In this document: one piece after another, positions 1 to 64,000 of the stretch | Numbering within the stretch: the first letter of the stretch is position 1 | Layout of the letters: the number at the start of each line of letters is the position of its first letter | Assembly: GCF_034661235.1 (NCBI RefSeq) | Contig: NZ_CP141059.1 | Coordinates: 2,727,501-2,791,500, forward strand | Source: Nocardioides bizhenqiangii | Lineage (GTDB): Bacteria > Actinomycetota > Actinomycetes > Propionibacteriales > Nocardioidaceae | Length of the DNA stretch: 64,000 nt | Direction: 5' to 3' | Made by a program: the position numbers and the translations under genes | Notes under the pieces: model-generated | The model's input: only the letters and a program-made list of their open reading frames with translations | Database searches by the model: none | What the model was told of the DNA's origin: nothing

Positions 1-26
1 ATTCCATCACGGGCAGACTTTCTGCC

Positions 27-179
27 ATGACCTACTTCATCCTCCTCGTGATCGTGGCAGCCGTCGCAGCCACGGTGCACGCGATTGTGCGCGACGACCG
101 CGGCCAGCTGCCGCCCCCCACCTCCCACTCCGTCGACCAAGCATTCCGCCCGCCCGCCAGCCTGCTCAACCGGCGCTGA
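27..179 (+). CDS. Small single-pass membrane protein, 50 aa
   Basis: ATG at 27 opens a 50-codon frame ending in TGA at 177-179. Residues 3-19 are a hydrophobic stretch (YFILLVIVAAVAATVHA) followed by charged VRDDRG and a Pro/Arg-rich tail, so it looks like a one-helix membrane microprotein with a short exposed tail. It converges on rpsA and shares the hairpin at 203-236 as terminator. The true 5' context lies only 26 nt inside the window, so its promoter cannot be judged. No function is known to me. The gene is real rather than chance because hydrophobic core, charge pattern and terminator all fit. Confidence 0.6.
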   Translation: MTYFILLVIVAAVAATVHAIVRDDRGQLPPPTSHSVDQAFRPPASLLNRR

Positions 180-202
180 CCCGCCGCAGGGCTGACAACG
201 CG

Positions 203-236
203 AACGGCCCCCACGTCCTCGGACGTGGGGGCCGTT
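203..236. terminator. Bidirectional terminator between the microprotein gene and rpsA
   Basis: A perfect 16-bp stem, AACGGCCCCCACGTCC (203-218) against its complement at 221-236, with a 2-nt TC between (in practice a 4-nt loop). The A-rich and T-rich stem ends suit termination from either side, matching the convergent genes. Confidence 0.85.
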
Positions 237-257
237 GTTGCGTTCAGCGTGCGGCGA

Positions 258-1760
258 TCAGGCGCTGCCGCCGGTCAGCTTCTCACGGAGCGCCTGGAGC
301 GCCTCGTCCGACGCGAGCGAGCCGCCCGCGTCCTCGGCCACCTCGGTCTCGTCCGAGGCCGCGCCGGCGCCGGAGGAGTACGTCGTCGCCTCGCCGGCCT
401 CGATCTCGGCCTGCTTGGCGTCGGCCTGCTGCTTGACGTGCGCCTCCCAGCGGGCGTGCGCCTTGGCGTACTGGTCCTCCCAGAGCGCGCGCTGGTCCTC
501 GAAGCCCTCGAGCCACTCGCCGGTCTCCGGGTCGAAGCCGTCGGGGTAGACGTAGTTGCCCTGGTCGTCGTAGGTCGCCGGCATGCCGTAGAGGGTCGGG
601 TCGAACTCCTCGACGTCGGAAGCGGCGGGGTTCTCGTTGGCCTGCTTCAGCGACAGCGAGATCCGGCGACGCTCGAGGTCGATGTCGATGATCTTGACCA
701 TGACGTCGTCGTTGACCTGGACGACCTGCTCCGGGATCTCCACGTGGCGCTCGGCCAGCTCGGAGATGTGGACCAGGCCCTCGATGCCCTCCTCGACCCG
801 CACGAACGAGCCGAACGGCACCAGCTTGGTGACCTTGCCGGGCACGATCTGACCGATCTGGTGGGTGCGGGCGAAGTGCTGCCAGGGGTCCTCCTGCGTC
901 GCCTTGAGCGACAGCGAGACCCGCTCGCGGTCCATGTCGACGTCGAGCACCTCGACGGTGACCTCGTCACCGACGGTGACCACCTCGGACGGGTGGTCGA
1001 TGTGCTTCCACGACAGCTCGGAGACGTGGACCAGGCCGTCGACTCCGCCGAGGTCGACGAACGCACCGAAGTTGACGATCGAGGACACGACGCCCTTGCG
1101 GATCTGGCCCTTCTGCAGCTGGGTGAGGAAGCCGTGGCGCACCTCGGACTGGGTCTGCTCCAGCCAGGCGCGGCGCGACAGCACCACGTTGTTGCGGTTC
1201 TTGTCGAGCTCGATGATCTTCGCTTCGAGGGTCTGACCGACGTACGGCTGCAGGTCGCGCACGCGACGCATCTCCACCAGCGAGGCGGGGAGGAAGCCGC
1301 GGAGCCCGATGTCGATGATCAGGCCGCCCTTGACGACCTCGATCACGGTGCCCTCGACGACGCCGTCGGCCTCCTTGATCTCCTCGATCGTGCCCCAGGC
1401 GCGCTCGTACTGGGCGCGCTTCTTGGACAGGATGAGGCGGCCTTCCTTGTCCTCCTTCTGGAGGACCAGGGCCTCGACCTTGTCGCCGACCGAGACGACC
1501 TCGGACGGGTCGACGTCGTGCTTGATCGACAGCTCGCGCGAGGGGATGACGCCCTCGGTCTTGTAGCCGATGTCGAGCAGGACCTCGTCCCGGTCGACCT
1601 TGACGATGGTGCCATCCACGATGTCACCGTCGTTGAAGTACTTGATGGTCTGGTCGATCGCGGCCAGGAAGTCCGCCTCCGAGCCGATGTCGTTGACCGC
1701 CACCTGAGGGGCGTCGTCGTCGTATCGGCTGGCCAGCGGGGTCGAGAGGGTGCTCGTCAT
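258..1760 (-). CDS. rpsA: 30S ribosomal protein S1
   Basis: 500 aa, the usual length for actinobacterial S1. Four S1 (OB-fold) repeats are visible at about residues 46-115, 130-197, 215-283 and 300-368. The last two carry the best-kept motifs (NFGAFVDLGGVDGLVHVSELSW and FGSFVRVEEGIEGLVHISEL). They are followed by an acidic Ala/Gln-rich tail of about 125 residues. The protein binds mRNA on the small subunit and helps initiation on structured or leadered messages. The start is ATG at 1760. No strong Shine-Dalgarno sits directly upstream, only AAGGA about 16 nt away. In mycobacteria rpsA is next to polA, but here about 16 kb of envelope genes lie between them. Confidence 0.97.
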   Translation of the reverse strand: MTSTLSTPLASRYDDDAPQVAVNDIGSEADFLAAIDQTIKYFNDGDIVDGTIVKVDRDEVLLDIGYKTEGVIPSRELSIKHDVDPSEVVSVGDKVEALVLQKEDKEGRLILSKKRAQYERAWGTIEEIKEADGVVEGTVIEVVKGGLIIDIGLRGFLPASLVEMRRVRDLQPYVGQTLEAKIIELDKNRNNVVLSRRAWLEQTQSEVRHGFLTQLQKGQIRKGVVSSIVNFGAFVDLGGVDGLVHVSELSWKHIDHPSEVVTVGDEVTVEVLDVDMDRERVSLSLKATQEDPWQHFARTHQIGQIVPGKVTKLVPFGSFVRVEEGIEGLVHISELAERHVEIPEQVVQVNDDVMVKIIDIDLERRRISLSLKQANENPAASDVEEFDPTLYGMPATYDDQGNYVYPDGFDPETGEWLEGFEDQRALWEDQYAKAHARWEAHVKQQADAKQAEIEAGEATTYSSGAGAASDETEVAEDAGGSLASDEALQALREKLTGGSA

Positions 1761-1918
1761 ATGGAGAGGTCAGTCCTTGGATGGGCAGATGTAGAGGGCA
1801 TGGAACGACCGCGGTCGGGAGACCGCAGACTTGTCCAGGGTACGCGGCCGCCGACGCCGGAGTCCAACTGAGCCCGGTTCCAGCGACGGCGGCCGTCGCC
1901 GGCTCCGGGCTCGCGGCG

Positions 1919-1924
1919 TACCCT
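1919..1924 (+). promoter_or_regulatory. -10 box for the 1932 methyltransferase
   Basis: TACCCT, then 7 nt, then GTG at 1932: the spacing of a leaderless transcript. This is the main support for the longer start of the next gene. Confidence 0.45.
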
Positions 1925-1931
1925 CTCCCGC

Positions 1932-2774
1932 GTGGAGCAGGCTGGGCAACCCAGGCAGGAGCACTGGCCCCATCCGCCGGTGACCGCCCATCGGCGGGCA
2001 GTGTCCGAGGACGAGTCCCGCCAGGCCAACGGCCCGGACTGGGACCGCTACGCCGACGAGTACCAGGCGACCCACGGTGACTTCCTCGGGGACGTGGGGT
2101 TCGTGTGGGGCCCCGAGGGCCTGACCGAGGCGGAGGCGGGCGTCCTCGGCACCCTCGCCGACCGCGACGTGCTCGAGGTCGGATCCGGTGCCGGTCAGTG
2201 CTCGCGGTGGATCCGCAGCCAGGGCGGCCGGGCGTTCGGCCTCGACCTCTCGCACCGTCAGCTCCAGCACTCCCGGCGCATCGACGACGCCACCGCCATC
2301 GCGGTGCCGAGCGTGCGGGGCACCGCGACCGCGCTCCCGTTCGCCGCGTCCAGCTTCGACGTGGTCTTCTGCGCCTTCGGCGCCCTCCAGTTCGTGGCCG
2401 ACATCGAGCAGGCGGTCGCGGAGACCGCGCGAGTGCTGCGTCCCGGCGGTCGGTTCGCGTTCTCGATCACCCACCCGACGCGGTGGATGTTTCCGGACGA
2501 CCCCACCGAGGAGGGGTTGACGGCGAGCCAGTCCTACTGGGACCGGACGCCGTACGTCGAGGTCGACGACACGACCGGAGTCGTCGCGTATGTCGAGCAC
2601 CACCGCACGCTGGGTGACTGGGTCGGCCTGCTCGCCGCCGGTGGGTTCCGGCTCACCACCCTGCTGGAGCCGGAGTGGCCGGCCGACCACGACCGGCTCT
2701 GGGGCGGGTGGTCCGCCGTGCGCGGGCGGGTGACGCCGGGCACGGCGATCTTCGGGGCCGACCTCCTGGGTTGA
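1932..2774 (+). CDS. Class I SAM-dependent methyltransferase
   Basis: 280 aa from GTG 1932. The SAM-binding motif I is DVLEVGSGAGQCSRW (about residues 80-94), followed by an acidic-loop motif FGLDLS, then VRGTATALPFAASSFDVVFCAFGALQFV and VLRPGGRFAFSITHP, the normal Methyltransf_11 order. Substrate is unknown. Divergent from rpsA. Start is uncertain: GTG 1932 has a leaderless -10 (1919-1924), but residues 1-23 are low-complexity. An in-frame GTG at 2001 (VSEDES) gives a 257-aa protein that fits the family's usual N-terminus better. The fold is certain and the role is not. Confidence 0.85.
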   Translation: MEQAGQPRQEHWPHPPVTAHRRAVSEDESRQANGPDWDRYADEYQATHGDFLGDVGFVWGPEGLTEAEAGVLGTLADRDVLEVGSGAGQCSRWIRSQGGRAFGLDLSHRQLQHSRRIDDATAIAVPSVRGTATALPFAASSFDVVFCAFGALQFVADIEQAVAETARVLRPGGRFAFSITHPTRWMFPDDPTEEGLTASQSYWDRTPYVEVDDTTGVVAYVEHHRTLGDWVGLLAAGGFRLTTLLEPEWPADHDRLWGGWSAVRGRVTPGTAIFGADLLG

Positions 2775-2900
2775 ATGGGCCGAGCGTGTCTTCGGAGGAA
2801 CCGCCCGGCATTGGGCAGGCCGTCGTCGGCTCACGGTCGGGTGACGGGCGGCACCTCCGCCCGCCACGCTGCCGGCCGCGTTGAACGGGCCGGCCTCCCC

Positions 2901-2906
2901 TAGAGT
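2901..2906 (+). promoter_or_regulatory. -10 box of leaderless methyltransferase gene
   Basis: TAGAGT, 6 nt, then GTG at 2913. No ribosome-binding site lies in between, so the GTG is probably the transcription start. Confidence 0.6.
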
Positions 2907-2912
2907 CACGGG

Positions 2913-3611
2913 GTGGACGACGAGGAGATCGCCAAGTCGGCGGCGCTCGAGCAACGGCACTGGTGGTACGCCGAGCGCCGGGCGATGGTGCGACGTACGG
3001 CCTCGCGCTGGCCGGCGGGGCGGGCGCTCGACGTCGGGTGCGCCGGGGGCGGCAACACCGCCGTGCTGCGGGAGCTCGGGTGGTCGGCGACCGGGCTGGA
3101 GTACTCCGCCGCCGGCGCGGAGATCGCCGCCTCCCGCGGCCTGGCCGTCGTCCGCGGCGACGCCACGGCGATGCCCTTCGACGACGCGACGTTCGACCTG
3201 GTCATGTCGACCGACGTGTGGGAGCACATCGAGGACGACGGTGCGGTCGCGAGCGAGACCGCCCGGGTGCTGCGGCACGGTGGCCGGGCGCTGATCGCCG
3301 TCCCGTGCAGCATGAAGCTGTGGAGCGGCCACGACGTCGCCCTCGGGCACGTCCGCCGCTACGAGCGCGACCAGCTCGCGGCGGTGGTCTCGGGCGCCGG
3401 CCTCGAGATCGAGGACATGTGGTCGTGGAACGTCCTGCTGCGGCCGGTGGTGCGGGCCCGGCGGCGGAGGCGGAGCGAGGCCGAGAGCGAGATGGACCCG
3501 GTCCACCCGGTCCTCAACGCCGGGCTGCGGTCGGCGGTCGCGCTCGAACGGGTGTTGCCGCTGCGCCGGCTGCCCGGCGTGAGCCTGGTGGTCTCGGCGC
3601 GCAAGCCGTGA
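2913..3611 (+). CDS. Class I SAM-dependent methyltransferase
   Basis: 232 aa. The N-terminal EQRHWWYAERR motif is typical of envelope and glycolipid-associated methyltransferases. SAM motif I is ALDVGCAGGGNTAVL (about 38-52), then VVRGDATAMPFDDATFDLVMSTDVWEHI and VLRHGGRALIAVP. A basic stretch (VRARRRRR, about 178-185) suggests membrane or polyanion contact. The stop overlaps the next start (GTGA), so the two are translationally coupled. It opens the envelope cluster, which suggests a lipid or saccharide substrate, but that is inference. Confidence 0.88.
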   Translation: MDDEEIAKSAALEQRHWWYAERRAMVRRTASRWPAGRALDVGCAGGGNTAVLRELGWSATGLEYSAAGAEIAASRGLAVVRGDATAMPFDDATFDLVMSTDVWEHIEDDGAVASETARVLRHGGRALIAVPCSMKLWSGHDVALGHVRRYERDQLAAVVSGAGLEIEDMWSWNVLLRPVVRARRRRRSEAESEMDPVHPVLNAGLRSAVALERVLPLRRLPGVSLVVSARKP

Positions 3612-4546
3612 CCACGCCCACGACCGGGCACTGGGTCGCCGACCCGTCGATCGGGTGGCGGATCCTGCTGACGGCGACGCTGCCCGACCAACCGCAGGTC
3701 GACGACACCGTCCGAACGGCAACATCGACCGCCGAGCTGCGTCGAGCGTTGGTCGCGCCCGATCCGCAGCCGGTCGTCGTCGGCGTCGCCGGCCACGACC
3801 TCGTGGTGTCCGCCCACCACGCCGCCGTCGACGGTCTCGGTCTGTTGCGCATCCTGGAGCAGCTCGGCCACGGGCCCGTGACGTCATCGGCGCGCGGCGT
3901 GGGCGATCGCTCCGCCGGCCACGGGTACGCCGGCACGGTCGTCCGCCGGCTCGTCGAGGCTGCGCTCCGCCCACCAGCCCGGATCCCTCCGCAGGGCCGC
4001 GGACCGGCGGCCGGCGACGTCATGGTCGAGATCGAGCTTCCCGGCTCGTTCCGCACGGGGCAGATCGTGCACGCCGCCGTCGCGGCGCTCGCCGACCTCG
4101 GCGCCGGACCGCATGTCGCCGTGGCGGTCGGCGTCACCCGCGACCCGGATCCCAACGGGTTGATCGAGGACCGGAGCGCCCTGCTGCGGCTGCGCGACGT
4201 CGAGCGGCTCGAGCTGCCCGAGATCGAGCGTGCCCTGCGGGAAGCGCCTGTCGAGCGCCCGCCGGGCACCCGGTCCGGCAGTGTCAACCGGGCGGCCGCG
4301 ATCGCGATGCGACTGCTGGCGCGCCGACTCGGGTCGACGCTGCTGGTCTCCCACCTGGGCGAGGTGACCGCGCCGGCCATCGACCGCCTGGTGTTCCACC
4401 CGGTGACGGCCGGGGGCACCGGCATCGCGCTCGGCGCGGTGGGTCATGGCGGCCGCACGGTCCTCACGCTGCGTGCGCGTGCGGCCGACTGGCACGCCGA
4501 CGGCCTCGAGCGAGTGCTCGAGGCCGTCGGGGGCAGGCTGGCCTAG
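3608..4546 (+). CDS. HHxxxDG acyltransferase / condensation-domain-like protein
   Basis: 312 aa from GTG 3608, overlapping the methyltransferase stop by 4 nt. It carries SAHHAAVDGLG (HHAAVDG at residues 70-76), the active-site HHxxxDG signature of CoA-dependent acyltransferases, NRPS condensation domains and wax-ester/DGAT enzymes. At 312 aa it is shorter than condensation domains or WS/DGAT proteins (about 430-450), so it is either a compact two-lobe enzyme or has lost part of a lobe. A second-lobe motif near the C-terminus (TAGGTGIALGAVGHGGR) resembles the DFGWG-like latch region only loosely. Pairing with a methyltransferase in an envelope cluster suggests O- or N-acylation of a glycan or lipid. 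Catalytic activity is inferred. Confidence 0.65.
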   Translation: MTTPTTGHWVADPSIGWRILLTATLPDQPQVDDTVRTATSTAELRRALVAPDPQPVVVGVAGHDLVVSAHHAAVDGLGLLRILEQLGHGPVTSSARGVGDRSAGHGYAGTVVRRLVEAALRPPARIPPQGRGPAAGDVMVEIELPGSFRTGQIVHAAVAALADLGAGPHVAVAVGVTRDPDPNGLIEDRSALLRLRDVERLELPEIERALREAPVERPPGTRSGSVNRAAAIAMRLLARRLGSTLLVSHLGEVTAPAIDRLVFHPVTAGGTGIALGAVGHGGRTVLTLRARAADWHADGLERVLEAVGGRLA

Positions 4547-4598
4547 CCTCGGGGCTGCCAGCCCGCCCGCCCCCTCCTCGGGAGGTCCAGTGGCTGCG

Positions 4599-5585
4599 TC
4601 AGGCCGAGACCAAGGGCCGGTCCTGGTGGGTGTCCTGGTCGGCGTCGCTCGACAGCCGCTTGTTGAAGATGAGTCCGAGACCGAGCAGCACGCCGCCGAG
4701 CACCAGGAGGATGACCGGGTACAGGACCCGTGCCCCTCCGAGGAGCGACGCCTTGTTGTCGACCTTCTCCACGTTGTCGTCGACCTGGGCGTCGGTGTAC
4801 TCGACGGTCCCGACGAAGGCAGGCACCCGCACGCCGTCGTACACCAGCTCCTGGGTGCGCTCCTCGACCCGGTCGATGGGCGAGCCGGTGACCGGCTCGA
4901 CGTAGAAGGTGCGCGTCATCGCGTAGACCATCTCGGCCTGGACAGACGGCTCGTCCGATCCGAAGACGGAGCCCGGGACGTCGCGGGTCTCGATCACGGT
5001 CGGCTCGATCTCCTGCACGAACTTGTAGACGGCGACGCCTTGGACGTCCTCTTCACCCTCGTACGTCGCGGGGAAGCTCTCGCCGAGGGTGCCGTCCCAC
5101 TGGTCGTAGTCCTTGCGCTCTGTGTTGAACGGGAACTTGTAGACCTGTCCCTCGAACGTCGTCGACACCCGCTCGGCGCTGTCGTCCGCGATGTCCCGGA
5201 CCTCGATGAACTGGTCGCACTCCTCGCAGTCGACCGCTTCGCCGGTCACCTCGTCGAAGGCCACCTGCTCTGTCGCCTTCTGGAACTCGGTGCCGTCGCC
5301 GCGCTTGATCGTGGTCAGGTTGACCCACACCACGACGCCGTCAGGTGCGTCGGCGCTCACGTTCTCGTGGGTCTTCGAGGTGATCGAGAGATCGTGGGTC
5401 TCAGGCGCAAGGACGTCGAGACTGGAGTTGAACACCTGAGCGTCGTTCGCCTCCAACTTCGTGGTACTGCTGTATCCGGCGGGCACCTTGGCGAGCGCCG
5501 GGTAGGCGTAGAAGCGCACCAGGCCCGCGGCCACGATGAGGAACACCCCCAGTCCGACGAGAACCGGTCCGATCATTCGACGCAT
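4599..5585 (-). CDS. DUF3068 family membrane-anchored protein
   Basis: 328 aa with a helix at residues 6-25, a long extracytoplasmic domain, and a second helix near 292-314 (VLYPVILLVLGGVLLGLGLIF), then a short cytoplasmic tail. This is the DUF3068 (PorA-like) layout of actinobacterial envelope proteins. The start is fixed by GGAGGA 6 nt upstream of ATG 5585. That ribosome-binding site lies in the last codons of the upstream glycosyltransferase, which it overlaps by 13 nt. Last gene of a minus-strand run from 15422. In M. tuberculosis a DUF3068 gene (Rv0227c) also sits in the aftD neighbourhood. Function unknown. Confidence 0.85.
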   Translation of the reverse strand: MRRMIGPVLVGLGVFLIVAAGLVRFYAYPALAKVPAGYSSTTKLEANDAQVFNSSLDVLAPETHDLSITSKTHENVSADAPDGVVVWVNLTTIKRGDGTEFQKATEQVAFDEVTGEAVDCEECDQFIEVRDIADDSAERVSTTFEGQVYKFPFNTERKDYDQWDGTLGESFPATYEGEEDVQGVAVYKFVQEIEPTVIETRDVPGSVFGSDEPSVQAEMVYAMTRTFYVEPVTGSPIDRVEERTQELVYDGVRVPAFVGTVEYTDAQVDDNVEKVDNKASLLGGARVLYPVILLVLGGVLLGLGLIFNKRLSSDADQDTHQDRPLVSA

Positions 5586-6835
5586 GCAGTTCCTCCAATT
5601 ACGGCCACGCGTTCTTCTCGCGGGCGGTGTTGAGCGTCGGGCACGGTGGTGCTCGCCGCGGGTTCGTTGATGCCCAGCTCGCCGGTGACCAGGTCGAGCG
5701 CCTGCCGGCGCATCTCCGACCAGTCGAACCGGTGGGCCCAGGCCTGGCAGGCCTGGAAGTGGCGGGCCCGATCCGCCGGGGCCGCGGTCTCGGCCAGTGC
5801 TGCGCGCACCTGGGCCGTCAGGCGGCGGCCGACCTCCTCGAGGTCGTCGGCGTCGGGCACCAGCCAGCCGGACTCGCCGGCGACCACGGAGTCGCGGAGG
5901 CCGGGGACGTCCCTGGCCACTGTCGGCACGCCGTGTCCGGCTGCCTCGACCACGGCCTGGCCCCATCCCTCTGCATCGGACGCGCAGACGTGGACCGAAG
6001 CGCGCGCCAGGAGCGCCGCCTTGGTGTCGTCGTCGACGAAGCCGTGGAAGGTCACCCGATGGGCGAGGCCGAGCCGGGCGACGAGGCCCTCGAGCTCGCG
6101 TCGCTCGGGTCCCTTCCCGATGACGTCCAGCCGGAGGCGGGGGTGGTCCGTGCGCAGCGCGTCGAGGGCGCGGATGACCAGGTCGACCCGCTTGTGCGCC
6201 ACGAGCCGGCCGAGCACGGCGATCCGGTCGGGGTCCTTCGCCTCCGGGTCGCCGGCGCCGAGCGGCGGCAGGTCCGCTCCGTTGGCGAGCAGGCCGACGG
6301 ATCCCTTCCAACCGAGCTGTCGGCGCATCTCTTCGGCGGTCGAGGCCGACACGGCGACGACCCGGCGGCGGCGGTAGACCATCGGCATCGGCACCCGCTC
6401 GAGCCACCGGCCGAGCGCAGCGACGGGCGCGGGGAAGTGCGTCGAGAACTGCGCCTGGTGGACGTGGTGCATCACCAGCACCACGGGGGTCCGGCGGCGC
6501 AGGAACAGTGGCGCGAAGGACGGCAGACCGCACGAGGGGTCGATCACGGCGTCGACCCGGCGGCGCCGGGCGAGCAGCCGCAGCGCCGTGTGCGGGTAGA
6601 ACGAGAACGGACCCCCGCGCCGGCGTACGACGATGCCGTCGCGGACGACGGTCGCCTCCTGGCCGGGCTCGCGGGCGGTGAGGAACTCGACGTCGGCACC
6701 ACCCTCGCGCAGCGCGCGAGCGAGCTCCCAGGCGTAGATCTCCGACCCGCCGGCCAGCGAGTGCTCGGTGTCGCGCCAATTGACGATCGCCACCCGCCGT
6801 CCGGCGAGTGGGGTCGACATCGGCCGGATGGTCAT
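5573..6835 (-). CDS. GT4-family glycosyltransferase
   Basis: 420 aa from ATG 6835. The N-terminal Rossmann lobe opens RRVAIVNWRDTEHSLAGGSEIYAWELARAL, with the donor-independent Gly-rich loop GGSE. The C-terminal lobe has AVLGRLVAHKRVD, HGFVDDDTKAALLARA and CASDAEGWGQAVVEAAGHG, the EX7E motif of GT-B retaining enzymes. It transfers a nucleotide-activated sugar to an envelope glycan or lipid on the cytoplasmic side. It starts 1 nt after the GT2 gene ends and overlaps the DUF3068 start, so all three are one transcript. Donor and acceptor cannot be told from sequence. Confidence 0.9.
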   Translation of the reverse strand: MTIRPMSTPLAGRRVAIVNWRDTEHSLAGGSEIYAWELARALREGGADVEFLTAREPGQEATVVRDGIVVRRRGGPFSFYPHTALRLLARRRRVDAVIDPSCGLPSFAPLFLRRRTPVVLVMHHVHQAQFSTHFPAPVAALGRWLERVPMPMVYRRRRVVAVSASTAEEMRRQLGWKGSVGLLANGADLPPLGAGDPEAKDPDRIAVLGRLVAHKRVDLVIRALDALRTDHPRLRLDVIGKGPERRELEGLVARLGLAHRVTFHGFVDDDTKAALLARASVHVCASDAEGWGQAVVEAAGHGVPTVARDVPGLRDSVVAGESGWLVPDADDLEEVGRRLTAQVRAALAETAAPADRARHFQACQAWAHRFDWSEMRRQALDLVTGELGINEPAASTTVPDAQHRPREERVAVIGGTACVE

Positions 6836-6836
6836 C

Positions 6837-7673
6837 TCAGGCCTCACCCAGCAACGACGCGGCGGCCGGGACGGCCAGGGCGACCGGCAGGGCGACGGGG
6901 GCGGGAAGCGGCATGGGGGACTGCGACCGCGCCCCGACGGTCGCCCTGCCGGCGACCGGGGCGCCGAGGTGCCGCGTGCGCCAGGCGATCGCAGCAAGCT
7001 CGGCGAAGGCGCCGGCACCGTGGCGGGCCGGCACGAAGGTGGACCCGGGCACGTCGGTCCAGGTCACGGGGATCTCGTCGATCCTGGCGCCGGCCGCGCG
7101 CAGCCGGACGAGGAGCTCGACGTCGAAGGAGAACCCAGGGGCGACCAGGTTCGTGGCGACCGCGCGGGCGAGCGCACCGTGCATCACCTTGAAGCCGCAC
7201 TGGGTGTCGGCGACGCCCGGCACCAGACGGCGGGCCACGCGGCGGTAGCAGGCCGCGCCCGCCGTGCGGGTGCGGCAGCTGCGGACGTCGGCGACGGAGC
7301 CGTCGAGGCCGCGGGAGCCGATCACGACATCCGCGCCGAGGTGGAGGCGATGCCAGGCCGCGTCGAGGGCGGCAAGGTCGGTGGCGCCGTCGGCGTCCAT
7401 GAAGGCGACCAGGTCAGCGTCGCTCGCGAGCAGACCGGCGCGGACCGCGGCGCCCTTGCCGCGGCGCAGGCAGCGGACGACCCGCACCGGCATCGCGGGA
7501 GTGGCCGCGGCGAGGGCGACCTCAGCCGTGCGATCGGAGCTGTCGTTGTCGACGACCAGCACCTCGACCCCGCCCCACATCGACGTACGGTCGGTGGCGA
7601 AGCGGCGCAGCGCGCGCAGCGTACGCGGCAGCCGCAGCTCCTCGTTGTACGCAGGAATGACGATATGAAGCAT
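6837..7673 (-). CDS. GT2-family glycosyltransferase (dolichyl/polyprenyl-phosphate sugar synthase type)
   Basis: 278 aa. VIPAYNEELRLPRTL at the N-terminus, LVVDNDSSDRTAE, RGKGAAVRAG and AFMDADGATD (the DXD-type metal site, about 92-98) are the GT-A signature of DPM1/ALG5-like enzymes. The later motif GSRGLDGS and the QCGFKVM segment also fit this subgroup. The likely product is polyprenyl-phosphate-linked hexose, the donor for membrane GT-C enzymes such as the large polytopic proteins upstream. The C-terminal 35 residues are hydrophobic and proline-rich and could act as a membrane anchor. Confidence 0.9.
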   Translation of the reverse strand: MLHIVIPAYNEELRLPRTLRALRRFATDRTSMWGGVEVLVVDNDSSDRTAEVALAAATPAMPVRVVRCLRRGKGAAVRAGLLASDADLVAFMDADGATDLAALDAAWHRLHLGADVVIGSRGLDGSVADVRSCRTRTAGAACYRRVARRLVPGVADTQCGFKVMHGALARAVATNLVAPGFSFDVELLVRLRAAGARIDEIPVTWTDVPGSTFVPARHGAGAFAELAAIAWRTRHLGAPVAGRATVGARSQSPMPLPAPVALPVALAVPAAASLLGEA

Positions 7674-7736
7674 CCGGACCCTCCCAAGCCGTCAGCGTCG
7701 TGACCCGCCCCGCTCCCTTGGGGCACGTCGTGGTTC

Positions 7737-7767
7737 GGCTGTCCGCGCGCTCCCCGCTGCGGACGGC
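7737..7767 (-). terminator. Hairpin between DUF2613 gene and GT2 gene
   Basis: GGCTGTCCGC (7737-7746) pairs with GCGGACGGCC (7758-7767), with one G-U type mismatch and a 12-nt loop. It lies in the 102-nt gap after the DUF2613 stop. No T tract follows, so it could be a weak terminator or an mRNA-processing hairpin. Confidence 0.4.
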
Positions 7768-7775
7768 CGTGCTGA

Positions 7776-7913
7776 CTACTGGCTCGAGTAGGTGTAGAGC
7801 TCGTTCTTGCTGACCGGCTCCTGGTCGGTCCCGCTCTGGTAAGCCTGGACTCCACCGACGAGCACGGCACCGGACGCCAGCGCGCCGACGATCGAAGAAA
7901 TGATCACGTTCAT
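7776..7913 (-). CDS. DUF2613-type small membrane/secreted protein, 45 aa
   Basis: ATG 7913 opens 45 codons ending TAG at 7776-7778. Residues 2-23 are a hydrophobic segment rich in Gly, Ala and Val (IISSIVGALASGAVLVGG), followed by VQAYQSGTDQEPVSKNELYTYSSQ. Length, glycine-zipper-like helix and position beside an aftD-type gene match DUF2613; M. tuberculosis has such a gene (Rv0236A) next to aftD. The start overlaps the stop of the 577-aa membrane protein gene by ATGA, and GGGAGGGG lies about 9 nt upstream. Function unknown; it may be an accessory subunit of the envelope glycosyltransferase system. Confidence 0.72.
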   Translation of the reverse strand: MNVIISSIVGALASGAVLVGGVQAYQSGTDQEPVSKNELYTYSSQ

Positions 7914-9643
7914 GCGAAAGGTCCCCTCCCAAAGACCTTGCGACCCGGTGAACAGGTCGCGTGACCCGCATTGTGACGGAACGCACCTACCAAAAGCAAA
8001 ACCATCGAAGCGGTGTGGCCGGTAACGATCAGGACAATTGTCCCGGAACTGTTATCACCGTAGATACCTCCCGGGGCCGACCCCGAGGAGGACAGCTCCA
8101 CCAGGGAAAGCTCGTCGCCGTCGTACGCCAGGTCGCCCTCAGGCACGTCGATCCCGGGCCGGCCCTTCTCCACCAGCACCCAGCGCACGCCGAGCGACTC
8201 GAGCGCGGCTGCCGGATCGGCGGCATCCAGCGCGCGCCGTACCTCTTCCACCCGCGGGTCCTCGGCCGGCACGGCGCCGTCGTCGAGGAGGACCCGGTCG
8301 TCGACGAGCACCTCGCCCGGGAAGTAGCGCGGCGCCGGGTCGAGGACCGCGCGCCGGTGGTTCCAGTCGTAGCCGCGGTAGGCCCCCTCCCACGGGAGCA
8401 CGACGACGCGCCCCGGGGCGTCCCCGAGCAGCGCCGCGACCTCCTCCCACTCCGCGGGGTAGGACGACCGCTCCAGCTCGCCCGCGGCCCCCCAGGCCAG
8501 ACCGGGCAGCAGCAGCACGGGGGCCGCGACGATCAGTCCGACGACCGACCACAGTGCGCCACGACCCGGCCGGACCCGCTCCCGGACCGCGGTCGCCGCA
8601 CCGGCTGCGCCCACCGCGAGCACCACGCCGAGCGGCGCGAGGAACCGGTGGGAGTCCCGCAGCAGCGCGAGCCCCGGCAGCCGCGCCGCCAGGTCCTCGA
8701 GCGCCTCGGCGCCGCCCGGCACGGCCGGGGCCGCCGCGACGGCGAGCGCCGCGAGTCCGAGCCCGGCCAGGCGCGGCCACTCCCCCGGGTGCTTCCTCAC
8801 CGCGCGGCGGAGGCCGGCAGCGGCGGCGACGGTGAGCAGGCAGGAGAGGACGACCAGGGCGGCGCTGGTGCGGGCCTCGGGCAGGATCGACGTCTTCCAG
8901 ATGCCGCCGAGCGAGACCAGGCTGGGCAGCAGCCCGGCACCGGACTCGCCCCGAGCCGCGAACGCGGCGAACACGCCCTGCGTCGACACGTCGGTCGCGG
9001 CCGCGGTGAGGGCGGGCACCACCCAGGTCAGGTTGCCGACCACCCCGACCGCGGCGGTGGCCATCCAGGTTCGGCGGTCGCGCGTGGTGCCGAGCACGGC
9101 GAGCACCGCCACCGCCATCACCCCGCTCGACGGACTGCAAACCGCCGACACCGTGACCGCGATCGCTGCCTCGGCCCACCCGTTTCGTGGCTCGTCACGG
9201 AGCCGGCGGGCGGCGAGGACGACCCACGGCAGCGCCAGGTAGCCGAGCAGGATGGCCCACTGGCCGATCAGCAGCCGTTCGTAGACCCAGGGGTTCCACA
9301 GCAGCAGGGTGATGGCGGCGGCCCGGGCGTACCACGCGTGCGCGCGGACGACCCGGCCGATGCCCACGCCGCCGAGCAGGAACCCGCCGACGAGCAGCCC
9401 GCGCTGGACCCAGCTGCCGGGCACGAACTGGGTCGCGACCGAGACGAGGGCATCCATCGGCACCGCCCGCGGCAGGGCGCCGTCGAGTCCGAGCCAGGCG
9501 GGCTTCCACGGCTGGTCGGGCACGAAGACCATGTCGCCGACGAGCCAGTACCCGCGACCGGCGAGCAACGGTCCGAACACCGCGAGCGCGAGCGCGGTGC
9601 TCCAGGCCAGGTCGACAACCGTCCCGCGGCCGGGCTTGATCAC
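7910..9643 (-). CDS. Polytopic membrane protein of envelope cluster (possible GT-C fold)
   Basis: 577 aa. Many hydrophobic segments occupy roughly residues 10-410, with loops containing GDMVFVPDQPWKPAW and WNPWVYERLLIGQWA. An acidic extracytoplasmic region follows (about 420-530, ALLGDAPGRVVVLPWEGAYRGYDWNHRR) and a last hydrophobic stretch near the C-terminus (TIVLIVTGHTASMVLLLVGAF). The layout of membrane bundle plus periplasmic tail is that of GT-C-like envelope proteins, but I see no convincing catalytic aspartate pair, so activity is not assigned. Overlaps both neighbours by 4 nt (ATGA), so it is co-translated with the 582-aa protein and the DUF2613 protein. Confidence 0.8.
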   Translation of the reverse strand: MIKPGRGTVVDLAWSTALALAVFGPLLAGRGYWLVGDMVFVPDQPWKPAWLGLDGALPRAVPMDALVSVATQFVPGSWVQRGLLVGGFLLGGVGIGRVVRAHAWYARAAAITLLLWNPWVYERLLIGQWAILLGYLALPWVVLAARRLRDEPRNGWAEAAIAVTVSAVCSPSSGVMAVAVLAVLGTTRDRRTWMATAAVGVVGNLTWVVPALTAAATDVSTQGVFAAFAARGESGAGLLPSLVSLGGIWKTSILPEARTSAALVVLSCLLTVAAAAGLRRAVRKHPGEWPRLAGLGLAALAVAAAPAVPGGAEALEDLAARLPGLALLRDSHRFLAPLGVVLAVGAAGAATAVRERVRPGRGALWSVVGLIVAAPVLLLPGLAWGAAGELERSSYPAEWEEVAALLGDAPGRVVVLPWEGAYRGYDWNHRRAVLDPAPRYFPGEVLVDDRVLLDDGAVPAEDPRVEEVRRALDAADPAAALESLGVRWVLVEKGRPGIDVPEGDLAYDGDELSLVELSSSGSAPGGIYGDNSSGTIVLIVTGHTASMVLLLVGAFRHNAGHATCSPGRKVFGRGPFA

Positions 9644-11388
9644 GGCTGCTCCGGGAGGCCGGCGAGGACGTCGGTCACGCAGACCTCGGCCCGGCCGTCA
9701 CCCACCAGCCCGATGTCGGTCACCGCGCCCGGGACGTCCGGCAGCACCAGCCAGAGCTCGTTGGGGCCGCGCCGGGCGAGGAACTCCTCGGTCCAGTCCT
9801 CGGCGCTCGCAGTCACGGTGGACTCGGCCCCGGCGTAGTAGCGGACCCGGAGCAGGACCCGGCCCTCCACCGGCAGCGCCATCTCGACGTCGACGGGCGT
9901 CGTCGACACCTCGTAGCCGCACTCGCCGTCCGGCCCCGCGACGCTCGACACCCCGCCAGACATCTCGACCTGCCCGAGCCGGCCGTCCGGCCCCACCGCA
10001 CGCAGACGCGGGGACGGCTCGTCGAAGGCCGGCAGCTCGGGGAGCGGTCCGAGGATGACGGAGTACCGGTTGTCGTCGCCGACCAACGGCAGCACCAGCT
10101 CCTCGGGCGCCGGTCCGTCCAGGATGACCTGGGTGGGATCGGCCGCGAGGTCGTCGCGGAGATGGGTGATGAACGCGCGGTCCTGCGTGTTCTGGAAGTG
10201 CGGCACCAGCAGCGCCGTACCGAACGCCGATGCGACGCCGTACGCCGCCAGCAGCGCGCCGACCACGAGCGCACGGCTGCGCTTCGCCGCGAGTGCCGGC
10301 CACGAGGCGCCGCGGAGGCAGAGCGCGACGCAGACCACCGCGGCGTGGAGGGTGTCGGAGGAATAACGCGGGTCGAGGCCGATGACCTGCCCGAACCCGG
10401 AGCGGCCGGCGAGCAGGAGCCCGAGGTCGGCGGCGACGTACCCGGCGAGCACCGCCAGTCCCCAGCGGCGCGCCGGCCCGCCCCGCCACAGCAGCAGTCC
10501 GACGACGGCGACGACCAGCCCGATGCTCGCCACGGTGACCCAGGCTGCCGGGACCACCGCACCGCCGATCGTCCGGCCCGCCCACGGGCCACCGACCAGC
10601 CCCGGCACCACGCTCCGGCCGACGAACGACCACGACACCTCGACCTGCTGGCGCGCCGTGCCGCCGCCGCCCTCGACGTCGGTGAGCAGCCCGTGGACGA
10701 CGAGGAAGCCCACCACCGCGCCCGCCATCCCGAGCCACAGCCAGCGGAACCGGCCCAGCGCGGCAGTCAGCCGCCGCCACCCGGTCGCCTCGTCCGCGAG
10801 CGCCACCGCGACGCCGAAGACCAGGGGCAGGATCAGCACCGCCCGCTCGTGCCAGAGGAGGGCGGCCGCGGTGACCAGCACGATGCCGACGCCGTTGACC
10901 CACGCGCTCCCGTCGCCCTGGCGCCAGCGGACGAGGAGCCAGATCGCAGCGAGGGAGCCGAGCACGTGCGGCCACAGGAACATCGCGGCGCTCCACCACA
11001 GCGTCGGCACCAGGGTCATCGGCGCCCACGCGAAGACGGCGAGCAGGACCACCCGCGACCACTGCCGGTCCAGCAGCCGCGACAGGATCAGCCAGACCAG
11101 CACCGTCGCGGCGAGGTTGACGGCGAGGATGGCGGTGGCGATGACCGGCCAGTCGTACGGCGCGTGGTGGGCGACCACCCACAGCGTCAGCTGCTGGAAC
11201 GGGTTGACGTGACCGGCGAAGTCCGAGAACAGGAAGTCCCAGGAGAGGTCGGACCGGTAGGCCCGGCCGGTCATGTAGAAGTCGTCCTGGTTGAAGTAGG
11301 AGCCGGCCAGCAGCCGCCCGCGCACGACCAGCATCACCACGATCACGGCGATCGCGGCCGCGCCCTGGGGGCCTCGCCAGCTCCTCAT
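9640..11388 (-). CDS. Polytopic membrane protein, possible GT-C glycosyltransferase
   Basis: 582 aa from ATG 11388. One N-terminal helix is followed by a loop with NQDDFYMTGRAYRSDLSW, whose acidic pair just after TM1 is the position of the catalytic D/E of GT-C enzymes. Roughly ten more helices run to about residue 390, and a periplasmic C-terminal domain (about 400-582) ends VCVTDVLAGLPEQP. A role as polyprenyl-phosphosugar-dependent transferase is inferred from that topology and from the GT2 donor synthase downstream. Overlaps the aftD-like gene and the next gene by 4 nt each. Confidence 0.78.
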   Translation of the reverse strand: MRSWRGPQGAAAIAVIVVMLVVRGRLLAGSYFNQDDFYMTGRAYRSDLSWDFLFSDFAGHVNPFQQLTLWVVAHHAPYDWPVIATAILAVNLAATVLVWLILSRLLDRQWSRVVLLAVFAWAPMTLVPTLWWSAAMFLWPHVLGSLAAIWLLVRWRQGDGSAWVNGVGIVLVTAAALLWHERAVLILPLVFGVAVALADEATGWRRLTAALGRFRWLWLGMAGAVVGFLVVHGLLTDVEGGGGTARQQVEVSWSFVGRSVVPGLVGGPWAGRTIGGAVVPAAWVTVASIGLVVAVVGLLLWRGGPARRWGLAVLAGYVAADLGLLLAGRSGFGQVIGLDPRYSSDTLHAAVVCVALCLRGASWPALAAKRSRALVVGALLAAYGVASAFGTALLVPHFQNTQDRAFITHLRDDLAADPTQVILDGPAPEELVLPLVGDDNRYSVILGPLPELPAFDEPSPRLRAVGPDGRLGQVEMSGGVSSVAGPDGECGYEVSTTPVDVEMALPVEGRVLLRVRYYAGAESTVTASAEDWTEEFLARRGPNELWLVLPDVPGAVTDIGLVGDGRAEVCVTDVLAGLPEQP

Positions 11389-14300
11389 GCCGTGCCCTCG
11401 CCCGCCGTGAGCCGCGGCGGCCGGCGCTGCGGCAGCCCGAGCACCAGCCCGGCCACCAGGCCGACACCCAGCGCGGCCGCGAGGTCGGCGGTGGTCTCGA
11501 ACGTCTCCGGCCTGCCGAGCGCGTCGAGCAGGCCGGACAGCGCGATCAGGGCGCCACCGGCGCCCGCGACCCGAAGCAGCCACCGTCCACCGACCGCTCC
11601 CGCGACCACCCCGACCGCGGCGACCGGACCGAGCAGCAGCAGCGCGGCACCGACCGCCGCGGCCCACACCACACGGTCCGGCGCGTCGGCGGCCGGCCAG
11701 GCGACGTCCGGAGCGGCTGACGGGCGGCGTCCGCGGATCCTTGCGACGAGGCCCAGCACGGCGATCACCAGGGCGCCCAGCAGCAGCGCGCCGCTGACGG
11801 CCAGCCCGAGGGGCAGGATGACGTCGTACGTCGCCTGCGGGCGGTAGCGAAGCTCGACGGTGACCTGCTCCCCCGCCGGCAGCACCCAGCCCTGTTGCCA
11901 CCCGTCGACCCGCACCGGCGTCAGCTCTTCCCCGTCGACCTCGGCGACCCAGCCGTCGTTGTAGTTCTCCGGCACCGAGAGCAGGGTCTCCTCGCCGGCA
12001 CCGACCTCCGCGGTGCGCTCCGAGCCGTCCCAGCGCTCGATGCTGACCTCCCGCCGCGGGGAGTACGGCGGCAGCGGCCCTCCGCCCGCCCGCAGGTCGA
12101 TGACCTCGAAGTCGGCAGTCGGCGTCGCGTGCAGCCGGTGCTCGCCCTCCCCGACATCGATGTCCACGGGAGCGCCGGTCCTCTCGTCGCACGCCTCGAG
12201 CGCGAGCGGACTGCCGTTGACGACGTCGGCCATCGTCCCGGTCACCCGGGTCGCAATCTGCCGACCGTCGAGGGAGAGCACCGGACCGAGCCCGCAGACG
12301 GCGCCGGTCCGCAGCTCCGGATCGAACGGTCGGGTCACGTCGAGCCCGGCGATCTCGATTTCCGGGACGACCACGTGCGAGGCCTCCGGCGGCTTCTCGA
12401 AGCGCACCACCAGGCGATGGGTCCGCACCCGTTCGAGCGCGATCTTGGTGTCGCCGCTGAGCCTGACCCGCTGGGTGCGGCCGTTCGCCGTGACCACGGC
12501 GCCCACGGGGGCCTGCTCTCCCGACGCGACGGTGATCCCGGTGATCGTCCGGAGCTTCCGCCACCGGAACGTGAGCGTCGGGTAGAGATCGCCGTCGTCG
12601 GAGACCCATGCCGTGGTCCGCTGGCCGTCGTACGCGAACCGCGGGGCGACCCGCGGGTCCTGACCGTAGGTCGACGAGGCGATGATCGGAGGCCGGCGCT
12701 GGATCAGGTCGAGGAGCCGGGCCGCCTCCGGCGTGCTGCGCGCCACCACGTGCCCGGTGAGCGACACCTGCTGGCGCCCGTCGAGCGTGAAGGTGCGGTC
12801 CAGGCCGGCCTTCTCCTCGGAGACCCGGATCCGCGCGACGTCGCAGTCCGGGGCGCCGAGAACGACGAAGCAGGCGCGCCGGCCGGGCGTCGTGCTGAAG
12901 GCCCACCCCGCCGTGCCCGGGACGCTGCCGGGCAGGACGAGCGTCCGCTCCGGACGGAGCCCGTCCACGGCGACCTCGCGCAGACCGACCCGGGCACCAC
13001 GGTCCGCGGTGGCCGCGGCGAGCACCCGGATCTCGACGCTGTCGACCTCGCTGCCGTCGAGCTCGACGACCGCCGGAGCACCCGAGGTGTTGACGCCGAC
13101 GCGGATCCGCTGCGAACCGGCGACCACCTCGAGGGTCCGGATCGGCACCACCGCCGGGTCGTCCGCCACCGGCGTGATCGTCACCTCCCGGACCGGTCGG
13201 GCCTCGTCGAAGTCCAGCCGGAGCCACTGCTCGTCGGGCTCGCCGGCGACCGAGCTGACCCACTGGGTGTCGATGTCGCCGTCGACGGCCGCCGCCGGAC
13301 CCGCCTGGACCAGGACCGGCCCGTAGTTGTCCGCATAGCCCTGTGCGGAGGAGGCTGTGACCGACGCGAGGCCGTCGTACCTCGCGACCACCTGGTCGCC
13401 CGGGCCGCCCGGGAAGTCGTGCGCGGCTCGGTCCACCCGCCACGGCTCGGTCGCGGTCATGATCGCGGAGAGCGACTCGTCGTTGTTGCCGAAGGCTCGC
13501 TCGCGCCGCTGGTCGCTGTCGGTCACCACCGTCGCCGCGCGCTCCCAACCCGGCTCCCCCTCGAGCACCGTCGGCGCGTCTGCCCCGACCAGACCGCCGC
13601 CCTCGACCGCGAGCACGCTCTCCGCCGCCCCGCGCACGGTGACCACGTCGTCTGCCGGCGTGGCCCGCAGCAGCGGCAGCTGGTCGGGGACCTCGAAGAC
13701 CTCGACCTGGGCCGCTCCGTCCACGCCGCGGCCGAACCCGGCCACCCGCTCGAGACCCGCCCGCGCCAGCGAGACCGCGGACGCGCCGGGGTGAGGAGAA
13801 CCGGTCACCCCGCGGAGCAGGTCACGGCGGAGCACGACGTGGGTGACCCCTGCGCGGGCCAGCTGGCCGACCAGCGCCTCGGTCGCCCGGCCGGTCGCGA
13901 TCAGCTGGTCGAGGGCGGAGAGGTAGCGGATCGACTCCCCCGGTATCAGCGGGACCTGGCTCCGACTGACCATCGGCGCGTCACCGAGGATCGCCAGCGG
14001 CTCGTCGAGCGTCCAGCCCCACTCGTGCTGCGCGAACCGTGAGCCGGGGACGACGAGCGTCCGGCCACCTTCGACACCACCCGGGGCGTGCTCGGCCAGG
14101 TAGGACCGGGTGTCCTGCCAGTACGACGGGATCTCGTCCCAGCCGGGCGTCCGGGCGTCGGCCTGCAGGTAGGGCCGGCCGAGGACCAGCACCACCAGCA
14201 GCGGAGCCAGCAGCAACAGCCGCTCAGCCGTGCGGAGCCCTGGAGCACGCTCGACCAGCAGCTGCACTCCCCGGGCGACAGCACAGCCGAAACCGATCGC

Positions 14301-15422
14301 GATCGGCAGCCGGACCACGGGATCGATCTTGTGCACGTTGCGGAAGATCTGCAGCGCCCCGTCGAGGAGGCCGCGGACGACGTCCGCGACCGGCGCGCCG
14401 GCCGGTCCGCCGTGGGCGATGGTCAGGCATCCGAGGCCGAGCACGACCGCCAGCATCAGCGGTCGCTTGATCGCGCTGTCGAGGAGGGTCAGGCCGAGCA
14501 GACCCACCCCGGCCACGACAGCGGCGACGACGACCAGCACCGGGTCCGTCGCGAGATGGAACGCCGCCGGCCACCACGGCTGGTCCCCTGACACCAGGTA
14601 GGCGATCCACGACGAGTCGCCCCGGGACGCCTCGGACCAGCCGATGAGCGCGGTCGTGTCCTGCGCGCTCTCGACGTACTGGTAGAACGGCGGCGCGAAG
14701 CGCGCCAGCACCAGCAACGGCAGCGCCCACCACAGGCAACCGGCCACGACCGCGGCGAACCAGCCGACGGCGGCACGGACGCTGGTGAGCCTCCGCGTCA
14801 CACCCCAGACGACGAGGATCATCGCCAACGGCAGGCAGGCCGCGGTCTCGACCGCATTGACCCCGCCCATGCACACGACCGCGGCGCCGCTCAGCACCGC
14901 CGTCCGCAGCGGTGACAGCAGCCCCCGCAGGTGGAGGATCACCACCAGCACCAGCCAGGGCATCACCGCACCCGGCAGCGACTCACCGGTCTGGACGGCG
15001 ACGGTGCCGAGCAGCCGCGGCGAGAACGCGAACACCACACCCGCCAGCAGCGCGGGGAGGTCGCTCAGGCCGACCGCGCGCGCCACCCGGCGCGCGCCCT
15101 CGCAGGCGACGATCAGGATGAGCGCGGACCACAGCCGCTGGCTGACCCAGCCGGGAGTGCCGATCGCGTCGGTTAGGACGAACCACGCGCCCTGCGGGAA
15201 CAGGTAGCCGTAGGCCTGGTTCTGGAACTCCCCGAGGTTGGCCTCCGGGTGCCAGAGCGTGAACGCGCCCGACAGGAAGCTGCCAGGTCGCTCGGTGAGC
15301 TCGGCACGGGTGTCGTAGGTCGTCGCGCCGGGTTGCTGGACGAGCATGAAGAAGGCGATGACGGCATAGAGGCACGACGCGATCGCCGCCCCCGTCGCCG
15401 ATGCCTCCCTCGTGTCCCGCAT
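11385..15422 (-). CDS. DUF3367-family alpha-(1->3)-arabinofuranosyltransferase-like protein (AftD type)
   Basis: 1345 aa, the size of AftD. The N-terminal half (about 1-420) is a polytopic GT-C membrane domain with an early loop TYDTRAELTERPGSFLSGAFTLWHPEANLG that carries the acidic catalytic-site position. The middle and C-terminal periplasmic region holds discoidin-like carbohydrate-binding repeats (for example VDGDIDTQWVSSV and DGQRTTAWVSDDGD). Two or three helices close the protein. AftD adds arabinofuranose to arabinogalactan and lipoarabinomannan outside the membrane. In a nocardioform lacking mycolates the acceptor may be a different arabinan. First gene of the 15422-to-4599 minus-strand run; GGAGGG precedes ATG 15422. 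Confidence 0.85.
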   Translation of the reverse strand: MRDTREASATGAAIASCLYAVIAFFMLVQQPGATTYDTRAELTERPGSFLSGAFTLWHPEANLGEFQNQAYGYLFPQGAWFVLTDAIGTPGWVSQRLWSALILIVACEGARRVARAVGLSDLPALLAGVVFAFSPRLLGTVAVQTGESLPGAVMPWLVLVVILHLRGLLSPLRTAVLSGAAVVCMGGVNAVETAACLPLAMILVVWGVTRRLTSVRAAVGWFAAVVAGCLWWALPLLVLARFAPPFYQYVESAQDTTALIGWSEASRGDSSWIAYLVSGDQPWWPAAFHLATDPVLVVVAAVVAGVGLLGLTLLDSAIKRPLMLAVVLGLGCLTIAHGGPAGAPVADVVRGLLDGALQIFRNVHKIDPVVRLPIAIGFGCAVARGVQLLVERAPGLRTAERLLLLAPLLVVLVLGRPYLQADARTPGWDEIPSYWQDTRSYLAEHAPGGVEGGRTLVVPGSRFAQHEWGWTLDEPLAILGDAPMVSRSQVPLIPGESIRYLSALDQLIATGRATEALVGQLARAGVTHVVLRRDLLRGVTGSPHPGASAVSLARAGLERVAGFGRGVDGAAQVEVFEVPDQLPLLRATPADDVVTVRGAAESVLAVEGGGLVGADAPTVLEGEPGWERAATVVTDSDQRRERAFGNNDESLSAIMTATEPWRVDRAAHDFPGGPGDQVVARYDGLASVTASSAQGYADNYGPVLVQAGPAAAVDGDIDTQWVSSVAGEPDEQWLRLDFDEARPVREVTITPVADDPAVVPIRTLEVVAGSQRIRVGVNTSGAPAVVELDGSEVDSVEIRVLAAATADRGARVGLREVAVDGLRPERTLVLPGSVPGTAGWAFSTTPGRRACFVVLGAPDCDVARIRVSEEKAGLDRTFTLDGRQQVSLTGHVVARSTPEAARLLDLIQRRPPIIASSTYGQDPRVAPRFAYDGQRTTAWVSDDGDLYPTLTFRWRKLRTITGITVASGEQAPVGAVVTANGRTQRVRLSGDTKIALERVRTHRLVVRFEKPPEASHVVVPEIEIAGLDVTRPFDPELRTGAVCGLGPVLSLDGRQIATRVTGTMADVVNGSPLALEACDERTGAPVDIDVGEGEHRLHATPTADFEVIDLRAGGGPLPPYSPRREVSIERWDGSERTAEVGAGEETLLSVPENYNDGWVAEVDGEELTPVRVDGWQQGWVLPAGEQVTVELRYRPQATYDVILPLGLAVSGALLLGALVIAVLGLVARIRGRRPSAAPDVAWPAADAPDRVVWAAAVGAALLLLGPVAAVGVVAGAVGGRWLLRVAGAGGALIALSGLLDALGRPETFETTADLAAALGVGLVAGLVLGLPQRRPPRLTAGEGTA

Positions 15423-15518
15423 CCGCCCTCCTCGATGGCGGAGGTCACTGTATTCGGCGGACCAACGACCTCCGGCATCACGGCACGGCCAGGTTCGGCG
15501 GGCGTGCGGGATGCCGTC

Positions 15519-15524
15519 TACGCT
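15519..15524 (+). promoter_or_regulatory. -10 box of leaderless flippase gene
   Basis: TACGCT, 6 nt, then GTG 15531. It decides the start, since longer in-frame starts (such as ATG 15435) would put this box inside the gene and overlap the promoter of the divergent aftD-like gene. Confidence 0.55.
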
Positions 15525-15530
15525 TCGAAC

Positions 15531-16817
15531 GTGTCGAGCACCGTGGACCGCACGCAGCCCGGGGACACCACGTCCTCGTCGGTCGGCGGCTCACGCCTGC
15601 TCAAGGTGCTCCGCGGCAGCGCCGGCATCGCGATCGCGATGGCGGTCATGAACGTCGGAACCTACGCGTTCCAGATGGTCGCGGCCCGGTTGCTCGGCCC
15701 GAGCCAGTACGGCGCGGTCGCGGGCCTGATGGCGCTGCTGATGGTGCTGTCCGTCGTGCAGCTCGGCCTGCAGGCGACCGCGGCCCGCCGGATCGCCGCC
15801 GCACCCGACGACGTCGCCGCGATCGAGCAGACGGTGCTGACCACGACCTGGCGCGCCGCCCTCGTCCTCGGCGGGCTCGCCCTCGCCGCGTCCCCGGCCG
15901 TCTGGTGGTTGCTGCGCCTCGACGGGCTGCTGCCCGCGGTGCTGCTCGGGCTGTGCGTCGTACCCGTCACGGTCATGGGCGGCCAGGCCGGCGTCCTCCA
16001 GGGCGAGCGCCGCTGGCTGCCGCTGAGCCTGGTCTACCTCTCCGTCGGGGTCCCCCGCGTGCTGGTCGGCGGTCTCGCGCTCGCCATCTCCGCAACCGAG
16101 GCGAGCGCGATGGCCGGCGTGCTCGTCGCCTCGTGGCTGCCCGTCCTCGTCGGCAGCTGGGCGCTCCGCAACCGGAAGCACGGGGCCATCGTCACCGCCC
16201 ACGACCGTGAGGTCCGCCGCGACGTACGCCGTGAGACCTACGCCAGCTCGATCGCCCTGCTCGCCTTCGTGGCCCTCTCCAACCTCGACATCGTCGTCGC
16301 CCGCCAGGTCCTCGACGACCACCAGGCCGGCCTCTACGCCGGCGGACTGATCGTCACCAAGGCGGTCCTGTTCCTGCCGCAGTTCGCGATCGTGATCCTG
16401 TTCCCGTCGATGTCCACCGCCGGCGAGAGCCGGGCCGCCGTCCTGCGCGGGCTCGCGTTCCTGACCGCGCTCGGCGCGGCCTGTGTCGCCGGCGCCTACC
16501 TGCTGAGCGGCGTCGCGCTCGTCTTCATCGGCGGCGACGACTACGACGGCGTGCAGGACGAGCTCTGGCTCTTCGCCGTCCTCGGCGGCCTGCTCTCCGT
16601 GCTCCAGCTGCTCGTCTACGCCGGTCTCGCCAAGCGCGGCCGCTGGACGAAGTACCTCGTCTGGCTCGGCGTGATCGCTCTCCTCGGTGCCGGCGCTCTC
16701 GCCACCTCGGTGACCGCCCTCGCTGTCACCGCTGCCGTCATCGACCTGGCTGTGGTGGCCTTGCTCGTCGCGCTCCAGGTGTTCCGCGGCAAGGCCGGTA
16801 CCGAGACCCTCCGCTAG
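15531..16817 (+). CDS. Polysaccharide flippase (MOP/Wzx-like)
   Basis: 428 aa from GTG 15531, with about 12 hydrophobic segments. The first (GIAIAMAVMNVGTYAFQMVAARLLGPSQYGAVAG) is the signature opening of oligosaccharide flippases, with the ARLLGPxxYG motif. It probably moves lipid-linked saccharide made by the cluster's cytoplasmic glycosyltransferases to the outer face, where the GT-C enzymes act. Divergent from the aftD-like gene, with both promoters within about 110 nt. The first 25 residues are polar, so the exact start is moderately certain. Confidence 0.88.
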   Translation: MSSTVDRTQPGDTTSSSVGGSRLLKVLRGSAGIAIAMAVMNVGTYAFQMVAARLLGPSQYGAVAGLMALLMVLSVVQLGLQATAARRIAAAPDDVAAIEQTVLTTTWRAALVLGGLALAASPAVWWLLRLDGLLPAVLLGLCVVPVTVMGGQAGVLQGERRWLPLSLVYLSVGVPRVLVGGLALAISATEASAMAGVLVASWLPVLVGSWALRNRKHGAIVTAHDREVRRDVRRETYASSIALLAFVALSNLDIVVARQVLDDHQAGLYAGGLIVTKAVLFLPQFAIVILFPSMSTAGESRAAVLRGLAFLTALGAACVAGAYLLSGVALVFIGGDDYDGVQDELWLFAVLGGLLSVLQLLVYAGLAKRGRWTKYLVWLGVIALLGAGALATSVTALAVTAAVIDLAVVALLVALQVFRGKAGTETLR

Positions 16818-16882
16818 CACATTTTCCTCGCCAGCCGGCAGTCCCGGTGCGACGATGGAAGGCACCCCAGGAGGGATGCCAC

Positions 16883-17317
16883 ATGCTCCAGAAAATTTCC
16901 GTGGCCCTCGGACTAGTGATGGCTGCCTTGCTGCTGGCCGCACCGGCGGCCCACGCCGAGGACGAGATCACCATCAGGATCGCCAAGCAGGCCAGTCTGG
17001 GAGCCGACGGCAGGGTGATGATCACCGTCTTCGTGCGGTGCGGACCGCTGCCCGGTGCGGAGGACTTCATCGAGGCGCACGCCGGCGTCGGTCAGGCGAG
17101 GACCGGTGCGGGTGGCGAGGGCGGGCTCGACGGCACCGTCGTCTGTGACGGGGTGGAGCGTGTGCACACGGCGCACTTCTCCCCGTTGGACGGGGCGTTC
17201 CGGCACGGGCCGGCCGTGGCGAACGTCTCGATCTTCGCCTGCCGGCTGGTGGGCGACGACCAGGTCTGCTTCAGCGCCAACACCTCGCGCCGCATCATCA
17301 TCACCGGCCGGCGGTAG
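16883..17317 (+). CDS. Small secreted protein, 144 aa
   Basis: ATG 16883 is preceded by AGGAGGGA at the right spacing. Residues 1-25 form a signal peptide (MLQKISVALGLVMAALLLAAPAAHA) with an AHA/ED cleavage site. The mature part has four cysteines (RCGPLP, VVCDG, FACRL, QVCFS), enough for two disulfides, in a probable beta-rich domain. A longer frame reaches back to 16847 but lacks a ribosome-binding site. No family recognised. GC-rich hairpins directly downstream can end the transcript. Confidence 0.75.
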   Translation: MLQKISVALGLVMAALLLAAPAAHAEDEITIRIAKQASLGADGRVMITVFVRCGPLPGAEDFIEAHAGVGQARTGAGGEGGLDGTVVCDGVERVHTAHFSPLDGAFRHGPAVANVSIFACRLVGDDQVCFSANTSRRIIITGRR

Positions 17318-17321
17318 TCGA

Positions 17322-17360
17322 GCGCGCGCTTCGCGCGCGGGGCTTCCGCGCTTCGCGCGG
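17322..17360 (+). terminator. Two short GC hairpins after the secreted-protein gene
   Basis: GCGCGCG-CTT-CGCGCGC (17322-17338) and CCGCGC-TTC-GCGCGG (17346-17360) lie 5 and 29 nt after the stop. No T tract is present; in actinobacteria such stems alone often serve as terminators. Confidence 0.55.
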
Positions 17361-18019
17361 GTTGGGTTGGGTGGGTTATCGCCTAGTTGGGTGTGGCGGG
17401 CGGTGCGGTGGCCTTCTGGTGAGGGACGGGACCCCGAGCGGGCTGCAAACCGTGGCCTGCCGGCCTGGATGTGACACGGGCTGGATGTCCCCTGGCATGG
17501 GAAAGGGTGGATGGCGTTCCTGCGACAGGGCGGACGAAGAGAGGCCGGCAGGCCCCGACTTGCCCGCCCGGGGTCCCGCCCCGCACCGGCCACCGCACCG
17601 CCCGCCACTCCCACGGCTCAGTGGCGTTCGGGGTGGATGGGTTTCCCTGTGTCGGACGGCCGCTCGTGTGGGCGAGGACGACCGAACCCCGTGGTGGGTC
17701 CGTCCCTCCCAAGGCGCCGACCCGGATGACATGGGTGAGCCTCATCCACCCCGCCCCTCGAGCCGTGGGGGTGGCGGGCGCGGCCGACTTCGTGCGGTGC
17801 GGGGCGTGGGGCCCGGCGGGCAAGTCGGGGCCTGCCGGCCTGTGCTGATGGCCCCTGTCGCAGGAACCTCATCCGGCTTTCCCATGCCAGGGGGCATCCG
17901 GCCCGAGATGTGGGTCAGGCCGGCAGGCCACGGTTTGCAGCCCGTCGGGGCCCATGCCCCGCACCGCCCCCGACCGGCCGCGCCCGCCACACCCACCAGG
18001 CGACAACCCCCACACATCC

Positions 18020-18036
18020 CCGCCGCGAAGCGGCGG
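18020..18036 (-). terminator. Hairpin downstream of polA
   Basis: CCGCCGC-GAA-GCGGCGG, a 7-bp stem with 3-nt loop, 37 nt past the polA stop and mirrored by the hairpins at the other end of the long inverted repeat. Confidence 0.5.
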
Positions 18037-18072
18037 AGAACCCGCGCGCGAGCCCGCGGCAAAGACGCAGGA

Positions 18073-20763
18073 CTAGTGCGCGGCCTCGTGCCAGCTCCTG
18101 CCCGTCCCGACCGAGACGTCGAGCGGGACGGCCAGGTCGGCGGCGCCGCCCATCCGCTCGCGGACGACGGTCTCGAGCGCGTCACGCTCCCCCGGAGCAA
18201 CCTCGAACACGAGCTCGTCGTGCACCTGGAGCAGCATCCGCGACCGCAGGCCCTGCTCGTCGATAGCCTGTTGCGTGTGCAGCATCGCGACCTTGATCAG
18301 GTCGGCGGCGGACCCCTGGATCGGAGCGTTGAGCGCCATTCGTTCGGCCATCTCGCGCCGCATCCGGTTGTCGCTGGTGAGGTCGGGGAGGTAGCGACGG
18401 CGGCCCATGATGGTCTCGGTGAAGCCGGTGCGGCGCGCCTCGTCGACCACGCCGGCGAGGTAGTCGCGGATGCCGCCGAAGGTCTCGAAGTACTCGTCCA
18501 TCAAGCCTCGCGCCTCGGCCGGCTCGATGCCCAGCTGCTGGCCCAGGCCGAACGCAGACAGGCCGTAGGCCAGCCCGTAGTTCATGGCCTTGATCTTCGC
18601 CCGCATCTCGGTGGTGACGTCGTCGGCCGGGACGTCGAACACCCGCGACGCGGTGGTCGAGTGGAAGTCGCGGCCCGACCGGAACGCCTCGATCAGGAGC
18701 TTGTCCTCGGAGAGGTGCGCCATGATCCGCATCTCGATCTGGCTGTAGTCCGCGGTCATCAGGGACTCGAAGCCGTTGCCGACGACGAAGCCCTCACGGA
18801 TCCGGCGGCCCTCCTCGGTGCGGATCGGGATGTTCTGGAGGTTGGGCTCGGTGCTCGACAGCCGGCCGGTCGCGGCGATCATCTGGTTGAACGTCGTGTG
18901 GATACGACCGTCGGACTGCACCGTCTTGAGCAGACCCTCGATGGTCTGGCGGAGCCGGCTCACGTCGCGGTGCCGCAGCAGGTGGAGCAGGAAGGGGTGC
19001 TCGGTCTTGACGTAGAGCGCCTGCAGGGCGTCGGCGTCGGTGGTGTAGCCGGTCTTGGTGCGCTTCGTCTTCGGCATGCCGAGCTCGTCGAAGAGCACGA
19101 CCTGCAGCTGCTTCGGCGAGCCGAGGTTGATCTCCTTCCCGATCACCGCGAACGCCTCTTCGGCTGCGTTGCGCACCTCGTCGCCGAAGTGTCCCTCGAG
19201 CGAGGTCAGGTGGTCGAGGTCGACCGCGATGCCGGTCTGCTCCATCCGGGCCAGCAGGTGCACCAGCGGCAGCTCGACCTCGGTCAGCAGCCGCGAGCCC
19301 CCGGCCCGCTCCAGCTCGCCCTCGAGTGCCGTGGACAGATCGATCACGGCGCGGGCGTAGAGCATCGCCGTCGAGGCGGCGTCGGCCGCTCCATCGTCGA
19401 AGAGCGCGCCCTGGTCGCTCTCTGCCTCGCCCTTGAGCTCGCGCCGCAGGTAACGCAGCGTGAGGTCGGCCAGGTCGTAGGAGCGCTGGTCGGGGCGGGC
19501 GAGGTAGGCCGTGAGCGCGGTGTCGCTCACGACCCCGGCGAGCACCCACCCGTGCGCCGCGAGCGCGAGCTCGGGACCCTTGGCGTCGTGGAGGACCTTC
19601 GGCCGGGCCGGGTCGGCCAGCCAGCCGGCCACCGCGGCCTCGTCGTCGGGACCGAGGCCGGTCACGCCCACGAAGGCCGCCTGGCCGTCGGCGACCGCGA
19701 AGCCGAGCCCGTCGACCGATCCCGTGCCGGCCGCCCAGCTGCCGCGCACGTGGAGGCCCACCACCTGGTCGCCGAGGCCATCGAGGAAGTCCTTGACCTC
19801 GCCGTCGACCAGGGTGCGGCCGGCCAGCTCGAAACCGCCCTCCTCGATCGGCTCCTCGTCGGCCAGCGTCTCGATGGTGCGGGTGCGGAGCTCGCCGCGG
19901 AACTCGAGCTCGTCGAAGAGGGTGAGCGCGGCCTGCCGGTCCCACGGCTGGAGCACCAGCTCGGTCGGCCGGACGCCGAGGTCGAGATCGGTCACCAGCG
20001 CGTTGAGCCGGCGGTTGCGGATGACGTCGCCGAGGTGCTCGCGAAGCGCGTCGCCCTTCTTGCCGGTGATCTCGTCGGCGTGGGCGATGACGTTGACGAG
20101 ACCGTCGTAGGTGTTGAGCCACTTGGCGGCGAAGCCCTGGCCGACTCCCGGCACACCCGGGAGGTTGTCGGACGTCTCGCCGACGATCGCGGCGAGCTCG
20201 GGATAGCGCTCGGGCGGCACGCCGTACTTGTCCACGACCGCCCCGGGGGTCATCCGGGCGAGGTCGGAGACGCCGCGCATCGGGTAGAGCACCGTCGACC
20301 GGTCCGTGACCAGCTGCAGGGAGTCGCGGTCGCCGGTGAGGATCAGCACCTCCATGTCGGCGGTCTCGTCTGCGAGCGCCTGGGTGACCAGGGTCGCGAT
20401 GATGTCGTCGGCCTCGTAGCCCTCGGCCTTGAGATAGGGGATGGCGAACGCGTCGAGCATCCGCTCGATCAGCGGGAGCTGGCTGCTGAACTCGCCCGGG
20501 GTCTTGTTGCGCTTGGCCTTGTACTCGGAGTACTCCGCCAGCCGGAAGGTCTGGCGGGAGACGTCGAACGCGACCGCGGCGTGGGTCGGCTGCTCGTCGC
20601 GGAGCACGTTGACCAGCATCGAGGTGAACCCGTAGACCGCGTTGGTGTGCTGCCCGGTCGCGGTCGAGAAGTTCTCGACCGGGAGGGCGAAGAACGCGCG
20701 GTAGGCCAGCGAGTGGCCGTCGAGGAGGAGCAGGCGCGGGCGCACGTCGGGAGACTCAGGCAC
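18073..20763 (-). CDS. polA: DNA polymerase I
   Basis: 896 aa, normal for actinobacteria. The 5'-3' exonuclease domain (about 1-290) has LLLDGHSLAYRAFFAL, EGYEADDIIATL and TGDRDSLQLV. The central 3'-5' exonuclease-like domain (about 310-480) has no DxE catalytic motif where one would be expected (VDGLGFAVADG), so proofreading is probably absent, as in other actinobacterial PolA. Polymerase motifs are A MTADYSQIEMRI (about 668), B KAMNYGLAYG (about 721) and C QVHDELVFE (about 845). It processes Okazaki fragments and fills repair gaps. The start is GTG 20763, 6 nt after a TAGAGT box, hence leaderless. Its 3' end abuts the long inverted repeat. Confidence 0.97.
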   Translation of the reverse strand: MPESPDVRPRLLLLDGHSLAYRAFFALPVENFSTATGQHTNAVYGFTSMLVNVLRDEQPTHAAVAFDVSRQTFRLAEYSEYKAKRNKTPGEFSSQLPLIERMLDAFAIPYLKAEGYEADDIIATLVTQALADETADMEVLILTGDRDSLQLVTDRSTVLYPMRGVSDLARMTPGAVVDKYGVPPERYPELAAIVGETSDNLPGVPGVGQGFAAKWLNTYDGLVNVIAHADEITGKKGDALREHLGDVIRNRRLNALVTDLDLGVRPTELVLQPWDRQAALTLFDELEFRGELRTRTIETLADEEPIEEGGFELAGRTLVDGEVKDFLDGLGDQVVGLHVRGSWAAGTGSVDGLGFAVADGQAAFVGVTGLGPDDEAAVAGWLADPARPKVLHDAKGPELALAAHGWVLAGVVSDTALTAYLARPDQRSYDLADLTLRYLRRELKGEAESDQGALFDDGAADAASTAMLYARAVIDLSTALEGELERAGGSRLLTEVELPLVHLLARMEQTGIAVDLDHLTSLEGHFGDEVRNAAEEAFAVIGKEINLGSPKQLQVVLFDELGMPKTKRTKTGYTTDADALQALYVKTEHPFLLHLLRHRDVSRLRQTIEGLLKTVQSDGRIHTTFNQMIAATGRLSSTEPNLQNIPIRTEEGRRIREGFVVGNGFESLMTADYSQIEMRIMAHLSEDKLLIEAFRSGRDFHSTTASRVFDVPADDVTTEMRAKIKAMNYGLAYGLSAFGLGQQLGIEPAEARGLMDEYFETFGGIRDYLAGVVDEARRTGFTETIMGRRRYLPDLTSDNRMRREMAERMALNAPIQGSAADLIKVAMLHTQQAIDEQGLRSRMLLQVHDELVFEVAPGERDALETVVRERMGGAADLAVPLDVSVGTGRSWHEAAH

Positions 20764-20769
20764 CCGACG

Positions 20770-20775
20770 ACTCTA
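20770..20775 (-). promoter_or_regulatory. -10 box of leaderless polA
   Basis: TAGAGT on the minus strand, 6 nt before GTG 20763. It lies back-to-back with the thioesterase promoter, only about 17 nt away. Confidence 0.65.
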
Positions 20776-20792
20776 GCCATCCCTGCCGACAG

Positions 20793-20798
20793 CAGAAT
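20793..20798 (+). promoter_or_regulatory. Possible -10 box of leaderless thioesterase gene
   Basis: CAGAAT, 6 nt, then ATG 20805. The first base departs from TANNNT, so the call is weaker than for polA. Confidence 0.4.
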
Positions 20799-20804
20799 GG
20801 CCCC

Positions 20805-21251
20805 ATGACCCAAGAGCCCGGAACCGCCGACGCAGCGCCGATCGACATCGCGGACTTCCTCGCCTCCCTGCCCGACGGCGCCGGTCGGCTCAACGAGAAG
20901 CTCGGCGTGCAGCTGGTCGAGATCTCCGCCGAGCGGGTGGTCGGCACCATGCCCGTCGAGGGCAACACCCAGCCGTTCCGGCTCCTCCACGGCGGAGCGT
21001 CGGTCGCCCTCGCCGAGACGCTCGGCTCGGTCGGGTCCGGCCTCCACGCCGCGCAGTACGGCAAGGTGTCGGTCGGCGTCGACATCAACGCGACCCACCA
21101 CCGCGCCGCGACGTCCGGCACCGTGACCGGTACCGCGACGGCGATCCACCTCGGTCGCTCCAGTGCGGCCTACGAGGTCGTCATCGTCGACGAGCGGGGG
21201 AAGCGGGTCTGCACGTCGCGCATCACCTGCGCACTGATCGACCCGCGCTGA
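20805..21251 (+). CDS. PaaI-family hotdog-fold thioesterase
   Basis: 148 aa. The hotdog core is LGVQLVEISAERVVGTMPVEGNTQPFRLLHGGASVALAET, with the HGG motif and the downstream acidic residue (AET) of the PaaI/4HBT group. GVDINATHHRAATSGTVTGTA closes the substrate tunnel region. It hydrolyses an acyl-CoA thioester, possibly 1,4-dihydroxy-2-naphthoyl- or hydroxyphenylacetyl-CoA; the substrate is not decidable. Divergent from polA, a pairing common in actinobacteria. Confidence 0.88.
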   Translation: MTQEPGTADAAPIDIADFLASLPDGAGRLNEKLGVQLVEISAERVVGTMPVEGNTQPFRLLHGGASVALAETLGSVGSGLHAAQYGKVSVGVDINATHHRAATSGTVTGTATAIHLGRSSAAYEVVIVDERGKRVCTSRITCALIDPR

Positions 21252-21282
21252 CCCGCACTGACCCGCGCTGACCCGTGCTCGC

Positions 21283-21864
21283 TCAGTCCGGGAGCGACAC
21301 GTCGGACTGGGTGGCCCGGGCGCGGCGCTGGTTGCGGCGGGCGACGAGGATCCGCGGTGTGCTGCGCCCGTGGCCGGCGGGCGCGGACGGTGTCAGCCGG
21401 CTTCGCACGACGGCGGTCGGCGCGATGCGGAAGGTGGCCGCCGGTGCGAGCGCGATCCGCGCCATGAACCGGTTGGCGTCGCGAGCGGTCGCCGGCACCG
21501 CGGTCGTCACGTGCAGCACGCCGTTCTCCTCGGCGAACGCGACCGCGGCCTCCATCAGCGTGCGGCCGACGCCGCGCCGCCGGTACTGGACGAAGACGCG
21601 GGGCTGGATCGACTGCACGCACGGCTCGAGGTTGATCGGCGACACCGTGGTCAGGCGCAGGAAGACGCTCCCGGCGACATGGCCGTCGTACTCGACGACG
21701 ATGAAACGCTGCTCCGGCGAGGCGGCCGCACCCTTGATCACGAGCTCGAGGTCGGCGATCTGCTCGGCTCTGTCGACGCGTCGCAGCACGTCGCTCCAGA
21801 GGTCGGCGAGCTCGGGCGCGTCCTCGCTGCGGGCGATCCTGGGCGTCAGGCCGGGCCGGCTCAT
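21283..21864 (-). CDS. GNAT-family N-acetyltransferase
   Basis: 193 aa from ATG 21864, with AGGGGAG a few nt upstream. Longer starts to 22005 have no such signal. The GNAT core reads PRIARSEDAPELADLWSDVL, VVEYDGHVAGSVFLRLT and then motif A, VQYRRRGVGRTLMEAAVAFAEENG, where Q/RxxGxG binds acetyl-CoA. The C-terminal 60 residues are basic (RNQRRARATQ). Acceptor unknown. Convergent with the thioesterase gene, with a 31-nt gap. Confidence 0.82.
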   Translation of the reverse strand: MSRPGLTPRIARSEDAPELADLWSDVLRRVDRAEQIADLELVIKGAAASPEQRFIVVEYDGHVAGSVFLRLTTVSPINLEPCVQSIQPRVFVQYRRRGVGRTLMEAAVAFAEENGVLHVTTAVPATARDANRFMARIALAPAATFRIAPTAVVRSRLTPSAPAGHGRSTPRILVARRNQRRARATQSDVSLPD

Positions 21865-22052
21865 CACGTCTCCCCTCGTGGGTCGGTTGTCCTGGATGCA
21901 CCCTACGCTCGCACCCGGCCGGGTCAACACGCCCCGTGCTCGCAGGCGGTCCTGGCCGGACCACCCGGTTTTGTTGTAGGACCGTTGTCGTTTTCCGGAT
22001 CGCACCTGCCTCGCGTGGGCCTAGGGTGGCTGCTGCGGTGGGCCAGGCTGGG

Positions 22053-22068
22053 TGTGACCCGGGTCACG
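22053..22068. promoter_or_regulatory. CRP-like palindromic operator upstream of the liv operon
   Basis: TGTGACCCGGGTCACG, whose inner 14 nt (22054-22067) are a perfect palindrome. It fits the TGTGA-N6-TCACR pattern of mycobacterial-type CRP/FNR regulators. It touches the -10 box at 22070, so binding there would be expected to repress or modulate the promoter. Confidence 0.6.
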
Positions 22069-22069
22069 C

Positions 22070-22075
22070 TATAGT
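22070..22075 (+). promoter_or_regulatory. -10 box of the liv operon
   Basis: TATAGT, immediately downstream of the palindrome and about 55 nt before the livH start, giving a leadered transcript with AGGAG at 22118-22122. Confidence 0.6.
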
Positions 22076-22129
22076 CCGCTGGTTGGCCCGCCGGGAGGAT
22101 CCCGGTCACGAATCGACAGGAGCCCGGAT

Positions 22130-23500
22130 TTGTCCTGGACCAGGACCATGCGCCTTCTCGCCCTGGCGCTCATGACTTTGGCTTTCCTCGGCGTGGCGGC
22201 ACCGGCCCAGGCCGGTGATGTCTCTGCCGAGGAGACCGCGACCGAGTGCGCGCTGGTCAAGCCCACCGACGACGACACGATCTCCATCCTCGGCCGCATC
22301 TGCGACCGCCGCGAGCGGCCGCCCATCGCGGTGCCCGACGTCACGGTGACCGTCGAGGACTCCGAGGGCAACGAGATCGGCGAGGCCACCTCGGCAGCGG
22401 ACGGGACGTTCGTGGTCGACCTGCCCGGGGCTGCGATCGAGCACCTGGGCAAGTCGTACACGGTGATCCTGGACGAGTCGACCCTGCCGGAGGGCACCAA
22501 GCCCGAGATCACGAGCCGCACGATCAACATCAACATCGACAACGACCAGACGGTGATCTTCCCCGTCGGTGACGCTGGGCCGTCCGCGCCCGGCAAGTTC
22601 ACCGAGGCGTTGCAGCTGGCGGTCGGCGGGCTCGTGTTCTCGGTCCTCCTGGCGATGGCCGCGCTCGGCCTCTCCATGATCTTCGGCACCACCGGCCTCA
22701 CCAACTTCGCGCACGGCGAGCTGATCACCTTCGGCGCGCTGGCGGCCTTCTTCATCGATCGGCTGCCCGGGCAGATCGAGGTGGGCGGGGCCGACATCAC
22801 CGTGATCCTCGGTGTCCTCTCGGCATTCGTCCTCGGCGGCGTGTTCGGCTGGCTCAACGACACCGCGCTGTGGCGACCGCTGCGCCGGCGTGGCACCGGC
22901 CTGGTCGCGATGATGATCGTGAGCATCGGGCTGTCGCTCTTCCTGCGCAACGTCTACCAGTACTTCGCGGGCGCGCAGCAGCGCAACTACTCGCAGTACG
23001 GCGCCGTGGAGCCCTGGGAGATCGGCGACATCCTGCTGACCCCCAAGGAGCTGATCGTCATCGTGCTGGGCCTCGCGGTGCTGGTCGCCGCGACGAGCCT
23101 GCTGCAGTTCACCCGCCTCGGCAAGGCGACCCGGGCTGTCGCCGACAACCCCGGGTTGGCCGCGTCGACCGGGATCAACGTCGAGCGGGTCATCAACATC
23201 GTCTGGATCGGGGGTGCGGCGCTGGCCGGGCTCGCAGGGGCGCTGCTGGGGGTGACCCAGGGCTTCGACTTCCAGGTGGGCTTCCGGATCCTGCTGCTGG
23301 TGTTCGCCGCCGTGGTGCTCGGCGGGCTGGGCACCATCTGGGGCGCCATCCTCGGCGCGTTCGTCATCGGCCTCTTCACCGAGCTGTCGACGCTGTACAT
23401 CGATCCGGAGTTCAAGTTCGTGGGCGCACTGGTCCTGCTCATCGTCATCCTGCTGATCAGGCCGCAGGGCCTGTTGGGCAGAGCGCAGAGAATCGGCTGA
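22130..23500 (+). CDS. livH: Branched-chain amino-acid ABC permease (LivH type) with secreted N-terminal domain
   Basis: 456 aa from TTG 22130, chosen because AGGAG lies 7 nt upstream; ATG 22148 is 25 nt away. Residues about 7-28 are a signal or first helix ending AQA. Residues 29-150 form an extra domain with PDVTVTVEDSEGNEIGEATSAADGTFVVDLPG, a carboxypeptidase-regulatory-like beta sandwich. The LivH permease follows from about 155, with GLSMIFGTTGLTNFAHGELITFGAL and the conserved RAVADNPGLAASTGINVERV loop. Ordinary LivH proteins are about 300 aa and lack the front domain, which should face outside. First gene of livHMGF. Confidence 0.9.
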   Translation: MSWTRTMRLLALALMTLAFLGVAAPAQAGDVSAEETATECALVKPTDDDTISILGRICDRRERPPIAVPDVTVTVEDSEGNEIGEATSAADGTFVVDLPGAAIEHLGKSYTVILDESTLPEGTKPEITSRTININIDNDQTVIFPVGDAGPSAPGKFTEALQLAVGGLVFSVLLAMAALGLSMIFGTTGLTNFAHGELITFGALAAFFIDRLPGQIEVGGADITVILGVLSAFVLGGVFGWLNDTALWRPLRRRGTGLVAMMIVSIGLSLFLRNVYQYFAGAQQRNYSQYGAVEPWEIGDILLTPKELIVIVLGLAVLVAATSLLQFTRLGKATRAVADNPGLAASTGINVERVINIVWIGGAALAGLAGALLGVTQGFDFQVGFRILLLVFAAVVLGGLGTIWGAILGAFVIGLFTELSTLYIDPEFKFVGALVLLIVILLIRPQGLLGRAQRIG

Positions 23501-23512
23501 GGAGGCCTTCGG

Positions 23513-24511
23513 ATGGACTGGAACGAGCTGCTGACCGGTTCGCTGCAGCAGGCGCTGGGGCCGACGGCCGCGGTCTACTGCCTGGCCGCGATCGGCCTCA
23601 ACATCCACTTCGGTTACACCGGGCTGCTGAACTTCGGACAGGCCGGCTTCATGATGGTCGCGGGCTACGCCATGGTCACCATGTCGACGATCTGGAGCCA
23701 GAGCCTCTGGCTCGGCGTCCTCGTCGGAATCGTCCTGACCGTGATCCTGGCGCTGCTCCTGGGTGTGCCCACCCTGCGGCTGCGCGCCGACTACCTCGCG
23801 ATCGTGACCATCGCAGCGGCCGAGATCATCCGGCAGGTGATCAGTGCCGCCAAGTTCTCCGACGATCTCGGTGGCCAGGACGGGCTCACGGGGTTCATCA
23901 AACCCTTCCGTGACAAGAATCCGTTCTCGGAACCCGTCGGCATCGACGGCCTGGTGACGTGGAGCCCGAACGACTTCTGGGTGATGACGGTGGGCTGGGG
24001 GCTGGTCGCTGTCTCGTGCCTGGTCGTCTGGCTGCTGATGCGCAGCCCGTGGGGCCGGGTGCTGAAGTCGATCCGCGAGGACGAGGACGCCGTCCGCTCG
24101 CTCGGGAAGAACGTCTACTCCTACAAGATGCAGTCCCTCATCATCGGCGGCCTGTTCGGCGCGCTCGCCGGCTTCGTCGTGGCACTGCGGTCGGCGACCG
24201 TGGGCCCGTCCTTCTTCGCCACGGACGTGACCTTCTTCGCCTACACCGTGCTGCTGATCGGCGGAGCGGCGCGGGTGCTCGGGCCGGTGGCGGGTGCGGT
24301 CATCTTCTGGTTCCTGATCACCGTGCTCGACCTGTTCTTCGGTCAGGCGACCGCCGGTGCCAACCCGATCATCCCGACGTGGATCATGAACGACACGCAG
24401 GCCAGCCTGATGCGCCTCATCTTCATGGGTCTCGGTCTGATGCTGTTGATGATCTATCGACCACAAGGAATCTTCGGCGACCGAAGGGAGCTGGCGCTCG
24501 ATGCCCGATGA
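23513..24511 (+). CDS. livM: Branched-chain amino-acid ABC permease (LivM type)
   Basis: 332 aa. GGAGG sits just upstream of ATG 23513, 12 nt after livH ends. IGLNIHFGYTGLLNFGQAGFMMVAGYA is the LivM signature, and the EAA-like loop is SPWGRVLKSIREDEDAVRSLGKNVYSYKM. About nine helices. Forms the membrane channel with LivH. Its end overlaps the livG start by 11 nt. Confidence 0.93.
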   Translation: MDWNELLTGSLQQALGPTAAVYCLAAIGLNIHFGYTGLLNFGQAGFMMVAGYAMVTMSTIWSQSLWLGVLVGIVLTVILALLLGVPTLRLRADYLAIVTIAAAEIIRQVISAAKFSDDLGGQDGLTGFIKPFRDKNPFSEPVGIDGLVTWSPNDFWVMTVGWGLVAVSCLVVWLLMRSPWGRVLKSIREDEDAVRSLGKNVYSYKMQSLIIGGLFGALAGFVVALRSATVGPSFFATDVTFFAYTVLLIGGAARVLGPVAGAVIFWFLITVLDLFFGQATAGANPIIPTWIMNDTQASLMRLIFMGLGLMLLMIYRPQGIFGDRRELALDAR

Positions 24512-25502
24512 GCAGCACGAGGCGCTCGACACCAATGAGTCCGACGTGGTGATCGCGCCGCCGAGCCCGCGCACGACAGGGCGGGTCTTCGACGTCGATG
24601 TCGAAGCGGCGCGGCGCGCGCTGGCGGACGTCGAGCGAACGCCGGGCGTCGCCAAGCCCGACCCGATCCTGGTCGCGGACCAGATCACGCGGACCTTCGG
24701 CGGCCTCACGGCCGTGAACGTCGAGCACCTCGAGGTGCAACGAGGCGTGATCACCGGGCTGATCGGTCCCAACGGAGCTGGAAAGACGACTCTCTTCAAC
24801 CTGCTCACCGGCTTCGACCGCCCGGACACCGGCTCCTGGTCCTTCAACGACCGGTCGCTGAACCGCGTGCCGGCGTACAAGGTCGCCCGGCGGGGCATGG
24901 TGCGCACGTTCCAGCTGACCAAGGTGCTGTCGAAGCTCACCGTCATCGAGAACATGCGGGTCGGAGCCACCGGCCAGCGGGGAGAGGGCCTGTTCGCCGC
25001 GATGATCGCGCCGCTGTGGAGGTCGCAGGAGACGGCCAACACGGCGCGGGCGGACGAGCTCCTCCAGCGGTTCATGCTGGACAAGAAGCGGGAGGACTTC
25101 GCGGGTTCCCTGTCCGGCGGCCAGCGCAAGCTGCTCGAGATGGCGCGGTCGTTGATGGCCGATCCTGAGCTGGTCATGCTCGACGAGCCGATGGCCGGCG
25201 TGAACCCCGCCCTCAAGCAGTCCCTGCTCGGGCACGTGAAGTCGCTGCGCGACGAGGGACGGACCGTCCTGTTCGTCGAGCACGACATGGACATGGTGCG
25301 CGACATCTCCGACTGGGTGGTGGTGATGGCGCAGGGCAAGATCGTCGCCGAGGGTCCGCCCGAGGCGGTGATGGCCGACCCCGCGGTGATCGACGCCTAC
25401 CTGGGGGCGCACCACGACACCGAGCTCACCTTCGAGGCGGAGGAGCGGATCCTCGCCGAGGCGGAGGCCGAGATCGAGCAGGAGGCACAGAGCAATGACT
25501 GA
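24501..25502 (+). CDS. livG: Branched-chain amino-acid ABC ATPase (LivG type)
   Basis: 333 aa. The ABC domain starts at about residue 55 (ITRTFGGLTAVNVEHLEV). Walker A is GPNGAGKTTLF, the signature is LSGGQRKLLEMARSLM, and Walker B is LVMLDEPMAGVNP, with the GVNP variant typical of LivG. The first 50 residues are a polar acidic extension not found in standard LivG (about 255 aa); role unknown. Overlaps livM by 11 nt and livF by 8 nt. Confidence 0.93.
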   Translation: MPDEQHEALDTNESDVVIAPPSPRTTGRVFDVDVEAARRALADVERTPGVAKPDPILVADQITRTFGGLTAVNVEHLEVQRGVITGLIGPNGAGKTTLFNLLTGFDRPDTGSWSFNDRSLNRVPAYKVARRGMVRTFQLTKVLSKLTVIENMRVGATGQRGEGLFAAMIAPLWRSQETANTARADELLQRFMLDKKREDFAGSLSGGQRKLLEMARSLMADPELVMLDEPMAGVNPALKQSLLGHVKSLRDEGRTVLFVEHDMDMVRDISDWVVVMAQGKIVAEGPPEAVMADPAVIDAYLGAHHDTELTFEAEERILAEAEAEIEQEAQSND

Positions 25503-26271
25503 CGGAGCCACGCTCACCCCCGAGCAGGACGGCCACGCCGCCGCGGCGGAGGGCGCGGTCCTGCGCGCGGACGGCCTGGTGGCCGGCTACCTGCCGGGAG
25601 TCAACATCCTCAACGGGTCCGACTTCTACTGCCAGGAGGGTGAGCTGGTCGGCATCATCGGACCCAACGGAGCCGGCAAGTCGACGTTGCTCAAGGCGCT
25701 GTTCGGTCTGGTCCGGATCAGCGAGGGCACGGTGCGGCTGAAGGACAAGGACATCACCAACCAGCGAGCCGACGAGCTGGTGACCGCCGGCATCGGGTTC
25801 GTGCCCCAGACCGAGAACGTGTTCCCGTCGCTGACCATCCAGGAGAACCTGGAGATGGGCTGCTACCAGCGCCCGAGCAGCTTCCGGAAGCGCTTCGAGT
25901 TCGTCGGAGATCTGTTCCCCGCGCTCCTGGCTCGGCGCAACCAGCGGGCCGGCTCCCTCTCCGGAGGCGAGCGGCAGATGGTCGCGATGGGACGCGCCCT
26001 GATGATGGAGCCTTCGGTCCTGCTCCTCGACGAGCCCTCGGCCGGTCTCTCGCCGGTCCTGCAGGACGAGGTGTTCGTGCAGACGCGGAGGATCAACCGG
26101 GCGGGGGTCTCGGTGGTGATGGTGGAGCAGAACGCTCGCCGCTGCCTGCAGATCTGCGACCGCGGCTACGTGCTCGACCAGGGCCGGAACGCCTACACGG
26201 GAACCGGTCAGGAGCTGGGCCGTGACCCGAAGGTGATCGAGCTCTACCTGGGGACGCTCGGCGGGCACTGA
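25495..26271 (+). CDS. livF: Branched-chain amino-acid ABC ATPase (LivF type)
   Basis: 258 aa. Walker A is GPNGAGKSTLLKAL, the signature is LSGGERQMVAMGRALM, and Walker B is VLLLDEPSAGLSP (GLSP distinguishes LivF from LivG). Pairs with LivG as the motor of the importer. Last gene of livHMGF, followed after 18 nt by a strong terminator. Confidence 0.93.
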   Translation: MTDGATLTPEQDGHAAAAEGAVLRADGLVAGYLPGVNILNGSDFYCQEGELVGIIGPNGAGKSTLLKALFGLVRISEGTVRLKDKDITNQRADELVTAGIGFVPQTENVFPSLTIQENLEMGCYQRPSSFRKRFEFVGDLFPALLARRNQRAGSLSGGERQMVAMGRALMMEPSVLLLDEPSAGLSPVLQDEVFVQTRRINRAGVSVVMVEQNARRCLQICDRGYVLDQGRNAYTGTGQELGRDPKVIELYLGTLGGH

Positions 26272-26289
26272 CCTGGAAGAGGACAAGCG

Positions 26290-26317
26290 AAAGGGCCCGG
26301 CCGGAGCCGGGCCCTTT
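26290..26317. terminator. Bidirectional terminator between livF and livK
   Basis: AAAGGGCCCGGC (26290-26301), loop CGGA, GCCGGGCCCTTT (26306-26317), then a T-rich stretch. It serves both convergent transcripts. Confidence 0.9.
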
Positions 26318-26346
26318 CTGTGTTGTCTTGCTAGCGGCTGTTCAGA

Positions 26347-27645
26347 TCACTCGCTCTGCGGCACGACGCCGGAGACCGTGTCGATCTGCTCGTAGGCGTT
26401 CTCGCCGCCGCTGTACTCGTAGATGCCGTACGTGCCGGCCGCCAGGCTGCCGGTGTCCGTCATGTCGGCCTGACCGCTCTTGCCGTCGTAGTCGATGTCC
26501 TCGCCGTCCTCGAGCAGCGTCTTGCACTCCTCGAACGTCGTGCACTTCGTGCCCTCACGAGTGACGTCGACGATGTTGGCGCCGATCGCCTCACCAGAGT
26601 CGTCACCGGCCGCGATCGCAGCGAGCGCGCTGATGATCACCGCGTCGTAGCTCTCCGGTCCGTAGAGAACCGCGTCGTCCGGCCCCATCGGGGGCGTCTC
26701 GAAAAGACGGGCCTCGAACTCGGGGTCGGGCGTTGCGGAGGTCGGAGCCGTGCCCTTGACCCCGTCGAGGTTGAAGTCCTCGTCGGGGTAGTTGGACAGG
26801 TTGCCGTCCACGAAGTACAGCTGCACGTCCTCCGGACCGAGGCCCTTGGCGATCAGCTGCGGGATGATCGTCGTGATCTCGGCGAAGGTGACGAGCACGA
26901 TGGCGTCGGGCTCGGCCGCGGCGACCTTGTTGATCTCCGCAGTGAACGTCGTCGCGTCCTTGTTGTAGAGGAGGAACTCGCCGACCGTGGCGCCCTTCTC
27001 CTCGAGGACGTCCCGCGTCCGCTCGGCCAGACCCTCGCCGTAGAAGTCCTGGCGGGCCATGATCGCGACGTTGTCGAAACCGTCCTCGATGACCTCGTTG
27101 GCCAGGACCTCGCCCTGCAGGTAGTCGGACGGGGCGGTGCGGAAGTACAGACGGTTCGGGTCGATCTCGTCGGTGTCGAAGCCGGCCGCCGTGTTGGCGG
27201 GCGAGAACTGCACCGCGCCGGCACCGGTGATCTTGTCGATGACCGTGATCGAGACGCCGGACGAGGCCGCGCCGACGATGACGTCGGAGTCGGCGGCGAG
27301 CAGCTTGTCGACCTGGGCACCCGCGATGTCCGGCGTGCCGTCACCGGAGTCGCCCTTGACCTGGACCACGTCCTGGTCGAGCACGCCACCGGCGGCGTTG
27401 ATGTCTTCGACGGCCAGCGTCACTCCGGCGAACTCCGGGGGCCCGAGGAACGCGAGGTCACCGGTCGCCGGCAGCAGGGTGCCGAAGGTCAGGGTGCCGT
27501 CGCCCTTGGGCTCGACTGTGGGCGACTCATCGCTTCCCTGCGGTTCGTCATCACCGCCATCACCGTCGTCACCGCATGCGGAGAGAACGAGGGCGGTTGC
27601 TGCAAGCACTGCCGCGATGCGACGGGCAGGTGTTGGGCGGATCAT
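26347..27645 (-). CDS. livK: Branched-chain amino-acid ABC substrate-binding lipoprotein (LivK type)
   Basis: 432 aa. Lipoprotein signal with lipobox LSAC (Cys about residue 24), then an Asp/Gly-rich linker. The type I periplasmic-binding fold begins FGTLLPATGDLAFLGPPEFAGVTLAVEDINAAGG. Anchored outside the cell, it would hand substrate to LivHMGF. It is transcribed towards the operon from its own promoter, so binding protein and transporter can be set independently. The ligand could be another amino acid or an amide, since this family is broad. The lipid is added by the Lgt encoded at 38690. Confidence 0.92.
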   Translation of the reverse strand: MIRPTPARRIAAVLAATALVLSACGDDGDGGDDEPQGSDESPTVEPKGDGTLTFGTLLPATGDLAFLGPPEFAGVTLAVEDINAAGGVLDQDVVQVKGDSGDGTPDIAGAQVDKLLAADSDVIVGAASSGVSITVIDKITGAGAVQFSPANTAAGFDTDEIDPNRLYFRTAPSDYLQGEVLANEVIEDGFDNVAIMARQDFYGEGLAERTRDVLEEKGATVGEFLLYNKDATTFTAEINKVAAAEPDAIVLVTFAEITTIIPQLIAKGLGPEDVQLYFVDGNLSNYPDEDFNLDGVKGTAPTSATPDPEFEARLFETPPMGPDDAVLYGPESYDAVIISALAAIAAGDDSGEAIGANIVDVTREGTKCTTFEECKTLLEDGEDIDYDGKSGQADMTDTGSLAAGTYGIYEYSGGENAYEQIDTVSGVVPQSE

Positions 27646-27668
27646 GGGACCTCCGGCTCACTAGGAAC

Positions 27669-27685
27669 TCCGGACATCGTCCGGA
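27669..27685. promoter_or_regulatory. Inverted repeat in the livK 5' untranslated region
   Basis: TCCGGAC-ATC-GTCCGGA, a perfect 7-bp arm palindrome 24 nt upstream of livK, either an operator or a leader hairpin. A TAGGTT box on the minus strand at about 27702-27707 could be the -10. Confidence 0.4.
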
Positions 27686-27764
27686 ATCGAACTGCAGGTG
27701 CAACCTAACGCCGAAGAGCGCCTTTGTGACTGCCGATGCGAAGGATCGTCCGCGTCGTTGCTGA

Positions 27765-27792
27765 TTCGTGACCTTCGGTCAGCGGTCACGAA
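27765..27792 (-). terminator. Hairpin at the end of the ANTAR regulator gene
   Basis: TTCGTGACC (27765-27773) pairs with GGTCACGAA (27784-27792), a 9-bp stem with 10-nt loop. It overlaps the regulator's stop codon, so it is placed to end that transcript. Confidence 0.5.
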
Positions 27793-28391
27793 GGGCGGCC
27801 GCGGACCCCTGCCCCGTGCTCGACCACGCCTTCGGCGACCTCGCGCATGGACATCCGGAGGTCCATCGCGGTCTTCTGAACCCACCGGAACGCCTCGGGC
27901 TCGGTCAGCTGCAGCTGCTCCATGAGGATCCCTTTGGCCCGGTCGACGGCCTTGCGGGTGTCCAGGCGGTCCTGGAGGTCCTCGACCTCGGACTCGAGCT
28001 GCCGGACCTCCCCGAACCGGCTCACCGCCATCTCGATGGCCGGCACCAGCTCAGCCTGCGTGAACGGCTTGACCAGGTAGGACATCGCCCCCGCGTCGCG
28101 GGCGCGCTCGACCAGCTCCCGCTGGGAGAACGCCGTCAACATGACGACCGGCGCGATCCGCTTCCCCGCGATGGCCTCCGCGGCCGCGATGCCGTCGAGC
28201 ACCGGCATCTTCACGTCGAGGATCACCAGGTCCGGGCGCAGCTCCTCGGCGAGCTCGATCGCCTTGGCGCCGTCTCCGGCCTGGCCGACGACGTCGTACC
28301 CCTCATCGACCAGCATCTCGGCGAGGTCCATCCGGATTAGGGTCTCGTCCTCGGCGATGACGACGGTGCGGGGCACAGGCGCTTCGGTCAC
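27786..28391 (-). CDS. ANTAR-domain antiterminator response regulator (PdtaR type)
   Basis: 201 aa. The receiver domain (about 9-122) has the acidic pair E14-D15, phospho-acceptor D59 in LVILDVKMP, and K109-type lysine in YLVKPFTQAEL. A coiled coil (RQLESEVEDLQDRL) leads into the ANTAR domain (about 140-190: DRAKGILMEQLQLTEPEAFRWVQKTAMD). Such proteins bind dual-hairpin RNA and prevent termination when phosphorylated. The mycobacterial equivalent PdtaR (Rv1626) lies in the same neighbourhood. No partner kinase is in the window. The start is GTG 28391, placed by the -10 box at 28398-28403. Confidence 0.93.
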   Translation of the reverse strand: MTEAPVPRTVVIAEDETLIRMDLAEMLVDEGYDVVGQAGDGAKAIELAEELRPDLVILDVKMPVLDGIAAAEAIAGKRIAPVVMLTAFSQRELVERARDAGAMSYLVKPFTQAELVPAIEMAVSRFGEVRQLESEVEDLQDRLDTRKAVDRAKGILMEQLQLTEPEAFRWVQKTAMDLRMSMREVAEGVVEHGAGVRGRPS

Positions 28392-28397
28392 GGGCCA

Positions 28398-28403
28398 AGG
28401 CTA
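28398..28403 (-). promoter_or_regulatory. -10 box of leaderless ANTAR regulator gene
   Basis: TAGCCT on the minus strand, 6 nt before GTG 28391. Confidence 0.55.
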
Positions 28404-28493
28404 TCCGGCGTCGATGTCGGGGACGTATCGCCACTGCGGCCGGGGCTCGTGCCGCACGACGGGGAACCGTCCGTTACGGTTTCCGGTGCTGTC

Positions 28494-28566
28494 GCCCCGG
28501 TAGTCCAACGGCAGAGACAATGTGCTCAAACCACATCCAGTGTGGGTTCGAATCCCACCCGGGGCA
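28494..28566 (+). tRNA. tRNA with CAA anticodon but short (class I) variable loop
   Basis: 73 nt folding as a complete cloverleaf. Acceptor GCCCCGG/CCGGGGC; D arm GTC-CAACGGCAGA-GAC with GG at 18-19; anticodon stem ATGTG/CACAT with loop CTCAAAC (anticodon CAA); variable loop CCAGT of 5 nt; T arm GTGGG-TTCGAAT-CCCAC; discriminator A; no encoded CCA. The CAA anticodon reads UUG (Leu), yet bacterial tRNA-Leu has a long extra arm and this one does not. All invariant positions visible are kept, so it looks functional, but the amino acid it carries is uncertain. A LAGLIDADG gene begins 33 nt downstream. Confidence 0.85.
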
Positions 28567-28598
28567 CTTGTGTCGGACGTCGTGATGACCCTCGAGCC

Positions 28599-29339
28599 AT
28601 GTACCCGGCGAGCATCAGGAACGAAGCTACAAGGCTCCGTGACGCTGGCGAGTCCTGGTCGGGCATCGCTCGAAAGCTCGGCGTCCACCGCTCTACTCTT
28701 CGCGACTGGCAAGCGGGACGCAGCGCACGGACCAACGACTGCGCGATCTGTGGTCCGTGCGAGCTCGATGAGGAGGCGTACGCCGGCCTCCTCGGGTTCT
28801 ACCTCGGCGACGGTTGTGTCTCTCGTGCGGCGCGCACCTACTTCCTGAGGGTCGCCTGCGACGCCACACAACCGGGTGTCATTGCAGACGTCACCGATCT
28901 GATCCGTCGGGTGCGACCCGAGGGTCGCGTCTTCCACCCTCGAGCGCCGGGGGTCACCGTCGTCCAGAGCAACTGGCAGCACTGGCCCTGCCTGTTCCCC
29001 CAGCACGGTCCGGGCCGCAAGCACGAGCGCCCGATCGTCCTGGAGGAATGGCAGCGGCGCATCGTCAAGGCTCATCCAGCGTCGTTCCTGCGCGGGCTCT
29101 TCCACTCCGACGGTTGCAGGGTCATCAACTCGACCAAGCGGCCGGTCGCAGGCGTGATGAAGGAGTACCGCTATCCGAGGTGGCAGTTCGTCAACGCGTC
29201 GGGCGATATCCGCGAGCTCTGCTGCTGGGCGCTCGACCTTGTCGGCGTCGCGTGGCGTCGGTCCAACCCCCGCGTCATCAGCGTCTCCCGGCGAGAGGCG
29301 GTCGAGGCGCTGGACGCGCTGATCGGACTCAAGTCATGA
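28599..29339 (+). CDS. LAGLIDADG-type homing endonuclease-like protein with N-terminal HTH
   Basis: 246 aa from ATG 28599, 33 nt after the tRNA. Residues 5-40 form a helix-turn-helix (RLRDAGESWSGIARKLGVHRSTLRDWQAG). A CAICGPC cluster at 48-54 may bind metal. Two dodecapeptide motifs follow: GLLGFYLGDG (63-72) and FLRGLFHSDG (163-172). That is the two-motif monomeric LAGLIDADG layout, with acidic D71 and D171 as the likely catalytic residues. No clear ribosome-binding site. Free-standing proteins of this kind recur beside tRNAs in actinobacteria (from memory). It may cleave DNA at or near this locus, or have become a regulator. Confidence 0.75.
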   Translation: MYPASIRNEATRLRDAGESWSGIARKLGVHRSTLRDWQAGRSARTNDCAICGPCELDEEAYAGLLGFYLGDGCVSRAARTYFLRVACDATQPGVIADVTDLIRRVRPEGRVFHPRAPGVTVVQSNWQHWPCLFPQHGPGRKHERPIVLEEWQRRIVKAHPASFLRGLFHSDGCRVINSTKRPVAGVMKEYRYPRWQFVNASGDIRELCCWALDLVGVAWRRSNPRVISVSRREAVEALDALIGLKS

Positions 29340-29365
29340 CTATTTGCGCAACCGGCCTCACGGCC

Positions 29366-29371
29366 TAGTCT
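29366..29371 (+). promoter_or_regulatory. -10 box of leaderless DUF427 gene
   Basis: TAGTCT, 6 nt, then ATG 29378. Confidence 0.6.
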
Positions 29372-29377
29372 GCCGAG

Positions 29378-30154
29378 ATGGGCATGCGGACCGAGGCGAC
29401 GGACAAGTGGGTGCGGGGGTACGTCGGCAGCGAGGCGATCGTGGACAGCCACGACGCGCTGCTGTTCTGGGAGGAGAGGTTCCCGGTGCCGGGATACGCG
29501 TTCCCGCGTGACGACGTCCGCACCGAGCTCTTGCAGGCCTCGGCCGGTCCCCCGACCAAGCGCTCGTTCTACACGGCCAAGGGCCCGGTTTCGGAGTGGT
29601 ACGACGTCGTGGTCGACGGCCGGGTGATCCAGCACGCCGCATGGGTCCGCGACGACCCGGCCGTCGGCGACCGGATCGTGCTCAGCTGGGAGCCGGGCGT
29701 GCTCGACCGCTGGCTCGAGGAGGACGAGGAGGTCATCGCCCACCCGCGGGACCCGCACAAGCGGGTCGAGGCGCTGGCGAGCTCGCGGCACGTGGAGGTG
29801 TCGCTCGGCGGCACGCTCCTCGCCGACAGCCGCTCCCCCGTGCTTCTCTTCGAGACCGACCTGCCGACCCGCTACTACCTGCCGCGGGAGGACGTCCGGC
29901 TCGACCTCCTCGTCCCGACGGCCAACAGCAGCGTGTGCCCCTACAAGGGTCTCGCCGAGGACTACTGGAGCCTTCCCGGGGTGCCGGGCGGCGACAACGT
30001 GGCGTGGTCCTACGCGATGCCGTTCCCCGCCGTCGGCAAGATCCAGGACCGGGTCGCGTTCTACAACGAGCTCGTCGACATCTCAGTCGACGGCGTCCCG
30101 CAACAGCGGCCCGAGTCGGTCTTCAGCAAGGCCGGCAACCGGCCGACCGATTGA
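29378..30154 (+). CDS. DUF427 domain protein (tandem repeat)
   Basis: 258 aa made of two DUF427 units. The first is about 15-115 (ESTEAIVDSHDALLFWEE-like strand, then VPGYAFPRDDVRTELL and YDVVVDGRVIQHAAWV). The second is about 130-240 (VEVSLGGTLLADSRSPVLLFETDLPTRYYLPREDVRLDLL and CPYKGLAEDYWS). The second copy has the classic VxLxGxxxADSxRPxxLxExxLPxRYYxPxxDV and CPYKG motifs. Small beta-tent proteins, probably cytoplasmic; biochemical role unknown. Confidence 0.85.
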   Translation: MGMRTEATDKWVRGYVGSEAIVDSHDALLFWEERFPVPGYAFPRDDVRTELLQASAGPPTKRSFYTAKGPVSEWYDVVVDGRVIQHAAWVRDDPAVGDRIVLSWEPGVLDRWLEEDEEVIAHPRDPHKRVEALASSRHVEVSLGGTLLADSRSPVLLFETDLPTRYYLPREDVRLDLLVPTANSSVCPYKGLAEDYWSLPGVPGGDNVAWSYAMPFPAVGKIQDRVAFYNELVDISVDGVPQQRPESVFSKAGNRPTD

Positions 30155-30193
30155 CGATCGCCGGAGTCGTCTCGTCGGGGGTCCGCCCGGTCG

Positions 30194-30199
30194 TACATT
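30194..30199 (+). promoter_or_regulatory. -10 box of leaderless lipoprotein gene
   Basis: TACATT, 6 nt, then ATG 30206. Confidence 0.6.
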
Positions 30200-30205
30200 G
30201 GTCGC

Positions 30206-30802
30206 ATGCGGGAGCGTCGAGCGATCGCTGGCGCCGGCGCAGCACTGATGGCGTTCGCGGTGGCCGGGTGCAGTGGTGGTGCCTCGGAGGACACGGGCGA
30301 CGTCGCCATCGATGACGCCCAGGGGCTGGGAGTCACCGCGCGATGCGTGGTCGCTGATGCCGCGGGTGGCCTGGTCCTGTACCCGGGAGCGTTCACCGCG
30401 ATCGGGAGGACGCGACTGGTGTCGGTGGTGCTCGACGGTGAGGAGAACCTGAAGGTGATCGAGGAGTCGGTGCTTGACTACCGCGGCCCGGACGACCTGC
30501 AGGGCGTCGTCGACGAATACCCACCGGCGTCGACCAGCTTCATCTCTGCGCTCGCCGACTGGGAGACCCGGCGTCCAGCCACCGGACTCGTGGTCCGTCC
30601 GCGCGACGGCAAGCAGGCCGTGCTGGTCGCTGTCCGCCTCGAGGATCCTGGCCAGCCCGGCCACGTCCGCGGCGTGACGATCAGGGCCCGCACTCCTGCT
30701 GGTCCGCGCACGTGGGCGTGGGAGCAGCTCGTGCTCGCTGTGCCCGACGGCGAAGCCTGTACGCCCGACGTGGTGGCGGAGACGACCGAGTGGACCGGCT
30801 GA
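30206..30802 (+). CDS. Putative lipoprotein, 198 aa
   Basis: Signal sequence MRERRAIAGAGAALMAFAVAGC with lipobox VAGC (Cys 22), then a Ser/Gly/Asp linker and a mature domain of about 165 aa with conserved-looking strands (ARCVVADAAGGLVLYPGAF, LVVRPRDGKQAVLVAVRL). A second and third cysteine (RCV, ACT) could pair. No family recognised. It ends 3 nt from the convergent pyk stop. Confidence 0.75.
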   Translation: MRERRAIAGAGAALMAFAVAGCSGGASEDTGDVAIDDAQGLGVTARCVVADAAGGLVLYPGAFTAIGRTRLVSVVLDGEENLKVIEESVLDYRGPDDLQGVVDEYPPASTSFISALADWETRRPATGLVVRPRDGKQAVLVAVRLEDPGQPGHVRGVTIRARTPAGPRTWAWEQLVLAVPDGEACTPDVVAETTEWTG

Positions 30803-30805
30803 GGG

Positions 30806-32266
30806 TCAGCCTCGTCGGTAGGCGGGCGCGACCTCGTTGATCGCGTCGCCCATCCGGTGGATGCGGAGGGCGTTGGTCGAGCCGGGGATGCCGGGCGGGC
30901 TGCCGGCGACGATCACGACGAGGTCGCCCTCCTGGACCCGCCCGATGCGCAGCAGCTCCTCGTCGACCTGACGCACCATCTCGTCGGTGTGCTCGACGGT
31001 GACGGTCTTGAACGCCTCGACGCCCCAGGTGAGCGAGAGCTGTGACCGGCAGCGGGACTCCGGGGTGAACGCGAGCACGGGGATGCTGCTGCGGTGCCGC
31101 GCGAGGCGCCGGGCGGAGTCGCCGGACTGGGTGAACGCGACGACGAACTTCGCCCCGATCCGCTGGGCGACCTCCTCGGCGGCCTTGGTGATGATGCCCG
31201 CGCGGGTGCGCGGGGCCCAGTCGATCCGGCCGAACCTGCTGAAGGTGTCGTCGCCGAGCGCGTGCTCCTCGGTCGCGGCGACGATGCGGGCCATCGTCTC
31301 GACGGTGTGGATCGGGTGCTCACCGACGCTGGTCTCGCCCGACAGCATCACCGCGTCGGCGCCGTCGAGCACCGCGTTGGCGACGTCGCTCGTCTCCGCC
31401 CGGGTCGGGGCGGGACTCGTGACCATGGACTCGAGCATCTGGGTCGCCACGATGACCGGCTTGGCGTTGCGCCGGGCGGCGACGATGACCTTCTTCTGCA
31501 GGAAGGGCACCTCCTCCAGCGGGCACTCCACGCCGAGGTCTCCACGGGCGACCATGAACCCGTCGAACGCCTCGACCAGCTCGTCGAGGTTGTCGATCGC
31601 CTGCGGCTTCTCGATCTTCGCGATCACGGGGAGCATGACCTCCTCCTCGCGCATGATCTTGCGGACGTCCTCGGCGTCGGCTGCGTTGCGCACGAAGCTC
31701 AGGGCGATGTAGTCGACGCCGAGCTTCAGCGCGAACCGCAGGTCCTCCGCGTCCTTCTCGGAGAGCGCAGGCACGGACACCGCCACGCCCGGCAGGTTGA
31801 TGCCCTTGTTGTTGCTCACCTGGCCGCCGACGAGGACCTCGGTCTCGACGTCGGTGTCGGTCACCGCCACCACCCGCAGCCGGACCTTGCCGTCGTCGAT
31901 GAGGATGGGGTCGCCCGGTCCGACGTCGCCGGGGAGGCCCTTGTACGTCGTGCCGCAGATCTCGGCGTTGCCGTCGACGTCGCGCGTCGTGATGGTCCAC
32001 CGCTGGCTGCGGCGCAGCTGCACCGGGCCGTCGGCGAACCGCTCGAGCCGGATCTTCGGGCCCTGGAGGTCGGCGAAGATGCCCACCCCGCGTCCGCTGG
32101 CGTCCGAGGCCTCCCGGACCAGGCGGTAGACCTCGGCGTGGTCCTCGTGGCTGCCGTGGCTCATGTTGAGCCGGGCGACGTCCATCCCGGCGTACACGAG
32201 CTCGCGGATCCGCCGCTCGGAGTTGGTGGCCGGACCCAACGTGCACACGATCTTTGCTCTCCGCAC
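30806..32266 (-). CDS. pyk: Pyruvate kinase
   Basis: 486 aa from GTG 32266, giving the standard N-terminus RRAKIVCTLGPATNS. Active-site motifs are ARLNMSHGSHEDH (substrate Arg and Asn), GIFADLQGPKIR, the signature VIAKIEKPQAIDNL with the catalytic Lys, and MVARGDLGVECP. The C-terminal effector domain includes ARHRSSIPVLAFTPES. Converts phosphoenolpyruvate and ADP to pyruvate and ATP. A start at 32299 is possible in frame but lies upstream of the -10 box. Convergent with the lipoprotein gene. Confidence 0.97.
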   Translation of the reverse strand: MRRAKIVCTLGPATNSERRIRELVYAGMDVARLNMSHGSHEDHAEVYRLVREASDASGRGVGIFADLQGPKIRLERFADGPVQLRRSQRWTITTRDVDGNAEICGTTYKGLPGDVGPGDPILIDDGKVRLRVVAVTDTDVETEVLVGGQVSNNKGINLPGVAVSVPALSEKDAEDLRFALKLGVDYIALSFVRNAADAEDVRKIMREEEVMLPVIAKIEKPQAIDNLDELVEAFDGFMVARGDLGVECPLEEVPFLQKKVIVAARRNAKPVIVATQMLESMVTSPAPTRAETSDVANAVLDGADAVMLSGETSVGEHPIHTVETMARIVAATEEHALGDDTFSRFGRIDWAPRTRAGIITKAAEEVAQRIGAKFVVAFTQSGDSARRLARHRSSIPVLAFTPESRCRSQLSLTWGVEAFKTVTVEHTDEMVRQVDEELLRIGRVQEGDLVVIVAGSPPGIPGSTNALRIHRMGDAINEVAPAYRRG

Positions 32267-32273
32267 AAGCACC

Positions 32274-32279
32274 AGCCTA
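32274..32279 (-). promoter_or_regulatory. -10 box of leaderless pyk
   Basis: TAGGCT on the minus strand, 7 nt before GTG 32266; it sets the start. Confidence 0.55.
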
Positions 32280-32358
32280 GTGGGCCCTGGAACGTTCAAA
32301 CGAGCAGCCCCGTGCGAGGAACGAGCACCGGGCGTCGCGAGTGCAGGTCGAGCAAGCC

Positions 32359-32381
32359 CGCGACCGAGGAACGAGGTCGCG
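32359..32381. repeat. Small palindromic element between pyk and gltD
   Basis: CGCGACC (32359-32365) and GGTCGCG (32375-32381) around GAGGAACGA, followed by GACAGGCGCGTCGAGACC. GAGGAACGAG-type cores with a TCGAGAC flank recur in nocardioform intergenic DNA (from memory). It may also help end the gltBD transcript, whose stop is at 32438. Confidence 0.4.
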
Positions 32382-32437
32382 ACAGGCGCGTCGAGACCGG
32401 GTGAGGATGAAGCGCACCTCAGCCTGGGCCGCCCAGC

Positions 32438-33916
32438 TCAGACCGCGAGCGGCCGCTCGGTCGGCGGGATCGGCACCGGCAACGTGGTCGAGCCGGTGAG
32501 GTACTCGTCGACGGCGGCCGCTGCCGCGCGGCCCTCGGCGATCGCCCACACGATGAGGGACTGACCGCGGCCCGCGTCGCCGGCGACGAAGACACCCGGC
32601 ACCGACGACATGTACGACGAGTCACGCGCCACGTTGCTCCGGCCGTCGAGCTCGACGCCCAGCTGCTCGACCACGCCCGGCCCCTCGGGCCCCAGGAAGC
32701 CCATGGCGAACAGGACCAGGTCGGCCGGGATCTCGCGCTCGGTGCCCTCGATCTCGATCAGCTGACCGCTCTCGAACGTCACGTCGACCAGGCGCAGCGC
32801 CCGCACGTTGCCGTCGTCGTCGCCGAGGAACTCCTTGGTCGACACCGAGTACACCCGCTCGCCGGCCTCCTCGTGCGCCGAGGACACCCGGAAGACCATC
32901 GGGTACGTCGGCCACGGCTGGCCGTCGGGCCGGTCGACCGACGGCTCGGGCAGGATCTCGAGCTGCGTGATCGACGCCGCGCCCTGGCGGGTCGACGTGC
33001 CGAGGCAGTCGGCGCCGGTGTCGCCGCCGCCGATGATCACGACGTGCTTGCCGTCCGCGCGGATCTGCTCCTCGCCCGGCAGCTGAGGCTGACCGAGGGC
33101 GGCCCGGTTGGACTGCGGCAGGAACTCCATGGCCTGGTGGATGCCCTTGAGGTCGCGGCCGGGCACCGGCAGGTCGCGCGGCACGGTCGCGCCGATGGCG
33201 AGCACCACGGCGTCGTACCGGTCCCTGAGCGCGCGGCCCGTCAGGTCACCAGCGCCGACCTCGACGCCGGAGCGGAAGACGGTGCCCTCGCGCTTCATCT
33301 GCTCGAGGCGGCGGTCGAGGTGCTGCTTCTCCATCTTGAACTCGGGAATGCCGTAGCGGAGCAGGCCGCCCGGCTTGTCGTCGCGCTCGTAGACGGCGAC
33401 CGTGTGGCCGGCGCGGGTCAGCTGCTGGGCCGCCGCGAGACCGGCCGGGCCGGACCCGACGACGGCGACCGTCCTGCCCGACAGCCACTCCGGCGGCTGC
33501 GGGGAGACGTAGCCCGCCTCCCACGCCTTGTCGATGATCGAGACCTCGACGTTCTTGATCGTCACGGCCGGCTGGTTGATCCCGAGCACGCAGGCCGTCT
33601 CGCACGGGGCGGGGCACAGCCGACCGGTGAACTCCGGGAAGTTGTTGGTCGCGTGCAGCCGTTCGATCGCACCCTTCCAGTCGTCGCGCCAGACCAGGTC
33701 GTTCCACTCCGGGATGATGTTGCCCAGCGGGCAGCCCTGGTGGCAGAACGGGATGCCGCAGTCCATGCAGCGCCCGGCCTGCTCGACGATGATCGGCAGC
33801 AGCGCGCGGCCCGCCCCGCCGGGGTAGACCTCCTGCCAGTCGTTGACGCGCTCCTCGACCGGCCGTCGCTCGGCGACCTCGCGGTCGTGCTTGAGAAAAC
33901 CCTTCGGGTCAGCCAT
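32438..33916 (-). CDS. gltD: Glutamate synthase (NADPH) small subunit
   Basis: 492 aa. The N-terminal iron-sulfur segment has GRCMDCGIPFCHQGCPLGN and CPAPCETACVLGIN (about 49-110). An FAD-binding GxGxxG fold follows (VAVVGSGPAGLAAAQQL), an NADPH site (VVIIGGGDTGADCLG), and the closing FAD motif VPGVFVAGDAGRGQSLIVWAIAEGR. Supplies electrons from NADPH to GltB for glutamate formation. Downstream partner of gltB with a 65-nt gap. Confidence 0.97.
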   Translation of the reverse strand: MADPKGFLKHDREVAERRPVEERVNDWQEVYPGGAGRALLPIIVEQAGRCMDCGIPFCHQGCPLGNIIPEWNDLVWRDDWKGAIERLHATNNFPEFTGRLCPAPCETACVLGINQPAVTIKNVEVSIIDKAWEAGYVSPQPPEWLSGRTVAVVGSGPAGLAAAQQLTRAGHTVAVYERDDKPGGLLRYGIPEFKMEKQHLDRRLEQMKREGTVFRSGVEVGAGDLTGRALRDRYDAVVLAIGATVPRDLPVPGRDLKGIHQAMEFLPQSNRAALGQPQLPGEEQIRADGKHVVIIGGGDTGADCLGTSTRQGAASITQLEILPEPSVDRPDGQPWPTYPMVFRVSSAHEEAGERVYSVSTKEFLGDDDGNVRALRLVDVTFESGQLIEIEGTEREIPADLVLFAMGFLGPEGPGVVEQLGVELDGRSNVARDSSYMSSVPGVFVAGDAGRGQSLIVWAIAEGRAAAAAVDEYLTGSTTLPVPIPPTERPLAV

Positions 33917-33981
33917 TCTGCGCTGCCCCCTTCATTCCTGAGCGGCGGTACGCCGTCGATGGTTGCTGGGGGGTCCGCCGC

Positions 33982-36900
33982 TCATCCATGAAGGCTCTCC
34001 ATCATCGCGTTGGCCACGCCGTCCTCGTCGAGCCCGTCGGCCTCGGCCTTCGCCTTCGCCTCGAGCACGATCCGGTAGTCGCGCGGCATGACCTCGGTGA
34101 ACCGGGTGAGCGCGGTCGGCCAGTCGGCGAGCAGCTCCTCGGCGACCTCGGAGCCGGTCTCCTCGAAGTGACGCTTCACCATGCCGTGGAGCACGTCGTC
34201 GTGCACCTCGGCCACGGGGCCGAGCTCGACCAGCTCGCGGTTGACGCGGAACTCCTTGAGGTCGAGCACCCAGGCGACGCCGCCCGACATGCCGGCCGCG
34301 AAGTTGCGTCCGACCGGACCGAGGACGGCGACCTTGCCGCCGGTCATGTACTCGCACCCGTGGTCGCCGACGCCCTCGGTGACCACGGTGGCACCCGAGT
34401 TGCGGACGCAGCAGCGCTCGCCGACACCACCGCGGATGAGGATCTCGCCCGACGTGGCGCCGTAGGCGATGGTGTTGCCGGCGATGATGTGCTCGTTGGC
34501 GTTGAACGGCGCGGTGCGGTCGGGCCGGATCGCGATCCGGCCGCCGGAGAGGCCCTTGCCGACGTAGTCGTTGGCGTCGCCCTCGAGCCGCAGCGTGATG
34601 CCACGCGGGACGAACGCGCCGAAGGACTGGCCCGCTGACCCGATGAACGTGATGTCGATGGTGTCGTCGGGCAGGCCGGCGCCGCCGTACTTCTTGGTCA
34701 CCTCGTGGCCGAGGATCGTGCCCACCGTGCGGTTGACGTTGCGGATCGCGAGCTGGGCGCGCACCGGCTCTCCGTCGTCGATGGCGGCGGCTGCGATCGG
34801 CAGCAGCTCGGTGACGTCGAGCGACTTCTCCAGGCCGTGCTCCTGGGTGCCGGTGTTGCGCACGTCCTGGTCGGGGAAGTGCGTGTCAGCGACGTGGACC
34901 TGGTGCAGGATCGGCGCCAGGTCGAGACCGGAGGCCTTCCAGTGGTGCTGGGCGTCGAGGGTGTCGAGCGCCTGCACCTGGCCGATCGCCTCGTCGAGGC
35001 TGCGGAAGCCCAGCGAGGCGAGCAGCTCACGCACCTCTTCGGCGATGAACTCGAAGAAGTTCACGACGTGCTCGGCCTTGCCGGTGTAGCGCGAGCGCAG
35101 CACCGGGTTCTGGGTGGCGACGCCGACCGGGCAGGTGTCGAGGTGGCAGACCCGCATCAGGATGCAGCCCGACACCACGAGCGGCGCGGTCGCGAAGCCG
35201 TACTCCTCCGCGCCCAGCAGGGCCGCGACGACGACGTCGCGACCGGTCTTGAGCTGACCGTCGGTCTGGACCACGATCCGGTCGCGCAGGCCGTTGAGCA
35301 GCAGCGTCTGCTGCGTCTCGGCGAGCCCGAGCTCCCAGGGACCGCCGGCGTGCTTGAGCGACGTCAACGGGGACGCGCCGGTGCCACCGTCGTGGCCCGA
35401 GATGAGTACGACGTCCGCGTGCGCCTTCGAGACGCCCGCAGCCACCGTGCCGACGCCCACCTCGGACACCAGCTTCACGTGGACGCGGGCGCCCGGGTTG
35501 GCGTTCTTGAGGTCGTGGATCAGCTGCGCGAGGTCCTCGATCGAGTAGATGTCGTGGTGCGGCGGCGGGCTGATCAAACCGACGCCGGGCGTCGAGTGCC
35601 GGGTCTTGGCCACCCACGGGTAGACCTTGTTGCCGGGCAGCTGTCCGCCCTCACCGGGCTTCGCGCCTTGCGCCATCTTGATCTGGATGTCGTCGGAGTT
35701 GGTGAGGTACTCCGAGGTGACACCGAAGCGACCGGAGGCCACCTGCTTGATCGAGCTGCGGCGCTCGGGGTCGTAGAGACGGTCGGCGTCCTCGCCGCCC
35801 TCCCCGGTGTTGGACTTCGCCCCCAGCCGGTTCATCGCGATCGCGAGCGTCTCGTGCGCCTCGCGGCTGATGGAGCCGTAGGACATGGCGCCGGTCGAGA
35901 ACCGCTTGACGATCTCGGAGACCGGCTCGACCTCGTCGATCGAGATCGGCGCCCGGCCGAAGTCCGACGGGTCCTTGAACCGGAACAGCCCGCGCAGGGT
36001 CATCAGCTTCTCGGACTGGTCGTCGACGGCCTGCGTGTACTGCTTGAAGATGTCGTAGCGGCCGGTGCGGGTCGCGTGCTGCAGCCGGAACACCGTCTCC
36101 GGGTTGAACAGGTGCGGCTCGCCCTCGCGGCGCCACTGGTACTCGCCACCGATCTCGAGCTCGCGGTGTGCGGGCGCGATGCCGCCGCGGGGGTAGGCGG
36201 TGGCGTGCCGCCGGGCCACCTCTTCCGCGATGGTGTCGAGCTCGACGCCGCCGAGCTTCGAGGTGGTGCCGGTGAAGTACTTGTCGACGACGGCCTGCGA
36301 CAGACCGATGCACTCGAAGATCTGGGCACCGGTGTAGGAGGCGACCGTCGAGACGCCGATCTTGCTCATCACCTTCACGACACCCTTGCCGAGCGCCTTG
36401 ATCAGGTTGGCGACGGCCGCCTCGGGGTCGGCCTTGACGAAGTAGCCCTCGCGAGCGAGGTCCTCGACCGACTCCATGGCGAGGTAGGGGTTGACCGCCG
36501 CGGCGCCGTAGCCGACGAGCAGCGCGACGTGGTGCACCTCGCGGACGTCGCCGGCCTCGAGCAGCAGGCCGACCTGGGTGCGGGTCTTCTCGCGCACCAG
36601 GTGGTGGTGCACCGCGCCGGTCAGCAGCAGGGACGGGATCGGGGCCAGGTCGGCGGTCGAGTGCCGGTCGGAGAGCACGATGATGCGCGCGCCCCCGGCG
36701 ATCGCCTCGCTGACCTCCTGGCAGATCTCGGCGAGCCGCTTCGCCATCGCCGCTCCCCCGCCCTCGACGGGGTAGAGCCCGCGGGACACGTGGGTGATGA
36801 AGCCCGGCATGTCGCCGTCGCGGTTGATGTGGCGGATCTTGGCCAGGTCGTCGTTGGAGATGACCGGGAACGGCAGCACGACCTGGCGGCACGACGCGGG

Positions 36901-38547
36901 CGTCGGCTCGAGCAGGTTGGCCTCCGGCCCGATGGTGCCGTTGAGGCTGGTCACCAGCTCCTCGCGGATCGCGTCGAGGGGCGGGTTGGTGACCTGGGCG
37001 AACAGCTGGCTGAAGTAGTCGAACAGCAGCCGCGGCCGGTCGCTGAGCGCCGCGATCGGGGTGTCGGTGCCCATCGAGCCGAGCGGCTCGCCACCGTTGC
37101 TGGCCATCGGCGTGAGCAGGATCCGCAGCTCCTCCTCGGTGTAGCCGAAGACCTGCTGGCGGCGGGTGACCGACGCGTGGGTGTGCACGATGTGCTCACG
37201 GTCGGGGATGTCGTCGAGGTGGATCAGACCGGCGTGCAGCCACTCGCCGTACGGATGCTCGGCGGCGAGCTCCGCCTTGATCTCCTCGTCCTCGATGATC
37301 CGGTGGTCGTCGGTGTCGACGAGGAACATCTTGCCGGGCTGGAGGCGTCCCTTGCGGACGATCGTGGCCGGGTCGAGGTCGAGCACGCCGACCTCGGACG
37401 CCAGGACGACGAGGCCGTCGTCGGTCACCCAGAAGCGGGACGGACGAAGCCCGTTGCGGTCGAGCACGGCGCCGATCTGGGTGCCGTCGGTGAACACGAC
37501 GCACGCCGGGCCGTCCCACGGCTCCATCAGGGCGGAGTGGAAGCGGTAGAAGTCGCGCCGCTTCTCCTCCATCTCGGTGTGGTTCTCCCACGCCTCGGGG
37601 ATCATCATCAGCACCGCGTGGGGCAGGCTGCGCCCGCCCATGTGCAGCAGCTCGAGCACCTCGTCGAACGAGGCCGAGTCGGAAGCGCCCTGGGTGCAGA
37701 TCGGGAAGAGCCGCTCGAGGTCGCCGGGGATCACGTCGCTGGACAGCAGCGCCTCCCGGGCCCGCATCCAGTTGCGGTTGCCCATCACGGTGTTGATCTC
37801 GCCGTTGTGGGCGATGAACCGGAACGGGTGCGAGAGCGGCCAGCTGGGGAAGGTGTTGGTCGAGAAGCGCGAGTGCACCACGGCGAGCGCCGATGCCATC
37901 CGCTCGTCGACCAGGTCGGGGAAGAAGTTGTCGAGCTGGTCGGTGGTGAGCATGCCCTTGTAGATCAGGGTGCGCGCGGACAGCGACGGGAAGTAGACGT
38001 CGGTCTCGCGCTCGGCGCGCTTGCGCAGGCAGAACGCGCGGCGCTCGAGCGCCATGCCGGTCAGGCGCTGGCCGGCGCCCTGGACGAAGACCTGGCTGAA
38101 CGTCGGCATGACGCTCGCCGCCATGGTGCCGAGGATGTCGGGGTTGACGGGCACGTCGCGCCAGCCGACGACGGCGAGGCCCTCCTCGGCCGCGATCTCC
38201 TCGATCCGCGCCCGGGTCTTGGCAACCTGCTCCGCGTCACCCGGCAGGAACGCGGTGCCGACGGCGTAGCACCACCGCTCCGGCAGCTCGAAGCCCGCCT
38301 CGCGCGTCACCTCGCGCAGGAACCCGTCCGGGACCTGCAGCAGGATGCCGGCGCCGTCACCCGAGTTGACCTCGGCGCCGGCGGCGCCGCGGTGGTCCAG
38401 GTTGCGCAGTGCGGTGAGGGCCTTGACCACGATGTCGTGGCTGGCCACGCCGGTCATCGTCGCGACGAAGGCGACGCCGCAGGCGTCGTGCTCGTTGCGC
38501 GGGTCGTAAAGACCCTCGGGCGGCGGGAACGCGTGCGAGTAAGGCAC
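33982..38547 (-). CDS. gltB: Glutamate synthase (NADPH) large subunit
   Basis: 1521 aa from GTG 38547, with GGGAGA upstream; an in-frame ATG at 38607 lacks such a site. A short propeptide precedes the N-terminal nucleophile Cys in [16 protein letters not shown], so processing of the leader is expected. The glutamine amidotransferase domain ends near residue 430. The FMN-binding synthase domain includes [21 protein letters not shown] and [34 protein letters not shown] segments. The 3Fe-4S ligands are in [15 protein letters not shown], and a C-terminal beta-helix closes the protein. Forms the GOGAT complex with GltD. Confidence 0.97.
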
Positions 38548-38689
38548 CAGTGTTCTCCCGTCGGCTTCGTCTGCGGCCTGCTCCAACGATCTCAGGCAAG
38601 GGTCCACAGAAGGTGGGGCGCAAGGGACGTCACTGGCCCACGCGGCGGAGCCCTCAGGTTACCACCGCGTGACATCGGGAAGTCACGCG

Positions 38690-39712
38690 TCAGTCCTCGG
38701 TGGACACCTTCCGGGCCGCGGGCGCATCGTCGCCGGATTCGTCCTGCGGATCGGCGTCCTCGGCCGGATCGGTCCCGGCTTCGGGCTCGTCCGCGGTCAC
38801 GTCCTCGGCATCCGGCTCGGGTCCCCTGCCGTCGCGGTAGACCGACTCCTCACGACCCGGATGACGTCGCATGGAGACGACGAAGTAGATCGCCGCGGCG
38901 ACGAACAGCACGATCGAGGTCCACACGTTGAACCGGAGCCCGAACACGTTCTCGAGCTGGACGTCGTCGATCCGGAGGTACTCGATCCAGCCGCGGCCGG
39001 CCGTGTAGGCCATCACGTAGACCGCCATCACCCGGCCGTACCCGAGCTTGAACCGACGCTCGAGCCAGATCACCAGCACGAAGGCGGCCAGGTTCCAGAG
39101 GCACTCGTAGAGGAACGTGGGGTGGAACGTCGTACCGACCTCGAAGGTGCAGGTGCCCGAGCCCTCCGGGTAGTCGCATTCGGTCGGCCAGTGCTCCCGG
39201 TCGATCTCGAGGCCCCACGGCAGGTCGGTGGGCCGGCCGTAGAGCTCCTGGTTGAACCAGTTGCCCCACCGCCCGATCGCCTGCGCGACGAGCACGCCCG
39301 GCGCGAGGGCGTCGGCCATCGGCAGGAACCGGATGCCCTTGGCGCGGCACCCGAGGTAGGCGCCGACCGCGCCGAGCGCGACGCCACCCCAGATCCCGAG
39401 GCCGCCGCGCCACACGTAGAGCGCGGTGACCGGGTTCTCGCCGTCGCCGAAGTAGCGTTCCCAGTCGGTGGCCACGTGGTAGAGCCGCGCGCCGACGATG
39501 CCGAACGGCACCGCCCAGATCGCGATGTCCTGGACGTCGCCGGGCCTCCCTCCGCGGGCGACCCACCGGCGCTCGCCGATCCAGATCGCGGCGACGATGC
39601 CGAGGATGATGCACAGGGCGTAGCCGCGGATCGGGACCGGGCCGAGGTCCCAGACCCCGTCGTCGGGGCTGGGGATCGTGAAGATCAGCTCGGGGATCAG
39701 CGCAGGAAGCAC
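38690..39712 (-). CDS. lgt: Prolipoprotein diacylglyceryl transferase
   Basis: 340 aa. About seven helices with the Lgt signature GRWGNWFNQELYGRPT (about 138-153) and FHPTFLYE; RGYALCIILGI opens the first helix. It transfers diacylglycerol from phosphatidylglycerol to the lipobox cysteine of exported proteins. The last 60 residues are an acidic, disordered cytoplasmic tail (EPEAGTDPAEDADPQDES), common in actinobacterial Lgt. 3 nt downstream of the Sco1-like lipoprotein gene, itself a likely substrate. Confidence 0.96.
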   Translation of the reverse strand: MLPALIPELIFTIPSPDDGVWDLGPVPIRGYALCIILGIVAAIWIGERRWVARGGRPGDVQDIAIWAVPFGIVGARLYHVATDWERYFGDGENPVTALYVWRGGLGIWGGVALGAVGAYLGCRAKGIRFLPMADALAPGVLVAQAIGRWGNWFNQELYGRPTDLPWGLEIDREHWPTECDYPEGSGTCTFEVGTTFHPTFLYECLWNLAAFVLVIWLERRFKLGYGRVMAVYVMAYTAGRGWIEYLRIDDVQLENVFGLRFNVWTSIVLFVAAAIYFVVSMRRHPGREESVYRDGRGPEPDAEDVTADEPEAGTDPAEDADPQDESGDDAPAARKVSTED

Positions 39713-39715
39713 AGG

Positions 39716-40321
39716 TCAGTCCTCTGACAGCAGGGTGTGGATGTCGTTGGCGAACTCGACCGCGGACGTCTCCTGGTTCCAGACGACCACGGCTTCGGCC
39801 TCGTCGTCGATCCCGAGCACGAAGGTCGAGTGTCCGCCGAGATCGTAGCCACCACTGGGCAGCTTCTTGCCGTCGTTGACGTAGAGGTGCAGCGGATCAC
39901 CGGCCGCGACGATGTCGTCGAGCTCCCCGGTGAGGCCGATGAAGCCCTCGCCGTAGTCGTCGAGGTAGTCACGCAACGCGGCCTCGTCGTCGCGCTTCGG
40001 GTCGGTGGTCACGAACACCATGTCGACCTGCTCGCGGTCGTCCTCGTCGAGCCGGTTGAGACCGGCTGCGATGTTGTTCATGACCAGCGGGCAGAGGTCC
40101 GGGCAGTGGGTGTAGCCGAAGAACACCAGGGTCATCGGCTTGTCGGTGTCGGCCGCCAGGGAGTACGGCGCTCCGTCGGTGTCGGTCAGCTCGACCGTCG
40201 GGGCCGCATAGGGCTGGTCGAGCCGCGCACCGGTGAACTCCTCCTCGTCCCCGGACCCGCCACAGGCGGACACCAGGCAGGCCAGGACGGCGACCACTCC
40301 GAGCAACAAACCGCGCCGCAT
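39716..40321 (-). CDS. Sco1/SenC/PrrC-family copper lipoprotein
   Basis: 201 aa. Lipobox VSAC (Cys about 20). Thioredoxin-like fold with the copper site CPDLCP in FFGYTHCPDLCPLVMNNI and the distal His in GGHSTFVLG. Sco proteins deliver copper to the CuA site of cytochrome oxidase or act as thiol reductants outside the membrane. Sits between trpA (stop adjacent, no gap) and lgt in one transcript, so its expression is tied to the trp genes. Confidence 0.92.
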   Translation of the reverse strand: MRRGLLLGVVAVLACLVSACGGSGDEEEFTGARLDQPYAAPTVELTDTDGAPYSLAADTDKPMTLVFFGYTHCPDLCPLVMNNIAAGLNRLDEDDREQVDMVFVTTDPKRDDEAALRDYLDDYGEGFIGLTGELDDIVAAGDPLHLYVNDGKKLPSGGYDLGGHSTFVLGIDDEAEAVVVWNQETSAVEFANDIHTLLSED

Positions 40322-41142
40322 CTACTGACGCACTCCCCCGGCCAGGTCCTCGGTCAGCGCCGCCAGCGCACTGCGGCCGGCGTCGAGGTCGTCCGGGTGG
40401 TCGAGCAGGACGCGGACGAACGCGGACCCCACGATCACGCCGTCGGCGTACGACGCCACCTCCGCGGCCTGGGTGCCGTTGCTGACGCCGAGGCCGACCC
40501 CGACCGGCAGCCCCGGCGCCCCCGCTGAAGCAGTCTCGATCGCCCTTTTGGTCCGGGTCACCAGCGGCCCGGCCAGGTCGCTGGTCGCGGCACGGGCGCC
40601 GGTGACGCCCATGACGGCGGTGGCGTAGACGAATCCCCGGCAGGCAGCGGTCGTCATCGCGATCCGTTCGTCGGTCGAGGACGGAGCGACGAGGAACACC
40701 TTGTCGAGACCGCGGGCGTCCGCGGCCGCGATCCACTCGGGGGCGAAGTCGGGGGTCAGGTCCGGCGTGATCAGCCCGGCGCCGCCGGCGTCGTACAGGT
40801 CCTGCGCGAAGCGCTCCACGCCGTACCGCTCGACGGGGTTCCAGTAGGTCATGACCAGCGTCGGGGTACCGGTCGCGGCGACCGCCTCGACGGTGCGGAG
40901 CACGTCGACGGTGCGGACACCGGCGTCGAGCGCCTGCTGCGCGGCCGCCTGGATGGTCGGGCCGTCCATGACCGGGTCGCTGTAGGGCAGGCCGATCTCG
41001 ATGACGTCACAGCCGGCCTCGACCATGGTCCGGAGCGCGGCGATGCCGCCGTCGACCGTCGGGAACCCGGCGGGCAGGTAGCCGACCAGGGCGGCGCGGC
41101 CGTCGGCGCGGGCCTTCTCGTAGGCGATGCCGGCGCTGGTGG

Positions 41143-41146
<4 letters not shown>
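40322..41146 (-). CDS. trpA: Tryptophan synthase alpha subunit
   Basis: 274 aa from GTG 41146 (overlapping trpB by GTGA). Catalytic Glu and Asp lie in [19 protein letters not shown], with TPDLTPDF and [15 protein letters not shown] for the phosphate site. Cleaves indole-3-glycerol phosphate to indole, which tunnels to TrpB. Confidence 0.96.
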
Positions 41147-42371
<1,225 letters not shown>

Positions 42372-42375
<4 letters not shown>

Positions 42376-43154
42376 GCCTCGACTCCTGTCATTGCTGAGA
42401 CCGTCGCGCGCGGGGCACCGTCCTTGACCAGCGCCTCGCCGACGAGCACCACCCGGGCGCCCTCGGCGACGTAGCGCTTCACGTCGGTCGGCCCGCTGAT
42501 GCCCGACTCCGCGACGAGCACGCGGTCTGCGGGGACCAGCGGCGCCAGTCGTCCGAACGCGTCGGGATCGACCTCGAGCGTCTTGAGGTTGCGGGCGTTG
42601 ACGCCGATCAGCTCCGCGCCGAGCACGACCGCGCGGTCGGTCTCGGCCTCGTCGTGCACCTCGACCAGCACGGTCAGCCCCAGCTCGCGAGCGGTGTCGT
42701 GGAGCCGGCGCAGCTCGTCGTCGGTCAACGCGGCCACGATCAGCAGCGCCAGGTCGGCTCCGGCCGCGCGGGCCTCGAGCAGCTGGTAGTCGCTGACGAT
42801 GAAGTCCTTGCGCAGCAGCGGTACGTCGACCGCGGCCCGCACCGCGCGCAGGTCGTCGAGGCTGCCTCCGAACCGGCGTTCCTCGGTGAGCACGCTGATC
42901 GCTGCGGCCCCGCCGGCGGCGTACTCCCGCGCCAGGGCAGCCGCGTCGGGGATGTCGGCGAGGTCACCCTTGCTGGGGCTGCGTCGCTTGACCTCGGCGA
43001 TCACGCTCGACCCCGGGCGACGGAAGTGGGGCATCGGGTCGCGCGGCTCCGGGGCGTCGGCCAGCCGCGCGCGCAGCTCCTCCGCCGGCACCGCAGCCTC
43101 GCGGGCAGCGAGGTCCTCGCGGACACCGGCGACGATGCCGTCGAGCACCGACAT
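42372..43154 (-). CDS. trpC: Indole-3-glycerol phosphate synthase
   Basis: 260 aa from ATG 43154 with GGAGG at a good distance. Longer starts lack a site. TIM barrel with [54 protein letters not shown] and VAESGISG, all canonical. It is not fused to TrpF, whose reaction is covered by PriA at 61391. Confidence 0.97.
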
Positions 43155-43322
43155 TGCGCCTCCGTGACTGAGCTTTCTCCGACCCGAACACTCCGGTCGG
43201 CGGACGTCCAAGTCTCCCACGCGGGCGGCACCGTCATGACATCGCCCGGGATGCGGCCGCCCCGTTCGAGAGCCGATCCGGGACACGTCCGCGCACCCGG
43301 TTGCCACCGCCGCGAGTGCGAC

Positions 43323-43328
43323 TAGAGT
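43323..43328 (+). promoter_or_regulatory. -10 box upstream of the DUF4190 gene
   Basis: TAGAGT about 50 nt before GTG 43378. With AAGGGG at 43366-43371 this is a leadered gene, unlike many here. The box faces the trpC upstream region. Confidence 0.45.
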
Positions 43329-43377
43329 CTCTGCCGTCGCCCGGGAGGTGCCCGGGCCCGTGCCGAAGGGGCATCAC

Positions 43378-43764
43378 GTGAGCTACGAACCACCCAACTA
43401 CGGCAGTCCCCCGCCTCCCCCGCCCGGCGGTGGTGGTGGGTACGGCGCGCCCCCGCCCGGTGGCGGCTACGGCGCGTCCGGCCCCGGGTACGGCGGCGCC
43501 CAGCCGCAGAGCACCTCGGTGATGGCGATCATCTCTCTCGTCACCGGCATCCTCAGCATCGTCTGCTGCGGAAGCTTCATCTTCGGCATCGCTGCCGTGA
43601 TCCTCGGCTTCCTCGGCCGCAAGGAGATCAACGAGTCCAACGGGGCCAAGAAGGGCGCCGGGATGGCGATGGCCGGCCTGATCCTCGGCGCGGTGGGCAT
43701 CGCGGTCTCCGCGCTCTACTGGATCCTGGTCGTCGCGGGCAGCTTCGACGGCTACTACGGCTGA
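43378..43764 (+). CDS. DUF4190 membrane protein with Pro/Gly-rich N-terminus
   Basis: 128 aa from GTG 43378; ribosome-binding site AAGGGG 6 nt upstream. The first 45 residues are Pro, Gly and Tyr repeats. Two helices then follow (about 48-78, MAIISLVTGILSIVCCGSFIFGIAAVILGFLG, and about 92-118, AGMAMAGLILGAVGIAVSALYWILVV), with the RKEINESNGAKKGAGMA loop typical of DUF4190. Function unknown; possibly a membrane-organising protein. Divergent from trpC. Confidence 0.85.
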   Translation: MSYEPPNYGSPPPPPPGGGGGYGAPPPGGGYGASGPGYGGAQPQSTSVMAIISLVTGILSIVCCGSFIFGIAAVILGFLGRKEINESNGAKKGAGMAMAGLILGAVGIAVSALYWILVVAGSFDGYYG

Positions 43765-43795
43765 CCTCTGAGGGACGTGCCCGGCGGCGCGGCCG

Positions 43796-44260
43796 CTACG
43801 GCGCCAGCCAGGCTCCCGCCGGCACGTTCCTCAGCACCGTGAACACGGCCAGCACGACCACGAGGGTCAGCCCCGACCAGTTCATGGCGCGTTCCGACGG
43901 GTCCCACGACCGTCCGCGCCAGCGGCCCAGGCTCCACCGCGCGAAGACGTAGGCGAGCACCGGGATCGCCGCGACGAGGAGCAGGTTGCTCGAGGCCGCG
44001 TCGACGAGCTGCAGGTTGGTCAGGTCGTTGACGGCCCGCAGGCCGCCGCAGCCCGGGCACTCGATCCCGAAGACGGCCTTCGTCGGGCAGATCCCCCACG
44101 TGCCCTGCACGTGCGGGTCGCGGACGTGGAGGGCGACCGTCGCCGCAGCCACGGCGCCGACGGCCGCCGTCGGCAGCATCAGTCTCCGCCACCGCGGTCG
44201 GACGTCCCCGCGTTCCGCCACCACCCGGTGGTCGGGTGGCGTCGCGGGCGCGGTGGTCAC
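43796..44260 (-). CDS. DUF2752 membrane protein
   Basis: 154 aa. Helix about 27-46, then the DUF2752 signature CPTKAVFGIECPGCGGLRAVNDL (about 58-80) with three cysteines in CPxxxxxGxxCPGCGxxR form, and two further helices. Role unknown; the cysteine motif suggests metal or redox function at the membrane. Convergent with the DUF4190 gene; 15 nt after the HGxxPAAW gene. Confidence 0.85.
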   Translation of the reverse strand: MTTAPATPPDHRVVAERGDVRPRWRRLMLPTAAVGAVAAATVALHVRDPHVQGTWGICPTKAVFGIECPGCGGLRAVNDLTNLQLVDAASSNLLLVAAIPVLAYVFARWSLGRWRGRSWDPSERAMNWSGLTLVVVLAVFTVLRNVPAGAWLAP

Positions 44261-44275
44261 GGCATCCGCCGGCCG

Positions 44276-44476
44276 TCAGTGACCGGACTGGTGCAGGCCG
44301 GCCTTGTCCATGGCGACGAACACCACGCCTGCGGCGATCACGATGACCACGCCGATCCAGAACAGCACCATGCTGACGGGGCTGAACATCAGGCCGACGC
44401 CACCCACGACGAAGCCGGCCAGCGCCACGACGACGGCGGTCCAGGCAGCGGGGGTGTTGCCGTGGTTGTCAGACAT
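44276..44476 (-). CDS. HGxxPAAW-family small membrane protein, 66 aa
   Basis: MSDNHGNTPAAWTAVVV carries the HGxxPAAW motif that names this actinobacterial family, almost always found among trp genes. Two helices (about 11-31 and 35-55). GAGGAG precedes ATG 44476. Function unknown; a link to tryptophan synthesis is inferred from position only. Confidence 0.9.
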   Translation of the reverse strand: MSDNHGNTPAAWTAVVVALAGFVVGGVGLMFSPVSMVLFWIGVVIVIAAGVVFVAMDKAGLHQSGH

Positions 44477-44506
44477 GCACGCGCTCCTCGGTTCGGGTTC
44501 GCAAAG

Positions 44507-44512
44507 ATTCTA
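44507..44512 (-). promoter_or_regulatory. -10 box upstream of the HGxxPAAW gene
   Basis: TAGAAT on the minus strand, overlapping the stop of the preceding gene and about 31 nt before ATG 44476. It could give a second promoter inside the his-trp run. Confidence 0.4.
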
Positions 44513-45112
44513 GGGGCCGGTCGTCCGGTCGTGGTCCGTCGGGTCGTCGCCCTCGTCCATCGACTTCCAGAGGTCGAGGCTGGTGCGCTCCTCGGGAGGG
44601 GCGTCCGACGGCTGGGCCTCGTGGGACGCCGGTGCGTCGTACCGACTGCCCATCTCGGGCCACTCGGGCGACCACCACACGGCGGCGACGGCAGCGACCA
44701 GCGCGACGACGGATGCTGCCATCGCCAGCCAGAACCAGCCGGTGTACTCGATGGGTGCTCCGAGCTCGACGACCACCTCGTCGCTCTTGACGAGGCCCTC
44801 GACGACCAGGGTCAGCACCAGCGCCGCCGCCGAAGCGGCGGCCAGCGCCGCCACGATCCGACGGAGCAGACCGCCGGTGACGAGGACGACGCCCCAGCAC
44901 GCGAGCATGACGAGGGCGAAGGCACCGGCGAGGGGCAGCTCCTTGATGTGCTCGCTCTGCGCGATCGCCCCGGCGCCGAGCTGCTCCAGCCGCGCCTCCT
45001 GCACCTGCATCAGCGGGCGGTGACCGGCGAGCGCCGACAGGCCGCTGGCGGCGATCCCGACGAGGACCACCGGCCAGAACGCGCGTCTCCCCGTCACGCC
45101 CTGCGGCGTCAC
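44510..45112 (-). CDS. Trp biosynthesis-associated membrane protein
   Basis: 200 aa from GTG 45112, overlapping hisI by GTGA. Four helices (about 10-30, 55-78, 84-110 and 128-150) with the family's [28 protein letters not shown] opening and [29 protein letters not shown]. An acidic tail follows. It matches the TIGR02234 type that normally sits beside trpE; here trpE is missing and hisI is the direct neighbour. Function unknown. Confidence 0.88.
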
Positions 45113-45447
45113 CCGAGCAGCCCGTCGTCGAAGCAGGTGCGGGTGCCGGTGTGGCACGCCGGACCCTCCTGGTCGACCTTGACCAGGAGCGTGTCGCCGT
45201 CGCAGTCCATCCGGACCTCCTTCACGTGCTGGCGGTTGCCGGAGGTCTCGCCCTTGACCCAGTAGTCCTGCCGCGAGCGGCTCCAGTACGTCGCCCGCCC
45301 GGTGCTGAGGCTGCGGTGCAGTGCCTCGTCGTCCATCCACGCCAGCATCAGCACCTCACCGGTGTCGTACTGCTGGACGATCGCCGGCACCAGGCCGGCG
45401 TCGTTGCGCGAGAGCCGGGCGGCGACAGTCGGGTCGAGGGAGGTCAC
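45109..45447 (-). CDS. hisI: Phosphoribosyl-AMP cyclohydrolase
   Basis: 112 aa, stand-alone form without His[41 protein letters not shown] is the PRA-CH core, with Mg ligands in MDCDGD and zinc ligands in the C-terminal HTGTRTCF. Opens the imidazole precursor ring in step 3 of histidine synthesis. It has its own -10 box, consistent with separation from hisF by about 15 kb. Confidence 0.96.
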
Positions 45448-45453
45448 GCCCCC

Positions 45454-45459
45454 ATTATC
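45454..45459 (-). promoter_or_regulatory. -10 box of leaderless hisI
   Basis: GATAAT on the minus strand, 6 nt before GTG 45447, in the 24-nt gap after the ABC exporter genes. Confidence 0.6.
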
Positions 45460-45471
45460 CGGGGTCGCGCC

Positions 45472-47292
45472 TCAGCCCTGCTGGGCCATCCAGGACTCGT
45501 GCAGGCCGGCGTAGACCGAGCCGGCCTCGCGGACCAGCTCGGCGTGGGGGCCGCGTTGCACGATCCGGCCGCGATCGACGACCACCACCTCGTCCGCGGC
45601 CTCGGCCGTGGACATCCGGTGCGCGATCGTGACCGAGGTGCGGCCGGACATCAGCCGGTCCAGCGCCCGACCGATGCGGGTCTCCAGCTCGGGATCGACC
45701 GCGCTCGTCGCCTCGTCGAGCACCAGCAGGTCGGGATCTGCGAGCTGCGCCCGCAGCAGCGCGACCAGCTGCCGCTCCCCTGCCGACAAGGACTCGCCGC
45801 GTTGACCGACCCGGGTGGCGAGCCCGTCGGGGAGTCCTGCGAGCCAGTCGCCCAGGCCCAGCTCGGCGGCGGCGGCGACGATCTGGTCGTCGGTGGCGTC
45901 GAGGCGGCCGTAGCGGGCGTTCGCGGCGAGGGTGTCGTCGAAGAGGAAGCCCTCCTGCGGGACCAGCACCACGCTCGACCGCAACGACGCCTCGGTGATG
46001 TCCCGTACGTCGACCCCGTCGAGCAGCACCCTGCCCTCGGTGGGGTCCATCAGCCGGGTCAGGAGCTTGGCCAGCGTCGACTTGCCCGACCCGGTCTCGC
46101 CGACGACCGCCACCCTCCGGCCGGCGGGGATCGCGAGATCGATGTCGTGCAGCACCGGCGGGCCGCCGGGGTAGGAGAACCCGACGTCCTCGAACGCGAC
46201 GTCCAGCGCACCCGCGGGCAGCACCTGGCCCTCCGGCCCCGGGTCGACCAGGTCGGCCGGGGTGTCGAGGATGCCGATCACCCGGCGCCAGCCGGCGATC
46301 GCGTTCTGGGCGTCGGTGAGCACCTGGGTGCCGAACTGCACCGGGCCGACGAACAGGGTCACGATGAACGCGAACGCCAGCACCTCTCCCGCGGTGATGT
46401 CGCTCGACCAGAGCCGGCCCTGGCCGAGCCAGATGCCGACGATCAGCACCCCGGCGTTGGCGAGGCCGGCGGAGATGCCGCCGAGCGAGAAGGAGAACGC
46501 CGTGAAGCCCTGGGCGCGGGTCGAGGCCGCCTGGTGGGCCGCCACTGCCGTGTCGATCCGCTCCTGGGTCCGCGCCTCCACCGCGTAGGAGCGCACGACC
46601 GCGGCACCGACCACGGGTTCGGAGATCGCCGAGAGCAGTGCGCCGACCTGGCGTCGTACGGTCGCGTAGGCGGCGGAGAGCTTGCGCTGGAAGTACCGCA
46701 GGCTGAGGAAGAGCGGCGCGAAGCACAGCCACACCACCAGCGCCAGCTGCCAGCTGTAGACGACCATCAGCACCGTCGCGACCAGGATCTGGCCGATGCT
46801 GACGATGAACAGCAGGCCGCCGAAGACCAGGAACTGGCTGACCTGGTCGACGTCGCTGGTCACGCGGGAGACCAGGGCGCCGCGGCGCTCGGTGTTCTGG
46901 GTGAGCAGGGGCAGGTCGTGAACGTGGCGGAACGCCTTGACCCGCAGGGTGGCGAGGCCGCGCTCCGAGGTGGAGAAGAGGCGGGCGGTCATGGCGTACG
47001 ACGCCCAGCTGGTCAGGACGATCGCGGCCGCCGCCGCCAGCGTCAGCCAGGTGGTGAAGGTCGCGTCCGGTCCGTCGGGGCCGCGCAGGCCGCGGTCGAT
47101 CGTCTGCTGCACCGCGATGGGTACGACGACCTGGCCGACCGAGGCGATGACGGCGAGCACCAGGGTCTTGCCGATGCCGTCGACGAGCTCGGGCGAGTGG
47201 GCGACGCCGCGCCGGATGGTCTCCCAGGCACCGATGTCCTCACCGGTGACCATCTGGGTGCCGGACGTCCGGGTGGGGGTCACAGCGCTCAT
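45472..47292 (-). CDS. Heterodimeric ABC exporter subunit, catalytic-glutamate half
   Basis: 606 aa. Six-helix exporter domain (about 40-330) and C-terminal ABC domain. Walker A is VVGETGSGKSTLAKLL, and Walker B is LLVLDEATSAVDPE with the catalytic Glu. The signature is LSAGERQLVALLRAQ, departing from LSGGQ. Paired by a 4-nt ATGA overlap with the upstream subunit, whose defects are complementary, so one ATP site is consensus and one degenerate. Substrate unknown: a drug, lipid or peptide. Confidence 0.92.
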   Translation of the reverse strand: MSAVTPTRTSGTQMVTGEDIGAWETIRRGVAHSPELVDGIGKTLVLAVIASVGQVVVPIAVQQTIDRGLRGPDGPDATFTTWLTLAAAAAIVLTSWASYAMTARLFSTSERGLATLRVKAFRHVHDLPLLTQNTERRGALVSRVTSDVDQVSQFLVFGGLLFIVSIGQILVATVLMVVYSWQLALVVWLCFAPLFLSLRYFQRKLSAAYATVRRQVGALLSAISEPVVGAAVVRSYAVEARTQERIDTAVAAHQAASTRAQGFTAFSFSLGGISAGLANAGVLIVGIWLGQGRLWSSDITAGEVLAFAFIVTLFVGPVQFGTQVLTDAQNAIAGWRRVIGILDTPADLVDPGPEGQVLPAGALDVAFEDVGFSYPGGPPVLHDIDLAIPAGRRVAVVGETGSGKSTLAKLLTRLMDPTEGRVLLDGVDVRDITEASLRSSVVLVPQEGFLFDDTLAANARYGRLDATDDQIVAAAAELGLGDWLAGLPDGLATRVGQRGESLSAGERQLVALLRAQLADPDLLVLDEATSAVDPELETRIGRALDRLMSGRTSVTIAHRMSTAEAADEVVVVDRGRIVQRGPHAELVREAGSVYAGLHESWMAQQG

Positions 47293-49097
47293 TTCGCGGC
47301 CACCTCCTCCGGCTCGCCGAGCACGTGCTCCTGCTGCTCGTAGGCGTTGACCAGCCGGGCGTAGTCGGCGTTGCGCGCCACCAGCTCGTCGTGACGGCCG
47401 CGATCGGCGATCGCGCCGTCGGAGAGGTACAACACCTCGTCAGCGAGGCCGATGGTCGCCTTGCGATAGGCGACGACGACCAGGGTCGCGTCGCGGTCCT
47501 CGCCCCTGAGGGCGGCGAGGATCCGCGCCTCGACCTCGGGATCGACCGCGGAGGTGGCGTCGTCGAGCACCAGCAGCCGCGGGCGGCGCACCAGCGCCCG
47601 CGCGAGGGAGATCCGCTGCCGCTGTCCCCCGGACAGCGAGGTGCCGCGTTCACCGAGCCGGGTGTCGAGACCTTCGGGCAGCGCGGCGACGAAGCCGTCG
47701 GCCTGGGCGGTGCGCAGGGCGGCCCACACGTCCTCGTCGGGCACGTCCGCGCCCAGCGTGACGTTGCCGCGCACCGTGTCGTCGAAGAGGAACGCAGTCT
47801 GCGGCACCACCGAGAGCACCTCGGCGAGCGCACCGCGCTCGAGGTCGCGCAGGTCGGTGCCGTCGACGCGGATGGCGCCGTCGTCGACGTCGACGAGACG
47901 GGTCAGCAGGTTGGTGAGCGTGCTCTTGCCCGATGCCGTGGCGCCGACCAGCGCGACGGTGCGACCGGGCTCGACGGCGAAGGTCACGTCGCGCAGCAGC
48001 GGCCGGTCGGGCTGGTAGCCGTAGCGCAGGCCCTCGACCTCGAGCCGCGCGCCGCCGGGCGCGGTCGGCGCGGGCGCGTCGCCGTACTTCATCGCGCCGC
48101 GGGCGCGCAGCACCGCGTCGACGCGGCGGTAGCCGACCACGCTGCGCGGGAACTCCCCCAGCAGCCAGCCGATCGACCGGATCGGGAACGAGACGATGGT
48201 CAGCAGGTAGGCGACCGTCACCACGTCGCCCGCGACGGTGGCGCCGGACAGCACACGGTGCACGCCGAGCACGAGCACGATGAGGACCGCGAGGTTGGGG
48301 AGCGCGGCGAGGGTGGGGTCGAAGGCCGCGCGGATCCGGCCGACCTTGATGTTGACCTCGCGGAGCTCGGTGGCCTTGGCGCGGAACCGGGCGGTCTCCT
48401 CGGGCTCGCGGCCGAGCGTCTTGACCACCATCGCGCCGTCGAACGACTCGTGCGCGATCTCGCTGAGCTCGGCGCGCAGCTCCTGGGCGCGCGTGGCCCA
48501 GCCCTGCGCGAGCCGCTGGTAGACGACGTTGGTCGCGATCACGAGCGGGAACACCAGGAGGCCGATGACGGCGAGCACCAGGTCGGCGAACAGCATCTGG
48601 ACGACCGCGATCACCATCATCGCGACGGTGCCGACGGCCATCGGGAGCGGCGCAATCGGACCCCACGCCGCCTCGACGTCGGAGTTGGCGTTGGACAGCA
48701 GCTCACCCGTCGGGTGCCTCTGGTGCCACTCCATCGGGAGCGAGAGGTACTGCCGGGTGACCGCGCGGCGGGTGCGGGCCTGCATCCGGTACTGCATGAC
48801 ACCGGCGCCGAGCCGGCGGGCCACGATCCCGACCGCGCGCAGGATGGCGACGCCGAGGAAGAGACCGAGCACCGCCCACAGCATGTCGGCGCCGATCTCG
48901 CCGTCACGGAAGGCCGGCAGGACGACGTGGTCGGTCGACCAGCCGAGCACCCAGGCGTCGGCCACGGTGAGGGCACCGAACAGCAGGCTGCCGATCGTCG
49001 AGACCGCGAAGATCCACGGCTCGCGCTTGATGGCGACCCAGAGCACGGCGAAGCCGGCGCCCGTCGTGCCGGCGCCACTGCGCTTGTCGTCGCTCAC
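47289..49097 (-). CDS. Heterodimeric ABC exporter subunit, degenerate Walker B half
   Basis: 602 aa from GTG 49097, AGGGGA upstream. Six helices (about 25-320) and ABC domain with Walker A LVGATASGKSTLTNLL, canonical signature LSGGQRQRISLARAL, and Walker B LLVLDDATSAVDPE, where Asp replaces the catalytic Glu. The DD with LSGGQ here and the DE with LSAGE in the partner are the hallmarks of asymmetric exporters of the TM287/288 or BmrCD kind. First gene of a two-gene operon and left member of the accessory block. Confidence 0.92.
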   Translation of the reverse strand: MSDDKRSGAGTTGAGFAVLWVAIKREPWIFAVSTIGSLLFGALTVADAWVLGWSTDHVVLPAFRDGEIGADMLWAVLGLFLGVAILRAVGIVARRLGAGVMQYRMQARTRRAVTRQYLSLPMEWHQRHPTGELLSNANSDVEAAWGPIAPLPMAVGTVAMMVIAVVQMLFADLVLAVIGLLVFPLVIATNVVYQRLAQGWATRAQELRAELSEIAHESFDGAMVVKTLGREPEETARFRAKATELREVNIKVGRIRAAFDPTLAALPNLAVLIVLVLGVHRVLSGATVAGDVVTVAYLLTIVSFPIRSIGWLLGEFPRSVVGYRRVDAVLRARGAMKYGDAPAPTAPGGARLEVEGLRYGYQPDRPLLRDVTFAVEPGRTVALVGATASGKSTLTNLLTRLVDVDDGAIRVDGTDLRDLERGALAEVLSVVPQTAFLFDDTVRGNVTLGADVPDEDVWAALRTAQADGFVAALPEGLDTRLGERGTSLSGGQRQRISLARALVRRPRLLVLDDATSAVDPEVEARILAALRGEDRDATLVVVAYRKATIGLADEVLYLSDGAIADRGRHDELVARNADYARLVNAYEQQEHVLGEPEEVAAK

Positions 49098-49223
49098 CAG
49101 TCCCCTGCTCCCATGGCCGTACCCACACCCAACCAGCCGGACGAAGCCGACTATTCCCCGAGCCCCCTCCATCGTCGCCGGACGCCTGCGCGCTGAGGAC
49201 TCCGGTCATGCGATCCTGCCCGC

Positions 49224-49847
49224 ATGACGTCCTTCGCGCGCGCCGAGCGTGACCGCCTCTGCGATCTCGCCCTCGAGACCGGCCCGGGCGCCCCGACCCT
49301 GTGCGGTGACTGGACCGTGCGCGAGCTGATGGCACACCTGGTCGTGCGTGAGAACAGCCCGCTCTCGGTCGGCATCGTGGTGCCGCCGCTGGCCTCGATC
49401 ACGGAGAAGGAGACCGAGCGGGTCGCCAGGAAGCCGTTCGACAAGCTGGTCGACAAGGTCCGGAAGGCCCGCAACCCGCTGGCGCTGCCCGGCATCGACG
49501 CTGCGGTCAACACCGCTGAGTACTTCGTGCACCACGAGGACGTCCGCCGCGCGGCGGACGGGTGGGTGCCGCGCAGGCTCGAGCCGGAGGAGCAGGACGC
49601 CCTATGGCGGGTGGCCCGGGTCTCCGGGAAGGGACTGATCCGCCCGGCCGGCGTACCGGTCCTGATCCGTCGTACCGACACCGGCACCCAGACCAACCTG
49701 CGGGCCGGCTCCGACCCGGTCGTGATCAGCGGCCTGCCGTCCGAGATCGTGCTCTTCCTCTACGGTCGACGGGAGACCGACGGCCTGAGCTTCGAAGGTC
49801 CCGAGGACCGGGTGGCAAAGCTCCGCGACTCGGACCTCGGGATCTAG
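49224..49847 (+). CDS. TIGR03085-family (DinB/MDMPI-like) protein
   Basis: 207 aa. ARAERDRLCDLALETGPGAPTLCGDWTVRELMAHLVVRE is the N-terminal helical bundle of mycothiol-dependent maleylpyruvate isomerase-like proteins. The family marker AEYFVHHEDVRRA lies at about 93-105. His residues in MAHL, FVHHEDV provide a likely metal site. Probably a mycothiol- or metal-dependent enzyme; substrate unknown. Confidence 0.85.
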   Translation: MTSFARAERDRLCDLALETGPGAPTLCGDWTVRELMAHLVVRENSPLSVGIVVPPLASITEKETERVARKPFDKLVDKVRKARNPLALPGIDAAVNTAEYFVHHEDVRRAADGWVPRRLEPEEQDALWRVARVSGKGLIRPAGVPVLIRRTDTGTQTNLRAGSDPVVISGLPSEIVLFLYGRRETDGLSFEGPEDRVAKLRDSDLGI

Positions 49848-49878
49848 GTCGGCCGGGCCGGTCCCCGTCGCCCGACCG

Positions 49879-50244
49879 CTACGCGTCGCCGATGTGCTGG
49901 ACCACGCGCACGCTCATGTGGAACGTCGTCATCGCACCCTCGATGACCGCCAGGAACCCGTCGGGACCGTCGCGGAACACCCGTCGGCCCTGCGGCGAGA
50001 AGGGGTCGGGAGGGTCGTAGGAGAAGGCCTCCTGCTGTGCCGCGGCGAGAGCCTCCTCGCGCGTCGGGTGGGACCTGCCACGGACGCTCACGATCGTCGG
50101 CGGCTTGGCCTGTCCCTTGTTGGAGTACTCGACGGCGACCATCCAGCCGCCGTCGACGTCGTCGGTGCGAGGTTCGACCGGATCCTCGCGAAGCTCCCAC
50201 GGCACCTCGCCGCCGCCGGCGTCATAGACCTCGTAGTTGCTCAC
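49879..50244 (-). CDS. Hypothetical protein, 121 aa
   Basis: From GTG 50244, with TAGGAC 6 nt before it as a possible -10. Acidic and Trp-containing N-terminus (GEVPWELREDPVEPRTDDVDGGWMVAVEYSNKGQ), then a THREEALAAAQQEAFSYDPPDPFSPQGRRVF-type helix and a C-terminal strand FHMSVRVVQHIG. No family recognised. Its first 26 codons plus promoter are repeated as a decayed copy at 51305-51413. Confidence 0.7.
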   Translation of the reverse strand: MSNYEVYDAGGGEVPWELREDPVEPRTDDVDGGWMVAVEYSNKGQAKPPTIVSVRGRSHPTREEALAAAQQEAFSYDPPDPFSPQGRRVFRDGPDGFLAVIEGAMTTFHMSVRVVQHIGDA

Positions 50245-50283
50245 GGCGCCGTCCTACCCCGTCGCTCGACCGGATAACCCGGT
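50168..50283. repeat. Direct repeat copy 1: gene start and upstream region
   Basis: The 5' end of the 121-aa gene and its promoter. It aligns with 51305-51413 at roughly 88% by eye over about 108 positions, with one 8-nt gap; the two copies bracket the LLM oxidoreductase gene. Confidence 0.8.
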
Positions 50284-50331
50284 GGAGCTCACACTGCCCG
50301 CCGACGGGTTGGTCGATCAGCTGCCCGGTGG

Positions 50332-51219
50332 TCATCCCAGAGCCGGGACGACTTCAGCAGCCATCAAGGTCATGGACCCGAGCGCGTCCCGCAAGGGAGT
50401 CGCTGCGCGATCGCGGACGATGAACTCGTCCACTTTCGCGTCCCGGTAGTCGCCGAGTCGGTGGGCAACGAACTGGGCCGTGCCGACGATGTCGGAGTCG
50501 TCGTGGACCGGGTTCCCGCGGGCGAGCACGCGGACAACCTGGCCGGTCAGCCGGCGGACTTCCGAAGGTGCGCGTCCGGCCACTCGGCACGCTTCGTCGA
50601 GGATCTCGCTCTTGCGCTGGAACTCCGGGGGCGCAGCCCAGGTGTGCCAGGCATCGGCATGTCGAACGGCGAGCGGGATGGTGCGGCGTTCCCCGGCCCC
50701 GCCCACGAGCAACGGCAACGGGGTCTGGACGGGCGGCGGTTGGCAGCGAGCCTGGCTGAGCCGGTAGTGGGCTCCTGCGAAGTCCGAGACCTCGGATCGC
50801 AGGAGCAGCGAGACGACTTGCACCGCCTCCTCGAAGCGATCCAGCCGATGACCGGGGTCGGGAAGATCGATGCCGTACGCCTTGTGCTCGTTGGGCTGCC
50901 AGCCAGCGCCGAGGCCCAACAGCGCCCGCCCGGCGCTGATCTGGTCCAACGTGGCGGCCATGTTGGCGACGACGGCGGGGTGCCGGTAGGTGTTTCCGAG
51001 GACGAGGGTGCCGAGGCCGATCCGGGTCGTGCTCACCGCGAGGGCGCTCAGGACGGTCCAGCACTCATGCACGTTGCCTGGAACCGCAACCGACGGGTCG
51101 TAGGGCATGAAGTGGTCCGGGACGTAGATCCTTTCGAAGCCCGTCTGTTCGGCATGGCCGGCCAGGGTGAGCAGGTCTCCCCAGGGCCGCCCGGTGTCCA
51201 GGCACACGCTGATGAGCAC
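50332..51219 (-). CDS. LLM-class (F420-dependent type) oxidoreductase
   Basis: 295 aa. Luciferase-like TIM barrel with GFERIYVPDHFMPYDP, LSALAVSTTRIGLGTLVLGNTYRHPAVVANMAATLDQISAGRALLGLGAGWQPNEHKAYG (about 58-115), LPLLVGGAGERRTIPLAVRHADAWHTW. The TLDQISAGRALLGLGAGW pattern marks the F420-using subgroup. Likely uses reduced F420 or FMN on an unknown substrate. It lies between the two direct-repeat copies, so it probably arrived or was rearranged with the event that made them. Confidence 0.88.
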   Translation of the reverse strand: MLISVCLDTGRPWGDLLTLAGHAEQTGFERIYVPDHFMPYDPSVAVPGNVHECWTVLSALAVSTTRIGLGTLVLGNTYRHPAVVANMAATLDQISAGRALLGLGAGWQPNEHKAYGIDLPDPGHRLDRFEEAVQVVSLLLRSEVSDFAGAHYRLSQARCQPPPVQTPLPLLVGGAGERRTIPLAVRHADAWHTWAAPPEFQRKSEILDEACRVAGRAPSEVRRLTGQVVRVLARGNPVHDDSDIVGTAQFVAHRLGDYRDAKVDEFIVRDRAATPLRDALGSMTLMAAEVVPALG

Positions 51220-51304
51220 ACGTCACTCTAAGAGCCCCACGCGGACGGCGAACCACGATTCGCACAGCTCACTGCCCGACCACGGCGGCCGCCGGCGCGC
51301 CAGG

Positions 51305-51413
51305 CGAGGTTCAAACGGATCCTCGCGAAGCTCCCACGGCATCTCGTCGCTGCGGGAGTCATCGACCTCGCAGTTGCTCCGCGTACCCCGTCGCATGAGC
51401 AGATAACCCGGTG
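51305..51413 (-). pseudogene. Decayed copy of the 5' end of the 121-aa gene
   Basis: Read on the minus strand it encodes a recognisable NCEVDD..DEMPWELREDPFEPR, matching residues 3-26 of the 49879-50244 protein. The start codon is lost (GTG has become GGA) and the similarity ends where the downstream sequence changes. Not expressed as a protein. Confidence 0.75.
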
Positions 51414-51414
51414 C

Positions 51415-51420
51415 CAGGAT
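51415..51420 (+). promoter_or_regulatory. Possible -10 box of leaderless DUF4345 gene
   Basis: CAGGAT, 6 nt, then ATG 51427; it lies right after the direct-repeat copy. Confidence 0.35.
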
Positions 51421-51426
51421 GGCGTC

Positions 51427-51801
51427 ATGTCAGCGCTGACGACCTTGGGCCGTGTGACCGGATGGACGTGTATCGCGATCGGTGGTGTCCAGCTCGTCGG
51501 TGGGGCGCGTGGGGAGCCCGGCATGGACGGCGACGCGACGGTGGACTCACATGTTCGCTTCATGGGGCCGGTCTTCGCCGGCTACGGACTGGGCTGGCTC
51601 GACGCCGCGGCATCCCCCGAACCGGACCTGGGCCGGATGCGGCTGCTCGCCGGGCTGATGGCCATCGGGGGCATCGGGCGGCTCGCGACCCGCGCCACCC
51701 TGGGCCGACCGCACCGCTTCCACGACCTGCTGCTCGCCGTGGAGCTCGCCGCGCCCGTCGTGGTGGAGGCGTTGGGCCGGCGCGAGCGCACGACACCTTA
51801 G
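51427..51801 (+). CDS. DUF4345-like membrane protein
   Basis: 124 aa with four short helices. TVDSHVRFMGPVFAGYGLGWL (about 38-58) is the DUF4345 signature, followed by LLAGLMAIGGIGRLATRATLGRPHRFHDLLLAVELAAPVVVEAL. Function unknown. A remnant of an HNH-type gene begins directly after its stop. Confidence 0.8.
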   Translation: MSALTTLGRVTGWTCIAIGGVQLVGGARGEPGMDGDATVDSHVRFMGPVFAGYGLGWLDAAASPEPDLGRMRLLAGLMAIGGIGRLATRATLGRPHRFHDLLLAVELAAPVVVEALGRRERTTP

Positions 51802-52316
51802 TTCGAAAGGCTCTACGCAGCTTCCCCTACGGTCCGATGCTCCTCGAGCAGCTCACCGAGCTCCTCGACCACCGCCAGGTCACCGTGCAGCCGATCATCG
51901 ACCTCAACCAGGCTCACTCGGTCAACGGCTACGAGCACCCGACCCTGGTCAAGCACCGCACCCTGCTCCGGATGCTCGGCGACGTGTTCCCCCACTCCAC
52001 CAACACTGGCTACCGCCGGCTCGACGACGACCACCCCACGCCCTACGTCCCGCCCGATCGCGGCGGACCACCCGGCCAGACCGGCGACCACAACGACGGG
52101 CACCTCACCCGCACCCACCATCGGGTGAAAACGCCCAAGCCCGGCTACGACGTCTGCCAGCTCGGCCTAGGCGTCTACCGCTGGGCCACACCGCACGGCC
52201 TGGCCCGATTGGTCACCACCACAGGAACACGCAGGATCAAGCTGATGCGCAATGACGACGGTCAGATCATCGGCGAGATCTACTACCCCGACAGTGGACC
52301 AGCGCCCCTGGCTTGA
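51802..52316 (+). pseudogene. C-terminal remnant of a DUF222/13E12-type HNH protein
   Basis: About 170 codons without a start. Text such as VTVQPIIDLNQAHSVNGYEHP, LRMLGDVFPHSTNTGYRRLDDDHPTPY, GGPPGQTGDHNDGHLTRTHHRVKT and GLGVYRWATPHGLARLV follows the HNH end of 13E12 repeat proteins. That family normally has LDHTxPY and LxxLCRRHHRxK. The N-terminal DUF222 part is absent and the LDH of the HNH site reads LDD, so it is doubly inactivated. Confidence 0.75.
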
Positions 52317-52372
52317 ACGCCGACGGCCAGGTGCCGCAACTCAGCGCCAAGCGTCCCTCCCCGCGCGCACTT

Positions 52373-52386
52373 GCGGCGGAATGACG
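52373..52386 (+). repeat. Island motif copy A
   Basis: GCGGCGGAATGACG, identical to copy B. It lies in the 160-nt gap between the HNH remnant and the LuxR gene, which otherwise shows nothing. Confidence 0.5.
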
Positions 52387-52476
52387 TACTGCTCGGATCG
52401 CGGGCGTTCGGGATGGCCGCGGCGCAAGCCATATCCGGCTTGAACGGGCACTTTGGAATGGTGGGTCACGAATTGC

Positions 52477-53448
52477 TCAGCTGGCGAGTGAGTCCGGTGA
52501 GCGGCTCCCGCGCTGGCTGAGCCAGGTCGCTGCTTGGGTACGGTTCTCCAGGGACAACTTCGTGAGGATTCGGCTCACGTGGTTGCGCGCAGTCACTGGA
52601 GAGATGAAGAGCCGTTCGGCGATCTCTCGGTTGGTGAGTCCTTCGGCCACCAGCTCGAGGACCTCGCGTTCGCGTGGGGACAGCTCCGGCGTGTCGACGT
52701 TGGACCAGTCGATGCCGATCGGTTCAGGGACCCGGAGCAAGGTGACGGTGATCCCTGCTCCGAGCAGAGTGGCACCGAGGGTATCGAGCGCGTCGGCGGC
52801 TGCCGGCCAGAAGACGTGGCCTCCGACCGCGAGAAGTGCAAAGCCCGCGACACCCCAGAGGAGCGCTGCGAGGTTGGTTCGGTCAGCGGGGCGGCGCAAC
52901 CGGAACACGACGGCCGCGATCGCGAGCAGCAACGGACCTTGGAGTACCCAGCTACCGATCGTGTCGACGGCCCCTGCCCAATCAGCCGGGAGGACACCGA
53001 TCGGGTTCGGTGAGGCGGGACTTCCCCTGACCAGGGTCCACGCGACAATGACGGCAAGTTGGGCGCACACGACGGCGACAGCCACCGGACGCCACCGCGG
53101 CGAAGGCAGACGGCCGTCGGGCACGAGCAGCAGAGCGAGAACGGTGAGTGGCACGACGATCGCGCCGACTCGATCCACGGCCAACGTGGCCCATGAACTC
53201 TCGTGTCCTGCATCCAGCCACTGGCTGGCCAACCCGAGGCTGGCGAAGGCGAGGGCGACCGCCAGCAGAAGCCATCCGACGGCGTTGCGCGGGTGCAGGG
53301 TGGCGCTCAAGGCGCCGGGCAAGCCAAGAGCGAGGGCGATCAAAACCAGCTTCCACAGGCCGGTATCAGCGCTGATCGCCACCGTGGCAAGGAGGATGGC
53401 CAGGGTCACCGTAATCGCGGCCCAGGCAATACTCGGGCGGGAAATCAC
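52477..53448 (-). CDS. Membrane-bound LuxR-family transcriptional regulator
   Basis: 323 aa from GTG 53448. About seven to eight helices fill residues 5-245. The C-terminal LuxR HTH (about 260-310) reads LSPREREVLELVAEGLTNREIAERLFISPVTARNHVSRILTKL. The DNA-binding end is thus tied to a membrane sensor without a separate kinase. Starts 10 nt after a 237-aa membrane protein gene, which may signal to it. GATACT 6 nt before GTG suggests leaderless start; an in-frame ATG at 53544 would overlap the neighbour. Confidence 0.82.
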   Translation of the reverse strand: MISRPSIAWAAITVTLAILLATVAISADTGLWKLVLIALALGLPGALSATLHPRNAVGWLLLAVALAFASLGLASQWLDAGHESSWATLAVDRVGAIVVPLTVLALLLVPDGRLPSPRWRPVAVAVVCAQLAVIVAWTLVRGSPASPNPIGVLPADWAGAVDTIGSWVLQGPLLLAIAAVVFRLRRPADRTNLAALLWGVAGFALLAVGGHVFWPAAADALDTLGATLLGAGITVTLLRVPEPIGIDWSNVDTPELSPREREVLELVAEGLTNREIAERLFISPVTARNHVSRILTKLSLENRTQAATWLSQRGSRSPDSLAS

Positions 53449-53454
53449 CCGCCC

Positions 53455-53460
53455 AGTATC
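53455..53460 (-). promoter_or_regulatory. Possible -10 box of the LuxR gene
   Basis: GATACT on the minus strand, 6 nt before GTG 53448, inside the 3' end of the upstream gene's stop region. Confidence 0.4.
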
Positions 53461-54172
53461 AATCGGTGACGGCGACGTGTCTCGGGTTCTGCCAGACCGC
53501 CTGCGGTAGCCGTAGAACGTGGATTCCGAGCCACCCGAGCGCAACCGCCAGCAGCAAGTGAGCCTCGAGCGGACCGAGGGCCGGCAGGAAGAAATCCCAC
53601 ACCAGAAACACGATCAGCAGCGCCAGTGGAATCCGCGGCAACAGGCCACCGCGCATCCCGGCGATGGCCAGCAATAGCAACCCGAAGAACGAACCGATCA
53701 AGTGCGGCAGCAGGGCCGTGACGATCGTCCCGGTGTGCTCGACGTAGCCGTCGTTGAGGGCGACCGCTGCGTCGGCGCCGATCGCGTCCGGCCCGGCGGT
53801 TCCAGCGCCGTAGCCGAGCGCGACGACATTGTGGAAGCCCCACATGCCCCACAGGGTCAGAACGATGGCGACAGCCGTCAGTCGCGGCGCCGTCCAGCGC
53901 GTGATACTCGCCAGCCCGAGGAAACCGAGTGGCAGGAACAGCATGCTGACTAGGAGCGCGGTCTGCTCAGTGACGTGAACTCCCGGGTGCTCAACACCCC
54001 AGCGAATCTGGGCGCTGAAGTCCTCCAATTGGTCGGGCTTGAAGACCTCGCCCAGGTACTGCGCCAAGCCATTGGTGAGACCAGCAACCACGAGACTCAT
54101 GCCGACTCCGATGCGCGCGGCACGGGAGAGTGGAGAGGTCAGGGTGGTCACGGCCGCGGTGGTTGGTGTCAT
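53459..54172 (-). CDS. Polytopic membrane protein, unknown function
   Basis: 237 aa from ATG 54172. About six helices (for example AARIGVGMSLVVAGLTNGL, VSMLFLPLGFLGLASI, LLPHLIGSFFGLLLLAIAGM, RIPLALLIVFLVWDFFLPAL). Extracellular loop with VEHPGVHVTEQT. No family recognised. Directly upstream of the membrane LuxR gene, which suggests a sensory or transport partner; inference only. Confidence 0.7.
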   Translation of the reverse strand: MTPTTAAVTTLTSPLSRAARIGVGMSLVVAGLTNGLAQYLGEVFKPDQLEDFSAQIRWGVEHPGVHVTEQTALLVSMLFLPLGFLGLASITRWTAPRLTAVAIVLTLWGMWGFHNVVALGYGAGTAGPDAIGADAAVALNDGYVEHTGTIVTALLPHLIGSFFGLLLLAIAGMRGGLLPRIPLALLIVFLVWDFFLPALGPLEAHLLLAVALGWLGIHVLRLPQAVWQNPRHVAVTD

Positions 54173-54333
54173 GCGCTCACGTTCTCTGAACCGGCGCTTC
54201 CAGCGCATGGTGCACCTGCACCAATTCGGCGAATCTCGGGACAGCCGGCGGACACGCGTCCGCGCATCGGCAGATCCGGACGTCCGCCTCGCGGCGGAAC
54301 ACCGGTAGGCCAGGGCGGGACGCCGCCCCTTCG

Positions 54334-54347
54334 CGGCGGAATGACGC
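54334..54347 (+). repeat. Island motif copy B
   Basis: GCGGCGGAATGACG, exact match to copy A, preceded by GGGACGCCGCC, which can pair with GGCGGC to form a hairpin. It sits in the 281-nt gap 54173-54453, where I see no gene. Confidence 0.5.
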
Positions 54348-54440
54348 TGCCGCCTCATAGAGTTGCGGGAAGCTTCAGTGGTCGGCGTAGGTGTCCCCAT
54401 TTCGATCTGGCTGGCCGCTCCGACCGGCGCGAGTGACAAC

Positions 54441-54446
54441 TAGGGT
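54441..54446 (+). promoter_or_regulatory. -10 box of leaderless methyltransferase gene
   Basis: TAGGGT, 7 nt, then GTG 54454; it sets the start over an in-frame ATG at 54391. Confidence 0.5.
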
Positions 54447-54453
54447 GCACATC

Positions 54454-55110
54454 GTGACCCCAGGTCGACGCATCCCCGAGCCGCAGGACAGCAGCGACTC
54501 GGCCAACCGCCGCACGGTCGACTCCTACGAGCGGATCGCCCGGGAATACGCCGATGACACCGCCCCTGACTCCTCTGGCGCTGCAGAGTTCAGCGGCGAG
54601 GGCCTGCGTCGCCTGGTCGACGCCGTGCCCGCCTGCGGTACTGCGCTCGAAGTGGGCTCGGGACCCGGTTGGGACGCCGACTTCGTCGAGTCGCAGGGCG
54701 TCGCAGTGCGGCGGACCGAAGTCGCGGCCGCCTTCATCGACTTCCAGGCCGACCGGGGCAAGCACATCGACAAGCTCGACATCACTAGCGACGAGTTGGG
54801 CGGCCCGTACGACGCTGTGATCGCGCTGGCCGTGCTGCAGCACGTCGAGCGGGCCCAGATCCCAGCGTTCCTACGCAGAGTTGCCGCGGCGCTGCGGCCC
54901 GGCGGAGTCTTCCTAGTCGCGATCCGCGAGGGTTTCGGTGAGCGCTGGGAGGTCGGTGACTCGGGCAACTCCTACTTCACCGTGCTCTGGAGCGAGTCCG
55001 CCTTCCGCACCCTGCTGGACGACGCCGGGCTCGGAGTCGAGTGGAGATTCCCCGGCGAAGACTCCAAGGAGGGCCGCTGGCTGATGCTCCTGGCGCGCAA
55101 GGAGTCCTGA
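54454..55110 (+). CDS. Class I SAM-dependent methyltransferase
   Basis: 218 aa from GTG 54454. RRTVDSYERIAREYADDT opens the family. Motif I is ALEVGSGPGWDADFVESQG, then VAAAFIDFQADRG, DAVIALAVLQHV and ALRPGGVFLVAIREG. A C-terminal segment with WSESAFRTLLDDAGL completes the fold. Substrate unknown. Followed by the decayed DUF3054 gene. Confidence 0.86.
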   Translation: MTPGRRIPEPQDSSDSANRRTVDSYERIAREYADDTAPDSSGAAEFSGEGLRRLVDAVPACGTALEVGSGPGWDADFVESQGVAVRRTEVAAAFIDFQADRGKHIDKLDITSDELGGPYDAVIALAVLQHVERAQIPAFLRRVAAALRPGGVFLVAIREGFGERWEVGDSGNSYFTVLWSESAFRTLLDDAGLGVEWRFPGEDSKEGRWLMLLARKES

Positions 55111-55150
55111 CGCCTCCTCGGACACCGACGGAACCGCGGCCGACCAGTCG

Positions 55151-55514
55151 ATGGCTGGGGCCAGGTTGTCGCTGATCTCGTGTGCGTGCTCGCGCTGGCG
55201 GTCGGTGGCAAGATTGCACACGAGGCGAGTGAACCTGCCTGGGTTCTACTGGCCATCGCGGGGCCCTTCGCAGTGTCCGCTGTATTGGCGCACGTAGGGT
55301 GACGTCATTGGGGCGCCGGACTGGCCGGGTCTGGCCGGAGGGTGCTTTTATCCTGGCTGCGACCTACGTGGTCGGCATGTTCCTGCGCGCTCTCGCTGGC
55401 CGCAGCCTTGCTCCCGGCTTCCTCGTGGTGGCTGCAGTGTTCCTGACTCTGACGATGCTGGGCTGGCGTGGAGTGGTGCAGCTCGCAACGCGTCAGCGCG
55501 CCGCGCGGTTGTAG
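55151..55514 (+). pseudogene. DUF3054 membrane protein gene broken by a frameshift
   Basis: Two frames together spell one DUF3054 protein. The first half, up to 55302, gives VADLVCVLALAVGGKIAHEA...FAVSAVLAHVG. The second half (55299-55514) gives RRTGRVWPEGAFILAATYVVGMFLRALAG and FLTLTMLGWRGVVQL. The halves meet at GTGA (55299-55302), where the first stops and the second could restart. The first half also lacks a good in-frame start (only GTG 55180). It is either a pseudogene or, less likely, two coupled half-proteins. Confidence 0.65.
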
Positions 55515-55634
55515 TAGCCGACCGTTGACCGTCACTTGGTCAGATTGCAACCTACGCATCGGTAATACCTACGGTCGCTCTCGAGGGAGCCGTCCCTGTC
55601 TCTCCTCCCAGAATCAGGGACGTTCAACTCAGCA

Positions 55635-55675
55635 GAGGGCGCCCCGCCCTTCCTTCGGGACGGCGGGGCGTCCTC
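55635..55675. terminator. Strong hairpin downstream of the DUF3054 remnant
   Basis: CGCCCCGCC (55640-55648) with GGCGGGGCG (55662-55670), extended outward by GAGGG/TCCTC. The long GC stem is terminator-like for either strand. Confidence 0.6.
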
Positions 55676-55834
55676 TCGCGTCCTGGGATGGATCGCGGCT
55701 GGCGTGGTTCCGTCGGTCTGCGGGTGGCACCCGCATTCTGCTCGGCCGCGCGCGAACTGCGGCTCACGTGGGCTGGGAGCCGAAGGAACCAGGGCCTCGC
55801 AGTCCGCGGGCAGTACAACCAGCGAGCGCCGACT

Positions 55835-55849
55835 GGCGGCGCAAAGACG
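55835..55849 (+). repeat. Island motif copy E (divergent)
   Basis: GGCGGCGCAAAGACG, two changes from copy C. The weakest member of the set. Confidence 0.3.
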
Positions 55850-55921
55850 CTGGGGTGTCAGTGCTCGGACGACGGCTTGGCGTGTCTTCGAGTGATCAGA
55901 GCGGGCCCGGCAGCGCGTCGG

Positions 55922-56374
55922 CTACCGCGATTGAGCGACGAGCTCGCGCAGCTTCTCGAAGCCGTCTGTCCAGCCGTCCCTGTGCAGTTCGAGTCGCCCC
56001 GGGGTCGCAAACTCACCTTGCGACAGAGCCACGTCCGTCGCTTCGCCCGCGGCAGCGAGTGACAACGTGACGACGGTTTCCCGGTCATCGGGGTCAGGCT
56101 CCTCCCAGCGGAAGGTGTAGACGACCCGGCGCGGCGGGGCTATGTCGAGGAACTCGCCCGAAAGGTGAAACAGGTCGCCGTCGGGTGGCTGCATACCAAA
56201 GCGATAGTTCCCTCCGACCCTGAGGTCGAGCTCGATCTCGGGCGTGGTGAAACCATGTGGCCCCCACCATTGAGCCAGGTCCGCTGGCTCGGTCAGGCTC
56301 CTGAAGGTCCGTTCGGGCAGCGCATCCACTCTGCACTTCAGTTCCAGGACCAATCGGTCCGGCTGACCGTCCAT
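55922..56374 (-). CDS. SRPBCC/AHSA1-family protein
   Basis: 150 aa from ATG 56374 (an in-frame start at 56407 has no better signal). The family core reads RTFRSLTEPADLAQWWGPHGFTTPEIELDLRVGGNYRFGMQPPDG, with the WWGP motif, then GEFLDIAPPRRVVYTFRWE and the C-terminal helix GWTDGFEKLRELV. A hydrophobic-ligand-binding fold that may act as a chaperone-like or small-molecule-binding protein; role unknown. Confidence 0.88.
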   Translation of the reverse strand: MDGQPDRLVLELKCRVDALPERTFRSLTEPADLAQWWGPHGFTTPEIELDLRVGGNYRFGMQPPDGDLFHLSGEFLDIAPPRRVVYTFRWEEPDPDDRETVVTLSLAAAGEATDVALSQGEFATPGRLELHRDGWTDGFEKLRELVAQSR

Positions 56375-56432
56375 AGCCAAACTTTCCCAGACGAGCGAGG
56401 GCCGCACTATCGGCCGCTTCGGCGGGCCGAGA

Positions 56433-56447
56433 GGCGGCGCAATGACG
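56433..56447 (+). repeat. Island motif copy C
   Basis: GGCGGCGCAATGACG, one change from copies A and B in the shared 14 nt. It lies between the SRPBCC and CsbD genes. Confidence 0.4.
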
Positions 56448-56527
56448 CGCGCAGAACGACCGGATCGCGGCAGACCCGGATGCGGGGTTCCCGGGGTTCG
56501 CAGTGATCCGAATCGCCCGGCGCGCTG

Positions 56528-56704
56528 CTACTTCTTCTTGACCGAGTCCTTCACGTTCTCGCCAGCCTGCTTCAGTTTCGACTTCGACTGCTGACGCTTC
56601 CCCTTGTTCTTGAGCGGCTTGTCCCCGCGAACCTCGCCGCCGACCTCCTTGGCCTTCCCGCCCACGTTCTCGGCCGCATGCTTGGCCTTGTCTCCGACGC
56701 CCAT
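56528..56704 (-). CDS. CsbD-family small stress-type protein, 58 aa
   Basis: ATG 56704 opens 58 codons ending TAG. The sequence MGVGDKAKHAAENVGGKAKEV, GDKPLKNKGKRQQSKSKLKQAGENVKDSVKKK is Lys-rich and repetitive (KxKxxxENVxxK), as in CsbD-like general stress proteins. GAGAGG precedes the start. Probably a highly charged cytoplasmic protein induced under stress; mechanism unknown. Confidence 0.85.
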   Translation of the reverse strand: MGVGDKAKHAAENVGGKAKEVGGEVRGDKPLKNKGKRQQSKSKLKQAGENVKDSVKKK

Positions 56705-57065
56705 GACCTCTCACCCCTCCCTGAATCTCGACAGAGACCGCGTTTTCGATCTCGCCGGACACCACTCCGGTGCCCAAAGCCGTGCGTCGCATTCGGTCTT
56801 GAGCGGTGAGCCGTCTGCCGATGCCGTGACTCGCGCTGGCCCGCAGCGCCTTGGCATCGGCAGGTCCAAAGGGTCGGACGCCGCCAGGCGGCGGTATGAC
56901 GTGCTAGGTGTTGCGTCGTCGCTATCGGCTGGGTGTCGGCCTTGGTACCGGGCCAGTCAGGGTGGTCACTGGCGGCTCGCTGGCAAGGCAGGGAGTCCTG
57001 CCGTGCTCGACCCGGCAGGGGAGTCGGACCCCTGCGCGGGTCGTGCGTGGCGGGTGGGGCTGCGG
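56705..57065. other. Intergenic stretch, no gene seen
   Basis: 361 nt between the CsbD gene and the secreted-peptide gene. It holds motif copy D at 56888 and the promoter region of the CsbD gene. Long plus-strand open frames here show no family resemblance. Confidence 0.5.
56888..56901 (+). repeat. Island motif copy D
   Basis: GCGGCGGTATGACG, one change from copies A and B, preceded by GGACGCCGCC as in copy B, so the two share a hairpin as well as the core. Confidence 0.45.
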
Positions 57066-57293
57066 TCAGTGCAGGCCATTGGGGCAGGTTGGTTGAGGAC
57101 CGTCCAGGGACTCGTTCCAGTTCGCGCGAACCATAAAGCAGGGACGCTCCTCAGTGGCGGGGACGACCTGGTGGGGGCTGGAGGTCCTGGGGTTGATCGG
57201 GTCGGGCCTGGCGTTCGCGGCGGAGCAACAGAGCGACGCGGCGGCGAGGATCGCGGTGGCGGTGATGGTGATGTGGCGGGTGGTGCGGTTCAT
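57066..57293 (-). CDS. Small secreted peptide, 75 aa
   Basis: ATG 57293 with AAGGAG 7 nt upstream, which selects it over longer frames. Signal peptide MNRTTRHITITATAILAAASLC, cleavage near ANA. The mature peptide of about 50 residues has two cysteines (RPCFM, PTCPN) that could pair. No family recognised. Divergent from the STAND ATPase regulator at 57452, 158 nt away, so the two may be a regulator and its target. Confidence 0.65.
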   Translation of the reverse strand: MNRTTRHITITATAILAAASLCCSAANARPDPINPRTSSPHQVVPATEERPCFMVRANWNESLDGPQPTCPNGLH

Positions 57294-57451
57294 CGTGGTC
57301 TCCTTGGTGAGGGGCCCACGTCTTGCGGGCCGGTATGGATCCACGCTCGGCCCGTCCGCACCCTGGTTGACGGCATGTGACGCAACGTGACAGCTGACCG
57401 GATTCCAGTGGACAGTCGGCTGGGCGGGAGGGACGCTGGGAGCGGGAGGAC

Positions 57452-60370
57452 GTGTTGGGTGGTCTGCCTAGATCCGACATCCCGCCGGGAGGCCAGCGGG
57501 ACCTCAACGCAGCGCTCCACGACCTCCACCACCGTGCGGGGTGGCCCAGCCTGCGTGTCCTGGCCCGCGAGGCCGGGTGCAGCCACACCACCGTCTCCCG
57601 GGTGTTCTCAGCCCGCCAGCTACCGGCATGGGGGGTGTTGGAACTCGTCGTCGAAGCCCTCGGCGGAGACGTCGGGGCGTTCCACCGACTCTGGCTTGCC
57701 GCCAGCAGCCCCGAGCAGACGCCGGCGCCGGGCCACGGCATCGCCGGGCGACGCGAAGAGCTCGCCAAAGTGCGCCGCCACCTGGCGACCGGTACTGGTC
57801 TCCTGCTGATTACGGGGGAGGCCGGCATCGGCAAGACCAACCTGTTCCAAGCCGCCCGCACCGGCAGCGACGCCTTCCTCGCCCCCGGCAGCGGCCTGCC
57901 TCTGTCTAACGCGGTCCCGCTGCTGCCGGTCGCCTCGGCGTTGCGTGAGATCTTCGACCACGACGACGGCCGGTGGCTCGGGCAGGCGCTCCGGGTGGCG
58001 CCGTCCTACGTCCGCGACACGTTGGTCGGCTTGTTGCCCGAGCTGAGCGAGGGCGGCCCGCCTCTGGTCGGCGAGGCCGAGTGGGCCAGGCACCGTCTGT
58101 TCACGGCGATTGAGATCACGCTCGCCAAGCTGGCCGGCGTCCGTCGGCTGGCGTTGTGCCTGGAGGACCTGCACTGGGCCGATCTCGGCACTTTGGAGCT
58201 GCTTGAGCACCTGCTTGCCCGCGGGCTGGGACTCCCGGTCGTGGGCACCTACCGGTGCGACGATCCTGCTGTCCCGGAGCCCGTCGGCGAGTGGTTCAAC
58301 CGCATCCAACGCCTCCCCGACGTCGCGGTCATCGAGTTGGCGCCGCTGTCCCGGGAGGAGACCTCAGAGCAGTTGGCGCTGCTGCACGGCAGCACGACAG
58401 CTGCCGGGGTCGTGGACCCCATCTACTCCCGCACGTTGGGCCACCCCCTGTTCACCGAGCAGTTGGCCGCGCAAGCTGAGGAGGGTCAGCCGCTGCCCCG
58501 GCTGCTCGTCGACCTCCTCGACCGGCGCCTCGCCGATCTGGACGACCACAGCCGGACCCTCGCCCGTGCCCTCGGTGTGGCCGACAAGCCCTTGGACGAC
58601 CCGGTGCTGCGGCAGGTCACCGAACTCGACGCGACTGATTTGTCCGCGGCGTTGCATGACCTGGACCGGCGCCGGCTGCTGGCCGCCTCCGACGGCGGAG
58701 GAGAGGTCCAGCTGCGGCACCCTCTCCTCGCTGAGGCGGTACGCCGCGACCTGCTCGCCGGCGAGGCTCCCCAGATGCACCGGCGCCTGGCGATCGCCAT
58801 AGGCGGTTCGCCCGGTGCGTCTGCCGCGGAGGTCGCGGCCCACTGGCAGGGTGCGGACGACCCGCGGCAGGAGCTGACCTGGCGGATCCGGGCCGCGGAG
58901 GAAGCCGCGTTGCGCTTCGACGCCGGGCAGGAGGCCGAGCAGTGGCTCAAGGTCTTGGCGCTCTGCCGCCGGGGCTGGGGTGCCAGCAGGACGCTGGAGG
59001 TCCGGGCTCGATTGGCCGCGACGGACGCCTTCAAGTCATCGCTCCAGTTCGATCGCGCAGCGGCGCTGATCGAGGACAGCATGGCTCGGTTGGAGGAGTT
59101 CGAGCCTGCGGAGCAGGCGGAGATCCTCCGGCGCGCTGCCGGATTCCGGGCCAACACCGCCGGGGACGCGACGGTGGGCCTAGAGCTGATCGAGAGGGCG
59201 CTCGCGATCTACGTCGAGCTGCCCCCATCCGACGGCTATGCGGAGGCGTTGGATCGCCAGGCAGGCCTCCTCGAGGCAGCCGGGCGGCTCACCGCGGCCT
59301 CCCATGTGGTCCGGCGCGCAGCAGAGGTCGCAGCACCATCCTTGGACCTATCCACCCGCCGGCGTCTCCTCGGCAGTCGGGCATGGGCCGAGGCACTCGG
59401 CGGTTCCGTGCCGACGGCCCTGGCCACGATCTCGGACGCGACCCGGCTGGCGCCGCCGCACACGGACCCCCTCGGCGACATCTGGGTGGCCGACATCCAC
59501 ACCGGCATCTTGCTGAGAGCGGACGCATCCGCCGGGGAGGTCGTAGCGGCTGGCCGCCGCGGCCTCGAGGCGGCGGCCGCGACCGGCATCGAGAACTACT
59601 CCTCCCTGATGGTGCGATGGCACACCGCCGAGGCGCTTCTCCGCGAGGGACTCATTGAAAGAGCGGCAGATCTCATCGACGCATTGACAGAGGGTCCCTT
59701 CGACCTCGATCGATGGCCTGTCCATCTCGCCCGCGCCCGCCTCGACATCATGCGCGGCGACCTCGTCAGCGCGGCCGCGCACATCGAGTCTCCCGAACCG
59801 GTGTACGTCGTCGAGATGCTGGCGGTCAACGCGAGCCGGTACGCGGAGGTCGAAATCTGGGCCGGCCGGCCCGAGCCCGCGCTTCACCGGCTGCTCCCAG
59901 CGTTGGAGGCCGCCGCACCGACCGAGGCTGTTTCGCTCCTCGCCGACACCTTCGTCCTCGCGGCCCGCGCAGCCGGGGATGCCGGCGGAGCCGAACCGCG
60001 GCGTCGCCGGCGCGCCGAAGCCCTCACCAACCTCCGCAACGCCGCTCCTGTCGATCCTTTCGACCCGCGTCGGTGGCCCGCCAACGTCGCCGACCGGGCC
60101 ACGTGGGAAGCCGAGCTGGCACGGCTCGTCGGGTCCTTGACGGTGGAACCGTGGGTCGCGGCCGCGACCGAGTGGAACAAGCTGAACCGCCCGTTCGAAA
60201 CCGCCTACTGCCGCTGGCGAGGCGCCCAGGCTGCCATGGCATCCGGCCACGGCACCCTCTCGAAGCAACTCCTCCAGCGAGCCGCCCACGGCGCCCGGGG
60301 TCACGTGCCGCTGAGCGCCGCCATCCGTGACACCGCGACCACCCTGGCGCCATCAGTCGGCCCTGCCTAG
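57452..60370 (+). CDS. HTH-STAND ATPase-TPR regulator, 972 aa
   Basis: An N-terminal XRE-like helix-turn-helix (about 30-72: SLRVLAREAGCSHTTVSRVFSARQLPAWGVLELVVEALGG) is joined to an AAA/STAND ATPase. Walker A is TGEAGIGKTN (121-130) and Walker B is LALCLEDLHWAD (about 231-242). About 450 residues of helical TPR-like repeats follow to the end. Ligand or partner sensing by the TPR part would switch the ATPase and DNA binding. No C-terminal LuxR HTH is present, unlike MalT-type STAND proteins. The start is GTG 57452 or TTG 57455; GGGAGG lies 2 and 5 nt upstream respectively, favouring TTG. Possible target: the divergent secreted peptide. Confidence 0.88.
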   Translation: MLGGLPRSDIPPGGQRDLNAALHDLHHRAGWPSLRVLAREAGCSHTTVSRVFSARQLPAWGVLELVVEALGGDVGAFHRLWLAASSPEQTPAPGHGIAGRREELAKVRRHLATGTGLLLITGEAGIGKTNLFQAARTGSDAFLAPGSGLPLSNAVPLLPVASALREIFDHDDGRWLGQALRVAPSYVRDTLVGLLPELSEGGPPLVGEAEWARHRLFTAIEITLAKLAGVRRLALCLEDLHWADLGTLELLEHLLARGLGLPVVGTYRCDDPAVPEPVGEWFNRIQRLPDVAVIELAPLSREETSEQLALLHGSTTAAGVVDPIYSRTLGHPLFTEQLAAQAEEGQPLPRLLVDLLDRRLADLDDHSRTLARALGVADKPLDDPVLRQVTELDATDLSAALHDLDRRRLLAASDGGGEVQLRHPLLAEAVRRDLLAGEAPQMHRRLAIAIGGSPGASAAEVAAHWQGADDPRQELTWRIRAAEEAALRFDAGQEAEQWLKVLALCRRGWGASRTLEVRARLAATDAFKSSLQFDRAAALIEDSMARLEEFEPAEQAEILRRAAGFRANTAGDATVGLELIERALAIYVELPPSDGYAEALDRQAGLLEAAGRLTAASHVVRRAAEVAAPSLDLSTRRRLLGSRAWAEALGGSVPTALATISDATRLAPPHTDPLGDIWVADIHTGILLRADASAGEVVAAGRRGLEAAAATGIENYSSLMVRWHTAEALLREGLIERAADLIDALTEGPFDLDRWPVHLARARLDIMRGDLVSAAAHIESPEPVYVVEMLAVNASRYAEVEIWAGRPEPALHRLLPALEAAAPTEAVSLLADTFVLAARAAGDAGGAEPRRRRRAEALTNLRNAAPVDPFDPRRWPANVADRATWEAELARLVGSLTVEPWVAAATEWNKLNRPFETAYCRWRGAQAAMASGHGTLSKQLLQRAAHGARGHVPLSAAIRDTATTLAPSVGPA

Positions 60371-60632
60371 GGAGGGGGTCATCGCGTCAACCCGCTCACC
60401 ACAGCAAGACGAGACCAGCCTCCCGCGGCCCGAAATTTCCCGGAAGAGTGGCGGCGGTCAGCAACGCATCCGGGCTCCCGCGCGGGCAGGTGACCGCGCG
60501 GCCATCCGCTGAGTAGTCGGACCGACCTTCATCCTCGGCGCATAGATGCGGCGGTATGGGTCGGGTGGATCGCCCGCCGCCGAACCGGCAGCGGCGACTC
60601 CCTCGACCAGCGCGAACCGGCGGCGGTGGGGT
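60371..60632. other. Gap between the STAND gene and hisF
   Basis: 262 nt where the accessory block meets the his genes. No gene, tRNA or integrase site seen. Confidence 0.5.
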
Positions 60633-61394
60633 CTAACGCACCGGATAGCCCGCGTCGCCGAGCGTCTGCTTGACGTCGGCGATCCGCAGGGTGCCGAAGT
60701 GGAAGACGGTGGCGGCGAGCACGGCGTCCGCACCTGCGTCGACCGCGGGCGGGAAGTGCTCGACCGCGCCGGCGCCGCCGGACGCGATGACCGGGATCGA
60801 GACCTCGCGCCGCACTGCCCGGATCAGCTCGAGGTCGAATCCGGCCGTCGTGCCGTCGGCGTCCATCGCGTTCAGCAGGATCTCCCCCGCACCGAGCTCC
60901 GCGCCCCGGATCGCCCACGCGATCGCGTCGAGTCCGGCGGCCTTGCGTCCGCCGTGGGTGGTGACCTCGAAGCCCGAGTCCGTGCCCGCGGCCCGGCGGG
61001 CGTCGACCGAGAGGACCAGCACCTGGTTGCCGAACCGGTCGGCGATCTCGGCGACCAGCTCGGGCCGGTGGATCGCCGCGGTGTTGACCGCGATCTTGTC
61101 GGCTCCGGCGCGGAGCATGATGTCGACATCGTCGACGCTGCGGATGCCGCCACCGACGGTGAGTGGGATGAAGACCTGCTCGGCGGTGGCGGACACCATC
61201 TCGAGCGTCGTCGCCCGACCCTCGTGCGAGGCGGAGATGTCGAGGAAGGTCAGCTCGTCGGCGCCCTCCGCGTCATAGGTCCGGGCCAGCTCGACCGGGT
61301 CGCCGGCGTCGCGCAGCTCCTTGAAGTTGATGCCCTTGACGACGCGTCCGGCGTCGACGTCGAGGCAGGGGATCACCCGGACGGCGAGGCTCAT
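60633..61394 (-). CDS. hisF: Imidazole glycerol phosphate synthase, cyclase subunit
   Basis: 253 aa. TIM barrel with catalytic Asp in [15 protein letters not shown] (about residue 11) and in VLSVDARR (about 130), phosphate sites GGGIRSVDD and [11 protein letters not shown]. Uses ammonia from HisH to close the imidazole ring and release AICAR. 4-nt overlap with priA. Normally followed by hisI, but here the accessory block intervenes. Confidence 0.97.
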
Positions 61395-62131
61395 CGGCGG
61401 CCGGCCGGCAAGGTGAGCGCGAGGGCGTCCTCGAGCGTGAACTGGCCGGTGTAGAGGGCGGTGCCGGCGATCGCGCCCTCGACGCCGATCGGCACCAGCT
61501 CCATCAGCGCCCGGATGTCGTCGAGGGTCGTCACCCCGCCCGAGGCGACGACCGGGCGATCGGTGGCCTCGCAGACGTCGCGCAGCAGCTGGAGGTTGGG
61601 GCCCTGCAGCATGCCGTCCTTGTTGACGTCGGTGACGACGTACCGAGCGCAGCCCTCGGCGTCGAGCCGCGCCAGCGTCTCGTAGAGGTCACCGCCGTCC
61701 TTGGTCCACCCGCGCGCGGCCAGGGTCCGGCCACGCACGTCGAGGCCGACCGCGACCCGGTCGCCGTACGTCGCGATCGCCCGGGCACACCAATCCGGCT
61801 GCTCGAGTGCGGCGGTGCCGATGTTGACCCGCCGGCAGCCGGTCGCCATCGCGGTCTCCAGCGACTCGTCGTCGCGGATGCCGCCGCTCATCTCGACCTG
61901 GATGTCGAGCCTGCCCACGATCTCCGCCTGCAGCGCGCGGTTGTTGCCGTGCCCGAACGCCGCGTCGAGGTCGACCAGGTGGATCCACTCGGCGCCGGCC
62001 TCCTGCCAGCGCAGCGCAGCCTCGACGGGGTCACCGAAACGCTGCTCGGACCCGTCGACACCCTGGACCAGCTGCACCGCCTGGCCGCCCTTGACGTCGA
62101 CGGCGGGGAGGAGTTCGAGGTAGTCGCTCAC
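61391..62131 (-). CDS. priA: Bifunctional HisA/TrpF isomerase (PriA)
   Basis: 246 aa from GTG 62131, set by the -10 box 62138-62143; a longer frame to 62287 runs into the hemerythrin gene. [20 protein letters not shown] with Asp 11-type catalytic base, [27 protein letters not shown] with the second catalytic Asp, and [11 protein letters not shown]. In actinobacteria this enzyme isomerises both ProFAR (histidine) and PRA (tryptophan), which explains the lack of trpF in the trp genes. Confidence 0.95.
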
Positions 62132-62137
62132 CCCGGA

Positions 62138-62143
62138 ATCGTA
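62138..62143 (-). promoter_or_regulatory. -10 box of leaderless priA
   Basis: TACGAT on the minus strand, 6 nt before GTG 62131, in the 23-nt gap after the hemerythrin gene, giving priA-hisF a promoter of their own. Confidence 0.55.
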
Positions 62144-62154
62144 GAGAAGATCCG

Positions 62155-62787
62155 TCACCGCCAGACCGGAGCGACCCTGCGGTGATACGAGAAGCCGAAC
62201 ACCCGGCTCATGATCGTCACGACCGGAGCGGGCACGGTCGACCGGAGCGCAGCGACCACCTCGGGGTCGGCGCCGTCCTGCAACCACGCGAACAGCTCAC
62301 CGGCCTCGAACGGACTGCCCTTCCGCAGCTCGGCCTCGACGGTCTTCCACTCCGGGGTGTCGACACGCTCCTGGATCACCGGCGTGATCGCGCGTTCCTC
62401 GTGCTCGAGGTGGGAGTCGGTGACCCGGGCGGCCTCCGCGACAGCGTCCGCTGCCGCGGTCGCGCGAGCCGCGGTCGGATCGGCCACGACCGCCTCGATG
62501 GCCGCCGTCGCGGCATCGCACGCGGCGGCCATCGCCTGGTGCTCCGACTCCATGGCGTCGACGACCGCCGGCTCCACCACCGCGAGCCCACGGACGTAGG
62601 GCCACACCAGCGTGTCCTCACTCTCGTGATGGCGGTGCAGCTGGCGCCACAAGACGTCCCACGCCCGCTTCAGGCCCGCGGCCCGGTCGGCGTCGGCCTC
62701 GGCGAGCCCTCGCAACGCGGTCTCCATCCGCGCCAGGTCCCGTCGTACGGCGGCGTGGATGATCTGGTTCATGTCGAGGTCGACCAC
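62155..62787 (-). CDS. Hemerythrin HHE-domain protein
   Basis: 210 aa. Helical bundle with iron ligands spread as [13 protein letters not shown] (His 11), [16 protein letters not shown] (His and Glu, about 52-58), MESEHQAM, and [15 protein letters not shown] (about 122-136), a complete HHE set. Likely binds a di-iron centre for oxygen, NO or redox sensing. GTG 62787 is the longest start; ATG at residue 6 is an alternative. Sits between hisH and priA, 9 and 23 nt from them. Confidence 0.9.
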
Positions 62788-62796
62788 GGCGCCAAC

Positions 62797-63456
62797 TTAG
62801 AGACTCGTCACCCAGTTCCGCAGCAGTTCGGCACCAGCGTCCCCGGACTTCTCCGGGTGGAACTGGGTGGCGCACAACGGCCCGTTCTCGACGGCAGCGA
62901 CGAACCGGTCGCCCTCCCCCGGCGCGGCTCCGGTCTCGGCCCAGGTCACCCGCGGCTGGTGCGAGTCGGGGGTGCGGTCGTTGGTGACGAGAGTCCAGTC
63001 GCGCACGCCGTAGGAGTGCACGAAGTAGAACCGCTCGTCCTCGATGCCGGCGAAGAGACGCGAGCCGTCCGGTACCTCGACCGTGTTCCAGCCCATGTGC
63101 GGGACGATCGGCGCCTGCAGCCGCTCGACGACGCCGGGCCACTCGCCGCAGCCCTCCGTCTCGACGCCGTGCTCGATCCCGCGCTCGAACAGGATCTGCA
63201 TGCCGACGCAGATGCCCAGGACCGGTCTGCCGCCCGCGAGCCGGCGTCCGATCGCCCGCTCACCGCGGACCGACCGCAGCCCCGCCATGCACGCTGCGAA
63301 GGCGCCCACCCCGGGGACCACCAGCCCGTCGGCGTCCATCGCGAGGTCGAGGTCGGAGGTCAGGGTGACCGCCGCACCGGCGCGCTCGACCGCGCGCTCG
63401 GCGGAACGCAGGTTGCCGGAGCCGTAGTCCAGGACAACCACCGACGGCGACGCCAC
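62797..63456 (-). CDS. hisH: Imidazole glycerol phosphate synthase, glutamine amidotransferase subunit
   Basis: 219 aa from GTG 63456, no gap to hisB. Class I amidotransferase triad: Cys in [14 protein letters not shown], His and Glu in [26 protein letters not shown] opens the fold. Supplies ammonia to HisF. Confidence 0.97.
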
Positions 63457-64000
63457 CTAGAGAGCACCCTTCGTGGAAGGGATACCGGTCTCGCGGGGGT
63501 CGATCGCGACCGCGTCGCGGAAGGCACGGGCGAACGCCTTGAACTGGGTCTCGACGATGTGGTGCGGCTCGCGGCCGGCGAGCACCCGCACGTGCAGCGC
63601 GACGTGGGCGTGGAACGCGACGGTCTCGAAGACGTGCCGGGTCAGCGAGCCCAGGTAGGGTACGCCGTCGCCACCGCCGCCGAGCGCGACGTACTGCTGT
63701 CCCTCGGGCTCGCCCGTGTGCACGCAGTAGGGACGGCCCGACACGTCGACGACGGCCTGCACGAGAGCCTCGTCGAGCGGCACCGTCGCGTCGCCGAAAC
63801 GGCGGATGCCGACCTTGTCGCCGAGCGCCTCACGCAGCGCCCGACCGAGCACGATCGCCGTGTCCTCGACCGTGTGGTGCGCGTCGATGTGGGTGTCGCC
63901 GGACGTCGCGACGGTCAGGTCGACCAGGGAGTGCCGGGCGAACGAGATGAGCATGTGGTCGTAGAAGCCGACGCCGGTGGAGACGTCGTGGCGTCCCGTG
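63457..64000 (-). CDS. hisB: Imidazoleglycerol-phosphate dehydratase (3' part; 5' end outside window)
   Basis: 181 codons present. The frame runs through the window edge at 64000 ([17 protein letters not shown] is in frame before the first internal Met), so the N-terminus is missing. Manganese ligands are in [31 protein letters not shown] and [16 protein letters not shown], the full dehydratase set. No fused phosphatase domain at the C-terminus. Confidence 0.96.

Follow-up and report, generated by a model that had tools for sequence, protein, structure and literature searches.

What kind of sequence is the long palindrome that lies between a small gene and polA in the window (the whole 64,000-nucleotide stretch of Nocardioides bizhenqiangii DNA analyzed here)? 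Long palindromes are usually unstable in chromosomes, and an earlier note, made from the letters alone, had described a nested inverted repeat of approximately 740 bp at 17319–18061. We confirmed this repeat and its symmetry center at 17691.5, but the two longest exact mirrored blocks proved to be 29 nt (17439–17467/17916–17944) and 27 nt (17542–17568/17815–17841) instead of the 28 and 26 nt given before. Further exact blocks of 15, 15, and 12 nt mirror about the same center, and one of 17 nt mirrors about 17691.0. Direct copies of GGCCTGCCGGCCT (17454 and 17829) alternate with reverse-complement copies (17542 and 17917), which reproduces the spacing 88-287-88. The short hairpins reported at the outer ends were found on both sides, the right outer one being imperfect in the window copy, and the recognizable ends of the element lie at approximately 17323 and 18059. 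Within these ends the element consists of two palindromic units, each of which is also self-closing and which, arranged in inverted orientation, make up the long palindrome. The parts of the window copy and its flanks are listed below, where G000 denotes the window's own genome (one contig of 4,546,893 bases, 4.55 Mb) and G142 a second species.

16847–17317, plus strand: small flanking gene with a signal-like N terminus and without a Pfam family, with its stop 5 bp ahead of the element
17323–17339, no strand assigned: outer hairpin of the left terminus, with a stem of 7, a TTC loop on the plus strand, and the 13-mer CGCGCTTCGCGCG
17346–17360, no strand assigned: inner hairpin of the left terminus, with a stem of 6 and a TTC loop on the plus strand
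17388–17619, minus strand: hairpin unit A, which is related to the reverse complement of unit B
17443–17465, minus strand: invariant core of unit A, outer-side strand, identical in 14/14 units of G000
17544–17568, minus strand: invariant core of unit A, inner-side strand, from the core comparison of G000 units
17620–17759, no strand assigned: middle segment, 140 bp, itself foldable, with a 30-bp stretch (87%) in common with G142
17760–17995, plus strand: hairpin unit B, the part in common with G142
17815–17839, plus strand: left strand (25 nt) of the invariant core of unit B, identical in 14/14 G000 units
17918–17940, plus strand: right strand (23 nt) of the invariant core of unit B, identical in 14/14 G000 units
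18020–18036, no strand assigned: inner hairpin of the right terminus, with a stem of 7 and a GAA loop on the plus strand
18041–18059, no strand assigned: right outer terminal region, an imperfect hairpin in the window copy and a perfect one in some other copies
18073–20763, minus strand: flanking polA, with its stop approximately 13 bp from the element

The small secreted-type gene also adjoins polA in the related genome G102, and it is not beside polA in G142 or G127.

In silico folding, one of the checks proposed in the earlier note, gave RNA folds of −599 kcal/mol for the plus strand and −586 kcal/mol for the minus strand against shuffle means of −416 and −402 kcal/mol (z −20.6 and −30.5, respectively), and none of the 20 shuffles of either strand equaled the native value. 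An assembly artifact is unlikely and was rejected, because seven differing copies of the element lie within one contig and a related family is present in G142. Nor is a protein gene supported: ORFs traverse the region in several frames, yet the changes track base pairing. The earlier statement that the element holds no recognized gene stands in the tests made here.

A search of the genome returned seven full-length copies, six on the plus strand (at 389.8k, 2689.8k, 2744.8k for the window copy, 3321.6k, 4076.4k, and 4528.0k) and one on the minus strand (at 867.5k); apart from the window copy, they are named by position as c0390, c0867, c2690, c3321, c4076, and c4528. Identity to the query is 86 to 94%; every copy matches the query's reverse complement as well, at 74 to 77%, and the cores of the copies are 87.5 to 97.0% identical in pairwise comparison. 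Outside the seven copies, the search of G000 at E ≤ 0.001 gave nothing above 37 bp; the one match of 37 bp (G000:C1:437898) falls within an ORF and was discarded. The terminal-hairpin 13-mer CGCGCTTCGCGCG occurs 15 times genome-wide, and all 15 occurrences fall within the seven copies.

Each copy has two inverted hairpin units of 228 to 251 nt (approximately 235) around a middle segment of 138 to 141 bp, and is bounded in 7/7 copies by 60-bp terminal inverted repeats that are 76 to 88% identical and consist of short hairpins, the inner one and often also the outer one. The suggestion that an unnamed palindromic element is present here in two inverted copies was borne out: unit B can be aligned with the minus-strand reading of unit A, and it is the pair of units that recurs seven times. 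Mean identities are 77.8% between A and B units (49 pairs), 93.1% among A units (21 pairs), and 93.7% among B units (21 pairs). In all seven copies, the full-length RNA fold is better by 52 to 89 kcal/mol than the sum of the two local hairpins and the middle segment. By contrast, the proposal of a nucleoid or replication landmark beside polA did not hold, since the other six copies adjoin unrelated genes and, among 15 other genomes in which approximately 900 bp at the polA end were read by eye, only G142 has a related element there.

The fold is kept while the sequence turns over between close species. We tested pairing in 20 units (14 from G000 and six from G142) at 36 pairs taken from an RNAalifold consensus, that is, in 720 cells, with the structure derived from the same alignment. 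Pairs were formed in 97.9% of the cells (shuffle mean, 86.9%), and sliding the partner by one to three columns lowered this value to 34.5 to 45.7%. Both-sided changes were found in 69 cells compared with a shuffle mean of 23.9, and 0/500 shuffles reached this number; two other measures did not exceed those of the shuffles, namely how many pairs had a both-sided change (10; 337/500 shuffles as high) and how many further pair types occurred (459/500 as high). The paired changes keep the stem pairing; they fall in about three lineages (A units, B units, and G142) and so amount to few events, and conversion from arm to arm could be another source of them. All 14 units of G000 have the same sequence in two core strands, of 25 and 23 nt.

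Paired changes and an invariant core are what speaks for large structured RNAs or 3′-UTR elements, which would be transcribed, act as terminator, mRNA stabilizer, or regulator, and be kept at gene ends by selection. Strand asymmetry points the same way in G000, where G-U mismatches outnumber A-C mismatches in 14/14 units, and in 17/20 units of the two species the better fold is that of the forward strand; against this, G-U exceeds A-C in only 1/6 units of G142. The units within one genome are near-copies, so that neither the mismatch counts nor the fold counts are independent, and the strand evidence is weak. The element also has no Rfam family: one match was obtained, with E 0.075 and 28.2 bits against a cut-off of 83. 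We regard an RNA function of this kind as possible but unlikely, also in view of the positions of the copies described below.

The terminal hairpins have a strand preference of their own. Among the perfect ones (stem ≥6) of the seven copies, the left ends carry TNC loops on the plus strand in 14/14 cases and the right ends GNA loops on the plus strand in 12/12; this count of 26 leaves out four shifted registers among 30 rows (loops CTT in three and AAG in one), and the copies share common descent, so the cases are not independent. The middle base of the loop takes all four values, and there are five kinds of stem. Elsewhere in the window, GNA or TNC loops were present in 4/61 such hairpins, and at seven other gene ends of the window with a hairpin behind them, the best hairpin (stems of 6–15) had a three-base loop in none. 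The left ends of the G142 copies carry a TGC-loop hairpin with a stem of 3 or 5 bp in 5/7 cases, with none in L050 and L051. In several copies a T-rich spacer follows the terminal hairpin, and from this shape, a hairpin and then a T-rich spacer, the ends of the element may stop transcription. A scan of 16900–18500 in the window gave no terminator-like site, which makes this step weak, and no promoter-like site, which argues against a transcribed RNA.

The copies are concentrated behind genes. Among the 14 large-family copies of G000 and G142 (the four G142 elements that have just the 130-bp block were left out), nine or 10 begin no more than 12 bp from a stop codon. The nine are the window copy, c0390, c0867, c3321, L045, L046, L048, L049, and L051; the tenth, L050, lies 3 or 16 bp from the stop depending on where its end is set. 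The distances are 15 bp for c4076 and 23 bp for L047, whereas the genes on either side of c2690 and of c4528 apparently both have their upstream ends toward the copy. By a crude gene call of the window, 4.3% of the intergenic bases fall in the 12 bp that follow a stop; because this call overstates intergenic space, 8.5% and 13% were tried as well, and the tail probability for 10/14 is 2e-11 at 4.3%, 1e-8 at 8.5%, and 8e-7 at 13%, and for nine instead of 10 it is estimated to be roughly tenfold larger at 13%.

Corresponding sites in relatives are mostly empty. In G102 the same small gene and polA are separated by 7 bp between their stops, without the element. The other six G000 sites were read by eye in G142, G127, G102, and G226 (24 site-by-genome comparisons), and no palindromic element was present in 22/24; in the two exceptions, G142 has its half copy (c0867 site) and G127 has a different palindrome (c3321 site). 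Some of the empty sites are weaker because the gene on the other side differs, namely c0390 in G102 and G226 and c0867 in G102. Five of the seven G000 sites are free in G142; conversely, five of the seven G142 sites were queried, and the four that were comparable with G000 are all free there. Since matching sites in relatives mostly lack the element, the copies were probably gained. The sites beside polA and behind a chorismate-binding gene are occupied in both G000 and G142, and the junctions at polA differ between the two. Occupation of the same two sites in both species would agree with a selected RNA, but two copies stand in front of genes, the gene neighbors of the copies differ, and close relatives lack the element.

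Two other kinds of sequence were seen at such sites. At the polA 3′ end of G188, an IS110-type transposase gene (PF01548, PF02371; L060, 3031–4263) is located where G000 and G142 hold palindromic elements. In G226, short tandem repeats of the type GAACCGTGCGGGTTCGT are present at two sites (L138 and L159) that are occupied by palindromes in other species.

The family of G142 consists of six full copies (approximately 600 bp each) and a single left half (337 bp); a further four matches span 127 to 130 bp. The four short loci (L186–L189) represent another, shorter palindromic repeat (177–243 bp aligned), so that the 130-bp hairpin occupies two different outer frames, which indicates a modular family. 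In the large G142 copies, the left hairpin is unrelated to that of G000, and the local unit alone is conserved. A search of 215 genomes of the genus gave matches in 35 with the G000 query and in 93 with the G142 query (the query's own genome counted); with two candidates scored for each genome, no clear relative was found beyond G000 and G142. The matches listed outside these two genomes were short (approximately 25–103 bp), the best having E values of 2.9e-6 and 4e-7. A covariance model of the unit found G000 and G142 but 0/14 other genomes tested; blastn against plasmid and phage records gave no match, and the exact core pattern was absent from viral contigs. In other genera, the core pattern gave four contig stretches that share 22 to 44 bp with the element, look coding-like by eye, and were rejected. 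The G127 palindrome at the c3321 site, beside glf, is a different multi-palindromic repeat (L144, G127:C148:4823–5284, at approximately 166–462; the contig ends inside it), and it was rejected as a family member because it has merely 29 to 33 bp in common with the G000 and G142 families.

The copies look mosaic. Among the informative sites, 183/325 pairs are incompatible with one tree; as a PHI-like test showed no neighbor effect (p 0.47), exchange is inferred from the overall incompatibility, to which repeated mutation could add. The right arm of c4528 carries the complement of the usual left-arm loop, together with a tandem copy of its own right end, and c0867 and c2690 have 32 bp (28 identical) in common outside the terminal hairpin. 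Together, the incompatible sites, the c4528 arm, and the common flank suggest recombination and copying with flank. By eye, the 32-bp flank (L039, right of 5196; L040, left of 4760) may be former coding sequence.

Mosaic copies, together with unit trees that group by species and the occupied polA and chorismate-binding-gene sites in both species, would also fit old loci that were fixed before the species split, were homogenized by gene conversion, and now move little or not at all. Two ancestral fixed loci would explain the common sites as well, which counts against mobility. The five G000 sites that are free in G142 and the four comparable G142 sites that are free in G000 argue against such loci, as do the differing polA junctions. 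Moreover, the polA-site copies of G000 and G142 are 65.4% identical to each other, no closer than to other copies (65.2–67.4%). The polA tree itself leaves G000, G142, and G102 unresolved (support 0.32 and 0.12). We consider fixed ancient loci improbable.

The flank common to c0867 and c2690 is unlike exact transposition and also speaks against mobility. This flank, with the arm exchange and tandem right end of c4528, would fit accidental inverted duplication and illegitimate recombination with neither a specific mover nor a function. Such an origin is very improbable given the defined ends, the GNA or TNC loops in 26/26 terminal hairpins, the invariant core, and the clustering behind stop codons.

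These results favor, with a probability of roughly 0.62, the reading that the window element belongs to a family of non-coding palindromic mobile repeats that is lineage-specific and modular, putatively non-autonomous, and of the BIME or MITE kind. The folded hairpin, as single-stranded DNA or RNA, would be recognized by some enzyme, and copies would be pasted mostly behind genes, where harm is small, perhaps because the terminal hairpins and T-rich spacer stop incoming transcription; exchange among copies would keep the set of one genome alike while species diverge. A Y1 transposase (Y1_Tnp, PF01797) was absent from 8/8 genomes, including G000 and G142, in a search that was positive in 5/14 control genomes. 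No autonomous partner with matching sequence was found in G000, although very short common ends could escape the search, and no target-site duplication was recognized by eye where flanks align.

It is conceivable, though doubtful, that the element moves or is copied as folded single-stranded DNA; it would then be a symmetrical, hairpin-ended mobile DNA landing behind stop codons without a Y1 transposase. Two asymmetries indicate the same strands: the GNA loops of the terminal hairpins, on the plus strand at right ends and on the minus strand at left ends, and the mismatches of the G000 units, which are G-T and not A-C. The strand so marked on each side is the one that runs out of the element at its 3′ end, which recalls a miniature linear DNA having hairpin-rich, telomere-like ends.

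With a palindrome of approximately 0.7 kb kept in seven places, it can be tested how such hairpins are tolerated and copied in a genome, whether gene ends are preferred landing sites (compare the IS110-type gene at the polA end of G188), and which enzyme, if any, recognizes such hairpins without a Y1 transposase. Most likely, the family is an unusually large, lineage-specific, modular non-autonomous mobile element that settles behind genes, and it resembles several known systems in part. REP, BIME, and REPIN sequences are gene-free intergenic palindromic repeats that form inverted pairs of hairpin units at gene ends and are moved by RAYT. The present family shares with them the inverted pairing of palindromic units between genes (units A and B) and the gene-end position, but it is about ten times longer and has symmetrical terminal inverted repeats; we do not file it under BIME/RAYT because the defining transposase was sought in the genome and not found. 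MITEs are multi-copy, non-coding, intergenic sequences with terminal inverted repeats, all of which applies here, whereas no target duplication was recognized by eye, no autonomous element was found, and the whole window element is palindromic. BOX, EFAR, ERIC, and RIME are modular intergenic palindromes with exchanged modules, positions near stop codons, and a possible role in ending transcription. The present family is like them in each of these respects and differs in its size and nested double hairpin; they are set apart by description, Rfam being the sole sequence comparison. Finally, the present family has in common with telomere palindromes of the Streptomyces type that the hairpins are GC-rich and carry loops of the GNA type on the strand running outward to its 3′ end, but it occupies seven internal places in the chromosome.
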